A stretch of DNA of 47,023 nt from Candidatus Saccharimonadota bacterium (GTDB taxonomy: Bacteria; Patescibacteriota; Saccharimonadia; Saccharimonadales; UBA4665): positions 1-47,023 of the forward strand of contig DAHXLX010000019.1 in the NCBI GenBank assembly GCA_027365775.1, written 5' to 3'. Made by a program: the position numbers and the translations under genes. The notes under the pieces are model-generated. The model made no database searches. It was not told the origin of the DNA and worked only from the letters and a program-made list of their open reading frames with translations. Below are positions 1-47,023 of this stretch, piece after piece; position 1 is the stretch's first letter; each line of letters opens with the position of its first letter.

Positions 1-325
1 TCTTGAATATCAACTGCCGCATGCCGCAATTGATCGAAATCGATGCCCCGAACGCCCGGTGGTTGTAATCAATGTCGCTAATCATATCAAATCTAACGTC
101 ATCGACATTTAGAAAGCCCATCGGCTTTTTATCAATCAGCAGTACACGGATATCCGTCGCGACCAACAGCGCCATGCCGCCCTCGTAATATCCATTAACA
201 CATTCATAGATAGTCTCTTCCGGAATAAGTATATTCTGTAGCTCTCTGACCTCTGCCCGGTTTATCCTCCCTGTACCGAATTTAATTTTCTTAAGTTGTG
301 CCTCTAGATAGCTTAAATCTACCAT
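1..325 (-). CDS. Partial PH-like domain protein (C-terminus outside window)
   Basis: The reading frame opens at an ATG (325) and runs off the left edge, giving about 108 residues without a stop. A Shine-Dalgarno sequence GAGGAG lies just upstream of the ATG. The translated pattern E-x-I-Y-E-C-V-N-G-Y-Y, then a glycine/alanine-rich strand ending V-A-T-D-I-R-V-L-L-I-D-K-K, then F-x-x-x-x-I-S-D-I, resembles bacterial PH-like (YokE/bPH) domains, which usually sit in small cytosolic or membrane-associated proteins of unknown ligand. Family membership is inferred from this pattern only. It is transcribed away from the Crp-family gene and shares the 326-466 gap with it. Function is unknown. Confidence 0.6.
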   Translation of the reverse strand, partial: MVDLSYLEAQLKKIKFGTGRINRAEVRELQNILIPEETIYECVNGYYEGGMALLVATDIRVLLIDKKPMGFLNVDDVRFDMISDIDYNHRAFGASISINCGMRQLIFK

Positions 326-355
326 TGACTCTCCTCTTTTGGTGTTTACAATCAT

Positions 356-380
356 AGGCTTAGCCGAGCAGGCTTAGCCG
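356..380. repeat. Two copies of an 11-bp repeat containing the palindrome GGCTTAGCC
   Basis: AGGCTTAGCCG occurs at 356-366 and again at 370-380. The inner 9-mer GGCTTAGCC is an odd-centred palindrome, so the two copies could be operator half-sites 14 bp apart, or could pair with each other in RNA as a hairpin with a 5-nt loop. They lie between the divergent PH-domain gene and the Crp-family gene. A further short hairpin, GTAAG-AATG-CTTAC, follows directly. The role is unproven. Confidence 0.5.
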
Positions 381-431
381 TAAGAATGCTTACCGGTACA
401 TAATGATGTTAGTCACAGCCAATCTGTAAAC

Positions 432-460
432 TTGCAAAAATAACTATTCATCTGTTAAAT
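432..460 (+). promoter_or_regulatory. Promoter of the Crp/Fnr-family gene (TTGCAA-17-TTAAAT)
   Basis: TTGCAA at 432-437 and TTAAAT at 455-460 are separated by 17 bp. Only 6 bp lie between the -10 box and the ATG at 467, so the transcript would start at or next to the start codon (leaderless). No Shine-Dalgarno is visible. The -10 matches consensus at 4 of 6 positions. Confidence 0.5.
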
Positions 461-466
461 TAAGAT

Positions 467-1120
467 ATGCTAGCCAATTTAAAGCAAATAGCTGAATTGG
501 TAGACGTATTTTCCAGGTGTGGCACCCGGAAAACGTATAAGAAGGGAGATTTTATCATACACCCCGGAGAGCAACCGCCCGGGGTTTTTTATATCGTTCA
601 GGGCTTAGTTAAGGCGTATGACATATCCAAATACGGCGAAGAAAATCTGCTGATTATCCGGAAGCAGGACGAAATTTTTCCGCTTATCTGGGCACTTACC
701 GGCCAGGAAAGGAAGGTCGCATACCAGACATTGGCCCCAACAACAGTCCTGGAAATTACCCGGCAAAACTTCGAGGAACAGATAATGCAACACACTGGAG
801 CGATGGCACCATTACTGGATATGACTATCGAAATGTATCGTCTCCATAGCGAACGGATATTGAACCTTGAGTATCGGACAGTCAGGGAAAGGATTGTTTC
901 GTTCATGTTAACCATGGTCAAACGATTCGGTTCGCGCACTCCCGACGGACTGTTGATTGAAGCACCGCTTAGACACCAGGATATAGCCAGCTCTGTAAAC
1001 GCCACCCGCGAAACGGCAAGCCGGGAAATATCTGCTTTGGTCAAAAAAGGTTATCTTGGCAAACAAAAATCACTTTATTTGATTAAGGATATAAACGGTT
1101 TGCGGTCATTGCTAAGATAA
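467..1120 (+). CDS. Crp/Fnr-family transcriptional regulator
   Basis: The 217-residue protein has the Crp/Fnr layout. An N-terminal cyclic-nucleotide-binding fold (about residues 20-115) carries the pattern Y-K-K-G-D-F-I-I-H-P-G-E and V-F-Y-I-V-Q-G-L-V-K. A dimer helix follows (about 118-150), then a C-terminal winged helix (about 168-200) with L-R-H-Q-D-I-A-S-S-V-N-A-T-R-E-T-A-S-R-E-I as the helix-turn-helix. It has no N-terminal cysteine cluster, so it is unlikely to be an Fe-S oxygen sensor of the FNR type. The arginine-serine cAMP pocket of true CRP is not evident, so the ligand is unknown. It stands alone on the plus strand, convergent with the phosphoribosyltransferase gene only 3 bp away. 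Confidence 0.9.
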   Translation: MLANLKQIAELVDVFSRCGTRKTYKKGDFIIHPGEQPPGVFYIVQGLVKAYDISKYGEENLLIIRKQDEIFPLIWALTGQERKVAYQTLAPTTVLEITRQNFEEQIMQHTGAMAPLLDMTIEMYRLHSERILNLEYRTVRERIVSFMLTMVKRFGSRTPDGLLIEAPLRHQDIASSVNATRETASREISALVKKGYLGKQKSLYLIKDINGLRSLLR

Positions 1121-1123
1121 TAA

Positions 1124-1780
1124 TTATATCCAGCGGTAAACTATATTCTCAATTGTATCGACAATCTTTTGGTGGTCAGGCACATCATTTTGATCATAAT
1201 AATGGTCGGTCTCCAGTGGTTCTTCGATAACGTCCAGACAATAGATGGCATCGGCGATAATATGAATTTTATCAATTACCGGTACGCTGGCAAACGGCGT
1301 AGCTACGATTATCTGTTGGATCTCTATAGGTTTAAGCATTTCCATGGCCATATCCAACTTCATGGTATCGGTCAGTCCGTCAGATGCTAGGATCACTTGG
1401 CGGTGTTTTAGCATCCGCTCTGGATTTAACTCGCCGCTACCTAATAACCGGTTAATTTCCTGAAACGTCTGATATTTCTTCTCTTCTATGAATTCCCGGT
1501 ACTCGCCGACAAATTCATCTAGCTCTCCTTGGGAATAATCCTTATTGTAGGTAAAATCACCGTTGCTACCGACACCAGCGATCGCTTTCGGTTCTCTTGG
1601 CAGGTTAATCGATCGCATGATCATCATCGTCAAAAAGCAGTGCAGTTGAATCGCGATTTGTGCCCCAACCATCACACCGCCATCGTCTAACGCGACGACG
1701 GCACAGTTCTCATATCGATATTTTGGTACCATCATGCCGGCTAACATTCTGCCGGCTTGCATACGTGAGGAAAAATACAT
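1124..1780 (-). CDS. Phosphoribosyltransferase-domain protein
   Basis: This type I PRTase-fold protein has an N-terminal pattern M-Y-F-S-S-R-x-x-A-G-R-x-L-A, like the predicted phosphoribosyltransferases that begin M-F-x-D-R-x-x-A-G. A G-G-V-M-V-G-A-x-I-A strand-helix follows, and the PRPP-loop equivalent is V-I-L-A-S-D-G-L-T-D-T. In classical enzymes the loop reads D-D-G-x-x-T-G, so the first acidic residue is Ser here and the Gly is Asp; PRPP binding may be altered. A TTG at 1819 would add 13 residues, but the ATG at 1780 fits the family N-terminus better. It is the last gene of the rpsF operon, just after tlyA. The substrate is unknown. Confidence 0.7.
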   Translation of the reverse strand: MYFSSRMQAGRMLAGMMVPKYRYENCAVVALDDGGVMVGAQIAIQLHCFLTMMIMRSINLPREPKAIAGVGSNGDFTYNKDYSQGELDEFVGEYREFIEEKKYQTFQEINRLLGSGELNPERMLKHRQVILASDGLTDTMKLDMAMEMLKPIEIQQIIVATPFASVPVIDKIHIIADAIYCLDVIEEPLETDHYYDQNDVPDHQKIVDTIENIVYRWI

Positions 1781-1825
1781 CCTACCTAGGAGTTTAAGGT
1801 TCCGGCCGTAAAACCACAAGCGGTA

Positions 1826-2413
1826 TTACCTAATACGTTTAAGCATGTAGAACCGTTCCCGATTGCCTTTTAAACCCTCAACTTCGGAATCAGCTTTATC
1901 CAGGATTAGAAAAAAAGACTTCAGCCATGACTCCAACTCTTTTAAAATCCGCCGCTGAATAGTGTCGTTCTTAACGACCCCGTGGTTCAGATCGTCCGGA
2001 CGTGCTTCAAATTGCGGTTTTGCCAACACTACACATATCGTATCGGGACCACAAAAACGCATGACTGAATGCATTATTGCTTTAAGCGAGATGAACGAAA
2101 CATCCATCATAATGATATCCGGATATACTTTATGATTGAAATGGCGGATATCGGTTTTTTCAAACAAATCGACCCGCGAATCAAACCGTAGTCGCCTATC
2201 CATTTGATTAGTACCTTTATCTATCGCGATTACGTTCATGGCGCCGTGTTTGAGCGCAAAATCAGTGAAGCCGCCGGTACTGCTACCGATATCCATGACT
2301 GTCTTGTCTTTAAAGTTCAAATTGAATTTGCCAGCAACCGAACTGAGTTTGTAGGCGGCTCGGCTGACATAATTTTCGTGTTCATCGATTAATGATCGTT
2401 TAGAACGCCTCAT
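1826..2413 (-). CDS. TlyA-family (FtsJ-fold) rRNA methyltransferase lacking the S4 domain
   Basis: The 195-residue protein is a Rossmann-fold SAM-dependent methyltransferase. Visible are S-R-A-A-Y-K-L (18-23), the SAM loop V-M-D-I-G-S-S-T-G-G-F-T-D (39-51), A-I-D-K-G-T-N-Q-M-D and M-D-V-S-F-I-S-L (103-110), all diagnostic of TlyA/hemolysin A proteins that 2'-O-methylate cytidines in rRNA. Typical TlyA proteins are about 240-270 residues and start with an S4 RNA-binding domain. Here the catalytic domain begins almost at the start codon, so that domain is missing. A TATAAT lies 7 bp before the ATG, suggesting an internal leaderless promoter. It sits between efp and the PRTase gene. Confidence 0.85.
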   Translation of the reverse strand: MRRSKRSLIDEHENYVSRAAYKLSSVAGKFNLNFKDKTVMDIGSSTGGFTDFALKHGAMNVIAIDKGTNQMDRRLRFDSRVDLFEKTDIRHFNHKVYPDIIMMDVSFISLKAIMHSVMRFCGPDTICVVLAKPQFEARPDDLNHGVVKNDTIQRRILKELESWLKSFFLILDKADSEVEGLKGNRERFYMLKRIR

Positions 2414-2420
2414 GAACAGG

Positions 2421-2426
2421 ATTATA
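2421..2426 (-). promoter_or_regulatory. Perfect -10 box seven bp before tlyA
   Basis: TATAAT (minus strand) lies in the 17-bp efp-tlyA gap and ends 7 bp before the tlyA ATG. No good -35 is seen at 17 bp. It would give a leaderless tlyA transcript in addition to operon readthrough. Confidence 0.4.
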
Positions 2427-2430
2427 CAGC

Positions 2431-2994
2431 CTAACCTTTAACCCGTTCGCGGTAATTACCGCTTGAAGTGTCAACCGACACCACATCGCCTTGCTTAATG
2501 AAAGCCGGCACTTTAATAGTAATACCGGTTTCTAGAACCGCATCCTTAGTTATCGACGTTGAAGTATCTCCTTTAACCGCAGTTTCGGTGTAGTCGACTT
2601 TTAGCGCTACATTCTTTGGCAATTCAATGCTTATCGGTTTATCCTTAAACAACTGCAACTGAACTATATCTCCGTCCTTAATATATCCGGTGCTGTCAGC
2701 TACTAATGCGGCTGAAACTTCAAATTGTTCGAAAGTATCCTGATTCATGAAATAATATGATCGGCCGTCGTTATAGAGATATTGCACTTGCTGATTGGTA
2801 ATATCCGCACTCTCAAGTTGTTCGTTGCCTTTGAAAGTTTTATCCAGAACCTTGCCGTTGATTAATGATTTAATCCGCACGTTTACGATTGATCCGCCTC
2901 GACCCATTACCTTCTGACTGTAGTCCGCCACCTTAAACGGTTCGCCGTCTAAAACAAAAAGCGTACCTTTTTTAAGATCTGTAATACTTAACAT
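2431..2994 (-). CDS. efp: Translation elongation factor P
   Basis: The 187-residue protein has the three beta-barrel EF-P architecture: KOW-like domain 1 (about 1-65), then two OB-type domains. The C-terminus carries the V-P-x-F-I-K-x-G-D-x-V-x-V-D-T and Y-R-E-R-V signature. EF-P binds between the P and E sites and relieves stalling at polyproline. The functional loop reads K28-V-M-G-R32-G-G, so the tip residue is Arg32, not the Lys that is beta-lysylated in E. coli. The proline that usually precedes the loop glycine is Met. A Shine-Dalgarno AAGGA is positioned before the ATG. It follows rpsR in the rpsF-ssb-rpsR operon, where many bacteria carry rplI instead. Confidence 0.95.
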   Translation of the reverse strand: MLSITDLKKGTLFVLDGEPFKVADYSQKVMGRGGSIVNVRIKSLINGKVLDKTFKGNEQLESADITNQQVQYLYNDGRSYYFMNQDTFEQFEVSAALVADSTGYIKDGDIVQLQLFKDKPISIELPKNVALKVDYTETAVKGDTSTSITKDAVLETGITIKVPAFIKQGDVVSVDTSSGNYRERVKG

Positions 2995-3015
2995 TGCCGG
3001 TCCTTGTTGTCTCGA

Positions 3016-3219
3016 TTAATTATTTGCAACGAACGGCAACAGTGCAATATGGCGGGCGCGTTTTATTGCCCGAGCCAAACGACGTTGTTGCATTTCATTA
3101 AGACCTGTCTTTTTTCGAGACTCTATTTGACCATATACATTCACATAACGCTGAAGCGTTTTAAAGTCTTTGTAATCAAAATACGGGACATCCGTACGGT
3201 GTTTAAATATTTTAGCCAT
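3016..3219 (-). CDS. rpsR: 30S ribosomal protein S18
   Basis: The 67-residue protein is a short, basic S18: Y-F-D-Y-K-D near residue 15, L-Q-R-Y-V-N-V-Y-G-Q-I-E-S-R-K-K-T-G-L, then Q-Q-R-R-L-A-R-A-I-K-R-A-R and the terminal A-L-L-P-F. S18 forms a heterodimer with S6 on the 30S platform. It is preceded by GAAGGAG at good spacing and lies 16 bp after ssb and 21 bp before efp. The S6-SSB-S18 gene order is ancient and supports the assignment. Confidence 0.97.
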   Translation of the reverse strand: MAKIFKHRTDVPYFDYKDFKTLQRYVNVYGQIESRKKTGLNEMQQRRLARAIKRARHIALLPFVANN

Positions 3220-3235
3220 TACTTTACTCCTTCAA

Positions 3236-3694
3236 TTAAAATGGTATGTCGTCGAGATTGATCGGTTCATCACTAACATCTTCAATCACAACGTCTTTTT
3301 TAGCTGCCTTGCTGGGTGTCGGTTTGTCGGCTTCATCAGAAACATTACCTTGTTCTGTGCCGCCGCGCCCATCAAGGAAAGTTACATCGTTTGCTAAGAC
3401 CTCAACTTTGCTCCTCTTTTGATCGTCTTGCTCCCAACTCCGGCTTTGCAAGCGTCCCTGGACCAAGCAACGTCTGCCCTTACTTAGATATTGGCTAACA
3501 CGTTCGCCTAAAGGCCCCCAGGCAACGATATCGACGTAATCGGTAGCTTCCTGCCATTCTCCGTTAGCATCGCGGTAGCTGCGGTTCAGCGCCAAGCTGA
3601 AACTGCATACACTATGACCGTTTGGCGTTTGTCTGAGCTCAGGATCCCGAGTCAGATTACCCATTAGAAATACTTGGTTTAAACTTCGTGCCAT
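3236..3694 (-). CDS. ssb: Single-stranded DNA-binding protein
   Basis: The 152-residue protein has an OB fold (about residues 4-105): N-Q-V-F-L-M-G-N-L-T-R-D-P-E-L-R, S-F-S-L-A-L-N-R, and W-G-P-L-G-E-R-V-S-Q-Y-L-S-K-G-R-R-C-L-V-Q-G-R-L. A flexible acidic tail ends in D-D-I-P-F, the tip that recruits replication and repair partners. SSB coats single-stranded DNA during replication, recombination and repair. A strong AAGGAGG ribosome-binding site precedes the ATG. It is encoded between rpsF and rpsR as in most bacteria. Confidence 0.97.
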   Translation of the reverse strand: MARSLNQVFLMGNLTRDPELRQTPNGHSVCSFSLALNRSYRDANGEWQEATDYVDIVAWGPLGERVSQYLSKGRRCLVQGRLQSRSWEQDDQKRSKVEVLANDVTFLDGRGGTEQGNVSDEADKPTPSKAAKKDVVIEDVSDEPINLDDIPF

Positions 3695-3794
3695 TTGGCA
3701 TTCCTCCTTATAAGACCTATGTCTCTTAAACCTTGACTTACATTAACAACGTATACTGACCGTCGGCCGTCGTCAAGTTATGTTTCAGTAATAT

Positions 3795-4175
3795 TTAATT
3801 TTCGTCTTCTTTTTCTTCTTCCGGTTGATCACCGTGTTTGGCGGCTTGCTCGGCCTTCAGCGCTTTGGCGGCTTCCGCTTTGGCAATCGCTTTCAAGTCC
3901 GGTTTTGTTATCAGAAATCTAATGACTTCATCAGTAATGTTTAGGGTAGATTCGACCTTGGCGATACTTTGTCCCGGCATATCTACGGTATAAAACACGT
4001 AGATCGCATGGTCATTTTTTTTAATCGGATACGCCAGCTTGCGTTTACCCCAGTTATCGGTCGATAACACTTTGCCGTTGTTGTCGACAAATATCTTTAC
4101 TACCCTATCTTCCGCCTTCGTTAAATCAACCTCTAGGCTCGGGTGATAAAGTACGGCGACCTCATATTGCGCCAT
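3795..4175 (-). CDS. rpsF: 30S ribosomal protein S6
   Basis: The 126-residue protein has the ferredoxin-like S6 fold: Y-E-V-A-V-L-Y-H-P at the start, V-L-S-T-D-N-W-G-K-R-K-L-A-Y-P-I-K-K-N, then Y-V-F-Y-T-V-D-M-P, ending in an acidic Glu-rich tail. It binds S18 on the 30S platform. The start chosen is the ATG at 4175, because AGGAAGG lies at ideal spacing before it; an in-frame ATG at 4193 overlaps that ribosome-binding site and is unlikely. It is the first gene of the six-gene operon and is preceded by a structured leader and a near-consensus promoter. Confidence 0.96.
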   Translation of the reverse strand: MAQYEVAVLYHPSLEVDLTKAEDRVVKIFVDNNGKVLSTDNWGKRKLAYPIKKNDHAIYVFYTVDMPGQSIAKVESTLNITDEVIRFLITKPDLKAIAKAEAAKALKAEQAAKHGDQPEEEKEDEN

Positions 4176-4199
4176 ATTTAACCTTCCTTCCATTGGTTA

Positions 4200-4230
4200 C
4201 CACCGCTTTCACGGTGGACAGCCTACGTCC
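4200..4230 (-). promoter_or_regulatory. Hairpin leader of rpsF, candidate S6:S18 autoregulatory element
   Basis: On the minus strand the leader contains CCACCG-TGAAAG-CGGTGG (4200-4217), a 6-bp hairpin. An overlapping alternative helix GGAC...GTCC (4216-4230) encloses GUAGGCU. The two helices share bases and so are mutually exclusive. The element sits about 13 nt before the rpsF ribosome-binding site. Many bacteria regulate this operon through an S6:S18-binding mRNA structure with a CCG element, and this position and the CCG are compatible. Consensus agreement was not computed. Confidence 0.45.
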
Positions 4231-4273
4231 TTTCAATTAGTTGTCGTAAGCTGAAGTAATATTGTGGCTCAAC

Positions 4274-4302
4274 ATTATAACTTTTCCACCCCTGTTGGTC
4301 AA
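4274..4302 (-). promoter_or_regulatory. Promoter of the rpsF operon (TTGACC-17-TATAAT)
   Basis: TTGACC at 4297-4302 and a perfect TATAAT at 4274-4279 are separated by exactly 17 bp on the minus strand, which is close to the sigma-70 consensus. The predicted start near 4267 gives a leader of about 90 nt carrying the hairpins at 4200-4230. Confidence 0.85.
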
Positions 4303-4634
4303 GTTATGTGGTGACAACTTAGCTTGCAATACGTTCTGATTAACGGGACAAATTAGTCGTCGGATACGTTGACTAATGGATATAGTTAAACTAAGTTCCT
4401 ACACTTTATCAACTTTATACGGTACCCGGCGATTAATATCGCCTTACTGCTTCATGACTTCAGAATTGCATAAAATACGGCCAGATAGTTTTGTGTCCAA
4501 CACGGTTAGTTTTACTATCGACAATACCAAGACCGTAAGAGCGGCGGAATAAGCGCTGTTACTGGGCAATCCACTTATCGATTAAATGAGCCGATATTGT
4601 CGTCCGACAATTTAAAAGTTTGACATATTTAATT
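4303..4634. other. 332-bp gene-free gap between rpsF promoter and ftsK
   Basis: No plausible coding frame, tRNA or rRNA is seen. Three inverted repeats are present: TTAGTC/GACTAA (4353-4376), GGCGAT-TAAT-ATCGCC (4428-4443) and TTGTC-GTCC-GACAA (4597-4610). None is followed by a clear T-run, so they are not convincing terminators. The gap is unusually long for this dense region and could hold a small RNA, but nothing identifies one. Confidence 0.5.
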
Positions 4635-6854
4635 TCACTGGCCTATAGCTTCGGGGTCAGCATCCGGCGTAGTCAAGCTATCGTCATCCCCCTCGCCAAA
4701 CACCTCGTCCATTGAGCTAACCAATACTTCACGTGGCCGTGAACCGTCAGCCGGACCGACAATTCCCTGTTCCTCCATTGTTTCAATCAATCTGGCGGCT
4801 CTGCCATAACCGATTCTTAAACGGCGTTGAAGCAGGCTGGTGGATGCCTTACGGTTCTCCAATACAACGTGTACCGCATCCCGCCACATGTCGTCATTCA
4901 TATCGTTGCCACTAGTATATTCTGCAACCACACCACCCTTGCCATTGATCTGGACCGGTTGACTGACTACTTCGTCATCGTATTGTGGCGGACGCTGCAG
5001 CCTAAGAAAATCCATCACTTTCGTTGTTTCATCTTCTTCAATTAATGATGCCTGGACACGCTTCGGTTTAGGCATATCAGATGTCAAGAACAGCATATCG
5101 CCTCTGCCAAGTAATTTCTCCGCCCCGACCTGATCGATGATCGTGCGACTGTCGACTTGGCTGGCGACAGTAAATGCTATACGGGCGGGAATATTAGCTT
5201 TGATTAATCCGGTTATTACGTCGACCGACGGGCGCTGGGTCGCGATAACCAGATGGATACCGGCAGCACGCGCTTTTTGGGCCAAGCGCACAATCAAGGC
5301 TTCGACATCCCTTGCCGCCATCATCATGAGATCAGCCAACTCATCAATAACTATTACGATATATGGCATCCTTTCTTCTTTTTTAAAGGTGTTGTACTGA
5401 TCGATGTCACGCTTACCAACCCCTGCCATAGTTCTTAAACGTCGCTCCATTTCCGCGACTGCCCATTTGAGAGCGCTGATACATTTTTCCGGTTCGTTAA
5501 TTACCGGCGTCAGCAAATGTGGTATATCCTTATACAGCGACAGCTCCACCTGTTTAGGGTCGACAAGAATGAGCTTTAGATCAGAGGGTGTATTACGGTA
5601 CAGCAAACTGGATAACAAAGTGTTTATCATAACCGATTTACCGGAGCCGGTTTGACCGGCGATGAGCAGATGAGGCATTCGCGCCAAGTCGGCAACTACC
5701 GGTTTGCCGGCTATGTCTTTACCGATTGCAAAGCCTAACCCGCTTTCCAGGCTGGCCCATTCAGGCGAACCAAGTATCGAGCTTATTCTTACTATAGCCG
5801 CTCGAACATTAGGCACTTCTATACCCACTGCCCGTTTACCCGGGATCGGCGCCTCAATCCGGATCGATTGGGCCGCCAGGTCCAAAGCCAGGTTACTTTC
5901 CAAAGCGGTTATTTTTGTGAGTTTGGTGGATGATGGCGGTTTAAGCTCATACTGCGTAACTCTTGGACCAACATTTACATCTTCAACTTTAACTTCAATG
6001 TTAAAGTTTGCCAGTGTATCATGAATTGTCTTGGCGTTGGCATTTACGTCTCCCGGATTGGCTCGTTCCTGTTTCTGGTTGAGCAGCGAAAGGGATGGGA
6101 ATTTCCAGTCCGGATCACTCGCCAAAGTCAGGGCCGCATGGTTTTCGTTCTTGCCCAACTTCTGGGCTGTGTTCCTGAAACTGGCAACCCGGGTCGGAGG
6201 TTCTTGGATTGTCTCCTCGGCCGGAGAGTTATGCTCGATAGGAACCCCCTCGTTAATCTTAAAGCCGCTGTCAGCGGAACTTTGCTTTAAGTTCTCAAGG
6301 TCCGTATCGCTATCCGCTTTTGGTTTGCGTTTGAATACTTTAAGCAAATCTTTAGCTGTAACGCCGGCACTATAACAGACAGCCAGCAATCCAATTACCA
6401 GAAAAACCGCCGCCGCCGGTAGCTTGTCTAAGGCGGTCAAGATCGCACCGCCCAGCAGCTGGCCAATATTTCCGCCATGACCACCAGTCCAGTTACCGCT
6501 TACGTCTTTAGTCGCAAATCCAACATACGCCAAACCGCTAAAACCAAGCAGCGCGATTAGCAGACTGGCCAGTTTAGCTTTGGGAAGTTTTTTTTCTTCA
6601 CCGGAAAAAATAACTATGCTCAAGGCAATCATGGCTATGGGTACAATGTAAGCCGCCCAACCGAACAGCCAATAGAACGCATGGAACAAGCCGGTAGGCA
6701 GCTTACCACCGGTGCCGAAACCGCCCAGTAACATGAACACCGCTACAAGAATCAGCAGCACCGCGGCTGCATATAACCCGAAACCGGAATTTTCTTTTAC
6801 GGTTTCGTTAGTAAGTTTTTTGTTCCTGCTAGATTGCTTTTTCTTTTTTGCCAT
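4635..6854 (-). CDS. ftsK: DNA translocase FtsK/SpoIIIE
   Basis: This 739-residue protein pumps chromosomal DNA across the division septum. Four membrane segments lie at about 25-48, 57-83, 94-115 and 145-165. A short linker (about 175-265) is much smaller than in E. coli FtsK. The motor follows, with Walker A G400-Q-T-G-S-G-K-S407 and Walker B V-I-D504-E505-L-A-D. A C-terminal gamma winged helix (about 660-735) includes L-L-Q-R-R-L-R-I-G-Y-G-R-A-A-R-L-I, which in the family reads polar KOPS-type sequences. The ATG is only 8 bp after a TATAAT, so the mRNA is probably leaderless. It is a single-gene unit. Confidence 0.96.
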   Translation of the reverse strand: MAKKKKQSSRNKKLTNETVKENSGFGLYAAAVLLILVAVFMLLGGFGTGGKLPTGLFHAFYWLFGWAAYIVPIAMIALSIVIFSGEEKKLPKAKLASLLIALLGFSGLAYVGFATKDVSGNWTGGHGGNIGQLLGGAILTALDKLPAAAVFLVIGLLAVCYSAGVTAKDLLKVFKRKPKADSDTDLENLKQSSADSGFKINEGVPIEHNSPAEETIQEPPTRVASFRNTAQKLGKNENHAALTLASDPDWKFPSLSLLNQKQERANPGDVNANAKTIHDTLANFNIEVKVEDVNVGPRVTQYELKPPSSTKLTKITALESNLALDLAAQSIRIEAPIPGKRAVGIEVPNVRAAIVRISSILGSPEWASLESGLGFAIGKDIAGKPVVADLARMPHLLIAGQTGSGKSVMINTLLSSLLYRNTPSDLKLILVDPKQVELSLYKDIPHLLTPVINEPEKCISALKWAVAEMERRLRTMAGVGKRDIDQYNTFKKEERMPYIVIVIDELADLMMMAARDVEALIVRLAQKARAAGIHLVIATQRPSVDVITGLIKANIPARIAFTVASQVDSRTIIDQVGAEKLLGRGDMLFLTSDMPKPKRVQASLIEEDETTKVMDFLRLQRPPQYDDEVVSQPVQINGKGGVVAEYTSGNDMNDDMWRDAVHVVLENRKASTSLLQRRLRIGYGRAARLIETMEEQGIVGPADGSRPREVLVSSMDEVFGEGDDDSLTTPDADPEAIGQ

Positions 6855-6862
6855 CTACTATA

Positions 6863-6891
6863 ATTATACACTGAAAACAGCTTTTGGTCCA
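6863..6891 (-). promoter_or_regulatory. ftsK promoter (TGGACC-17-TATAAT), leaderless spacing
   Basis: On the minus strand TGGACC (6886-6891) and TATAAT (6863-6868) are 17 bp apart, and TATAAT ends 8 bp before the ftsK ATG. Transcription would begin within one or two bases of the start codon. No Shine-Dalgarno fits in the remaining space. Confidence 0.7.
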
Positions 6892-6964
6892 GATCAGAAC
6901 CGGTGTTTTTATGGTAACATTTATCGAACAGTGTTGATATTAGCGTTACTTGCCAAGATTAATA

Positions 6965-8512
6965 CTAAGACTGAGCTACAATTTCAAATCGGCCATTGAC
7001 GATATTCAGCTTATAGCTAGTCGAACGATTAATGTCGGGCAGTTTTTGCAATAAGTTACCCATTACCAAACCGCGACTGTCCATAACGTATCCCTGGCCG
7101 CCGTACATATACTGCGAATCACTTAATGATGGATAGATTAGACCCGGGCTAGATTTATCAATGGTTACCGGTGCATCGGGGCTGTTGGGATAAATGTTCA
7201 CAATTCCGCCGAGAGAAACGTCAACCGCCTGGACAGTACCGGGATAACCGTAATATCCGATCATCACATCGCCATTCTGTCCGGTTCCAATTAACGGATT
7301 GTTAATGACCAATGATGCGTCTCCGGACGGGCCGCCCTGGGCCGGAAATTCGATCATTGCCGTACCGTTAATATAAGCCTTTTCGGTTCTCGGATTGCTG
7401 AATGCTAGACCGGCCTCGTATACTGCCGACGCCACAGGGTTGCCAATACCGGGTATATCACTTGTATCAGGAACAATATTGATTACCGAAGTGGATTTGG
7501 GTGCCTGGAAGTTAAAACCGCAAGTGGCGCTGTAATTATCCCAGTCGATAAACGGAAATGTCTGTTTCATATACTCCAAGTTGCCGACAGGGTTATAGAA
7601 CGAGTTCGTTTCATCATAGAGGTCGGAAAACCCCCAAAAAACCGACAAAGGACCGATCAGTTTAGGTTCGCCGTTAACTAAGACAAAGCCGCCAGAACCA
7701 CTGGCGCCAAAGCTACAGACATCTTTGTCCCACTTGCTGTCGGCTTTTGGCACCGCTGTAACCAAGACGTCAAGACTTTCTCCGTTGGATGCTGTTGTTT
7801 CGAGCTGTCCGACATAGGTCATCTTAAATTGTTGTGCCGTTGGTATACCGTTAATATCATATTGATTTACTGGCCAGCCGCGCATGTACACAACCGACTT
7901 TCCCGGTATTAAATTGTCGATTGCCGTCTCGGACAAGCGGGAATCCCGATAACCGGCTTCAACCGCTTGGACGGTATAACCGGGTAGTACACCAAGCATA
8001 TAATCGTTATTTAGCCCATTATTAATAACCACTTTAGACAATTGTCCAACAGGCTTCATATCGGCAAGCGAGATGCCGGTCTCGGCAATATACGGCATTT
8101 GGACATCGTAAATCTGGCCGGTATTTGTTGTGATAACATCAGGCGCCAGGTGTTCAGATTTAGTTTCAGTATCCGTCACAAAGCCGCAATGCTTTGCTGA
8201 GGCCACACCAACGACCGGTTCGCTTAACTCGCCGTCTTGATGAATTAGCGTGCCGGAACAACCAGCCCCCGACAAATAAATCGCATTGTTGTTGGCAAAT
8301 TCCTGGGCTAACAATGGAAATTTTACTTCAGTAATTTGGCTGTCATTGGTGTTTAAGGCTGTCGCTAATATCGGCTTTGATTCAGATATCGGTGATGCCG
8401 ATGCTGCTTGGTTACCACGATCATATGCAATGCCGCTCAAAGCCGTGAAAGCCAGCAAACTACTCACCGCTATTCTATCGATATGGCGGACCTCAGCCGT
8501 ATTCTTATGCAT
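6965..8512 (-). CDS. Secreted trypsin-like serine protease
   Basis: The 515-residue protein starts with a charged segment and one hydrophobic stretch (about 13-30) that looks like a signal peptide or anchor. The S1-type core shows C85-S-G-T-L-I, then A-S-A-K-H108-C109 with the catalytic His and a likely C85-C109 disulfide. Later comes C266-S-F-G-A-S-G-S273-G-G-F with the nucleophile Ser in the usual S-G-G context; the catalytic Asp is not certain, though D170 is a candidate. The C-terminal third (about 340-515) is Gly/Pro/Ser-rich with beta-strand character and resembles a surface domain. It may act on host or neighbouring-cell proteins. It is a single gene between ftsK and rnj. Confidence 0.75.
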   Translation of the reverse strand: MHKNTAEVRHIDRIAVSSLLAFTALSGIAYDRGNQAASASPISESKPILATALNTNDSQITEVKFPLLAQEFANNNAIYLSGAGCSGTLIHQDGELSEPVVGVASAKHCGFVTDTETKSEHLAPDVITTNTGQIYDVQMPYIAETGISLADMKPVGQLSKVVINNGLNNDYMLGVLPGYTVQAVEAGYRDSRLSETAIDNLIPGKSVVYMRGWPVNQYDINGIPTAQQFKMTYVGQLETTASNGESLDVLVTAVPKADSKWDKDVCSFGASGSGGFVLVNGEPKLIGPLSVFWGFSDLYDETNSFYNPVGNLEYMKQTFPFIDWDNYSATCGFNFQAPKSTSVINIVPDTSDIPGIGNPVASAVYEAGLAFSNPRTEKAYINGTAMIEFPAQGGPSGDASLVINNPLIGTGQNGDVMIGYYGYPGTVQAVDVSLGGIVNIYPNSPDAPVTIDKSSPGLIYPSLSDSQYMYGGQGYVMDSRGLVMGNLLQKLPDINRSTSYKLNIVNGRFEIVAQS

Positions 8513-8599
8513 ATAAATAACTCAACAAGCTATGTCTATAAGTCTACTAACACCACAATATTTTAACATGACTCAAACGATAAGTCAATATATGATCAT

Positions 8600-10627
8600 C
8601 TAGTCCGGCTGGTCCTGACCAAGTAAGCGGGCGCGCATTTCCTGAAAGCGACGTTGTTGATCGGCAGCAAGCTCTTCGGCGGTTTTAGTCTTGGACTGGT
8701 GCACGGTTTTAGCTTCCACCTTGCCACCGATTACGTTAACAACCGGTATAACTATCGGGCTTCCTTGTGTCTGCTCGAACAGGTAATGAGTTACATGGTC
8801 TTTAAGTTCGGCTTTGAATCGGTCGAGGTCAACTCTTTTGAACCGTTGTGCAACTGCACGTTTAAGCTCATTTCTCAGTCCGCTCATAATTTCCTCATTA
8901 TCACGCATATAGATGAAACCGCGGCTGATTATATCCGGTGAGGTAAGTAAGTTGCCGGATTTCTTATCGATCGTTAACACTACCGCTACTAACCCTTCCT
9001 CGCTTAACAATACCCGGTCTTTTACGACTACGTTACTGACAATTGAACCGGTCTGGTCAACCAGCAAGCTGCCAGCGGGTACGGAGTCCCCTTTCTGCCA
9101 CTTATCGGCGGTGAACAAAAACGAATCACCGTTCTCGGCCAATATAACATTGTCCCGTTTCCAGCCCTCTTCAACCGCCATTTCGGCGTAGTAACGACGG
9201 TTCAGTGCGCCGGCATAAATCGGCAGGAAGAACTTAGGCCGAACTATATGCAGCATCTCCCGATACTCGTCGCGCCGGGCATGGCCGGACACGTGCAATG
9301 GGCCGACATTGTCTATTTCGTGAGTTGGATGGCGATAAAGGTGCACGCCCCGTTTTACCAGTTCATTACCAATTTCTTCGTAACGAACTTCGTTGCCGGG
9401 AATCGGCGTTGAGCTAACCACAACCGTATCGCCTTCTTTGAGCTTGATGTGCTTATGCGTCCCTTCAGCCATACGTTGCAGCGCGGCACCCGGTTCACCT
9501 TGACCGCCGGTACAAATCACTAAGACCTGCCGGTCAGGAATATTCGGCATTTCACGCATCGGCAAAACTGTACCCTTGGGTATCTTAAGAATGCCCTGCC
9601 GTACGGCTATCTCAGCGTACGAAATCATGCTTCGACCATCAAGCGCTACCCGCCTTCCGGCAGCAGCTGCGGCGTTAACTATCATTTGTACCCGATTCAT
9701 GTTTGAGGAAAAGATTGCCACAAATACCCTACCCTCCGCGCTGCCGATAATATCGTGGAAGCTTTGCTGCAGGGTATGCTCGGTTGGTGTTCTTCCGGGC
9801 AGCGGAGTATTGCAACTATCGCTCATCAGCAGTAAAACGCCCTCGTCACCGAGTTGTTTCAATCTTGCCGCGTCGGTTGGCTTCTCGTCTAAAGGTTCGG
9901 GATCCAACCGCCAGTCTCCAGTGTTGATTATCCGACCAACCGGTGTATCGACGACTATCGAACTGGATTCTGGTACCGAGTGAGTGATCCGAACAAGCTC
10001 GACGAAGAATGCTCCCAGCTTGAGCCGTTCATGATTGTCCATATTCATGACAACAAGCTGTGGACTGAAGTCCAGACCAGATTCGGCAAACGCATCCTCA
10101 AACGTCTTGGCAACAACCCCGAGCGTAAACCGTGAACCGTAAATAGGTGCCGGGAATTTCGGCACAATATGCTTAAGTCCGCCAAGATGATCCAGGTGCC
10201 CATGACTAATTATGTAGCCACGGATTTTAGGCTTGATCGTCTCGAGATAGGAGGTGTCGGCTATAGTATAGTTCACACCCGGTAATTCAATGCCCAGATT
10301 ATTGCCGCAATCAAGGATCAAAGCGTCGTTTTCCCATTCCAACACCTGCATGTTTTTCTCACCAATCGCTTCCTGGCCGCCGAGAAAACTTATTTTCAGT
10401 TTACCGTTCATGTCATCGGCGATTACATTTGCCCGTCGGCTATTCGGCATCTCACTACTAGAATATTGATTGGCGATTTTTTGGGCATCCATCTGGGTGC
10501 GCTTCTGGGCACGGACTGCTTGTGAACGGGATATTTTTAACCCACCCCCTAGCTGGGTGGAGTCGGTGTTGCGACCATGGTTTCGTCTCGGTTTAGGTGG
10601 TCTTAAATTATTCTTTTCTTGTTCCAT
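8600..10627 (-). CDS. rnj: Ribonuclease J
   Basis: This 675-residue metallo-beta-lactamase/beta-CASP ribonuclease has both endonuclease and 5'-3' exonuclease activity in the family and matures and degrades mRNA and rRNA. Zinc motif S-H142-G-H144-L-D146-H147-L-G-G is clear, followed by the beta-CASP domain (for example V-F-V-A-I-F-S-S-N-M-N-R) and the C-terminal domain. Typical RNase J is about 555 residues. The extra length is mainly a basic, Asn/Arg-rich N-terminal extension of about 75 residues, probably disordered and RNA-binding. It is the last gene of the pnp cluster, one base after the UDG stop, so it is probably translationally coupled. Confidence 0.95.
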   Translation of the reverse strand: MEQEKNNLRPPKPRRNHGRNTDSTQLGGGLKISRSQAVRAQKRTQMDAQKIANQYSSSEMPNSRRANVIADDMNGKLKISFLGGQEAIGEKNMQVLEWENDALILDCGNNLGIELPGVNYTIADTSYLETIKPKIRGYIISHGHLDHLGGLKHIVPKFPAPIYGSRFTLGVVAKTFEDAFAESGLDFSPQLVVMNMDNHERLKLGAFFVELVRITHSVPESSSIVVDTPVGRIINTGDWRLDPEPLDEKPTDAARLKQLGDEGVLLLMSDSCNTPLPGRTPTEHTLQQSFHDIIGSAEGRVFVAIFSSNMNRVQMIVNAAAAAGRRVALDGRSMISYAEIAVRQGILKIPKGTVLPMREMPNIPDRQVLVICTGGQGEPGAALQRMAEGTHKHIKLKEGDTVVVSSTPIPGNEVRYEEIGNELVKRGVHLYRHPTHEIDNVGPLHVSGHARRDEYREMLHIVRPKFFLPIYAGALNRRYYAEMAVEEGWKRDNVILAENGDSFLFTADKWQKGDSVPAGSLLVDQTGSIVSNVVVKDRVLLSEEGLVAVVLTIDKKSGNLLTSPDIISRGFIYMRDNEEIMSGLRNELKRAVAQRFKRVDLDRFKAELKDHVTHYLFEQTQGSPIVIPVVNVIGGKVEAKTVHQSKTKTAEELAADQQRRFQEMRARLLGQDQPD

Positions 10628-10628
10628 T

Positions 10629-11282
10629 TTATGATTTAGTTATCCTTTCTCGATTTAAATGCTTAATTTGGTTATTCGTATCTTCAGCCGCTAAACGGAT
10701 TATGTCCGGTATCTGAGCAAAATCGTCAATCAATGTCTGTCGCATCGATCCGTTATACAGTGCCGCCGCAGGATGAAATAGCGGCAGCAATATTATTTTC
10801 AGATCGGCACCGGCAAATCTTAAGCTTATTCTTTTCGGTAGTCCGTGGTCGCGGCTGATACGCAGCTCCGGCAGGAAACAGTTGGCCGAATGTCGGCCGA
10901 GAGCTATAACAATCTTGGGTCTAATAACTTCCAGCTGTTTTTGCAAATAAGGTAAAAATGCTTTCTTTTCGTCCGGGTTAGGATCCCTATTTGCTGGCGG
11001 ACGATACTTAACAATATTGGTTATGTATACATTTTCTCGTTTTAGACCGATCATCGCCAGCATATCGTTTAAAAACTTACCGGCTGCGCCAACAAATGGT
11101 AAACCTGTTTCATCCTCTCGTTTGCCTGGTGCCTCGCCGACGAAAACTATCTCGCTGTCAGGGCTACCATCACCGAAAACCAGCCGTGTGGCTTGTGACG
11201 CCAACTCTGGACAGACCTGGTTATCGAGTATGCTTTGCTTGATGTTTGCCAATTCTAGGAGTTTATTTTCGGGCGAATGCAT
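10629..11282 (-). CDS. Family 4-type uracil-DNA glycosylase without Fe-S ligands
   Basis: The 217-residue protein has the family 4 motifs G49-E-A-P-G-K-R-E-D-E-T-G-L-P-F-V-G (uracil pocket) and H170-P-A. It should excise uracil from DNA. Family 4 enzymes hold a [4Fe-4S] cluster with four cysteines, in the pattern C-x2-C near the N-terminus and K-C-R-P-P plus A-A-C further on. Here the positions read N21-x2-C24, Y93 (V-K-Y-R-P-P) and F109 (K-A-F-L-P-Y-L). Only one ligand remains, and the only other cysteine is C135, so the cluster is almost surely absent. It overlaps the small membrane-protein gene by 20 bp and precedes rnj. Confidence 0.88.
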   Translation of the reverse strand: MHSPENKLLELANIKQSILDNQVCPELASQATRLVFGDGSPDSEIVFVGEAPGKREDETGLPFVGAAGKFLNDMLAMIGLKRENVYITNIVKYRPPANRDPNPDEKKAFLPYLQKQLEVIRPKIVIALGRHSANCFLPELRISRDHGLPKRISLRFAGADLKIILLPLFHPAAALYNGSMRQTLIDDFAQIPDIIRLAAEDTNNQIKHLNRERITKS

Positions 11283-11487
11283 GAAAAATGTCCTTTATTA
11301 ACCGGGACAGGAACTTAAGCGAAACTATCAGGCAGACTAGCGTCAACAGATAGTACCATAAGTTGCCGTAATTAATACTTAGTGAAGCGAATATATAGCT
11401 CATACCAATACCGGCAAGCATTATTGCCATCTCTCCAGTCTTAGAGTTTTTAAAATTAGCAAACCGATTAGCATGCGCCTGTTTCAT
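11263..11487 (-). CDS. Small two-helix membrane protein
   Basis: The 74-residue predicted protein has a polar N-terminus, two hydrophobic helices (about 19-37 and 43-62) and a basic tail. It starts 5 bp after the pnp stop and overlaps the UDG start by 20 bp, so it fits the operon without gaps. No family was recognised. The clean membrane topology supports a real gene, but there is no obvious ribosome-binding site, so it is probably translated by coupling to pnp. A membrane anchor for the RNA-degrading enzymes encoded on either side is possible but speculative. Confidence 0.6.
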   Translation of the reverse strand: MKQAHANRFANFKNSKTGEMAIMLAGIGMSYIFASLSINYGNLWYYLLTLVCLIVSLKFLSRLIKDIFHAFARK

Positions 11488-11492
11488 TGCCG

Positions 11493-13640
11493 TTATTTTT
11501 TAGCTTGCTTATCATTAAGCTCACGCTTGGCTGCTTTCATTGACAATTGCAATCGTCCTCGATCGTCGATTGCTACCAGTTTTACTGTAACCCGGTCGCC
11601 TTCTTTGACCACATCACTTGGCTTATTGACCCGCTCCTCGCTCATCTCCGAAACATGGACAAGCCCGTCTTTACCGGGAAGTATCTGAACAAATGCACCG
11701 AAATCCAGCACGCTGACTACCGGTACATTGTCATAAATTTTGCCGACTTCCGGCTCGGCGGTAATACTTTGAATCCACTGTTTGGCAGCACCGATACTCG
11801 CCATATCCGGGCTGGCAATTCTAATTGTGCCGTCATCCTTGATGTCTATTTCGGTTCCGGTTTCAGATGTTATCTTCTGAATCGTTTCCCCGCCTTTACC
11901 GATCACTTCGCGAATTTTATCGGGATTGATTTGAATCGATTCGACCCGTGGTGCATATTTGCTTAATTCACTTTTAACGGCTGGTATCGTTTGCAGCATG
12001 TGGTTAAGAATATATGCCCGGCCTTCCTTGGCTTGAATTAAGGCTTGTTTAAGCGTTTCGACACTTAAGCCGTGGACCTTCATGTCCATTTGTAAAGCGG
12101 TGATTCCTTTTGCCGTACCGGCGACTTTGAAGTCCATATCTCCGGCAAAATCTTCAGCATCGGCAATGTCGCTCAATATATAGCTCGTTTCTCCGTCCAT
12201 TATTAGCCCCATGGCTATACCGCTTACCGGTGCCTCTATTGGTACGCCGGCATCCATCAGTGCCATACAGCTTGAACACGTAGCCGCCATACTGGTTGAT
12301 CCATTCTGACTCATTATTTCGGTTACCGAGCGGATGGCATATGGAAATTCACTCTCACTTGGGATGACCGGCATTAAAGCTCGCTCGGCCAGATAGCTGT
12401 GACCGATTTCTCGCCGACCCGGACTGCCGAGCCGGCGCACCTCCCCGACTGTCCATCCAGGCGCATTGTAATGATGCATGTAGCGTTTTTCGGTGTTAGA
12501 CTCCATCGTATCGATCATCTGGGCGTAACTCAATGGTGCCAAGGTTACGATATTCATCGCTTGGGTTATGCCACGGGTAAACAGACTTGAGCCGTGGGCT
12601 CTAGGTAAGAATCCTACTTCACTGCTTAGCGGTCGGATCTGTGTAAGTTTTCGGCCGTCAGGTCTTATCTTATCTTTAATCACTCCTTCCCTAACATCTT
12701 TATGAACAGCCAGTGTGAATGCATCGTCGTACGCTTGCTTCTGCTCGTCGTAGCCATTCAGCTTGGTACCCAGATCTTCATGCATAGCATCGCGTAAGCT
12801 TTGAATCATTTGATTACGTTCCGGATACGGCGCTCTTAAGTTGGCGCCGAGCTTCCCTTCAACCCAGTCATCAACAGTTTTCCTGATAGATTCGTCCGGT
12901 AGGGTAAGAACAAATTCCTGCTTCTCGGGATTGATTTTAGCCATGAGGTCGTTTTGTAAAGCAATGGCTGGTTGCATGGCCGTATGCGCATAGCTGATAG
13001 CTTCGGCAATTTGTTCTTCGCTGACTTGGTTGGCGCCAGCTTCGACCATCATTACTCCTTCCCTGGTGCCGGCAACAACCAGGTCAAGCCGGCCGTTTTC
13101 CTGTTGATTGCCGTCTAGGAACGCTGCGAACTTACCGTCTTCGTTAATTCCGACCCTTAGACCGGCTACTGGACCGTCAAACGGCGCACCGGTTAGCATA
13201 AAGGCCGCACTCATGGCAATCATCGCCACCATATCCGGACGGAACGAGGGGTCCATAGACAGTACCGTAGCTATTCCTTGGACCTCATGCCGATAACCTT
13301 TCGGCCAAAGCGGCCTGATCGGTCTGTCTATCAGCCGGCCGATCAAAATTGCCTCGTCACTGGGTCTGCCTTCACGTTTTATATACCGTGAGCCACTGAT
13401 TTTCCCGGCCGCATAAAATTTCTCTTCATAATCTATGCTCAGCGGAAAATAATCGAAACCATCAACCGCTTCCTTGCTGAGCATTGCCGTACCAAGGACG
13501 ACTGTGTCGCCGTATCTCGCAATTACCGAGGCGTTCGATCTAAAACCGACACGGTTTACCTCCAAACTCAATCGCCGACCACAAAAATCGGTTTCAACAG
13601 TAATAATCGGTTTGCCGAATGGATTTATTATTTTTCCCAA
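11493..13640 (-). CDS. pnp: Polyribonucleotide nucleotidyltransferase (PNPase)
   Basis: The 715-residue phosphorolytic 3'-5' exoribonuclease has two RNase PH domains (about 10-230 and 310-540) joined by a helical linker. A KH domain follows (I-R-E-V-I-G-K-G-G-E-T-I-Q-K-I), then an S1 domain (G-K-I-Y-D-N-V-P-V-V-S-V-L-D-F-G-A-F-V) and a lysine-rich tail. In the second PH domain A-L-M-D-A-G-V-P and the I-L-S-D-I-A-D-A-E-D segment of the active centre are intact. The start is TTG at 13640, chosen because AAAGGA precedes it at proper spacing and no ATG fits. A structured 200-nt spacer separates it from rpsO. Confidence 0.97.
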   Translation of the reverse strand: MGKIINPFGKPIITVETDFCGRRLSLEVNRVGFRSNASVIARYGDTVVLGTAMLSKEAVDGFDYFPLSIDYEEKFYAAGKISGSRYIKREGRPSDEAILIGRLIDRPIRPLWPKGYRHEVQGIATVLSMDPSFRPDMVAMIAMSAAFMLTGAPFDGPVAGLRVGINEDGKFAAFLDGNQQENGRLDLVVAGTREGVMMVEAGANQVSEEQIAEAISYAHTAMQPAIALQNDLMAKINPEKQEFVLTLPDESIRKTVDDWVEGKLGANLRAPYPERNQMIQSLRDAMHEDLGTKLNGYDEQKQAYDDAFTLAVHKDVREGVIKDKIRPDGRKLTQIRPLSSEVGFLPRAHGSSLFTRGITQAMNIVTLAPLSYAQMIDTMESNTEKRYMHHYNAPGWTVGEVRRLGSPGRREIGHSYLAERALMPVIPSESEFPYAIRSVTEIMSQNGSTSMAATCSSCMALMDAGVPIEAPVSGIAMGLIMDGETSYILSDIADAEDFAGDMDFKVAGTAKGITALQMDMKVHGLSVETLKQALIQAKEGRAYILNHMLQTIPAVKSELSKYAPRVESIQINPDKIREVIGKGGETIQKITSETGTEIDIKDDGTIRIASPDMASIGAAKQWIQSITAEPEVGKIYDNVPVVSVLDFGAFVQILPGKDGLVHVSEMSEERVNKPSDVVKEGDRVTVKLVAIDDRGRLQLSMKAAKRELNDKQAKK

Positions 13641-13683
13641 AGTTTATCCTTTCTCTACTAGCCGTTTCCTGAACGGAAGTTTT

Positions 13684-13757
13684 GGAGCAGAGTGCAAATA
13701 TATTGGTGGCCTTGTGCTGATCATTCTTTTAGCTCAATATATCTGTGGCTCTGCCCC
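13684..13757 (-). ncRNA. Long imperfect stem-loop in the pnp leader
   Basis: On the minus strand GGGGCAGAG pairs with CTCTGCTCC (9 bp, one wobble). Inside it GATATATTG pairs with CAATATATT (9 bp, one wobble) across a small internal loop. The total stem is about 18 bp with a roughly 29-nt apical region. It lies about 45 nt before the pnp start and resembles in position the RNase III-cleaved pnp leader of enterobacteria. Confidence 0.6.
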
Positions 13758-13776
13758 AGATCACTTGTAGTGTTTT

Positions 13777-13837
13777 AATGTGCACAAGCGCTTCTTCTCG
13801 AGCCTAACCTAACAAGAAGAATGAGTTTGAGCACATT
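13777..13837 (-). ncRNA. Stem-loop directly after rpsO in the rpsO-pnp spacer
   Basis: On the minus strand AATGTGC pairs with GCACATT (7 bp). CAA pairs with TTG after a T-T mismatch, and TTCTTCTTG pairs with CGAGAAGAA (9 bp, one wobble) around the loop TTAGGTTAGGCT. It begins 6 nt after the rpsO stop. No T-run follows, so it is not a simple terminator. It is probably a processing site between rpsO and pnp. Confidence 0.6.
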
Positions 13838-13843
13838 TGTGTA

Positions 13844-14110
13844 TTAGTGGCGTATGCCGAGTTTCTGGATCAGATCCAGATAACGCTGGCTGTCTTTGCC
13901 TGCTATATATCGAAGTAAACGGCGGCGCTTGCCAACCATTTGCAGTAAACCGCGTCTGGCCATGAAATCGTGCTGGTTCAATTTTGCATGCTCGGTTAAT
14001 TGCTTGATGCGTTCACTTAGAACAGCTACCTGCACACTGGCGCTGCCCGTATCTTTACTGTTAGCCTGTACGGTTTTAATCGTAGCCGCTTTATGCTCAC
14101 TCGTTATCAT
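13844..14110 (-). CDS. rpsO: 30S ribosomal protein S15
   Basis: The 88-residue protein is a standard S15: T-G-S-A-S-V-Q-V-A-V-L-S-E-R-I-K-Q-L-T, H-x-K-L-N-Q-H-D-F-M-A-R-R-G-L-L, and the terminal R-R-R-L-L-R-Y-I-A-G-K-D-S-Q-R-Y. It binds the three-way junction of 16S rRNA early in 30S assembly. The gene lies between truB and pnp as in many bacteria. It has its own promoter at 14119-14147 that would give a leaderless mRNA, so it can be expressed apart from truB. Confidence 0.97.
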   Translation of the reverse strand: MITSEHKAATIKTVQANSKDTGSASVQVAVLSERIKQLTEHAKLNQHDFMARRGLLQMVGKRRRLLRYIAGKDSQRYLDLIQKLGIRH

Positions 14111-14118
14111 TCATCTAT

Positions 14119-14147
14119 ACTCTAGCAAATATTGACATACTTTGCAA
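14119..14147 (-). promoter_or_regulatory. rpsO promoter (TTGCAA-17-TAGAGT), leaderless spacing
   Basis: On the minus strand TTGCAA (14142-14147) and TAGAGT (14119-14124) are 17 bp apart, and the -10 box ends 8 bp before the rpsO ATG. It occupies the short truB-rpsO gap. Confidence 0.6.
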
Positions 14148-14166
14148 TAGATGTCTTAAGCCGTCT

Positions 14167-14868
14167 TTATGGCAACTCAATCAATAGCCGCTCAATTGTT
14201 TGTTCATTAATATCTTCCGGCAGCGTTGAATTGAAAATTGAATAATTACCGATGCCTGTACGACGGAGTTCCTGCGTATATGCAACTGAGCCCAGCCGGT
14301 TACCGATAGTCTCAACCAACGATCTGACATAAGTACCGCTCGACACTTCAACATTGAATTTAATTAACGGAAAATCATATTCCAGCAATTCTATCCGATA
14401 GATATTGATAACTCTTGCATCGGGCAAGACCGGACGGTTATCGCGCGCCAGCTTATAAGCTCTCACGCCGTTAATCTTGATCGCCGAGTATGCCGGGGGA
14501 GTCTGCATGGACTCACCGATAAATGAATTCAGTACCTTATTCACTTGCTCAATTGACGGTCGCGGGATTATATCCGTCGGTGAAGATATTTCACCTTCAG
14601 GATCGCCGGTGGTGCTGTTGCTGCCGAGAATCATGGTCGCCTGATAACTTTTAGCTAATTTAAGCAACTCCTGAGAACGGGCGGTATATTTTTTACCGAC
14701 CAGAATTATCAGCAAACCGGTCGCAAAAGGATCGAGCGTTCCGCTATGGCCGACCTTTAGTCTTCTTGGCGGGATACCGATTTTTTTGGCAGCAAGTTTT
14801 CTCACAAAATTTACCGCATCAAAACTTGTCCAGCCGGCGGGTTTATCGAACAGCAATAAGCCTTGCAT
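14167..14868 (-). CDS. truB: tRNA pseudouridine55 synthase
   Basis: The 233-residue protein makes pseudouridine 55 in the T-loop of tRNAs. It shows G-L-L-L-F-D-K-P-A-G-W-T-S-F at the start and V-G-H-S-G-T-L-D45-P-F-A-T-G-L-L, where D45 is the catalytic Asp. It also has Q-T-P-P-A-Y-S-A-I-K-I-N-G and S-S-G-T-Y-V-R-S-L. The length is that of a compact TruB without a C-terminal PUA domain. It lies 9 bp after the DHH-like gene and before rpsO, the common truB-rpsO-pnp order. Confidence 0.96.
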   Translation of the reverse strand: MQGLLLFDKPAGWTSFDAVNFVRKLAAKKIGIPPRRLKVGHSGTLDPFATGLLIILVGKKYTARSQELLKLAKSYQATMILGSNSTTGDPEGEISSPTDIIPRPSIEQVNKVLNSFIGESMQTPPAYSAIKINGVRAYKLARDNRPVLPDARVINIYRIELLEYDFPLIKFNVEVSSGTYVRSLVETIGNRLGSVAYTQELRRTGIGNYSIFNSTLPEDINEQTIERLLIELP

Positions 14869-14877
14869 CTATGGTTT

Positions 14878-16539
14878 CTACTGAGGTGTTGGCGGCGATG
14901 GCGGCAAAAAGTCGGGTGGAACTAACGGCGGCGGAACTTTCGGCGCCGCATTAGCATCATCGATTGACTCCTCCTCGTCATGATTATCTATTTCGAATTT
15001 ATCTGGATTGAAAGATAACGGGTTGTTATTGCCATCTACCGGTTTCGGAAGTGGAATCCCGGACTCGGCAGCCTGGGAGCTCGTCTGCCCGCCGGTTAAT
15101 GACGGGACATTTGCATAGGCGTCTTCTACCTGATCCCGGATGCTGGCAAGATGCGGGCTGCCGACAGCCTCTTCTATCTCTGTTAGCGTTTGTGCGTCCT
15201 GGTTATCGGCTTGGCTTGGTGGAGCTGACGGAGATGGTCCGGCGGGCGGCTGAGTGGTTGGACTTTCTGGTTGACCGGTCGGTTCAACTTTCTCGTCATC
15301 AGATTTATCACTGCTTTGTCCGTCAGCTGCATGATCATAGAGTTGCGAACTATCTACCGGTGGCAAGCTCAGCGGATCGGTGATTGGCTCTTCAGCCATA
15401 CTATCTGATGACGTATTGGCGCTGAAAGCTGCATTTACGCTCGGTGGTTCAATGACCATTCTTTGATGAGTCCGTTCTGCCGGTGCCGCTTGCTCGGTGG
15501 CTGGCACCGTTAATTCGGTTTCCGGCTCGGTTTGGTTGGGCTGTGGCGGTGAAGGTTCGTTAGGTGCCGGCGTGGGCTCTTCCGGTTCGTCAGTCAGAGA
15601 TTCGGCAACCTCCGCTGATCCGTTGGCTGTGTTTGATTCATTATTTTCGGGCTCGGTTTCCGGTTGCTCCGCATCTGATTTGTCACTATCCTTGTCGTGC
15701 TCAATTTCCAGCGTACCGTCATCCGGTTTAGCCGCAACTTCTGCCGGGGATTGTTTGTCCGCCACTTCTTTTGATTGGTCTGCTGCCATCTGTTGCTGGG
15801 CGCTATTGAGCTTGTCGGCGATAAGCTGTTGGTTGGCGCCGGCACTCATCATTTCAGCGGCTATGCTCATCGTGTGGGGCGAGGTCTTGTTATTGCTGAA
15901 ACGATCGGTTTCCGCCACTACTCCGGTCAACAAAGCCGTGGCAATCTGTGCGTCAATTTGATTCGGCTGGAGAGTCTTGCAAAGCTCATAAACCAGCTCG
16001 CTTAAGCTGCTGGCCGATGGATCATGCCAATTGATTGAACCCAAACCGCCGTCCTGAGTTAGGTTGATCGTAGCCACGGTAGCATCATGGAGAATCTTAC
16101 CGTGCGACACGATGGCAGTATCCAGGTCTGCTTGGGAAGTAACGCCTAATGCAACGATTACATCAACATTAAAATCTCCCTGGCTAAATTCCAGGTCATC
16201 AGCCGTCAGATTTGTTCGGTACGGTGTAATAAATATTTTGACGAGTTTATCTTCAACCTTGTAACGAAGTTTGTCAGCTTTGCTCTTATCCAAAGCGATA
16301 ATGAAATCACGCAAGCTATCTGCCGATTTGGAGAATGTGGCTTCAGGCTGCAGAAACTCCAGTGCGTTTGGTATCTCGCCGCTAAACACCGCTGTTGCAT
16401 GTTTACCGATTTTGTTTAGCCACAAAGACAAGCCAAGACAGGCGGACAACTGATCGACACTTGGGTTGCTACTGACGGTAACCAATATATTGGTGGCTGC
16501 TTGTAGTTTTCCCGATAACTGATTCTTTACGTCTTCCAT
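14878..16539 (-). CDS. DHH-superfamily (NrnA-like) protein with degenerate active site and long disordered tail
   Basis: Residues 1-245 follow the DHH phosphoesterase fold: S-S-N-P-S-V-D-Q-L-S-A-C-L-G-L where active NrnA has N-P-D-x-D, and S-A-S-S-L-S-E-L-V-Y-E-L (175-186). Then come L-L-T-G-V-V-A-E-T-D-R-F and I-A-A-E-M-M-S-A-G-A-N-Q-Q-L-I. The signature D-H-H is replaced by T161-Q-D, and one Asp of D-x-D is Ser27, so hydrolysis is unlikely. Residues about 250-553 are acidic, Pro/Glu/Gln/Ser-rich and probably disordered, replacing the DHHA1 domain. The position before truB matches nrnA in other bacteria. A structural or RNA-scaffold role is inference. Confidence 0.7.
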   Translation of the reverse strand: MEDVKNQLSGKLQAATNILVTVSSNPSVDQLSACLGLSLWLNKIGKHATAVFSGEIPNALEFLQPEATFSKSADSLRDFIIALDKSKADKLRYKVEDKLVKIFITPYRTNLTADDLEFSQGDFNVDVIVALGVTSQADLDTAIVSHGKILHDATVATINLTQDGGLGSINWHDPSASSLSELVYELCKTLQPNQIDAQIATALLTGVVAETDRFSNNKTSPHTMSIAAEMMSAGANQQLIADKLNSAQQQMAADQSKEVADKQSPAEVAAKPDDGTLEIEHDKDSDKSDAEQPETEPENNESNTANGSAEVAESLTDEPEEPTPAPNEPSPPQPNQTEPETELTVPATEQAAPAERTHQRMVIEPPSVNAAFSANTSSDSMAEEPITDPLSLPPVDSSQLYDHAADGQSSDKSDDEKVEPTGQPESPTTQPPAGPSPSAPPSQADNQDAQTLTEIEEAVGSPHLASIRDQVEDAYANVPSLTGGQTSSQAAESGIPLPKPVDGNNNPLSFNPDKFEIDNHDEEESIDDANAAPKVPPPLVPPDFLPPSPPTPQ

Positions 16540-16609
16540 TTTTATTTTTTATTTTTAAAGTAACTTAAACATGATACTAGCATAATTTCTACCTTCTGTC
16601 GATATGCAT

Positions 16610-16638
16610 TTGCAAAGACTATACTACCCCTGTATAGT
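16610..16638 (+). promoter_or_regulatory. rpsT promoter (TTGCAA-17-TATAGT)
   Basis: TTGCAA at 16610-16615 and TATAGT at 16633-16638 are separated by 17 bp. The leader to the rpsT ATG is about 28 nt and carries only a weak purine tract, GAGAAAAAT. Confidence 0.75.
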
Positions 16639-16673
16639 TATTAGCCGTAATTAAATTAACTTATGAGAAAAAT

Positions 16674-16994
16674 ATGCCCATAATCAAATCTGCCAGAAAA
16701 CGAGTTAGGGTCGCTCACCGGGCGTCCGTGCGTAACAGCAAAACCAAACGTAGCCTGAAGTCAGCATTGAAATTGTTAAGCGCCAAGCCGTCCACCAAAG
16801 CACATGCATCCGCCCAAAGCAAAATCGACACAGCAGTCAAGAAGGGTGTTATCAGTCGAAACAAGGCTGCCAGACTGAAATCACGTGCAGCCGCCAAGGC
16901 CAAGGCCGCTAACCTAAAATTTAGCGGTGCTAGGAAAACCACAGCCGCCAAAAAAACCACTACCAAAAGTTCGACCCGGCCAAAGAAGTCCTAA
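16674..16994 (+). CDS. rpsT: 30S ribosomal protein S20
   Basis: This 106-residue, very basic three-helix protein matches S20: P-I-I-K-S-A-R-K-R-V-R at the N-terminus, K-R-S-L-K-S-A-L-K, then I-D-T-A-V-K-K-G-V-I-S-R-N-K-A-A-R-L-K-S-R. It has an added Lys/Thr/Ala tail (about 85-106). S20 binds 16S rRNA early and also stabilises helix 44. It is monocistronic behind its own promoter. It overlaps the convergent holA gene by four bases (16991-16994), the two stops sharing the sequence CTAA. Confidence 0.96.
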   Translation: MPIIKSARKRVRVAHRASVRNSKTKRSLKSALKLLSAKPSTKAHASAQSKIDTAVKKGVISRNKAARLKSRAAAKAKAANLKFSGARKTTAAKKTTTKSSTRPKKS

Positions 16995-17908
16995 TAATTC
17001 AGCAGCCAGACAAGCAGCGCTTCATCGGCGTCGACCGGCTTGGTTTTAATTTTCAAGTCAATATCGAGCAACTTATCGACTCGTTCGTCCAATTCGGATG
17101 CCGAGATACCGGACGTTAACCGTGCCGCCTTGATGATATTCCTGGGATTTGAACCTAGGTCTCTGGCAATATCGTCATTGCTCTTGCCTCTCGCTGCCTT
17201 AACCGCCGCCAATAAATGAAGTTGCCAAGCCAAAAGACCGATAATTTGTTTGGTGTCAACTCCTAAACTACGTTGCTCTTCGTAAAGCATAAGCGTCTGT
17301 AGTCTGTGCCTTTCAAATACCGACTCGACCAGATCGAAAATATCGCTTTGCGGACTCGGTTCGACCAACAAATCGATTATGTCTTTGTTAATTTCGGTGT
17401 CGTAGAGAAGGAGTTTATCCAGCTCATTGACCAATAACTGCTGGTTCGAGCCGGCCTGATCGATCAGATACTTCGCATCAGCCCGTGACAGTCTGGCGCC
17501 TCTTAGCTTTGCTTCGGCGGCTAACCAGTTGGCCAGACTATCCGTTGGCAATTCATGAAAAACTTTAAAAACCGTCTGCCGTTTCAGTCGTGAGTAAAGC
17601 TTGGATCGTTTATCGATCTTAGGTTCAACGATAATTAACTGTAGATCGTCGCCTGATAAGTGGATAAGTTCCTCTATTCTATCCGACAATTTCAAGTTTT
17701 TTACGACGCCCTTTAGAATAATCAACTTACCGAGAGAGAAGAGAGAAGTCGACGTGGAGCGTGCTAATACTTCTTCGGTATCCAGTTCTTCGGCATCCAG
17801 CCGTTCAATGCCGATTGCTCCGTACTTCTCGGTAAAAGCTTCGATTAGCCGATTAAGTTCACGGTTGATGAGATATGAGTTACTCCCGCTTAAAGTTATG
17901 GCTGCCAT
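16991..17908 (-). CDS. holA: DNA polymerase III delta subunit
   Basis: The 305-residue clamp-loader subunit opens the beta clamp. The N-terminal AAA-like domain (about 1-140) includes S-T-S-L-F-S-L-G-K-L-I-I-L-K-G and L-Q-L-I-I-V-E-P-K-I-D-K-R-S-K-L-Y, typical of delta. The middle has L-I-D-Q-A-G-S-N-Q-Q-L-L-V-N-E-L-D-K-L. The C-terminal collar domain contains L-A-W-Q-L-H-L-L and the D-A-D-E-A-L-L-V-W-L-L end. Delta has no functional P-loop, and none is seen here. A TATAAT overlaps the mutM stop 11 bp before the ATG. The rpsT-holA neighbourhood is common. Confidence 0.92.
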   Translation of the reverse strand: MAAITLSGSNSYLINRELNRLIEAFTEKYGAIGIERLDAEELDTEEVLARSTSTSLFSLGKLIILKGVVKNLKLSDRIEELIHLSGDDLQLIIVEPKIDKRSKLYSRLKRQTVFKVFHELPTDSLANWLAAEAKLRGARLSRADAKYLIDQAGSNQQLLVNELDKLLLYDTEINKDIIDLLVEPSPQSDIFDLVESVFERHRLQTLMLYEEQRSLGVDTKQIIGLLAWQLHLLAAVKAARGKSNDDIARDLGSNPRNIIKAARLTSGISASELDERVDKLLDIDLKIKTKPVDADEALLVWLLNY

Positions 17909-17920
17909 GACTGCTTTCGA

Positions 17921-18811
17921 TTATATACTGCTGCGTCGACCGGGAATTTTTTGGCAATGCGGACAATAGTGCGTACCCCTGCCGGCAAGCCTGGTTTTCA
18001 CTATGGCTTTGCGGCATCGCGGACAAGGTTGGCTTTCCCGGCGAAACACACTGGCAAATTCCAGATAGCTTCCCCTTCTGCCTTCGGCGTCCACATAATT
18101 CCGATCGGTTGATCCACCTTTTCGCAGACTAAGATTCAGTACCTCTCTGATCGAACGATGAAGATTTCGGTAATCCCTTACCTTTAGTGCACCGACCGGA
18201 GTAGCCGGATTTATCTTAGCGCTCCATAAGCTTTCGTCGGCGTATATATTACCAATGCCGGCAATTATGTGCTGATCCATTATTGCCGGCTTAATCGCGC
18301 TGCGAGCCCGCCGGGACAAGCTGTCTCTCAACATCTGCCAAGTAAAGTTGTCAGCTAAAGGTTCCGGACCCAAATTTTTAAAGAAATCCTGTTCTTTTAT
18401 TGCTGCTGTGGGCCATAGCTTCATCCAGCCGAATTTACGCTGATCATTAAAATACAGCTTGCTGCCATCATTGAATGAGAGTATTACCCTGGTGGTTTTG
18501 TCGGGCAATTTATCGACAAGCGAGGTGGAAGGATGTCCACCGCCAAAATGAATACTTTCGCCGTCATAAACCAATTGGCCGGTCATCTTCAGGTGTGTTA
18601 TTAAACTATACCCGCTGCTTAGCTCAAGTATTAGGACTTTGGCCCGGCGCTCGATTGTTGTCACGCTGGCACCGACTAAAAACCTTCTTACTTCAGCGCT
18701 GGAATTGGGAAAGCTTTTGGGTGTATCAAATACGACTTTTGTAATCGGCTTATCCAAAACCAGCCGCGATAATCCGCGCCTAATAGTTTCTACCTCTGGC
18801 AGTTCCGGCAT
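17921..18811 (-). CDS. mutM: Formamidopyrimidine-DNA glycosylase
   Basis: The 296-residue bifunctional glycosylase/AP lyase removes 8-oxoguanine and formamidopyrimidines. It has the catalytic N-terminal P2-E-L-P-E-V-E-T-I. The beta-sandwich contains the lesion-side K (L-I-T-H-L-K-M-T-G-Q-L). The H2TH motif is visible as I-A-G-I-G-N-I-Y-A-D-E-S-L-W. A C-terminal zinc finger C-P-R-C...C-P-H-C closes the protein. It ends 12 bp before holA and may be co-transcribed with it. Its promoter -10 is shared with the divergent 78-residue gene. Confidence 0.97.
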   Translation of the reverse strand: MPELPEVETIRRGLSRLVLDKPITKVVFDTPKSFPNSSAEVRRFLVGASVTTIERRAKVLILELSSGYSLITHLKMTGQLVYDGESIHFGGGHPSTSLVDKLPDKTTRVILSFNDGSKLYFNDQRKFGWMKLWPTAAIKEQDFFKNLGPEPLADNFTWQMLRDSLSRRARSAIKPAIMDQHIIAGIGNIYADESLWSAKINPATPVGALKVRDYRNLHRSIREVLNLSLRKGGSTDRNYVDAEGRRGSYLEFASVFRRESQPCPRCRKAIVKTRLAGRGTHYCPHCQKIPGRRSSI

Positions 18812-18820
18812 AACACAGCT

Positions 18821-18828
18821 ATTATACT
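18821..18828. promoter_or_regulatory. Shared bidirectional -10 (ATTATACT) between mutM and the 78-residue gene
   Basis: ATTATACT reads TATAAT on the minus strand (18821-18826) and TATACT on the plus strand (18823-18828). mutM starts 9 bp downstream on the minus strand and the small gene 10 bp downstream on the plus strand. Both mRNAs would be leaderless or nearly so. No strong -35 is seen on either side. Confidence 0.5.
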
Positions 18829-18838
18829 AGTTAGGTCT

Positions 18839-19075
18839 ATGGATTCTATATCTGATATCCTCGCCAACAAGGACTTCTCGCAACCGGACGAAGTAACCGC
18901 CATCAAGGCGTACGTTGCCGCCAAATACAACCAGAATGTTACGGTTAGTATAAACAACCGGGAGATAACACTGTCCAGTCAGAGCGCCGCATTAATCGCC
19001 ACCCTACGGATGAACACGCCGGAACTTATTAAAGCGGCCGGCACCACGCGAAGAATAAGATTTCGTATCGGCTAA
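18839..19075 (+). CDS. Small protein resembling the DciA/DUF721 KH-like domain
   Basis: The 78-residue protein has a short helix, then V-T-V-S-I-N-N-R-E-I-T-L-S-S-Q-S-A-A-L-I-A-T-L-R (34-57) and a basic end R-R-I-R-F-R-I-G. This strand-strand-helix pattern with a nucleic-acid-like basic tail resembles the C-terminal half of DUF721/DciA-type proteins, which in other bacteria help load the replicative helicase. The resemblance is by eye and weak. It overlaps the convergent gene by four bases (CTAA). It is next to mutM and close to polA, which fits a DNA-related role but does not prove it. Confidence 0.55.
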   Translation: MDSISDILANKDFSQPDEVTAIKAYVAAKYNQNVTVSINNREITLSSQSAALIATLRMNTPELIKAAGTTRRIRFRIG

Positions 19076-19644
19076 ATATTAAGGCTTGACGTAAGGCTGT
19101 TGTAGTCCGGCACTTGGTTTTGGAATAAAGTAAGAGTTAGATTCAGGTTACCGTAAAAGGTGTGCGGATCGCCGTTGCACGTGTCGATCCAACGGCGTAC
19201 TTTTTGTGTGTTATTGACGTCAAACGAAAAGATGTAGCGATCGCCCGTTGGACAGTATCCGCTGGCTTGACTCAGATGTGGATCGTTGCGACCAAGCTCA
19301 AAGCCTGCGTATTCTAGTGATCGTAAAAAAACATGGAACGAAGCAACATCGTTAGCGTAGACTTTACTGGCGACAACTTTATCGTTATACCCTTGGAAAA
19401 CGTTGATCGTCGTTGAATAATTATTAATAACCACCTGAACTTGGTTGTGAAGCGATGGTGCATTAACCGGACCATCGATCAGCATTGCCACCTGGGCCGT
19501 TGGGTTATTGGCATATGCAGCAATCGGTGTCGTAGGCTTAGGCGCCGGTCCATGGTGGAATATAAGATACAAAACAACAATGACCAATATTATTGCCAGG
19601 CCAATGCCGAATAAAAACGGTATATTACGCTTCCCAAAATACAT
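19072..19644 (-). CDS. Single-pass membrane-anchored protein of unknown function
   Basis: The protein (190 residues from the ATG at 19644) has a basic N-terminus and one membrane helix (about 8-31). A Pro-rich linker and an extracytoplasmic domain of about 150 residues with two cysteines (in G-Y-C-P-T-G-D-R-Y and I-D-T-C-N-G-D) follow. No known family was recognised. The ATG at 19644 is chosen over 19650 because TTGCAA-17-TAATAT ends 6 bp before it. The two cysteines could form a disulfide outside the membrane. It overlaps the convergent 78-residue gene by four bases. Confidence 0.7.
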   Translation of the reverse strand: MYFGKRNIPFLFGIGLAIILVIVVLYLIFHHGPAPKPTTPIAAYANNPTAQVAMLIDGPVNAPSLHNQVQVVINNYSTTINVFQGYNDKVVASKVYANDVASFHVFLRSLEYAGFELGRNDPHLSQASGYCPTGDRYIFSFDVNNTQKVRRWIDTCNGDPHTFYGNLNLTLTLFQNQVPDYNSLTSSLNI

Positions 19645-19650
19645 GAACAT

Positions 19651-19679
19651 ATATTAACATAACCTTTTCCGTTTTGCAA
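19651..19679 (-). promoter_or_regulatory. Promoter TTGCAA-17-TAATAT for the membrane-anchored protein
   Basis: On the minus strand TTGCAA (19674-19679) and TAATAT (19651-19656) are 17 bp apart. The -10 box abuts the upstream ATG (19650) and lies 6 bp before the second in-frame ATG (19644), which supports the latter as start. Confidence 0.55.
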
Positions 19680-19780
19680 TATACTCGTACTGCTGGTTGA
19701 CGGCAGACTTATTCATGGCCCCAGAAAGACTAAAAAGTTTGGCCACCCGGACAACTAATGGGTTATACTAATTTGAAGCA

Positions 19781-20236
19781 ATGGGACTGAAACTTAAGTA
19801 CGAAACCGGTGTTGCTGCCTCTATCCAGTTCGTAATTGTTACCGTTATGAACTTCATTGACGGCGTTAGCGGGTCGATACATCAATGCACCAGCAATAGA
19901 AGCAGCTGCACCAGTAACATTGTTCTGGCATTGATATATTTTGTAGTCATATCCGTCTGTTTCGGCATACTAATGTTGGCCGGTTTTGCTGCCCAGGACC
20001 GTCGCAGTAAGCGTATCAGTCAGTTACTCATTATCGGCGAGGTTTTGGTATTATTAATCTCCCTCTATGGGTTAACGCATCAGAATTACTCTTTAATCGG
20101 TCGAATAAATAGTCTTGTCGACGGCATTACAGCATTATGGGTTTCCGCCTTGGCGTTCAAACTGATGAGAGCTAAGGGTGGCCGAATTAGACCGAGGCAT
20201 CGTATTCACCATAGCAATGACACACCTCAAAGCTGA
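19781..20236 (+). CDS. Membrane protein of unknown function, about four helices
   Basis: The 151-residue protein has hydrophobic stretches at about 10-28, 46-70, 80-98 and 107-127, followed by a basic His/Arg-rich tail. It has two cysteines in a short loop after helix 1 (C-T-S-N-R-S-S-C). No family was recognised. A TATACT lies 11 bp before the ATG. The TGA stop overlaps the 3' end of polA by 10 bp on the opposite strand. The topology looks like a small four-helix integral membrane protein; no function can be assigned. Confidence 0.65.
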   Translation: MGLKLKYETGVAASIQFVIVTVMNFIDGVSGSIHQCTSNRSSCTSNIVLALIYFVVISVCFGILMLAGFAAQDRRSKRISQLLIIGEVLVLLISLYGLTHQNYSLIGRINSLVDGITALWVSALAFKLMRAKGGRIRPRHRIHHSNDTPQS

Positions 20237-22872
20237 CCCCAATTATCCCCTATCGCAATATCTACGTCCAACCTGACCGGCAGTTCATAGACGTCTTGCA
20301 TTATCGTCTGCAATTTTTTAGCAACCATTTCCGCAACTTCCGTCGGACATTCGACCAGGATCGAATCATGTATCTGAAGCAACTGGCGACAATCATTATG
20401 CTGGGCAACAAGCATCTGCTCGCATTTGATCATCGCCAATTTCATGAGATCGGCTTCAGTGCCCTGGATCGGCATATTTATAGCTGCCCTTTCAGCAGCT
20501 GATCGGATAGCAAAATTTCTGGAATGAATATCCGGCATTGGCCGGCGGCGACCGAACAAAGTTTCGACATAACCCTGTTCTCTGGCTCGTTTAAGTACCC
20601 GGTCCATATAATCAAATAACGGCTGGCGCAGTGCTTTATATTTATCGATGAAGGCAGCGGCCTGTTCCCTGGTCATACCGGTTGCAATGCTTAAGCCGTG
20701 CGGGCTCATACCGTACAGGATGCCGAAGTTGATAGTCTTGGCAGTCGAGCGCATCTGCTTGGTTACGTCCTCCGGTTTACGTCCGTAAACTTCGGCAGCT
20801 GTCGCCAGATGAATATCGGCACCTCGATTGAACATATCGATTAATCCCCGGTCTTTAGCTAGAACCGCTGCCAGTCTTAACTCGAATTGTGAATAGTCGG
20901 CACTGATCAGTCGCTTACCCTTACCAGCGATAAACGCTGTACGAATGCGTCTGCCCAGATCAGTCCGGATCGGTATGTTTTGCAAGTTCGGATCGGTGCT
21001 GCTTAAGCGACCGGTTTGGGCAATCGTTAGATTGAATGTAGTATGTAAACGATTGTGTTCGTCTACCTGTTTAGGTAAGGTGTCGACATATGTATTCTTC
21101 AGCTTGGCAATCTCCCGGTAACGACTTATAGCATCGATTATCGGGTGTAAGCCGCGTAATTTATCCAGCTCCGAAGCCGCGGTACTGAACCCACTTTTAC
21201 CTCGTTTAATACCTGTTATATCTAGCTTTAATTTATCAAATAGTATATTGGCCAGTTGGCTGGGGCTACCGATATTGAATTCCTGATCGGCATAGCCATA
21301 GATTTCTTGTTCGACGTCGGACAAAAGGTCATCAATTTCAGCGCTGAATCTGTTTAAGTATTCAGTATCCAGCTCGATACCGGCCAGCTCCATGCGAGCG
21401 AGTATCGGTATAATCGGCCATTCAATGGTTCTCACCAGTCGCGGAAATGCCTTGACTTCGGCCAATTGTTTAATCTGCTTTTGTTTCAGCGAAGTAATCA
21501 AATTGATGATAATTGGGCATAAGCTGACAAATTCGTCATCACCGGCTACCTCCAGCTGTTTACCCTGATAGTTAAGATCAGCTTGAGCCATCTCGGTCAA
21601 TGTTTGTTCGCGGCGGAGACTGTTTAACACAAACCCGGCAATAAGCGTGTCGTGAGCCACCGGTGGCGGATTCAAGCCCAGGCTTATGAGCAGCTTGATT
21701 GATGATTTTAAGTTATGCCCAACCAGTGGCGGTAAGCCAGATAAAAAACTTGTCAGCGCCACACGGCTAAGTTTGCCGAGATTAAGCACATATATAGATT
21801 TATTATCCGTACTCAGGACTAGGTATTTCGGTTGCTTGCCGTCTTCGCCGGCGGTACGACTGGCTATAACAACTTCGCCACCTGCAAGTTCCAAACCGTT
21901 AAGCTGCCGGTCGTTGTCAATTAAAATGCAGTTGCCGGGTATTTTGTGGTTGATTGAATATTCAATCTGGCTGTCTGCCATCTTCGCACTCAGTACTTCC
22001 GGTAGCTGTCTGAGCAGACTACGGAACTGCAGCTTTTGCAATAATCTCGCTAATTCGCCGACATCAGCCCGGCTACCATCGGTTTCATCAAGTTTCAGCT
22101 TGATCGGAGCATCGGTCCAGATTGAAGCCAGCTTTTTACTCAAGTAGGCCTTGTCTTTGCCGGCTATCAGTTTATGCTTAATTGATTCCGGCAGTAGTTC
22201 AAGGTTCTTATAGATGTTATCTAGCGTGTTATATTGCTTCAGCAGATTAATTGCCGTTTTCTCGCCAATCCCCGGTACTCCCGGCAAATTATCGGACGAA
22301 TCGCCTTTCAGCGCCTTTAAATCCAGAAACTGATGAACATTGATTCCGTACTTAGCTTCGAATGATGCCGGCGAGTACAACTCGATATGGCTAAGCCCGG
22401 TTTTTAACGCATAGACGTGCACATGCGAATCGATCAGCTGTAACATATCCAGATCCGAAGTTACAAGCATTGTCTCAATACCCATAGCCGTAGCCTGAAT
22501 AGCCAGCGTACCCATAATATCATCAGCTTCGTAATCGTCTAATTCATATAGCGGCCATCCGAAGGCGGCCAACAATTGATGGAGTATTGGTATTTGATCG
22601 TGAAAATCAGCCGGCGCCGGCTTGCGTCCGGCTTTATATTCCGGGTACAACTCAAGTCTTTTGCGGATATTGGTCTTGGGCTTATCCCAGGCCACAGCTA
22701 CGTAATCCGGCTTTAGTCGACGGATGACTTCAAGCGCCATAGTTGCGAAACCAAAAACACCACCAGTCGGTACTCCATCGTCTGTAGCCAGATTGGGCAT
22801 AGCATAGTAGCCACGGTAAAATACGCTTTTACCGTCAATAATCGCCAGTTTTTTCGGTTTTGCTTCCGGCAT
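20227..22872 (-). CDS. polA: DNA polymerase I
   Basis: The 881-residue protein has an N-terminal 5'-3' flap exonuclease (about 1-290, with D-Y-E-A-D-D-I-M-G-T-L and the helix-hairpin-helix L-P-G-V-P-G-I-G-E-K-T-A). A central vestigial 3'-5' exonuclease domain lacks the D-x-E motif, so it has no proofreading. The family A polymerase follows. Motif A is A-D-Y-S-Q-F-E-L-R (Phe where Ile is usual), and the O-helix is K-T-I-N-F-G-I-L-Y-G. Motif C is Q-I-H835-D836-S837, with Ser in place of the usual Glu. It fills gaps and removes RNA primers. It is the last gene of dnaG-rpoD-kinase-polA. Confidence 0.96.
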   Translation of the reverse strand: MPEAKPKKLAIIDGKSVFYRGYYAMPNLATDDGVPTGGVFGFATMALEVIRRLKPDYVAVAWDKPKTNIRKRLELYPEYKAGRKPAPADFHDQIPILHQLLAAFGWPLYELDDYEADDIMGTLAIQATAMGIETMLVTSDLDMLQLIDSHVHVYALKTGLSHIELYSPASFEAKYGINVHQFLDLKALKGDSSDNLPGVPGIGEKTAINLLKQYNTLDNIYKNLELLPESIKHKLIAGKDKAYLSKKLASIWTDAPIKLKLDETDGSRADVGELARLLQKLQFRSLLRQLPEVLSAKMADSQIEYSINHKIPGNCILIDNDRQLNGLELAGGEVVIASRTAGEDGKQPKYLVLSTDNKSIYVLNLGKLSRVALTSFLSGLPPLVGHNLKSSIKLLISLGLNPPPVAHDTLIAGFVLNSLRREQTLTEMAQADLNYQGKQLEVAGDDEFVSLCPIIINLITSLKQKQIKQLAEVKAFPRLVRTIEWPIIPILARMELAGIELDTEYLNRFSAEIDDLLSDVEQEIYGYADQEFNIGSPSQLANILFDKLKLDITGIKRGKSGFSTAASELDKLRGLHPIIDAISRYREIAKLKNTYVDTLPKQVDEHNRLHTTFNLTIAQTGRLSSTDPNLQNIPIRTDLGRRIRTAFIAGKGKRLISADYSQFELRLAAVLAKDRGLIDMFNRGADIHLATAAEVYGRKPEDVTKQMRSTAKTINFGILYGMSPHGLSIATGMTREQAAAFIDKYKALRQPLFDYMDRVLKRAREQGYVETLFGRRRPMPDIHSRNFAIRSAAERAAINMPIQGTEADLMKLAMIKCEQMLVAQHNDCRQLLQIHDSILVECPTEVAEMVAKKLQTIMQDVYELPVRLDVDIAIGDNWGQL

Positions 22873-22878
22873 GACTTT

Positions 22879-22884
22879 AGTATA
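22879..22884 (-). promoter_or_regulatory. -10 box TATACT six bp before polA
   Basis: TATACT (minus strand) ends 6 bp before the polA ATG in the 20-bp gap after the kinase gene, so polA may also be made from a leaderless transcript. The -35 region is not convincing. Confidence 0.4.
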
Positions 22885-22892
22885 GTCCAGCG

Positions 22893-23501
22893 TTATGGCT
22901 TAAATTTAAGCAACTTATCTAAATCACGGCTAAGAAATATTAAACTATTGCTGTTATTAGTTATAAACAGGTCGCTTTTAGCCTTAACTCCAGCCATTGA
23001 TAACGTCGCGTTGTCGCCTCCTTGCGGCCGCTCCATTTCACTGGCTTCGTCGGCCATGAAGTCGGCATAACTTTTATCGTCATCAATTTGTCGATCGATT
23101 CCACGTGACTGGGCATTAAGTCGAATCCGTTCATATCTGATTCTCGAGTCGGCGTCAACCCAAATCACCAGACCGCCATAACCATGAACGACATCGGCTT
23201 CACCGGGATTACGCAAGCTCGACATCGCCAAGCCGCTATACCCTTCAGCATGGTCATATAAAGCCTTGGCTTTATCGATCAGTACGCCCAGTCCGAATTT
23301 GCGCCGCCATTCGGCACTTAATTCACGCATGTGCTCTCTGGCCGGCGGTAAACCTCGGTTTTTCAATTCCTCTCTTAAGGCATCGGTCACCGAAACAAAC
23401 AAATAGTTATGCTGTTCGGCTAAAATTTTTCCGACGGTATCTTTACCGGACCCGTTAGTGCCGGCTATGCCGATGATCGTAGGCGGTAACGATAGGTTCA
23501 T
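22893..23501 (-). CDS. P-loop nucleoside/nucleotide kinase-like protein
   Basis: The 202-residue protein has an N-terminal Walker A G-I-A-G-T-N-G-S-G-K20-D-T. A D-A-L-R-E-E-L segment follows, and an R-x-R-L-N-A-Q-S-R-G lid-like region (about 126-135). Overall it resembles NMP/dephospho-CoA/deoxynucleotide kinases of the AAA-type P-loop group. The strand V-I-W-V-D-A-D-S-R-I-R-Y-E-R-I-R is typical of these kinases. The exact substrate cannot be read from sequence. The ATG directly follows the rpoD stop (zero gap), and polA follows 20 bp later, which fits a role in supplying nucleotides or coenzymes for replication. Confidence 0.7.
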   Translation of the reverse strand: MNLSLPPTIIGIAGTNGSGKDTVGKILAEQHNYLFVSVTDALREELKNRGLPPAREHMRELSAEWRRKFGLGVLIDKAKALYDHAEGYSGLAMSSLRNPGEADVVHGYGGLVIWVDADSRIRYERIRLNAQSRGIDRQIDDDKSYADFMADEASEMERPQGGDNATLSMAGVKAKSDLFITNNSNSLIFLSRDLDKLLKFKP

Positions 23502-24632
23502 CTACTTTATATAGTCATGCAGTTTTTTGGCGTCACGGTGCTTACGGAGTTTAGCCAGCGCCTTGGCTTCGATTTGCCGAATGCGCTCCCGGGTGACATT
23601 AAATTCCTGTCCGACTTCTTCCAGCGTATGGTTCTTGCCGTCTTCAAGTCCGAACCGTAGTTTCAATATTTTCTGCTCCCTTTCGGTCAAAGCACCAAGC
23701 ATATCCTTGACCTGCTCTTTCAGTAACTGACTGGTCGCGGATTCTTCAGGGCTGATTGTATCCTCGTCTTCTATAAAGTCTGCCAGCACCGAATCTTCTT
23801 CGTCGTCGCGTATTGATGCATCGAGGCTGGAGATGTCTTGCTTGATTTTCATGATATGTTCAACTTTGTCAACCTCGATTTCCATTGCCTGGGCGATCTC
23901 TTCGTTAGTCGGTTCACGGTTTAATTCCTGCGTCAATCGTCGCTGAGTTCGCAGTAGTTTATTAATCGTTTCTACCATGTGGACGGGAATACGAATCGTC
24001 CTTGCCTGGTCGGCGATTGCTCTGGTAATCGCCTGCCTGATCCACCAAGTCGCATAGGTTGAGAATTTAAAGCCTTTGTCTGGATCAAATTTCTCTACAG
24101 CGCGCAATAGACCGGTATTTCCTTCCTGGATCAGATCCAACAGATCAAGTCCCCGGCCGACATAGCGCTTGGCGATTGACACTACCAAACGCATATTCGC
24201 TTCGGCCATCTTGTCCTTAGCATCCTTATCGCCGGCCACAACTCGTTTCGCCAAGGCCAACTCCTCTTCCGCGGTCAACAATGGTATCTTGCCAATCTCC
24301 CTTAAATAAAGTCTGACCGAATCATCGGCTACGTCGTCGTCCAGATATACTGCGGCACTGGTATCGACAAGGTCGTCCTCGTTATCTTCGAGCGACCATT
24401 CATCGGTGAAGGTAGCGTCATACGGCTCAACGGCGGTAATTTCAATATTGTTGTCGGCCAGCTCGGTATAGAGCAGGTCTAGAATTTCCGTGTTAGCCGG
24501 TTCGTCAGGAATAAGTTCGAAAATGTCCCGTTGCGATATATGGCCGTCTTTCTTCGCCTGTTCGAGCAAAGCCTCTTTACGTGCCTGAGGGTCGTTATCC
24601 GGCGGCTGTTGTGATTTAATCTTCTTGGGCAT
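23502..24632 (-). CDS. rpoD: Primary sigma factor RpoD (sigma-70)
   Basis: The 376-residue primary sigma factor has a short acidic region 1.1-like N-terminus and region 1.2 (V-R-L-Y-L-R-E-I-G). Region 2 covers about 140-210, including [14 protein letters not shown] for -10 recognition. Region 3 covers about 220-295. Region 4 covers about 305-372, with [20 protein letters not shown] identical in key residues to E. coli 4.2. It should therefore read TTGACA/TATAAT promoters, as seen in this window. AGGAG lies 7 bp before the ATG, and the start overlaps the dnaG 3' end by 17 bp, so the genes are coupled. Confidence 0.97.
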
Positions 24633-26370
24633 GATTTTCTCCTAAATTAACTCTTAATAGTCCGTCAAGCCGACGTGCTTCTTGAAGCAGCGATCCGGTA
24701 GTGGTTTCATCGGCTTGCACCAGTTCCCGGGAAATATTTGATTTTTGCTGTTTTACGTATTGTTCAATCAGTCTTGACTGCAACCGAGCGGCTTCGTATT
24801 TTAATTCGCCAAGCTCGAGTCCCTGATATAGTTCTTCGTACTGTAATACTTCTATTTTAACATAATCTGACAATGATGCTACTCTGCCTACCTGTTTTAA
24901 GTCTGCTCCGGCCTTCAGACGCTCAAACAATTGCCTCGCCACCTCCCTGGATAACATTTCCGGACCAATCGGTTCCAGGAAAGGTTTCAGTTCTGGGCGC
25001 ATCAACACCAAACACAGCAGATGATCTTCGCTTTTGCTAAGCTCAATCATATCCTTTGGTTGCGCGGTAGGTGCCACTTTTGGTCGTCTGGTAATCGGGC
25101 TTACGGATGCGTCCTTAGTTTTTGCCAGTTTATCAACCAGCGCCTGTCTGCCAACACCGGCTTTTTTAGCAATAAGATTAAGATAATGGTCTTTCTCGAC
25201 CGGATCGTCTAGGCCGATTACAATCGGTAAAACCGCATCAGTGAAATGTCGCTTGCCTTCGGCAGTTACAATATCGTATTGGCTTTCCTGGCGCATAATC
25301 AGCCAATCCAGAGCATAGGTATATTCTTCCACCGCTCGATGCCAAAGTACCGGATCTTTGCGGATTAACTCATCCGGATCTTTGCCTCCCTTGATATCGA
25401 TTATATTTAGCGACACATGCAATTTGCTGGCAATGCCGATAGCCCGTTCAGTCGCGGTAATGCCCGCCCGATCACTATCGAAGCATAATCGGATATCGCC
25501 GGCAAATCTGGTCAGCGCTTTCAGATGATTCTCGGTCAACGCCGTTCCTGCGGTAGCAACTGTTTGCTTGACACCGGCTTGATGACTGGAAATAACATCC
25601 AGATTACCTTCACTTACTACAGCGTACTTTTTTTCGCGGATTGCGGTTTTGGCAAGATGCAGACCGAATATATGACGGCTTTTATCATAAAGGGCTGTTT
25701 GTGGCGTGTTGATATATTTTGGTCCGAAATCGTCTTTGTTTAGCTGTCTGGCCGTGAAGCCGATGACCTGACCCTGCGGATCTTGTAACGGGATCATTAA
25801 ACGGCCACGGAACATATCGTTAGAACCACCTCTGGCGCTAAGACCGGCAAGCCGTATCTCTAAATCGCTAAAACCTTGCTTTTTTAAGAAGTCGACTAAT
25901 GCTCTACCGGTGTTCGGTGAATAGCCCAGGCGCCACGCCAGTACCGTCTGTTTTTTAAGCCCCCGATCTTTAATCACATACTTTAGCGCCTCGTTGTTGC
26001 CGGCTAATTGTACCTGATAAAATCTGGTAGCTACTTCCAGCGCTACCACTAAACGGCTTTTGTCCGGCCCGTCATGCTTATGACCGCGATATTGTTGCAG
26101 ATCGACGCCCGCTTTGCGGGCTAACAGTTCCAGCGCTCCCTTAAAGTCGACCCCTTCCATTTCCATGACAAAGCTGAAAATATTACCTCCTTTATTTGAG
26201 GAGAAATCATGCCAAATCTGTTTTTCCGGGCTAACCATAAAACTGGGCGTCTTTTCGTTGTTAAACGGGCTAAGGCCTCGGAAATTCCGACCGGCGCGTT
26301 TAAGCTGCACATATTCGCCAATGACATCCTCAATCGATAGCCTGCTTTTTACCTCTTCGACTGCATCCAT
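24616..26370 (-). CDS. dnaG: DNA primase with a zinc-less N-terminal domain
   Basis: The 584-residue primase makes RNA primers for replication. The N-terminal CHC2 fold is kept ([13 protein letters not shown] and [11 protein letters not shown]), but all four zinc ligands are changed: Cys to S34, His to N37, Cys to D55 and Cys to S58. The catalytic core and TOPRIM follow: [10 protein letters not shown] with the catalytic Glu, and C-F-D-S-D-R-A-G with the acidic pair. The helicase-binding C-terminal domain ends the protein. It heads the dnaG-rpoD operon. A TACAAT lies 11 bp before the ATG. Confidence 0.95.
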
Positions 26371-26381
26371 ACTCTGGCCTT

Positions 26382-26387
26382 ATTGTA
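26382..26387 (-). promoter_or_regulatory. -10 box TACAAT upstream of dnaG
   Basis: TACAAT (minus strand) lies 11 bp before the dnaG ATG. No clear -35 is seen at 17 bp. It would give a leader of only a few bases for the dnaG-rpoD-kinase-polA operon. Confidence 0.4.
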
Positions 26388-26419
26388 CGCCATATCCAAA
26401 TCCACGCGTCTCCCAAGAG

Positions 26420-26448
26420 TTGCTCGCCAAGACAACGACGATTATGGT
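26420..26448 (+). promoter_or_regulatory. Promoter TTGCTC-17-TATGGT for the 213-residue gene
   Basis: TTGCTC (26420-26425) and TATGGT (26443-26448) are 17 bp apart. The -10 box ends 11 bp before the ATG at 26460, so the leader would be about 4 nt. It lies back to back with the dnaG promoter. Confidence 0.55.
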
Positions 26449-26459
26449 TAAATATTCGC

Positions 26460-27101
26460 ATGCAACCAACCGGATACCAACCACCTGTTTTCCCCCAACC
26501 GACACCCCAGTCCGATCCTTATGCGTTTCTTAACCAGGTCCCGAATAAACCTAGGCTACGCCTGAGCGGTAGCTTTGGCGGCGGATCACGAGCCAAACGA
26601 CTGATCGTGGCGATTGGCGGCTTGCTAGTCCTGGTCGTTTTATTGGCAATTTTTAAATCAGCGCTAAGTTCTGGTAATGGCGTGGACTTAAGCAGTTTGT
26701 ACTACGTTATCGGCGAACAACAAGAACTGATCGGCTTAACTACCACCGGCTCTCAAAGCACTCAAAACCAAGGCTATCTCAATTTGTCCTATACGATTAT
26801 GGCGTCAGCAACGACCGACAAGGATAAGCTGGTCAGTCTGCTCGAGCATAATGGCTTTAGCCTAAGCAGCAAAAGGTTGGTACTGCAGCCGTCGGCTGAT
26901 CAGGCACTGGCTCAGTCGCAGCAAAACAGTACTTTCGACAGTGTTTACCCGACGGTCCTCAGGCAGCAATTAAATTTGTACCAGCAAGAGTTAAGTGACG
27001 CTTACGCCAAGAATAAATCGTCATTAGTCCAAGCATATTTGAAAACCGACTACGACAATACTAAGTTACTTATAAAAATGTTCAATAATCCGAATGGTTG
27101 A
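26460..27101 (+). CDS. Single-pass membrane protein with Pro/Gln-rich N-terminus, function unknown
   Basis: The 213-residue protein starts with a cytosolic Pro/Gln-rich segment (1-35) and has one strong membrane helix at about 46-67. An extracytoplasmic domain that is Ser/Gln-rich and mostly helical (about 75-213) follows. No family was recognised. The layout (disordered tail, one helix, outside helical domain) recurs in several lineage-specific proteins of this window. It ends with TGA, which shows that TGA is a stop codon here. The last 20 bp overlap the convergent MmcQ/YjbR gene. Confidence 0.7.
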   Translation: MQPTGYQPPVFPQPTPQSDPYAFLNQVPNKPRLRLSGSFGGGSRAKRLIVAIGGLLVLVVLLAIFKSALSSGNGVDLSSLYYVIGEQQELIGLTTTGSQSTQNQGYLNLSYTIMASATTDKDKLVSLLEHNGFSLSSKRLVLQPSADQALAQSQQNSTFDSVYPTVLRQQLNLYQQELSDAYAKNKSSLVQAYLKTDYDNTKLLIKMFNNPNG

Positions 27102-27429
27102 TCTGTGCCGCCAGTTGGTAGCTGTGGTCGATTAAAGCCGTTAACTCCGCAAAACTTAGCTGACCGCTGATAATTATGGTATTCCAGATTCTTGGGTCGA
27201 GTTGCTGGGCAGGCAGAACTTCCTCGTATTGTTCACGTAGAAGTTTAGATAATTCCTGGTCGATCCTTAAGCTCAACCTGAGCAACTGCTTGCCGGTTTC
27301 CAGATAAGCAAATGCCGTATCATTTAATGAATAGACGGCCAGCGTTTTGGTGTATGGATAGGCGACAGTTGCGTTATCTTTCGCAGCCAGGTAAGTTGCA
27401 ATCCGTTTACTGTCCTTGTCGCTAAGCAT
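27082..27429 (-). CDS. MmcQ/YjbR-family protein
   Basis: The 115-residue protein matches the small MmcQ/YjbR fold: Y-P-Y-T-K-T-L-A-V-Y-S-L near residue 25, then F-A-Y-L-E-T-G-K-Q-L-L-R-L-S-L-R-I-D and L-R-E-Q-Y. The conserved tail is W-N-T-I-I-I-S-G-Q-L-S-F-A-E-L-T-A-L-I-D-H-S-Y-Q-L. The family has a CyaY-like alpha/beta fold and is often annotated as DNA-binding, without firm function. Its start overlaps the end of orn by 8 bp, so the two are translationally coupled. Confidence 0.8.
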   Translation of the reverse strand: MLSDKDSKRIATYLAAKDNATVAYPYTKTLAVYSLNDTAFAYLETGKQLLRLSLRIDQELSKLLREQYEEVLPAQQLDPRIWNTIIISGQLSFAELTALIDHSYQLAAQINHSDY

Positions 27430-27982
27430 TAGCCTTAAACCACTCTAGATAATACTGTAGCTCAGCGATCGATGCTTGAATATCGTCAAACGCCCGATGA
27501 ACCTCCCGTTTGTCGTAAACAACTCCGTACTTTGCCTGCATTATGACCTTGAATGATGAAACGTCCACCATCCGGTAATGGAGCAGTCGTTCAACATCCG
27601 GCCACCAACGTTTAATGAAATTCCGGTCGTTATGAATGCTGTTGCCGGCCAATATTGCCGGTTTCGCATGAAATTGAGCGTTGATGAAGCCTACCAACTC
27701 ATGTTCAACATCGTGCTCATTGCGCCCATTATCCTTTATCCGCTCGATAAGACCGCTTGCCGAGTGATGTTCCATAGCCCAGTCCCCCATCCGGCCGATT
27801 GCTTCGTCGGACTGCTGGATACACGCCTCGTACGAAGCCAGAGTTTTGAAATCTAGGTCGGTAACCTCGGCTGCAACCTCCAGGATGACATCCGTCTCAA
27901 CATCAAGTCCGGTCATCTCCAGATCTATCCACAACAATTTGTCCGGTATTTCGTTCAATACGGCTCGGTCCATGCCAGCCAT
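27422..27982 (-). CDS. orn: Oligoribonuclease
   Basis: The 186-residue DEDDh 3'-5' exonuclease degrades 2-5-nt RNA fragments to mononucleotides. All motifs are visible: W-I-D20-L-E22-M-T-G-L-D (ExoI), L-A-G-N-S-I-H-N-D-R-N-F (ExoII) and V-H-R-A-F-D-D-I-Q-A-S-I (ExoIII, His and Asp). R-M-V-D-V-S-S-F-K is the family-specific strand. It probably carries the whole nanoRNA-degrading load, because the NrnA-like protein at 14878-16539 has lost its catalytic residues. It is followed by the coupled MmcQ/YjbR gene. Confidence 0.96.
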   Translation of the reverse strand: MAGMDRAVLNEIPDKLLWIDLEMTGLDVETDVILEVAAEVTDLDFKTLASYEACIQQSDEAIGRMGDWAMEHHSASGLIERIKDNGRNEHDVEHELVGFINAQFHAKPAILAGNSIHNDRNFIKRWWPDVERLLHYRMVDVSSFKVIMQAKYGVVYDKREVHRAFDDIQASIAELQYYLEWFKANA

Positions 27983-28012
27983 TATATCGCCTTTGCCGGC
28001 AGTAATTTACTG

Positions 28013-28594
28013 CTATTGGTTTCGGGCTTTGCTCAAAGCATCACTGTACCACTGAAGTTCGTCCAGTGCCGCATCCAATGCCGCCTGCGGTCCATACGGG
28101 TTGGACTTAACATCCGGACTCAGATTCCCGTCCTCATCCACGGCATCGTTGAGACCAATAAATGCCACTGCATTCGGAATCACCACACTTCGACTTTCCG
28201 AAAGTATCTCTTTTAAGTGCATGGCCGCCCTGGCACCGCCAACGGTTCCGTGGCTGACAATAGTTGATGGCTTTCGGTGAAGTTCGCTGGTAATGAAGTC
28301 AAGCGCGTTTTTTAGAACGCCGGGTATAGAGTGATTATATTCCGGCGTAACAAACACATACGCATCGTAATCACTCACCGCATCCAGCCATTTCTTGACA
28401 GCCGGTTCAATTTTACGATTCGGGTTATACCGGGGGCTTATTGGTTCATTTAAAAAGGGTAAGGGATAGTCGGCCAGGTCAATCAATTCGGCTTGTATAC
28501 CATCTTTAGATTGGGCAGTCTTCAACACCCATTTGGCCTGTTTTAAAGATATTCGGTTAGGCCGTGTCGAACCCACTATTACAGCTAGCTTCAT
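28013..28594 (-). CDS. NADPH-dependent FMN reductase / quinone reductase-like flavoprotein
   Basis: The 193-residue flavodoxin-like protein carries the FMN phosphate loop G-S-T-R-P-N-R (8-14) and the V-T-P-E-Y-N-H-S-I-P-G-V-L-K-N-A-L-D motif (about 82-99). These mark the NADPH-dependent FMN reductase/azoreductase family, which reduces flavin, quinones or azo compounds in the cytosol. AAAGGAG precedes the ATG. It is divergent from an HxlR regulator, and the shared 79-bp spacer holds strong inverted repeats, so it is probably repressed by that regulator and induced by quinone or thiol stress. Confidence 0.88.
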   Translation of the reverse strand: MKLAVIVGSTRPNRISLKQAKWVLKTAQSKDGIQAELIDLADYPLPFLNEPISPRYNPNRKIEPAVKKWLDAVSDYDAYVFVTPEYNHSIPGVLKNALDFITSELHRKPSTIVSHGTVGGARAAMHLKEILSESRSVVIPNAVAFIGLNDAVDEDGNLSPDVKSNPYGPQAALDAALDELQWYSDALSKARNQ

Positions 28595-28615
28595 TTTAAG
28601 CTCCTTTCAATTTTG

Positions 28616-28659
28616 CTATACTTAGTACAGTAACTAGTTTACTATATTAAGTATAGTAA
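28616..28659. promoter_or_regulatory. Operator-like inverted repeats between the FMN reductase and HxlR genes
   Basis: TTACTATA-TTAAG-TATAGTAA (28639-28659) is a perfect 8-bp inverted repeat. CTATACTTA (28616-28624) is repeated in reverse at 28648-28656 (TAAGTATAG), making nested symmetry. AGTAA-CTAG-TTTACT lies between them. The sites overlap the TATAGT candidate -10 of the HxlR gene (28652-28657), as expected for an autoregulated divergent operator. Confidence 0.75.
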
Positions 28660-28673
28660 TAGCAAGCGTTTGT

Positions 28674-28991
28674 ATGAAAGAAATTGAACCCTCGGTCGGA
28701 TGTATTGCCAGCGCAATGAGCGTATTGGGCAGCAAATGGACCGCCCTGATACTGCGTGACCTGATGAGCGGACCAAAACACTTCTGCGAGCTGGAACGGT
28801 CGGTTGGCAACATTAATCCGCGTACTTTATCGCAACGACTAAATGCGCTTGAACAACAACAAGTTCTGCTTAATGATAGTGGTCATTATCTACTGACACA
28901 AAAAGGCGAAGACTTGTTGCCGATACTTAAAAAAATGGCCGCCTGGGGTACCAAATACCCATCGACTAAAACTTTCGTGAACAGTCAATAA
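28674..28991 (+). CDS. HxlR-family transcriptional regulator
   Basis: The 105-residue winged-helix protein fits HxlR: L-G-S-K-W-T-A-L-I-L-R-D-L-M-S-G-P-K-H-F (18-37), then I-N-P-R-T-L-S-Q-R-L-N-A-L-E-Q-Q (recognition helix) and a wing. Cys10 sits at the position of the N-terminal redox cysteine used by YodB/HypR/QorR-type members to sense quinones or disulfide stress; a second Cys is at 38. It is divergent from an FMN/quinone reductase and overlaps the convergent msrB by 7 bp. A redox-switch role is inference from the cysteine and neighbours. Confidence 0.9.
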   Translation: MKEIEPSVGCIASAMSVLGSKWTALILRDLMSGPKHFCELERSVGNINPRTLSQRLNALEQQQVLLNDSGHYLLTQKGEDLLPILKKMAAWGTKYPSTKTFVNSQ

Positions 28992-29392
28992 GTGATCTCA
29001 CCGGTACTATTATTGATGAAGCCTAACGCCACCGAGTTTATACAGTAATGATCCTGCGACGGACTTTCTTTAAACAGGTGGCCTAAATGGCTACCGCAAT
29101 TTGCGCAGCACACCTCTGTCCGTTGCAGGTTAAATGAATTATCCGACCGCAAAATGACCACTTCAGCGGTTGCCGGTTTGCTAAAACTAGGCCAGCCGCT
29201 GGAATCATCGTATTTAGTTTCACTGGTAAATACTAGCCGTCCGCAAGCGGCACAGCAATAGCTGCCGGGCCGGTGATTGGTCAACAGTTTGCCGCTGAAT
29301 GGTGGTTCGGTACCTTTCTGTCTTAACACACGGTATTGCTCCGGGCTGAGCGTACTCCTCATCTCATCGTCCTCGAGAAGTCCGTTGGTCAT
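28985..29392 (-). CDS. msrB: Peptide-methionine (R)-S-oxide reductase
   Basis: The 135-residue protein reduces methionine-R-sulfoxide in proteins. Zinc ligands C47-A-A-C50 and C96-A-N-C99 are present. The G-W-P-S-F motif is there, and the catalytic Cys117 lies in H-Y-C-I-N-S-V-A-L-G-F. The length is that of a free-standing MsrB. No resolving cysteine partner is obvious beyond C46 and C95. Its start shares an ATGA-type 4-bp overlap with the argS stop, so it is translated with argS. It lies next to the HxlR/FMN reductase pair. Confidence 0.96.
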   Translation of the reverse strand: MTNGLLEDDEMRSTLSPEQYRVLRQKGTEPPFSGKLLTNHRPGSYCCAACGRLVFTSETKYDDSSGWPSFSKPATAEVVILRSDNSFNLQRTEVCCANCGSHLGHLFKESPSQDHYCINSVALGFINNSTGEITY

Positions 29393-31056
29393 AGTCTTGC
29401 CGGTGCTTCAATCCCCAGTAGCCTCAGGCCTGACTTAAGTTTGTCGGCGTATATTTCCACCAGCTTGAGTCGTTCGCCTTCCCGCTCGTCTCCGATAACC
29501 CGGTTGGATTCATAAAATCGGTTGAAAACTTGAGCGGTTTCGAACAAGTAAGAACATAGTATGTGCGGACTTAATTCGCTACTTGCCTGATTAACTACAT
29601 CCTTATAGCGCGACAAGGTTAATGCCAGTAATCTTTCCGTTGGAGTGATTGATTTAATAGGGGTTGCCCTGCCAGTAGCTTTAGCCAGAATACTCCTGGC
29701 TCGAGCATGGGCATATTGCAGATACGGACCGCTGTTGCCCAAGACGTTGACCGATTCCTTGGGCTCATAAATAATATCGCCGCCCAGCCGCTGCTTAAGC
29801 ATTGAGTATTTGACCGCTGCCAATTCTAGCCGATTGTCGGGTTTATCGCTAAGCTCCTTAACGGCAGCTTCGGCTGCGTCCAGGATATCTTCGGCCCGTA
29901 ATATGTTCCCGGTCCGGCTGCTCATTTTTTTCCCGCCGCTTAACCGGACAATTCCATGAGTTAAATGTGTGGTCGATAAAGCCAGTTGTCGGTCGAATTG
30001 TTCCAACGCTTTATATACCACGCGCATGTATTGCTGTTGTTCGTTGGCGGTAATAATTATCGATCGGTCATAGTTATAGTCACGCCGCTTAAGCTCGGCT
30101 AACCCCAGATCTTTGGTCTCATACGTCGGTAAACCGTTACTGTTAATAAAGACTCGGGTATGCAAACCGAAACGCTCACCGCGAAAGACCACCGCACCAT
30201 TGCTGGACTCAAAAACACCGTGTTTCAGCTGTTCTTTAACAATTGCTAGGCCGACCGGCACCGTCTCGCTTTCAGGGTAGAACCGGTCAAAGTGTATATG
30301 CAGCCGGTCATAAAACTCGTTGAAGTAATCGTAGCTCCACTGTCTGGTTGTCCAGTATATTCGGGCCAGTGCCGACCGCTTGTCGCCACGGTCTTGAATT
30401 GCATAGACCCGTTGGTTAATCTCGATTATCTCTCGCTTGGCCGTTTCATGGTCTTCATAGGCTGCATTGCCCGCCACATAGGCCTGACTCATCCATTGGC
30501 TGCGTTCTACTGGCGGTATGTTTCGCAACCGATCTGGGTTCTCTCCGCCAAGCTCGCGAATCATTGCCCAGATAGCCTTACCGACATGCAACCCGACGTC
30601 ACCACCGAAATTTACCCGAAAGACCCGAGCTCCTTTCTCGGTTAATAAATTGGCGATGGCATCGCCGACAATCGAAGTGTATAGGTGGCCGGCGTGCAGC
30701 AATTTGAACGGGTTAGGGTCCGAGAACTCGGTTACAATAACTTTGCCCTTCAATGTCTTCTCCGGTTGCTTAGTCATCTCTTCAATTAACGACGCGTCGT
30801 TGAGCCGTATATTGATAAATCCCGGACCGGCAACACTCACCTCGCTGATCAAGTCATGCAGTATCGACTCGAGCTTGGCGGCAATGTCTTTTGCCAATAC
30901 CCTCGGGCTTACACCGGTCGTCTTAGCCAATTTCAGCGCTAAATTCGTTGAATAATCACCGAAAGACTGATTGGGATAACTAAGCTCAACCTCGGATAGA
31001 GGCAGATCATATTCCTTTACCGCAACCAACAAGGATTGACGCAGCACTTCTTCCAT
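29389..31056 (-). CDS. argS: Arginyl-tRNA synthetase
   Basis: The 555-residue class I synthetase charges tRNA-Arg. It has the N-terminal additional domain (about 1-90). The HIGH box appears as P-N-P-F-K-L-L-H-A-G-H. The family segment N-F-G-G-D-V-G-L-H follows, and the KMSKS region is G-G-K-K-M-S-S-R-T-G. The anticodon-binding DALR domain is at the C-terminus (Y-L-Q-Y-A-H-A-R-A onward). The ATG lies 8 bp after a perfect TATAAT, so the argS-msrB mRNA is predicted leaderless. Confidence 0.97.
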   Translation of the reverse strand: MEEVLRQSLLVAVKEYDLPLSEVELSYPNQSFGDYSTNLALKLAKTTGVSPRVLAKDIAAKLESILHDLISEVSVAGPGFINIRLNDASLIEEMTKQPEKTLKGKVIVTEFSDPNPFKLLHAGHLYTSIVGDAIANLLTEKGARVFRVNFGGDVGLHVGKAIWAMIRELGGENPDRLRNIPPVERSQWMSQAYVAGNAAYEDHETAKREIIEINQRVYAIQDRGDKRSALARIYWTTRQWSYDYFNEFYDRLHIHFDRFYPESETVPVGLAIVKEQLKHGVFESSNGAVVFRGERFGLHTRVFINSNGLPTYETKDLGLAELKRRDYNYDRSIIITANEQQQYMRVVYKALEQFDRQLALSTTHLTHGIVRLSGGKKMSSRTGNILRAEDILDAAEAAVKELSDKPDNRLELAAVKYSMLKQRLGGDIIYEPKESVNVLGNSGPYLQYAHARARSILAKATGRATPIKSITPTERLLALTLSRYKDVVNQASSELSPHILCSYLFETAQVFNRFYESNRVIGDEREGERLKLVEIYADKLKSGLRLLGIEAPARL

Positions 31057-31064
31057 ATCCGTTT

Positions 31065-31070
31065 ATTATA
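31065..31070 (-). promoter_or_regulatory. Perfect -10 box eight bp before argS
   Basis: TATAAT (minus strand) lies in the 24-bp gap between the DUF1361 stop and the argS ATG. It ends 8 bp before the ATG, the spacing expected for a leaderless mRNA. The -35 region is weak. Confidence 0.5.
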
Positions 31071-31080
31071 ACAGAGGTAT

Positions 31081-31800
31081 CTAAGTGTGTTTCTGCTTGC
31101 GTATATGCGCCGCCAAATCGTTTACCCCGCGGTGCCACATGGTTCTGGCTATCTGCCAGCCGATGAAATACAGCGCGCCAATTAACAGGAAGAAGCCGGT
31201 TACGGTTCGCGCTATGTCCGGATATTGGTCGGGTTTTAAAATTAAGTTAGATATATCGAATAAAACGCCGCCGGGATTAAATATAATATCCCAACTGTTC
31301 CAGCGTAGGTCACGACCCAGATAGATGGCGAAACAACAGATCGCAATCACGGCTACGGTTACCGCTGCCGCCATTCTCGGCCTGATCCGTCTTCGCAATT
31401 CGGCATGAATCATGTACAGGCTGATTATACCCATGGTCATAGCCAAGAATATAAAGCTGGAAAACATGATTGAATTAAATAATACCTGTGACGTCGGCAT
31501 GGTTTGGATATGGATATAATCGCTTATCATGTAGAAACTATTCGGCAAGAAAATTAACCATAAGATCGTATCCAACAGCGGCTCCCAGGACGACCATCGT
31601 TTACGTCTAAGGACAGCGACTATCCGCCATGACAGCAAAAGCGGAATCAATGCCAGGCCGAGATTCAAGATTAAATAATCGTAAGTTAAGGTGTGCTCGA
31701 GCAACACCGAATACCCATATAGGCCAAAGCAAACAAGCAAACCGCTCACTAATGCCGGTATCGGCTCATTAGTAAAGTGTTTTAAGACCATGGCACCCAT
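31081..31800 (-). CDS. DUF1361 multi-pass membrane protein
   Basis: The 239-residue protein has about seven hydrophobic segments. It contains the DUF1361 hallmarks: Y-L-I-L-N-L-G-L-A-L-I-P-L near residue 45, W-L-I-F-L-P-N-S-F-Y-M-I-S-D-Y (about 82-95) and Y-L-G-R-D-L-R-W-N-S-W-D. The family is widespread in Gram-positive bacteria but has no established function. A TATAAT overlaps the first ATG and lies 7 bp before the ATG at 31791, so the real start may be 31791. It follows the isomerase gene by 21 bp and may be co-transcribed. Confidence 0.8.
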   Translation of the reverse strand: MGAMVLKHFTNEPIPALVSGLLVCFGLYGYSVLLEHTLTYDYLILNLGLALIPLLLSWRIVAVLRRKRWSSWEPLLDTILWLIFLPNSFYMISDYIHIQTMPTSQVLFNSIMFSSFIFLAMTMGIISLYMIHAELRRRIRPRMAAAVTVAVIAICCFAIYLGRDLRWNSWDIIFNPGGVLFDISNLILKPDQYPDIARTVTGFFLLIGALYFIGWQIARTMWHRGVNDLAAHIRKQKHT

Positions 31801-31821
31801 TATAATCGCAAACTGGTCCGC

Positions 31822-32853
31822 TTAGTCGTTAAGCATGCGTTTGAACCGCTCAACCAACTCCACCGGTTCCGGATCTATCTCGCCGGCAATCGCCGTGTAC
31901 AGACTTACAAAGTCTCCTAGCAACACGCTATACAATAACTGTTCCAGTATCCCATTGCCTTTCGCCTGGACCACTACCGGCGACGGTCGCCTGCCGCTCA
32001 GCAAGCGCTCGCTCAAGTCAAACCGCTTCTGCACTCTCGGATGCTCCAGATCGGATCTAAGATCAATAACGCAATAAGGTTTATCGACCGGCTGTTGGCT
32101 CCAGCCTATAAACTCATTGTGATTAAATTCCGGGTATGTACCCGTCCAGGCCACGTGCTTGCCGTTTTCATTGAAACTAATCTTCCATTTGTAAGCCGCC
32201 GGCGACAGTTTGGGTCCGGCATAGATGACCACCGATTTACCGATGCACTCCAAAGCAATCTGTTTGGCAAAGTTTTCTTTAATCGGCTTTAGCGGGCTCC
32301 ATGCTTCAACTTGACTATTAAGGAAAGCCGCGGTTTTTTCCAGTTGTGATATGGTGTCCATCTGAATCAATACGCCAGCGTGGGCAGTAATTTCAACTAA
32401 CGCCCTTAGATTATAGAAAACCGCGTATCGTGGTTGTTTGGCCTTGGGCAGAATAACCGTAGGATAGGCTTTATCGTTAGCCAGCTCTAACAGCTTGCCG
32501 CCACCGGTAATTACTACAATTTGCGCACCGCGGTCCTCGGCTTGCTGCAACGCAGTCAGCGTCTCTTCGGTGTTGCCAGAATAGCTAGCTAATATACACA
32601 GCGTATGTCTGCCCACGTAACCCGGCAGATCGTAGCCTCTAACAACTTCAAAGGGTATTGTGTAGCCGGGCCAGGTCAGGCTTAAACTCGCAGCCAGTGC
32701 CGAGCCACCCATAGCCGCGTAAACTATATTGTTGATGCCATGAAATTCGCTGTCGAATTTAAATTCGTGAAGTAATTGATTACTTTCCGTCGAAGCAATC
32801 CCGAGTGCGTCGGATCTGTCAATGCGGTGGATAAATGTCATATCGTCGAGCAT
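31822..32853 (-). CDS. SIS-domain phosphoglucose/phosphomannose isomerase-like protein
   Basis: The 343-residue protein matches bifunctional phosphoglucose/phosphomannose isomerases. The first SIS domain has A-M-G-G-S-A (47-52) and S-Y-S-G-N-T-E-E-T-L for the phosphosugar. P-K-A-K-Q-P-R-Y-A follows, and the second SIS domain carries Y-P-E-F-N-H-N-E-F-I-G-W, the segment with catalytic residues. It interconverts glucose-6-P or mannose-6-P and fructose-6-P in the family. AAAGGAG lies 4 bp before the ATG. It is upstream of the DUF1361 gene and divergent from the 156-residue lineage-specific gene. Confidence 0.9.
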   Translation of the reverse strand: MLDDMTFIHRIDRSDALGIASTESNQLLHEFKFDSEFHGINNIVYAAMGGSALAASLSLTWPGYTIPFEVVRGYDLPGYVGRHTLCILASYSGNTEETLTALQQAEDRGAQIVVITGGGKLLELANDKAYPTVILPKAKQPRYAVFYNLRALVEITAHAGVLIQMDTISQLEKTAAFLNSQVEAWSPLKPIKENFAKQIALECIGKSVVIYAGPKLSPAAYKWKISFNENGKHVAWTGTYPEFNHNEFIGWSQQPVDKPYCVIDLRSDLEHPRVQKRFDLSERLLSGRRPSPVVVQAKGNGILEQLLYSVLLGDFVSLYTAIAGEIDPEPVELVERFKRMLND

Positions 32854-32863
32854 GATGCTCCTT

Positions 32864-32892
32864 TTGTTTTGTTTGAATCTGTATTATATTAT
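32864..32892 (+). promoter_or_regulatory. Candidate promoter TTGTTT-17-TATTAT
   Basis: TTGTTT (32864-32869) and TATTAT (32887-32892) are 17 bp apart, upstream of the gene starting at 32933. Its leader of about 34 nt includes the G-rich ribosome-binding site AGGGGGA. Confidence 0.45.
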
Positions 32893-32932
32893 AACCTAAA
32901 GCAGTATATTACATATGTTAGGGGGACAACTA

Positions 32933-33403
32933 ATGTTTGGGCAACAAAATGATCAACAAACTCTAAATCAGGCCGCAGCCAACCAGCCGCAAGCAGACTG
33001 GACACCTCCCCCGGCACTAGCTGACGGACAAGACGAATTAACCGCCAACACATTATCGAGCGACGACAGTAATCAGCAACAATCGAGCCAGAGCGACAAT
33101 CCTGATCCTGACGATGTCCACCAATCAACCGTAAGTGCCCCGATAGCCGACAACAATGATTTGTTGGATATTAAACAACAGGCATTACACCAGCTTTCGC
33201 CTATCGTAACCCATTTGGATCAATCTCCGGAGGATAAATTCCAGACATTGATGATGATGATTCAGGCCAGCGATAATCAGTCCTTGCTCAAACAAGCTTA
33301 TGAAGCAGCTCAACAAATTACTGACGAAAAACAAAAAGCTCAGGCACTGCTAGACATTGTCAACGAAGTAAACTATTTTACCCACCAGGGACAACAAGAA
33401 TAG
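32933..33403 (+). CDS. Lineage-restricted soluble protein with Gln-rich N-terminus
   Basis: The 156-residue protein has a polar, Gln/Asp/Ser-rich disordered half (about 1-85). A well-formed helical domain (about 90-150) contains D-I-K-Q-Q-A-L-H-Q-L-S-P-I-V, M-M-M-I-Q-A-S-D-N and Y-E-A-A-Q-Q-I-T-D-E-K-Q-K-A. The style matches conserved hypothetical proteins of Saccharibacteria, from recollection and not from a search. The start at 32933 is preferred to the ATG at 32915 because AGGGGGA precedes it at 7 bp. It shares a bidirectional terminator with groEL. The function is unknown. Confidence 0.75.
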   Translation: MFGQQNDQQTLNQAAANQPQADWTPPPALADGQDELTANTLSSDDSNQQQSSQSDNPDPDDVHQSTVSAPIADNNDLLDIKQQALHQLSPIVTHLDQSPEDKFQTLMMMIQASDNQSLLKQAYEAAQQITDEKQKAQALLDIVNEVNYFTHQGQQE

Positions 33404-33423
33404 CCCTGGAGCAAACAAAAACT

Positions 33424-33453
33424 AACAGGGGCCCTTAAAGAGGCCCCTGTTTT
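33424..33453. terminator. Bidirectional rho-independent terminator
   Basis: AACAGGGGCC (33424-33433) pairs with GGCCCCTGTT (33442-33451) around an 8-nt loop, giving a 10-bp GC-rich stem. It is followed by TT on the plus strand (part of TTTTATT). On the minus strand AGTTTTTGTTT follows the stem. It separates the convergent 156-residue gene and groEL and is the only clear intrinsic terminator in the window. Confidence 0.92.
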
Positions 33454-33470
33454 ATTAAACTATCGGGGTA

Positions 33471-35114
33471 TTACATCATCCCCATGCCGCCCATGTCCGG
33501 TGCCGGAGCCGAGCTCTTCGGTTCCGGAATATCGACAACTAAAGCGCCCATGGTCATCGCCGTACCGGCGATACTGGTGGCGTTCTGTAGAACTTCTTTA
33601 GTCACTCGCGCCGGATCAACAATTCCCTTAGCTTTAAGGTCAACTATGCCATCCGGCTTGTTAACGTCTATACCTTGACCAGCCTTGCTGGTTTTAACTT
33701 TAGGTAACCATTCATCGGCATTAAGTCCCGAATTAGTAAGCAGGATCCGGAACGGTTGCTCAAGGCTGCGTAGCAGAATTTGTTTGCCCGCATTAAGTGA
33801 GTCATCGTTAGCATCACTAGTGATCGCCGACTGCAGATTAATTAGCGTAACGCCGCCGCCCGGTACGATACCGTCACCCAAAGCTGCTTTCACCGCCGCC
33901 ACAGCGTCATCGACGCGGAATTTCTTCTCCTCGATTTCGGTTTCGGTAGCACCACCGACTTTAATAACTGCGACTTTGCCGCTTAAAGCCGCCCGCCGTT
34001 TCTCCAGATTCTCTTTGTCGTATTCACTAGTGGACTGGGCGATCTGAGCGTTTATCTGCTTGATCCGGGCACTCACCTCCGCCTGATTGCCGTTGCCTTC
34101 AATGATCGTCGTATCGTCTTTGCTGACGATAACTTTACGGGCCGTACCGACAACGTCCAGATCCACGTTCTCGAACGTCATGCCCCGGTCCTCAGTGATA
34201 ACCTCACCGCCGGTTAGAATGGCAATATCATTGAGAATGTCTTTGCGACGGTCACCAAAGGCCGGTGCTTTCACGGCTACCGTATTGAACACGCCTTTAA
34301 GCCGGTTAAGGACTAATGTGCCGAGCGCTTCTCCCTCAACATCGTCGGCAATTAAAACCATATCTTTTTTACCCGATTGGGCTAACTTTTCGAGTAACGG
34401 CAGGAACTCCTGGATGGAGCTGACTTTCTTATCGGTAATAACAATCGCCGGTTTATCATATACCGCTTCCATTCGGGTGGTATCGGTTACCATGTATGCA
34501 CTGACAAAACCACGGTCAAAGGTGAAGCCCTCAACTACTTCTTTTTCCAAAGATAAGCCTTGGCCTTCTTCGACAGTCACTACCCCGTCTTTGCCGACCG
34601 CTTCCATAACATCGGCGATAAGCGCACCAATTTCATTGTCGCCGGCCGAGATCGTCGCCACTTCCGCCACGCGGCTTTTCTTGCCGGCAATGTCTTCGGA
34701 CATCGTACTCAGCTTAGCCAGAACCGCCTGTGCGGCCTCTTCCAGGCCTTTTCTCAACAGCATTGGATTGTGGCCGGCGGCGATCAGCTTATTAGCTTCG
34801 TTCAAAATATGGTAAGTCAATACCGTTACGGTTGTAGTGCCGTCACCGGCAACATCATTCATTTTATTTGCCGCCTGTTTAATCAGCTCAGCACCGACTT
34901 TTTGACCTAGAGTCTCGTCGTCACTATCCGGTAACTCGACGGCTTTTGCCACAGCCACACCATCGTGGGTGACTGTCGGGTTGCCATAAGACTTGTCGAT
35001 TACCACGTTTCTACCGCGCGGTCCCATGGTAGTCTTAACGGCGTTATAAAGGATTTCGGCTCCGGCCAACACCCTCCGGCGCGCATCATCGTCATAAAAT
35101 ACTTTTTTTGCCAT
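33471..35114 (-). CDS. groL: Chaperonin GroEL
   Basis: The 547-residue group I chaperonin has M-G-P-R-G-R-N-V-V-I-D near residue 30 and the ATP site D-G-V-A-V-A-K with D-G-T-T-T-V-T-V-L. The G-x-G-I-V-P-G-G-G-V segment is present, and the usual Gly-Met-rich C-terminus is M-G-G-M-G-M-M. It forms the double-ring folding chamber with GroES. It follows groES by 10 bp and ends at the bidirectional terminator. Regulation is by the CIRCE operators upstream of groES. Confidence 0.98.
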   Translation of the reverse strand: MAKKVFYDDDARRRVLAGAEILYNAVKTTMGPRGRNVVIDKSYGNPTVTHDGVAVAKAVELPDSDDETLGQKVGAELIKQAANKMNDVAGDGTTTVTVLTYHILNEANKLIAAGHNPMLLRKGLEEAAQAVLAKLSTMSEDIAGKKSRVAEVATISAGDNEIGALIADVMEAVGKDGVVTVEEGQGLSLEKEVVEGFTFDRGFVSAYMVTDTTRMEAVYDKPAIVITDKKVSSIQEFLPLLEKLAQSGKKDMVLIADDVEGEALGTLVLNRLKGVFNTVAVKAPAFGDRRKDILNDIAILTGGEVITEDRGMTFENVDLDVVGTARKVIVSKDDTTIIEGNGNQAEVSARIKQINAQIAQSTSEYDKENLEKRRAALSGKVAVIKVGGATETEIEEKKFRVDDAVAAVKAALGDGIVPGGGVTLINLQSAITSDANDDSLNAGKQILLRSLEQPFRILLTNSGLNADEWLPKVKTSKAGQGIDVNKPDGIVDLKAKGIVDPARVTKEVLQNATSIAGTAMTMGALVVDIPEPKSSAPAPDMGGMGMM

Positions 35115-35124
35115 TACTATTCTC

Positions 35125-35391
35125 CTATTTAACGGTCGCTAATATATCTTCTTCTTTAACTAGTATGTATTCTTCATTGTCCACTTTGACGTCGGTGGTA
35201 CTATAGCTCTTGTAGACTATCCGGTCGCCATTCTTGACTTGCTTGACGTCTTTGCCTATGGCTACGACTTTTGCGGTTTTGGGTTTTTCGGCGGCATTAT
35301 CCGGAAGATAAAGCCCACTGGCCGTTTTATTGGCGACTTCGTCGGCCTGCGCGACTACATATTCTCCAAGCGGCTGCAAAGGTACGCTCAT
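35125..35391 (-). CDS. groS: Co-chaperonin GroES
   Basis: The 88-residue protein is a compact GroES: P-L-G-E-Y-V-V-A-Q near the start, and the mobile loop A-N-K-T-A-S-G-L-Y-L-P-D-N-A. Then come V-V-A-I-G-K-D-V and G-D-R-I-V-Y-K-S-Y, ending I-L-V-K-E-E-D-I-L-A. It caps the GroEL chamber. A very strong AAGGAGG ribosome-binding site precedes it. The promoter and two CIRCE elements lie 40-110 bp upstream. Confidence 0.97.
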   Translation of the reverse strand: MSVPLQPLGEYVVAQADEVANKTASGLYLPDNAAEKPKTAKVVAIGKDVKQVKNGDRIVYKSYSTTDVKVDNEEYILVKEEDILATVK

Positions 35392-35430
35392 AATAATTAA
35401 GCTCCTCCTTAAAAGCTATAATTTCTTTTG

Positions 35431-35457
35431 TTAGCACTACAACTATGTGAGTGCCAA
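35431..35457 (-). promoter_or_regulatory. CIRCE operator 1 (HrcA site), in the groES leader
   Basis: TTAGCACTA-N9-GAGTGCCAA matches the CIRCE consensus TTAGCACTC-N9-GAGTGCTAA with two mismatches. It lies downstream of the -10 box, in the transcribed leader, the usual place for HrcA repression. hrcA itself is not in the window. Confidence 0.88.
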
Positions 35458-35460
35458 CTA

Positions 35461-35487
35461 TCAGCACTCACTATAATTGACTGCTAA
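35461..35487 (-). promoter_or_regulatory. CIRCE operator 2, overlapping the groES promoter
   Basis: TCAGCACTC-N9-GACTGCTAA matches CIRCE with two mismatches, one in each arm. Its 9-bp spacer contains the -10 box. It is 3 bp from operator 1, centre to centre 30 bp, about three helical turns, so two HrcA dimers could bind the same face. Confidence 0.85.
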
Positions 35488-35499
35488 AAAAAATGTCAA
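35470..35499 (-). promoter_or_regulatory. groES-groEL promoter (TTGACA-18-TATAGT)
   Basis: On the minus strand the perfect -35 TTGACA (35494-35499) and TATAGT (35470-35475) are 18 bp apart, with a T-tract in the spacer. The -10 box lies inside CIRCE operator 2, so HrcA binding would block RNA polymerase. Confidence 0.8.
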
Positions 35500-35717
35500 G
35501 AGTCAGCCCACTATTTAGATCCGCTTTCAGGTAATCGCTACCTAAACTGATGCCTGCAGCCAAGCATTTGCCTCGGTGCCGGCTCAATTTTCTACTACAT
35601 CAGATCGAAAGTTAAAGCTAATAATAAAGCCGTCTCGGTTATTTATGTAGCTATTTATAATTTTCAGCGTCAAAATACCAGTTCGCCCGACAACTATCTG
35701 TTACGTTAAACGGTTGA
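35500..35717. other. 218-bp gap without a recognised feature
   Basis: Between the groES promoter and the next small frame no coding sequence, tRNA or strong hairpin is visible. The base composition is ordinary. It may contain the 3' region of the small minus-strand gene at 35718. Confidence 0.5.
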
Positions 35718-35915
35718 TCACCGGGCTTTTGGCTGTTCTTCCGGTCTTGACGGCTGTAAATTATCCAGGTATTCGATTAACTGAAAAGTGTTGATCAACC
35801 TGATCAATTCTTCTCGCCGACCGTTCAAAATGGCCATCTGTCCTATATTCATAAACAGCTCATTTGGATTTACATCCGACATTTCCGGCGATACAGACGG
35901 TAAAGCCGCCTGCAA
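35718..35915 (-). CDS. Possible small protein, start uncertain
   Basis: This is an open frame of at least 65 residues whose only upstream initiator in frame is TTG at 35915. The frame stays open further upstream for about 26 more codons without any ATG, GTG or TTG, up to a TAA at about 35991. Those codons also look protein-like (R-Q-R-Q-E-Q-L-V-R-F-V-Q-S-E-Y). The encoded end R-R-E-E-L-I-R-L-I-N-T-F-Q-L-I-E-Y-L is helical and charged. Either the start codon is unusual, or the gene is a 5'-truncated or frameshifted remnant. No family was recognised. Confidence 0.35.
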   Translation of the reverse strand: MQAALPSVSPEMSDVNPNELFMNIGQMAILNGRREELIRLINTFQLIEYLDNLQPSRPEEQPKAR

Positions 35916-36042
35916 AGTGTTGATGTTTTCGTATTCCGACTGTACAAATCTGACGAGCTGTTCCTGCCGTTGGCGGGCTCGTGGTGCTTAAAGAACTTAG
36001 CCAGGTTACCTTTCACGGTTAGAGATTACCATCATATTGGTG

Positions 36043-36072
36043 TTGTGTAAACATTATTATACTTGATATAAT
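36043..36072 (+). promoter_or_regulatory. Promoter of the PRTase-NADAR module (TTGTGT-18-TATAAT)
   Basis: TTGTGT (36043-36048) and a perfect TATAAT (36067-36072) are 18 bp apart. The leader to the ATG at 36115 is about 35 nt, one of the longer ones here, and lacks a clear Shine-Dalgarno sequence. Confidence 0.65.
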
Positions 36073-36114
36073 CCAGCTCGAAGATTCGCTTTTCATCAAA
36101 TTTATGACCTAGTT

Positions 36115-37239
36115 ATGAAGAGTTTTAGCATTGACCTATTGGCCACTAATCCGGAACAGTCCCGGCCAGTCAGAAACGACAGCCTTAGCCTGCAAGATAC
36201 CTACAGCGCCTACTGCCGCACTGCTGAAGATATGTATATAGCTTCAGCAATTGGAAACGCGGTGTTAATGAGATTGGTAGAAAAGTCAGCTAAACTGCCT
36301 CAATCATCGGCTCAACCTAAAGGCGAATTATTAACCGAACAAAAAAGTATCGAATTGTCGCCGCGATTTATAGACCAAACCATGGATGATAGTCGCCAAT
36401 CAGATTTTTACTATCTTAAACGCCATAAACGTGTTAAAGGCCCGATGACCGAACAGCAGGGACTGCGCGGACTTGACGGCTTCCTCGAATTATTTAAGCG
36501 GGCGGCAGGCAATGGCAACATAGCCAACCAGGATCCTTCGACGGTCGAGTATCTATTGCAACGAGCCAACAGAATTCAGTCGGATCTGTGCTTTATCGGT
36601 GAGAAGGAATTGTTAACAGCCTCAAAAGCCATAGCCGACTATTGGAGCGCGTATTTGGATGAAGATCCGCGCAATAAATTATGCATTGTAACCAATATCG
36701 GTTCTTTGGCAAGATATACCGGGAACAATAGGATTAAAAGCGATCGTTATCTACAGCATCGTGTAATCCAAGAATTGGGTCCCGATCGCTTAGACCGTTT
36801 TCGTGGCAGAATATCCGATTCAGTCACTAAGTTCAACGGTTCTACGGGCCATTCAAAGATTGTTATGCTAGATGACTGGATGCTTAGCGGTCAACAAATG
36901 AAAGACCAATTTTTAAGCTTAGCCAAAACTGCTAGGTTATTGCAGTACATTGAACAAGGCTGCTTGGAAATTAACTTAGTTGCTGCCGCCTCCAGTCACA
37001 TAAAAAGCGGGCTTAGAATCGATCAGCATTTCGTAGTACCGGTTAAGGCATATTATGCAGCCAAGGACTCCACTGACGTAAAGGGCATATCACACGTGGT
37101 AATTTCCGGTCTGCACAGTTCGGCCAACTATGGTTTCGATTTTGATTTACGAACCATATCGTCAGTCTTGAAAGCCGAGCAACCGGCTATCTCCAGCGTT
37201 CAACGTCGTTATAGTGAACACAGGTTAGCCACGTTATAA
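36115..37239 (+). CDS. Phosphoribosyltransferase-fold protein, first gene of a NADAR-linked module
   Basis: The 374-residue protein has an N-terminal half with no recognised family (about 1-150, mostly helical). The C-terminal half is PRTase-like: F-I-G-E-K-E-L near 160, and K-L-C-I-V-T-N-I-G-S-L-A-R-Y (188-201). The PRPP-loop-like K248-I-V-M-L-D253-D254-W-M-L-S258-G259-Q-Q follows. L-V-A-A-A-S-S-H-I-K-S-G (288-299) comes next. The D-D-x-x-x-S-G form resembles PRTase-like domains found in conflict and NAD-related gene sets rather than salvage enzymes. It is followed 13 bp later by a NADAR gene and is flanked by unrelated housekeeping genes. Substrate and partner are unknown. Confidence 0.65.
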   Translation: MKSFSIDLLATNPEQSRPVRNDSLSLQDTYSAYCRTAEDMYIASAIGNAVLMRLVEKSAKLPQSSAQPKGELLTEQKSIELSPRFIDQTMDDSRQSDFYYLKRHKRVKGPMTEQQGLRGLDGFLELFKRAAGNGNIANQDPSTVEYLLQRANRIQSDLCFIGEKELLTASKAIADYWSAYLDEDPRNKLCIVTNIGSLARYTGNNRIKSDRYLQHRVIQELGPDRLDRFRGRISDSVTKFNGSTGHSKIVMLDDWMLSGQQMKDQFLSLAKTARLLQYIEQGCLEINLVAAASSHIKSGLRIDQHFVVPVKAYYAAKDSTDVKGISHVVISGLHSSANYGFDFDLRTISSVLKAEQPAISSVQRRYSEHRLATL

Positions 37240-37252
37240 TGGAGATGTAGCA

Positions 37253-37735
37253 ATGAGTTTAAATAGCCCAGCCTTCAGAGGAGAACGATACTTCCTAAGT
37301 AATATGTACCCGTTGAAGCAGCCGCTAATCATGGACGATAGTACCAAAATCACAGTCGCCAGCCTAGAGAATGTCTTTCAGGCATTGAAATTCGCCGACA
37401 GCGATATCGCAAACCAAGTTCTCTCCGCGCCTACCGGTTATGCTGCCAAGAGGCTGGCTAGGAATTACCTGGCCGACGGAGCAATTTTGAAAGATCAATG
37501 GAATGACAGAAAAATTGAGATAATGTCCGGTCTGGTAAGAGCTAAATTCAACTCAGATGCTAAACTACAAGAATTATTGCTCGCCACTGATAACGAAGAG
37601 TTGGTTGAATATAATCCATGGCGTGATGACTTCTGGGGAGTACGCGATGATACGGGCGAGGGCCGTAACGAACTAGGTAAAATTCTAATGACCGTGCGCG
37701 AAGAATTACGACGACTAAAACTTATTGATTCATAG
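37253..37735 (+). CDS. NADAR-domain protein (YbiA-like N-glycosidase fold)
   Basis: The 160-residue protein matches NADAR: F14-L-S-N-M-Y-P20, then V-A-S-L-E39-N-V-F-Q-A-L-K-F with the catalytic-region Glu. Next are A-A-K-R-L-A-R, W83-N-D-R-K-I-E-I-M, L-V-R-A-K-F, W128-G-V and R138-N-E-L-G-K-I-L-M-x-V-R. Family members hydrolyse N-glycosidic bonds: YbiA-type proteins clear riboflavin-pathway intermediates, and others remove ADP-ribose from guanine as antitoxins to DarT-like enzymes. GGAG precedes the ATG at 8 bp. The operon partner is a PRTase-fold protein, not a recognisable DarT, so the target is open. Confidence 0.88.
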   Translation: MSLNSPAFRGERYFLSNMYPLKQPLIMDDSTKITVASLENVFQALKFADSDIANQVLSAPTGYAAKRLARNYLADGAILKDQWNDRKIEIMSGLVRAKFNSDAKLQELLLATDNEELVEYNPWRDDFWGVRDDTGEGRNELGKILMTVREELRRLKLIDS

Positions 37736-37834
37736 AACTAACACCGAATAATACAGCTAGTAAAAACTAATTATGGCAATCACGGCCGGTACTTAAACAT
37801 AGTTTTTGGCGTAGTTTGTTAAACTAATAGTTAA

Positions 37835-38692
37835 ATGTCACGACCGATCATAAACCAGACGGTATTGATGTCCGGTGCCGACTTCATTAGTGTCGAGGAA
37901 CTCAATCCATATTCAAAAATTAATATTCAGCCAGACCGTGACGCTGCCATGAATGAGCACGCGAATGTCATTACAGCCTTGGAAACGGCTGGCATTGAGG
38001 TCGTTAAAGTTAATGCTCCCAAAGATTGCCAGGACGGAATATATACCGCTAACTGGGCCTTATGTTGGCGAGGCAAGGTCGTATTGTCTTCCCTGCCCAA
38101 CAAGCGGCGGGCAGAACAACCATACGCCAAACAAGTCCTTAGTGCATTAGGTTATGAAACAATCGAATCACCGTATCATTTCAGCGGCCAGGGTGACGCC
38201 CTACCGTGCGGAGACTATTTGTTTGTCGGCAGCCATTACCGTACCTCGCCGAAAATGCATGATTTTTTGGCTAATGTGTACGATTGCAACGTTATCGGAC
38301 TGGAAACCATACCGGAATTGGATGCTAACGGCAAACCGGTAATCAACGCCGTTACCGGATGGCCGGACAGTTACTTCTATGACTTGGACTTGGCGTTGGC
38401 GGTCATTACTCCGGATCTGATTGCCTGGTGTCCGGACGCCTTTACTGAGGAAAGCCGACACAAGATCGCCTCATTACCCTTACAGAAAATTACCGTTTCC
38501 TTCAAAGAAGCGGAAGAAGGCTTCGCCTGCAACTTAGTATCCACCGGTGAAACAGTAATCATGAGCGACAAGGCGCCGGAGTTAAAAAAAGCTATCGAAG
38601 AACACGGCTTAACAACCATAACGCCACACATTACCGAACTGTCCAAAGGCGGCGGTTACATTCGCTGCTGTAGTCTTACGCTTTGTTCTTAA
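37835..38692 (+). CDS. Guanidine-modifying enzyme superfamily protein (DDAH/arginine deiminase-like)
   Basis: The 285-residue protein follows the five-bladed propeller amidinotransferase family. C65-Q-D67-G-I-Y-T-A-N-W marks the substrate-binding region, and S-G-Q-G-D121-A-L-P-C-G-D-Y-L-F-V-G is the typical G-D loop. The C-terminal G-G-G-Y-I-R-C278-C-S-L-T-L holds the nucleophile Cys. The usual H-L-D-x-A-L segment with the catalytic His reads Y-D183-L-D-L-A-L, so the His appears to be Asp, one base change (CAC to GAC). Activity on dimethylarginine or arginine is therefore doubtful. It overlaps the convergent murE-like gene by 17 bp. Confidence 0.8.
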   Translation: MSRPIINQTVLMSGADFISVEELNPYSKINIQPDRDAAMNEHANVITALETAGIEVVKVNAPKDCQDGIYTANWALCWRGKVVLSSLPNKRRAEQPYAKQVLSALGYETIESPYHFSGQGDALPCGDYLFVGSHYRTSPKMHDFLANVYDCNVIGLETIPELDANGKPVINAVTGWPDSYFYDLDLALAVITPDLIAWCPDAFTEESRHKIASLPLQKITVSFKEAEEGFACNLVSTGETVIMSDKAPELKKAIEEHGLTTITPHITELSKGGGYIRCCSLTLCS

Positions 38693-39992
38693 GTATTAGC
38701 GTCTTACGGATCGACTGACGCACGCTATTGATTTCATCCCAGTCATGCTCACCGTCGGCGCGTTCAATTGTTTTCTCATGTCCTTTACCCAGGAACATTA
38801 CCGTATCGTTTTCGTTCGCCCGCTTGACAGCAAACATAATTGCACTGTTGCGGTCATGAATCAAGAACAAGTTCTTATCTTTCACCTTACCGGCCTGCTC
38901 TGCGCCCTCGGCTATCTGGTTCATAATTTGAAACCCATCGACATCTCTATCATCCTCTTCGGTTATAATCACTTCATCAGCATATTGTCCGGCAAGCCTA
39001 CCCTGCTCTGCCCGTTTAGCAACGTCTCGTCTGCCAGCGCTGCCGAATAGTACGATCAGCCTACCTTTAACAACCGGCTTAATGTCTTTAAACAGCTTTT
39101 CAAAACTATCAGGCGTGTGCGCGAAATCGACGATTGCCGTAAAATCCTGACCTTCTTTTATCGTTGTCATGCGACCTTCTACACCTTCAAGTGCAGCTAT
39201 ACCGGATTCAATTTGTGCACCGCTAAGACCGGCTGCCACGCCGACACAAACTGCCGCCAGTGAATTATAGACATTAAAGCTACCTGGTAATTTGCATTTT
39301 ATATTTAAGTTACCGGCTCCGGTATCAACTGTATAAGAAACGCCATCGGCATTTAGCGATATATGCTTAGCCACGACATCACCCTTCTCTACGCCGTAGG
39401 TTATAGGATTGGCAATATCGCTCTTAAATAAATCGGCGCTGGGATCTTCGGCGTTGATAATACCGATTCGCAATCCGGCCGCATTGGCGTTTGTTAGTTT
39501 GAACAGTTTCCGCTTAGCGTCACGATATCTCTCGAAAGTTTTGTGATAATCAAGATGCTCGTGAGTCACATTGGTCATGACGGCGATGCTGTACGGCACA
39601 CCCCAAACCCGGTTCTGAGCCAACGCATGACTGGTGGTTTCCAAAACCAACCATTCGATTCCCTGGGCGCGCATGGCTCTGACCCGCTTCATCAGCAACG
39701 GTACGCTGACCGTGGTCATGTGTTCAATCTGGGGTTTTATGTCCGACCCGACTCCGTAACCGACGGTGGTCATTAAACCGGTTTTATAACCCGCCTCATG
39801 CAACATGCGCTGTACTAGATAGCATGTAGACGTTTTGCCGTTGGTACCAGTTACACCGATTACCTTTAGTCCTTTCAGCGGAAATCCTCTGACCGTATTA
39901 AAGATTATCGCTTCGACCAAATGCCCGTACGGCTCGATCGTAGAAAATAACGATGCCGGTATTAGCTTCTTAACGACTGATCTTGCGTTCAT
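38676..39992 (-). CDS. MurE-like Mur ligase with shortened N-terminus
   Basis: The 438-residue ATP-dependent amino-acid ligase resembles UDP-MurNAc-tripeptide synthetase. The P-loop G47-V-T-G-T-N-G-K-T-S is clear, with E-T-T-S-H-A-L, N-V-T-H-E-H-L-D-Y-H, Y-R-D-A-K-R-K-L-F (carbamylated Lys region), G-R-M, V-D-F-A-H-T-P-D-S and F-G-S-A-G-R-R-D. The UDP-binding domain 1, about 90 residues in E. coli MurE, is reduced to about 40. The D-N-P-R motif that selects diaminopimelate aligns with E-D-D-R349, keeping only the Arg. TATACT lies 6 bp before the ATG, suggesting a leaderless mRNA. The added amino acid is unknown. Confidence 0.85.
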   Translation of the reverse strand: MNARSVVKKLIPASLFSTIEPYGHLVEAIIFNTVRGFPLKGLKVIGVTGTNGKTSTCYLVQRMLHEAGYKTGLMTTVGYGVGSDIKPQIEHMTTVSVPLLMKRVRAMRAQGIEWLVLETTSHALAQNRVWGVPYSIAVMTNVTHEHLDYHKTFERYRDAKRKLFKLTNANAAGLRIGIINAEDPSADLFKSDIANPITYGVEKGDVVAKHISLNADGVSYTVDTGAGNLNIKCKLPGSFNVYNSLAAVCVGVAAGLSGAQIESGIAALEGVEGRMTTIKEGQDFTAIVDFAHTPDSFEKLFKDIKPVVKGRLIVLFGSAGRRDVAKRAEQGRLAGQYADEVIITEEDDRDVDGFQIMNQIAEGAEQAGKVKDKNLFLIHDRNSAIMFAVKRANENDTVMFLGKGHEKTIERADGEHDWDEINSVRQSIRKTLILKNKA

Positions 39993-39998
39993 TCTTCA

Positions 39999-40004
39999 AG
40001 TATA
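39999..40004 (-). promoter_or_regulatory. -10 box TATACT six bp before the murE-like gene
   Basis: TATACT (minus strand) lies in the 19-bp gap after the small upstream gene and ends 6 bp before the ATG. It fits the leaderless spacing seen elsewhere in the window. Confidence 0.45.
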
Positions 40005-40011
40005 GGCCATG

Positions 40012-40299
40012 TTAGTCTTCGACTATAAGCTTTTGCCGGATCGCATCGATTTCTTGTTGCATAATTTCATCGAATTGCGGCACAATCGCGGTTATTTCGT
40101 CGTATAGCCGATCACTATTTTCGAGATTCATTAACGGCTCGATCATCGCCATATCCTGATCAGTTAACTCGATGGCCAGCCGCATGCCGATTCGGCTTTT
40201 TAGAATTTCATAGAGACTATTTAACATGATTGGGGCAGCGTCATTCGGTAAGCCCATCGTTGCCACTAGATCGTTAAGCTGCTGGTCGTAATCGGTCAC
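40012..40299 (-). CDS. Small helical protein, DUF5663-like
   Basis: The 95-residue acidic all-helical protein has L-V-A-T-M-G-L-P near the start, I-G-M-R-L-A-I-E-L-T-D-Q-D-M and a Glu/Asp/Ile-rich C-terminus ending I-V-P-Q-F-D-E-I-M-Q-Q-E-I-D-A-I. This L-x-x-M-G-L-P / helix / L-T-D-x-x / V-P-x-x-x-E-I layout resembles DUF5663-type proteins common in Patescibacteria; the match is from memory. The start is GTG at 40299. It lies between the large membrane protein (15 bp upstream) and the murE-like gene. No function is known. Confidence 0.6.
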   Translation of the reverse strand: MTDYDQQLNDLVATMGLPNDAAPIMLNSLYEILKSRIGMRLAIELTDQDMAMIEPLMNLENSDRLYDEITAIVPQFDEIMQQEIDAIRQKLIVED

Positions 40300-40314
40300 G
40301 ATAAGAACTTAATC

Positions 40315-42375
40315 TTAACTGGCAAAGTTAGAATTTAGCAGTTTGTCCAGATCTGCTTCAACACCGGGATACCAATGGCCGGTACCTGGATGACTTAAAC
40401 CCCAATCCCCCTTGCCTATCAGATACTCGCTCGGACCATTGCCGTTTAGCTTAATAATGTTCCGGCCATGCAATGCGGCCAGTTTTAGGTAGATAAGAAA
40501 TGCTCTGCGCGGTGACAGCTGCTTACCATGAATTGCCGCATAATGATTTATCTCATTTATGATTCCCTCTCCATGCATAACTTGGAAGGCTTCGTGAGAG
40601 GGTGTTATTTGCCCTAGGTGATGAGGGGGGAAAGCTGTATGGTGCAAGGGTGGCTTCGGCAAGTGGTGTTTTGTCGGCGATACCGGCGGTTTTGGCGGCT
40701 GCGAAGTGGGATGCGACTTGCCTTTGGAGCCAGTGTTCGGTTTCGCCGGCGGGACGGTACGGCTTTTGTGAGCCGGCGGCGCAACATGATGATGCAATTT
40801 TGGTACGGAGTGTTTCGGCGGCTTGGATATTACGTGATGGCTGCCTATAAAAACGCTTCTGATTATGTGTTCGCCGATGGCGCCCACACCGGCTCCAACC
40901 GCTACGCCTAGTAGCGAACCACCGGTTCTAATGCGGTTTCTCCTGACTTCATGACTTGTACTTTCTGCCAGTGTATCGGTTACTGCCGGTACTCTGATCA
41001 GCCTTCCCTCGACATCGGTGCTGGGGTGTTCGTAAAACTCATTGATATGAGCCAAAGATTCCTCATAACGTCGGGCCCGTTGTTGCCCGGCTACGGTATG
41101 ATCGGCATTTCTTTCAATATGGGCTGCCGCCAATCCGCGCATGACTCCGGCAGTGGCTCTGGTCGCTAGTACGGCTCCCAAAAGACCAACGCCGGCACCG
41201 ATTAACGGTGCAAAAACTGACCCAAGAACTCCCGCCGGAAGTCCGATCGCCAGCATTACTCCTGTCTTCTTAGCAGTACCGAATAACCGGCGATGGCTAA
41301 AGAATCGGTCGCCACCGCCGCCCTGTCTGGCCCACCAATCGTAAAACCTGCCGCGCACTCCGCCCATGAAGCCTTCACGCGAAAAGACAGCTAGCCTATT
41401 CCGCTCGCATGTCTGATCTGCCAGTATGTTGTCAACAAATAAATTATCGTGGTGTTGCATTATTTGATTTATTTCATCGGGCTCAACGCCGGCAACAGCC
41501 AGCCGTTGACTCATTGCTTCATGATTTCTGTATCTTATCTCTTCCAGCCGGTTTCGCTGTTGTTCCACCATGTCGTTACTAACCCGCAAGCCCGGCTCAA
41601 CCAAACTAGCCGCTCGATTTCCCTTAAGGTTACGAGCGCTCATAAAGCCGGATCGTTCACGAATTGCAGATAGCTGAGCGTATTCGCTGATCGCATAAGC
41701 CTCTTCTACAGCCTGATCCTTGGAATACAATTGAGCCTGCCTGATTGCGTCTTCACGAGATGGCTCGGATGGTTCAGTTGGGGTGCTGGGCGTCGGCGTT
41801 ATAGGTGTGCTAGGCGTGGGCGTTAGAGGTATATAGTTACCATCGTCATCATAAATTTTTTCTCCCTTTCGTAAACGCTCGTAGTCGCTTAACGTATAAG
41901 CACCGCCGTTTTTTATTAGTTTCACCCTGGCAGAATCAGCATGATCGAGGATTTTCTGCACATCGTTACACGCTTTGACCGGATGAACGCCGGAAACAAC
42001 TTGCTGCCCGATCATTTTTGCCATAGATAACTGGTCCTTTTCTCTAAGATCCATAATCATTTTTGCCTGGCACAATTCGAAGCCGTTGTCCGTCAGCTCC
42101 TCAATATCGTTGAGATACTTGTCTGCTGCCGCGTTACGTTCACTTTCCGTGAATCTGCCATACCCGGGATTTTGTCTGATCAGATCGATTTTTCCCACGG
42201 TAGGACTAAGCGGTTCAGCAAATCCGGACGGACCGGAGCCAAAGATTTCTGTGTCGGCATTATTGTTGTACTCGGCAATCTCAACACCACGATTGTATAT
42301 GCCCCGATTCCGGCTGATTAAAGCTTTGCTTGCCGCTTCCATTCTCACCAAACCACCCGGTGCTGTTTCGCTCAT
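40315..42375 (-). CDS. Large membrane protein with His/Pro-rich stalk and conserved C-terminal domain
   Basis: In this 686-residue protein residues 1-365 are hydrophilic and helical, with a threonine-proline repeat at 184-206 (two copies of T-P-T-P-S-T-P). Glycine-rich hydrophobic hairpins lie at about 371-411 and 484-510. A Pro/His/Lys-rich stalk (513-590, with many H-H) leads to a compact C-terminal domain (about 592-680) with H-G-E-G-I-I-N-E-I-N-H-Y-A, S-P-R-R-A-F-L-I-Y-L-K and G-D-W-G-L-S-H-P-G-T-G-H-W. No family was recognised. The layout suggests a surface or envelope protein. It has its own TTGACA promoter. Confidence 0.75.
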   Translation of the reverse strand: MSETAPGGLVRMEAASKALISRNRGIYNRGVEIAEYNNNADTEIFGSGPSGFAEPLSPTVGKIDLIRQNPGYGRFTESERNAAADKYLNDIEELTDNGFELCQAKMIMDLREKDQLSMAKMIGQQVVSGVHPVKACNDVQKILDHADSARVKLIKNGGAYTLSDYERLRKGEKIYDDDGNYIPLTPTPSTPITPTPSTPTEPSEPSREDAIRQAQLYSKDQAVEEAYAISEYAQLSAIRERSGFMSARNLKGNRAASLVEPGLRVSNDMVEQQRNRLEEIRYRNHEAMSQRLAVAGVEPDEINQIMQHHDNLFVDNILADQTCERNRLAVFSREGFMGGVRGRFYDWWARQGGGGDRFFSHRRLFGTAKKTGVMLAIGLPAGVLGSVFAPLIGAGVGLLGAVLATRATAGVMRGLAAAHIERNADHTVAGQQRARRYEESLAHINEFYEHPSTDVEGRLIRVPAVTDTLAESTSHEVRRNRIRTGGSLLGVAVGAGVGAIGEHIIRSVFIGSHHVISKPPKHSVPKLHHHVAPPAHKSRTVPPAKPNTGSKGKSHPTSQPPKPPVSPTKHHLPKPPLHHTAFPPHHLGQITPSHEAFQVMHGEGIINEINHYAAIHGKQLSPRRAFLIYLKLAALHGRNIIKLNGNGPSEYLIGKGDWGLSHPGTGHWYPGVEADLDKLLNSNFAS
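41776..41828. repeat. Short tandem repeat coding for T-P-T-P-S-T-P in the large membrane protein
   Basis: About 24-bp units (plus strand GGTGCTGGGCGTCGGCGTT then GGTGTGCTAGGCGTGGGCGTT) are repeated twice, giving a Thr-Pro-rich linker in the minus-strand gene. The copies differ at a few bases. Such units can expand or contract by slippage. Confidence 0.6.
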
Positions 42376-42422
42376 CTTAATATCCTTAAACTTAGATTAA
42401 CACCCACTTGGGTAAGTGTATA

Positions 42423-42452
42423 AATATATGCATCCTTGTGCCGGGATGTCAA
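42423..42452 (-). promoter_or_regulatory. Promoter of the large membrane protein (TTGACA-18-TATATT)
   Basis: On the minus strand a perfect TTGACA (42447-42452) and TATATT (42423-42428) are 18 bp apart. The leader of about 40 nt contains the palindromic stretch ACTTACCCAAGTGGGT, which could be an operator or hairpin. Confidence 0.65.
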
Positions 42453-42474
42453 TTTTATATTATGAACATATCTG

Positions 42475-42503
42475 TTGGTTATCCATTTCGTTCGTGTTAG
42501 TCT
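42475..42503 (+). promoter_or_regulatory. tsaD promoter (TTGGTT-17-TAGTCT), leaderless spacing
   Basis: TTGGTT (42475-42480) and TAGTCT (42498-42503) are 17 bp apart. The -10 box ends 9 bp before the GTG start of tsaD. It lies back to back with the promoter of the large membrane protein. Confidence 0.5.
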
Positions 42504-42512
42504 AAGTTTCAA

Positions 42513-43571
42513 GTGAGAGTTTTGGGTATCGAAACCAGTTGTGACGAAACTGCTGTTGCGATTGTTGATGACGGTATCAGCCTGATCAGCAACGGCGTCG
42601 CATCAAGCATGGCTCAACATGCGTTGTATGGCGGCGTTGTGCCGGAAATTGCCGCCAGAAGCCATATTGAGATGATTATTCCGACCATCGAATTGTCACT
42701 CAAACAAGCCGGCTGCAGCTGGAATCAAATCGATGGTATCGCCGTGACTTACGGTGCCGGATTAGGCGGTAGTTTGCTGATCGGCGTATTGACCGCCAGA
42801 ACTTTGGCAATAACCAATCATAAACCTTTAACCGCCTGCAATCATGTTCTCGGTCATATCTTTGCTAATTTCATCCAGCGTAGTTCCCTGCCGAATTATA
42901 TTTTGCCGGATCATTTACCTCAGTTTCCGCTAATAGCGGTAGTCGTGTCCGGCGGTCATAGTCAGTTGGTTTTGTTCGAGGACTACTTCAGTTACCGGCT
43001 GCTTGGCCGTACTCAGGACGATGCAATCGGAGAAGCTTTCGATAAGGTTGCCAAAATACTCGGCCTGCCCTATCCCGGCGGTCCAAGCATTGCTCAAATT
43101 GCCCAAAAAGGCAACGCCGACGCCTACGATCTGCCAAGAGCCAAAGTTGCCAAATACGATTTCAGCTTTTCCGGGCCCAAAACAGCCGTTTTAAGGCTCG
43201 CCCAGCAATTAGCTGGTGAATCATACGACTTTCCGTCCTATCGACTGCAAGAACGGCTAAGCGAGGCTCAGAAAGCCGATATTGCCGCCAGCTTTCAACG
43301 TTCGGTCGTCAAAACGGTAACCGAGAAGGTTAAACTGGCAGTTGCCGAATTTAACCCAAGGCAGGTGTTATTAGCCGGCGGCGTAGCCGCTAATGACTGC
43401 CTAAGGCAAACCCTGGCTGCCAGCCTTGATTGCGAATTTTTGGTACCGGACATTAAACTATGTACCGATAACGGTGCCATGATTGCCGCGCTTGGCGGTT
43501 GGCAATTCAAGTATGGTTATGGCATAGCCGATCCCTTTTCGCTGGATATCGCCCCCAACCTATCGATGTAA
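42513..43571 (+). CDS. tsaD: tRNA N6-adenosine threonylcarbamoyltransferase
   Basis: The 352-residue ASKHA-fold enzyme transfers threonylcarbamoyl to A37 of ANN-decoding tRNAs. It begins at GTG with L-G-I-E-T-S-C-D-E-T-A-V-A and has V-P-E-I-A-A-R-S-H. The metal ligands H111 and H115 are in N-H-V-L-G-H-I. The V-V-S-G-G-H-S-Q-L-V loop, D-D-A-I-G-E-A-F-D-K-V-A and the C-terminal L-A-G-G-V-A-A-N-D are intact. GTG is the only start that keeps the family N-terminus. It is followed 33 bp later by valS. Confidence 0.97.
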   Translation: MRVLGIETSCDETAVAIVDDGISLISNGVASSMAQHALYGGVVPEIAARSHIEMIIPTIELSLKQAGCSWNQIDGIAVTYGAGLGGSLLIGVLTARTLAITNHKPLTACNHVLGHIFANFIQRSSLPNYILPDHLPQFPLIAVVVSGGHSQLVLFEDYFSYRLLGRTQDDAIGEAFDKVAKILGLPYPGGPSIAQIAQKGNADAYDLPRAKVAKYDFSFSGPKTAVLRLAQQLAGESYDFPSYRLQERLSEAQKADIAASFQRSVVKTVTEKVKLAVAEFNPRQVLLAGGVAANDCLRQTLAASLDCEFLVPDIKLCTDNGAMIAALGGWQFKYGYGIADPFSLDIAPNLSM

Positions 43572-43604
43572 AGCCGATCGACATCCGGTATATTAGATAT
43601 AAAG

Positions 43605-46160
43605 ATGAAACTAGCAAAAGCTTACCAGCCTGAACTTTATGAGTCGGATATCTATGCCTTGTGGGAAAAATTAGAGTCGTTCAAACCCGCTCAGCACGGT
43701 GATCCTTACTCCCTGGTGGTGCCGCCGCCGAACGCCAACGGTAATCTGCACATGGGACACGCCCTTGCATTTGCCTTGCAGGACATCGCCGCCCGCTACC
43801 AACGCTCGATCGGCAAAAGCGTCCTGTTCATACCAGGAGCCGATCATGCCGGTTTTGAAACCCAGGTAGTTTTTGAACGGGAACTCGAGAAAAAAGGTAA
43901 GAGTCGTTTCGACTATTCACGAGAATCTCTGTACCAACAGATATACGATTTCGTAGACAATAATCGGGATAACTTTGCCACCCAGATACGCCGACTCGGT
44001 GCCAGCGTCTATTGGCCAAGCTATACCTTTACACTTGATAAAGAAATTGTCCGGCTAGCATATGATACATTTCGCAAAATGTGGCAGGATAGCTTAATTT
44101 ACAGGGGTGAACGTCTAGTTAACTTCTGTACCTTCCATGGAACGGCGTTTGCCGATATAGAAGTTGAGTATCGGGAAGAGAAGGGAACTCTGTGGCAGAT
44201 AAAGTATCCTCTAACCGACGGCAGCGGCTCGATTGTCGTCGCAACCACCCGCCCGGAAACAATGCTCGGCGATACCGCGGTCGCTGTGCATCCGCAAGAC
44301 AGCCGGTACAAGGATATAGTCGGCAAGACGGTAAGACTGCCATTAACCAATCGGGATATTCCGATCATTGCCGATGACTACGTCGACCGTAACTTCGGTA
44401 CCGGAGCGGTTAAGATAACACCGGCGCACGACATCAATGACTACGATGTAGGCAAGCGGCATGACTTGCCGTTTATAACAGTGATTGGTTTTGATGGTCG
44501 TTTAACCCATGCTGTACCGGAGCGATTTCGTGGACTCACAGTCGTCGAGGGCAGGGAAGCGATCGTCAAGGAATTAACTAAACTGGGCCTGCAGGTTGGC
44601 GCCACAGAGCATATTCACAGCGTAGGGCACTGTTATAAATGCTCAACTGTTATTGAACCGCTACTGAAAGAACAATGGTTTGTGAACATCAAACCATTAG
44701 CCGAACCGGCAATTGCGGAATTAAAGAAAGGCTCGATCAACTTTCTGCCTCTGGTTAAGCGCAAACAACTCGAGCGATATCTTGAGACAATTCGCGACTG
44801 GAATATAAGCCGACAGATTGCCTGGGGCATACCGATACCGGCCTTCCAGAACGAAGAGGATCCGGATGACTGGATATATGATGAACGGGTCGATCAAGAA
44901 ACAATAACTGTTAACCATAAAATCTACCGACGGGATCCGGATGTATTTGACACCTGGTTCAGTTCCAGCTCCTGGCCGTATGCGACTTTGGATTATCCTG
45001 ACGGCAATAATTACAAGCGCTATTATCCGCTGTCACTTATGGAGACCGGTTTCGACATTTTAATGCCGTGGGTTAGCCGAATGTTGATGCTCGGATTGTA
45101 TATAACCGGTCAAATACCCTTTAGAACTGTCTATCTTCACGGTTTAGTCACCGACAAACACGGCCTGAAAATGAGTAAAAGTAAGGGCAATGTGGTCAAT
45201 CCGATGTCGGTAATTGACAAATTCGGCTCCGACAGCCTGAGAATCGGCATGATATCCGGCCAGACACCCGGAAACAATCAACCGTATATCGAAGCGAAGG
45301 TAATCGGCGGTCGCAATTTTTGCAATAAACTGTGGAATATTGCCAGGTTTGTTGAGTCACTGGTAGACGATTTCAATAATCGAACAGAAGCAAAAACCGA
45401 AACCGATGCCGACCATTGGATATTGCTGGGATATAGCAAGCTACTTGAAACTTACGTCTCGCTAATGGACAGCTACCGTTTCTCTGAGGCGTTTGAAAAT
45501 CTTTACCATTTTATCTGGGATGACTTCGCCGATTGGTACATTGAAGCGAGCAAGGTATCGCCTAATCCGCCGCTGTTGGCAGCACTGCTTGAAGCTGTAT
45601 TGGTTCTAGCTCATCCGTTCGCGCCTTTCCTCGCTGAAACGATCTGGCAAACTCTTGAATTATCTCCGGAATCAGTGCTTAGCAGCAGGCAACTGATCCG
45701 CTTAAAAACAGCCGATAATCATAAAGCAAACAACTTTAACCACATCAAAGACCTGATCATATCAGTCAGGTCGACAATTAAGGCGGTCGGCGCCAAAGAC
45801 GTTGTGCTCTACATCCGTAACATTCACTCAACACCTGAGAACAACGATGTCATTAAGCGGCTGTCCCAGCTTAAGTCGGTCGAATCGACGGAGGAAGGGC
45901 GGGGGATAGCTGTCAGCGGCACTTCGATTGATTGCTGGTTAGATATCGACCAAAAACTGATTGACAATTACCTGAGAACACTAGACATTAAAATTGCCGA
46001 GACAAGAACCAACATTGACCGGTTACAGACCCGGCTAAACAACAAAAACTATGTTGACCGCGCACCGGCCGAATTAGTTAATCAAAGCCGGAGCCAGCTG
46101 GTCGAGGCTGAACAGGAAATGGAGAATTTATTGCTCGAGAAACAGCGATATAAAAGTTAA
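43605..46160 (+). CDS. valS: Valyl-tRNA synthetase
   Basis: The 851-residue class I synthetase has the HIGH region P-P-P-N-A-N-G-N-L-H-M-G-H. The editing domain is marked by T-T-R-P-E-T-M-L-G-D-T-A-V and the G-T-G-A-V-K-I-T-P-A-H-D segment. A zinc-like H-C-Y-K-C-S is present. The KMSKS loop G-L-K-M-S-K-S-K-G-N-V-V-N-P is intact. The anticodon domain and a C-terminal coiled coil (about 780-850) finish the protein. A TATATT lies 10 bp before the ATG and there is no Shine-Dalgarno. The TAA overlaps the convergent XRE-HAD gene by four bases (TTAA). Confidence 0.97.
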   Translation: MKLAKAYQPELYESDIYALWEKLESFKPAQHGDPYSLVVPPPNANGNLHMGHALAFALQDIAARYQRSIGKSVLFIPGADHAGFETQVVFERELEKKGKSRFDYSRESLYQQIYDFVDNNRDNFATQIRRLGASVYWPSYTFTLDKEIVRLAYDTFRKMWQDSLIYRGERLVNFCTFHGTAFADIEVEYREEKGTLWQIKYPLTDGSGSIVVATTRPETMLGDTAVAVHPQDSRYKDIVGKTVRLPLTNRDIPIIADDYVDRNFGTGAVKITPAHDINDYDVGKRHDLPFITVIGFDGRLTHAVPERFRGLTVVEGREAIVKELTKLGLQVGATEHIHSVGHCYKCSTVIEPLLKEQWFVNIKPLAEPAIAELKKGSINFLPLVKRKQLERYLETIRDWNISRQIAWGIPIPAFQNEEDPDDWIYDERVDQETITVNHKIYRRDPDVFDTWFSSSSWPYATLDYPDGNNYKRYYPLSLMETGFDILMPWVSRMLMLGLYITGQIPFRTVYLHGLVTDKHGLKMSKSKGNVVNPMSVIDKFGSDSLRIGMISGQTPGNNQPYIEAKVIGGRNFCNKLWNIARFVESLVDDFNNRTEAKTETDADHWILLGYSKLLETYVSLMDSYRFSEAFENLYHFIWDDFADWYIEASKVSPNPPLLAALLEAVLVLAHPFAPFLAETIWQTLELSPESVLSSRQLIRLKTADNHKANNFNHIKDLIISVRSTIKAVGAKDVVLYIRNIHSTPENNDVIKRLSQLKSVESTEEGRGIAVSGTSIDCWLDIDQKLIDNYLRTLDIKIAETRTNIDRLQTRLNNKNYVDRAPAELVNQSRSQLVEAEQEMENLLLEKQRYKS

Positions 46161-47002
46161 TCGGTCATTTCCAACGACATTTTGACCTGCTCAACTGACT
46201 CATCGGGTTGTGCATAATCAAACCATAACACATGCCAACCCAATGCTTCAGCGGTAGCTACATTCTCCCTGGTATCATCAACCAGCAATAAATTCTGAGG
46301 TAAATAATCGGCTTGTTTGGCGGCATAATTAAATATTTCCGGTTCGGGTTTGATTATGCCGATCTGTGAGGAATCGATGATCACATCGTAGTTTATATCC
46401 GGTATGACATTCTTCTTCAATAAAGCCGGCAGTAATCCGGGCATTATATTGCTCAACAGGCCGACACCATAGTTCTTGCTGGCCCACTCGACAACACGGG
46501 TCATTCCGGGCATTGGTTCGACCGCCGACAAGTAGTATCTTGGCCAGTCCAGCGAAGCAATACCCAGGCGATCGGCAATTACTTTATTGAAGTCCGCCAT
46601 GCTTAGAACTCCCCGGCAGGCGTCAGCGTTATAATGCAGAAACGCCATTTCAACCAAATCCGGCGGTACATCGTAATCTCTGGCAATCTGAGCGAAAGCC
46701 CGGTGATAGAACCGTACCATGCAACCATTAACGTCAAAGTAGATAAATTTAACGCCTGATTTAGTTTGCTTATGCTGCCTATGGGGTGCATTAATACCTA
46801 ATAATTCATCTAGACCCATGCCCAGAGCCGAGGCAATTGATTGGATAGTGAAGACTGACGGAGCTTTAATCGCACCGCGTTCGATTTTTGTTAATGTTGA
46901 AAAGCTTAAATTAGCGACCTGGCATAATTGTTGCTGTGTCATCCCGGCGCGACGGCGCATTTCCTGTAGTCGCTTGCCCAACCCCTTCTCGTCCATAGCC
47001 AT
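46157..47002 (-). CDS. Fusion of an XRE-type helix-turn-helix and a HAD-family hydrolase
   Basis: In this 281-residue protein residues 8-70 form a Cro/C1-type helix-turn-helix (M-T-Q-Q-Q-L-C-Q-V-A-N-L-S-F-S-T-L-T-K-I-E-R-G). Residues about 83-280 form a HAD hydrolase: motif I F-D90-V-N92-G (the second Asp of D-x-D is Asn), motif II L-L-S-N-I, motif III K-P-E-P-E-I-F, motif IV L-V-D-D-T-R-E-N. A HAD domain may sense or hydrolyse a phosphorylated metabolite and control DNA binding. The -10-like TACTAT abuts the first ATG, so the second in-frame ATG (46996) may be the real start. The target genes are unknown. Confidence 0.88.
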   Translation of the reverse strand: MAMDEKGLGKRLQEMRRRAGMTQQQLCQVANLSFSTLTKIERGAIKAPSVFTIQSIASALGMGLDELLGINAPHRQHKQTKSGVKFIYFDVNGCMVRFYHRAFAQIARDYDVPPDLVEMAFLHYNADACRGVLSMADFNKVIADRLGIASLDWPRYYLSAVEPMPGMTRVVEWASKNYGVGLLSNIMPGLLPALLKKNVIPDINYDVIIDSSQIGIIKPEPEIFNYAAKQADYLPQNLLLVDDTRENVATAEALGWHVLWFDYAQPDESVEQVKMSLEMTD

Positions 47003-47023
47003 ATAGTACCAGTTATGTCCGCC

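Follow-up and report, generated by a model that had tools for sequence, protein, structure and literature searches.

We describe here a pair of adjacent genes in the genome of a Candidatus Saccharimonadota bacterium that we read, with a probability of about 0.55, as a two-gene conflict module, probably directed against phages. In this pair, a PRTase-CE-type phosphoribosyltransferase (PRTase) would be combined with a NADAR protein in the layout of the defence system DS-32. The pair occupies, as optional cargo, a variable slot beside groESL. We favour a defence module because of the predicted PRTase fold of the first protein, the matches of its family to the PRTase-CE and PRTase_III-A models, the gene order shared with DS-32, the presence of a second such pair in another genus (genome G185), and the variability of the slot itself. 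What is new is the Saccharibacteria PRTase family, its exchange of partners (a NADAR subclade in two genera or a BtpA-like protein in five genomes), and the variable slot.

The window, that is, the whole stretch of 47,023 nucleotides that was analysed, belongs to a genome of 715 kb that is 70% complete. ORF1 (36115-37239, + strand) starts with ATG and encodes a PRTase-fold protein of 374 aa, and ORF2 (37253-37735, + strand) encodes a NADAR protein of the YbiA subfamily of 160 aa. Both are intact and co-directional, and 13 bp separate the stop codon of ORF1 from the start of ORF2, as the first-pass annotation had reported. The flanks were also correctly described there: groES (35125-35391, − strand), with groEL on the same strand, lies to the left, and a DDAH-like gene (37835-38692, + strand; PF19420, E = 7.5e-11) to the right. 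The same annotation gave the pair its own TATAAT promoter, a claim that stands in part. TATAAT is present at 36067-36072 and is preceded by TG, so that direct reading yields a candidate extended −10 element (TGaTATAAT, 36064-36072, + strand) 42 bp before ORF1. A consensus promoter scan scored no −35 element for it and left the TATAAT uncalled because no good −35 precedes it; the extended −10 is a plausible candidate for the ORF1 promoter. Between the groES promoter region and ORF1 there is also a 65-aa, TTG-start ORF (35718-35915, − strand), possibly a remnant gene, which was without a match in relatives.

How stable is the position of this gene pair? The sequence upstream of groES (35419-35503, − strand), in which the promoter scan found a TTGACA-18-TATAGT match, is shared with relatives up to approximately position 35503 according to blastn. 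Because the conservation stops there, we took this position as the left edge of a variable slot, which holds the module and extends from 35504 to 37834, between groES and the DDAH-like gene, in the comparison with relatives. We located the DDAH-like gene in 15 further genomes from the same genus. In nine of these, groES and the DDAH-like gene are directly divergent, with a gap of 78-288 bp and nothing between them, and in the other six the slot contains other genes; the gap in the window is 2443 bp. Because the slot is empty or otherwise filled in relatives, the PRTase-NADAR pair is accessory, as the first-pass annotation had suggested. Part of the cargo in relatives encodes uncharacterised proteins that look alike (about 169-245 aa), and a transposase-like ORF occurs there too. 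Such proteins were seen in same-genus genomes at loci L145 (2326-3045), L146, L150, L151, L139 (846-1355) and L148 (2-346), and the L148 copy adjoins the transposase-like ORF. In a genome of another genus (G021), the same slot carries a second, different PRTase-domain protein (PF00156, E = 4.9e-5), encoded at L176 9785-10792 (L158 2445-3452).

The PRTase-like loop that had been noted in ORF1, KIVMLDDWMLSG, does lie at residues 248-259. It constitutes a PRPP-binding-type motif, K248-IVMLDDWMLS-G259 (36856-36891, + strand; D253, D254, S258 and G259), in which a hydrophobic strand is followed by [DE]D, three residues and [ST]G (IVMLDDWMLSG). The signature [LIVM]3[DE]Dx3[ST]G appeared in 0.045% of shuffles of the ORF1 protein, and DDWxxS[G/A] is kept in all 21 aligned Saccharibacteria homologues. 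Retention of both acidic residues and of the SG loop suggests that ORF1 binds PRPP. In the alignments, K208-S209-D210 (36736-36744, + strand), of which KS is invariant, lies where a helix begins behind a flexible loop and is possibly the PPi/catalytic loop. Taken alone, ORF1 matches the Pfam PRTase-CE family (PF24390) weakly (E = 0.14, 12.4 bits) and below the curated cut-off of 27 bits, and is related to PRTase-CE without being a curated member; the same model matches 17 of the 21 homologues at E ≤ 0.1 (best, 2.8e-7), and the PADLOC retron-effector model PRTase_III-A matches nine of them (best, 4.9e-6). An AlphaFold2 model built from a 13-sequence alignment has a core at approximately residues 80-364 with pLDDT values of about 85-95, and residues 1-78 are mostly disordered. 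When this model was compared with the PDB by Foldseek, the first ranks went to hypoxanthine-guanine PRTases (prob 1.00, E = 3e-4), and most of the top 50 matches were PRTases or PyrR. The TM-scores were moderate (TMt 0.32-0.51), which indicates a diverged PRTase with extra elements. By its predicted fold and its motif, ORF1 belongs to the type I PRTase fold superfamily, and the fold that the first-pass annotation had proposed was thus recovered by structural comparison. Sequence searches of solved structures with PRTase profiles returned nothing meaningful, scans of IMG/VR revealed no virus-borne protein directly related to the window PRTase, and a literature search on PRTase-CE found nothing.

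ORF2 had been named a NADAR protein, and with 96.5 bits it lies well above the 35.1-bit cut-off of the PF08719 model (E = 2.5e-27). Its closest solved structure is E. coli YbiA (2b3w, 1e-13). In an alignment to 8bau and 2b3w, E39, K46 and E119 of ORF2 fall on E43, K50 and E125 in the NADAR-ADPr structure of the Phytophthora nicotianae protein, residues whose roles are given in PMC11543638; substitutions at the equivalent positions of the E. coli C7 NADAR impair activity or rescue (PMC11543638). The catalytic position of the last strand is Glu rather than Asp or His, which, together with the conserved Glu and Lys, places ORF2 in the YbiA subfamily with its catalytic residues intact. NADARs cleave guanine-ADPr bonds, and YbiA cleaves N-glycosidic bonds of riboflavin intermediates (PMC11543638); YbiA-type NADARs also act as antitoxins, as in YarT-YbiA (PMC11125620). 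ORF2 passes TIGR02464, the riboflavin-intermediate N-glycosidase model (78.5 bits against a cut-off of 73.7), but this name leaves its substrate unfixed, because a DS32_2 protein of Klebsiella passes as well (81.0 bits). In a tree of 38 NADARs, the proteins from the window, G185 and a further genome, G038, form one clade with support of 99/92.

Profile searches found the ORF1-type PRTase family in 20 of the 393 genomes of the order, the window's own included. The PRTase and NADAR genes are adjacent in two of the 393, the window genome and G185, which belong to different genera of one family; in G185 the PRTase gene is followed by the NADAR gene after a 3-bp gap, directly upstream of groESL. 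The adjacency, whose conservation had been proposed as a check, was therefore seen again in a second genus. Most of the PRTase homologues are without any NADAR. The two occur in the same genome in four of the 393 genomes against 1.9 expected (P = 0.11, not significant), and their adjacency in two of these four cases has a probability of about 2e-6 under a rough random-order model that ignores relatedness. Because the genome-wide co-occurrence is not significant, the link between PRTase and NADAR rests on this adjacency and on the NADAR subclade.

A second partner emerged from the neighbourhoods. In five genomes (G040, G049, G051, G092 and G116), a gene encoding a BtpA-like TIM-barrel protein, which weakly resembles hexulose-phosphate synthase and other TIM-barrel enzymes, lies next to the PRTase gene or one gene off. 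The BtpA-like gene was found in 10 of the 393 genomes, half of which also have the PRTase (Fisher P = 4e-5). In G038, the subclade NADAR gene stands directly before a BtpA-like gene, in the row deaminase-NADAR-BtpA-HAM1/RdgB-like. In family f35, the PRTases occupy one recurrent housekeeping position of the chromosome (prfA/rpsB), and in G126 a BtpA-like gene lies just upstream of this rpsB-tsf position, a placement inferred from prfA/hemK-like genes and tsf because rpsB was left uncalled by the simple ORF picker. Since the G185, G038 and BtpA neighbourhoods join them, the PRTase, the NADAR subclade and the BtpA-like protein constitute a small linked set. The window and G185 proteins are not joined in the PRTase tree, which has long branches and weak support. 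Downstream of prfA/hemK-like genes in Ca. Saccharimonadia HM.17 (L062 3171-12249), six PRTase paralogues stand in tandem, and their N-terminal tails diverge; such an array, together with the very long branches, fits an arms-race gene.

Several other arrangements were observed around these genes. In G116, the PRTase domain forms the N-terminus of a Pro/Gly-rich protein of 2240 residues with no other Pfam domains (L044 1873-8595 = L064 6941-13663), encoded directly downstream of the BtpA-like gene. A family of unknown function (229-256 aa) occurs in the PRTase-BtpA clusters, usually between both genes (L038 5509-6279, L043 3347-4057 and L044 9320-10009). The NADAR genes at loci L087, L088, L091, L010 and L113 are beside or near HAM1/RdgB-like genes, which hints at roles in nucleotide house-cleaning. 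Elsewhere in the phylum, a distant PRTase homologue (G460, L160 1378-2364) is located near a pair that looks, by eye, like a PIN/AbrB-type toxin-antitoxin system.

The first-pass annotation had implied that a PRTase-fold partner for a NADAR was novel, and this does not hold, as the layout already bears a name and recurs in E. coli, IMG/VR contigs and plasmids. NCBIfam contains NF053875 (DS32_1, 'phosphoribosyltransferase-like anti-phage protein') and NF053876 (DS32_2, 'NADAR family anti-phage protein'), with equivalog cut-offs of 250 and 240 bits, respectively. From the NCBIfam names and numbering, on which the link rests, these are evidently system DS-32 of DefensePredictor, a study in which 42 systems protected E. 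coli MG1655 against phages (DeWeirdt, Mahoney & Laub 2026; PMC13092281). DS-32 is not treated by number in the main text of that paper, and we found no description of its chemistry in the literature. We examined 18 DS32_1-type loci, from 14 viral contigs, three PLSDB records and one E. coli prophage, and every one of them has the two genes side by side. The NADAR gene directly follows the DS-32 PRTase gene at 14 of 14 IMG/VR loci, and it does so on Methylobacterium and Vibrio plasmids as well. In Klebsiella, one locus exceeds the two equivalog cut-offs; its first gene matches PRTase-CE at 4.2e-45, and the NADAR is directly next to it. The E. coli pair lies beside lambdoid replication and nin genes, in a prophage-like region, and at least 80% of it is present in 43 of 5426 E. 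coli genomes. In E. coli ETEC1732, the DS-32 PRTase gene is interrupted by an IS5-family element (NZ_CP122823.1 3850784-3853617).

The window pair resembles DS-32 in that a PRTase-CE-type gene is followed at once by a NADAR gene, in the same order and on the same strand, and in that the DS32_2 NADAR is homologous to ORF2 (67.6 bits, E = 7.2e-19). The two differ in the family of the PRTase: DS32_1 had no match in the window genome at E ≤ 10, ORF1 included, and a single one among the 21 ORF1 homologues (0.016), and when the profiles of the Saccharibacteria and DS-32 PRTases were compared, the match was insignificant (prob 1.3%), with direct similarity at the motif alone. They differ also in the NADAR, which is shorter in the window and far under the equivalog cut-off, and in location, the window pair being in a chromosomal slot and DS-32 in prophages or plasmids. 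No BtpA-like gene was seen beside DS-32 among the loci examined. Because the profile comparison was insignificant, we withhold the claim that both PRTases form one family; what links them is Pfam PRTase-CE and the shared layout. Judged from its layout, the window pair is a diverged DS-32-like variant outside the DS-32 equivalog families.

Other known systems were compared in the same way. The Saccharibacteria family shares with PRTase-CE proteins (PF24390) and retron III-A effectors a PRTase fold with DD-x3-SG, and its members match both models; unlike the retron effectors, the pair has no WH gene. A type III-A retron was rejected, as no reverse transcriptase (RVT_1) was found in the 70%-complete genome and no Rfam RNA at 33-40 kb. 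In DarT1-NADAR and YarT-YbiA, a NADAR/YbiA protein with the YbiA-type catalytic Glu also stands beside a ribosyl-transferring enzyme (PMC11543638, PMC11125620), but the partner in the window has a predicted PRTase fold rather than an ART fold and would likely use PRPP rather than NAD+; DarT or another ART partner of the DarTG type was rejected on the Foldseek result. E. coli YbiA is the nearest solved relative of ORF2, and ORF2 passes TIGR02464, but the operon is a different one. The PRTases of polyvalent proteins in phages and conjugative elements (PMC5512222) show PRTase domains in mobile or conflict contexts, and in G116 such a domain is fused to a 2240-aa protein, but the window lacks a MuF or conjugative context.

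How might the two proteins act together? Upon infection or another cue, ORF1 would act with PRPP or a related ribosyl donor and join phosphoribose to a nucleobase, a nucleotide or a nucleic-acid amine. The product would harm the phage or the infected cell, and the NADAR would hydrolyse the N-ribosyl bond and restrain ORF1 activity, as NADAR/YbiA proteins reverse DarT1 and YarT. In the main rival reading, the genes serve the metabolism of nucleotides or cofactors, or damage control: ORF1 would make a phosphoribosylated compound or salvage a base, and the NADAR or, in other genomes, the BtpA-like protein, as a phosphate-binding TIM barrel, would handle faulty or excess N-ribosyl products. We regard this as possible, if doubtful. 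It draws on the same observations that argue against defence, namely the single chromosomal position of the f35 PRTases, the BtpA-like alternative, and the sister NADAR of G038 among genes of nucleotide metabolism; the significant co-occurrence of PRTase and BtpA-like genes, the weak likeness of the BtpA-like protein to TIM-barrel enzymes, and the small-molecule role of YbiA in riboflavin-intermediate cleavage (PMC11543638), YbiA being the structure nearest to ORF2, point the same way. A metabolic role is harder to reconcile with the patchy presence of the PRTase and the empty slots of close relatives, with PRTases that vary in their N-terminal tails, form tandem arrays and sit on long branches, or with the naming of the same two-domain operon elsewhere as an anti-phage system. 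The defence module must also contend with the failure of ORF1 to match DS32_1, the 67.6 bits of ORF2 against 240, and an adjacency found in two genomes of one family.

The pair might instead be a toxin-antitoxin system kept by addiction, with a toxic ORF1, a NADAR antitoxin and no role in defence. The antitoxin activity of NADAR and YbiA against the ART toxins DarT1 and YarT (PMC11543638, PMC11125620) and the small, operon-like form of the pair in a variable slot agree with this, but a toxin-first order fits DS-32 equally well, and the prevalence of PRTase homologues without a NADAR implies that the PRTase need not be toxic, or that it has antidotes other than the NADAR; we consider such a system unlikely. 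Least probable of all, and in our view very improbable, is that two unrelated genes share the slot by accident or through inherited gene order. The insignificant co-occurrence over the 393 genomes and the restriction of both adjacent cases to one family would allow this, but the rough random-order estimate for the adjacency, the differences in detail between the window and G185 neighbourhoods, the single supported NADAR subclade with G038, and the identical order in DS-32 argue against it. For the Saccharibacteria family, the question of toxin-antitoxin, defence or repair now leans to probable defence, by analogy with DS-32.

Little on the defence repertoire of Saccharibacteria was found in the open-access literature, and the pair described here points to accessory conflict genes in this group. 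Because a remote lineage shows the same layout with a different PRTase family, and a BtpA-like protein can substitute for the NADAR, our comparison suggests that the functional core may be the pairing of a phosphoribosyl-adding enzyme with one that cleaves N-glycosidic bonds. This leads to a testable claim, that the activity is reversible phosphoribosylation and not ADP-ribosylation. We speculate, with rather low confidence, that these genes form a Saccharibacteria family of conflict modules, in which a fast-evolving PRTase would put the phosphoribose of PRPP on a cellular or phage target, an interchangeable NADAR (for bond cleavage) or BtpA-like protein (for product processing) would serve as the second enzyme, and DS-32 would be a distant proteobacterial counterpart. 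If this is true, the Saccharibacteria modules and DS-32 would together establish phosphoribosylation as a reversible chemistry of conflict, a counterpart of ADP-ribosylation.
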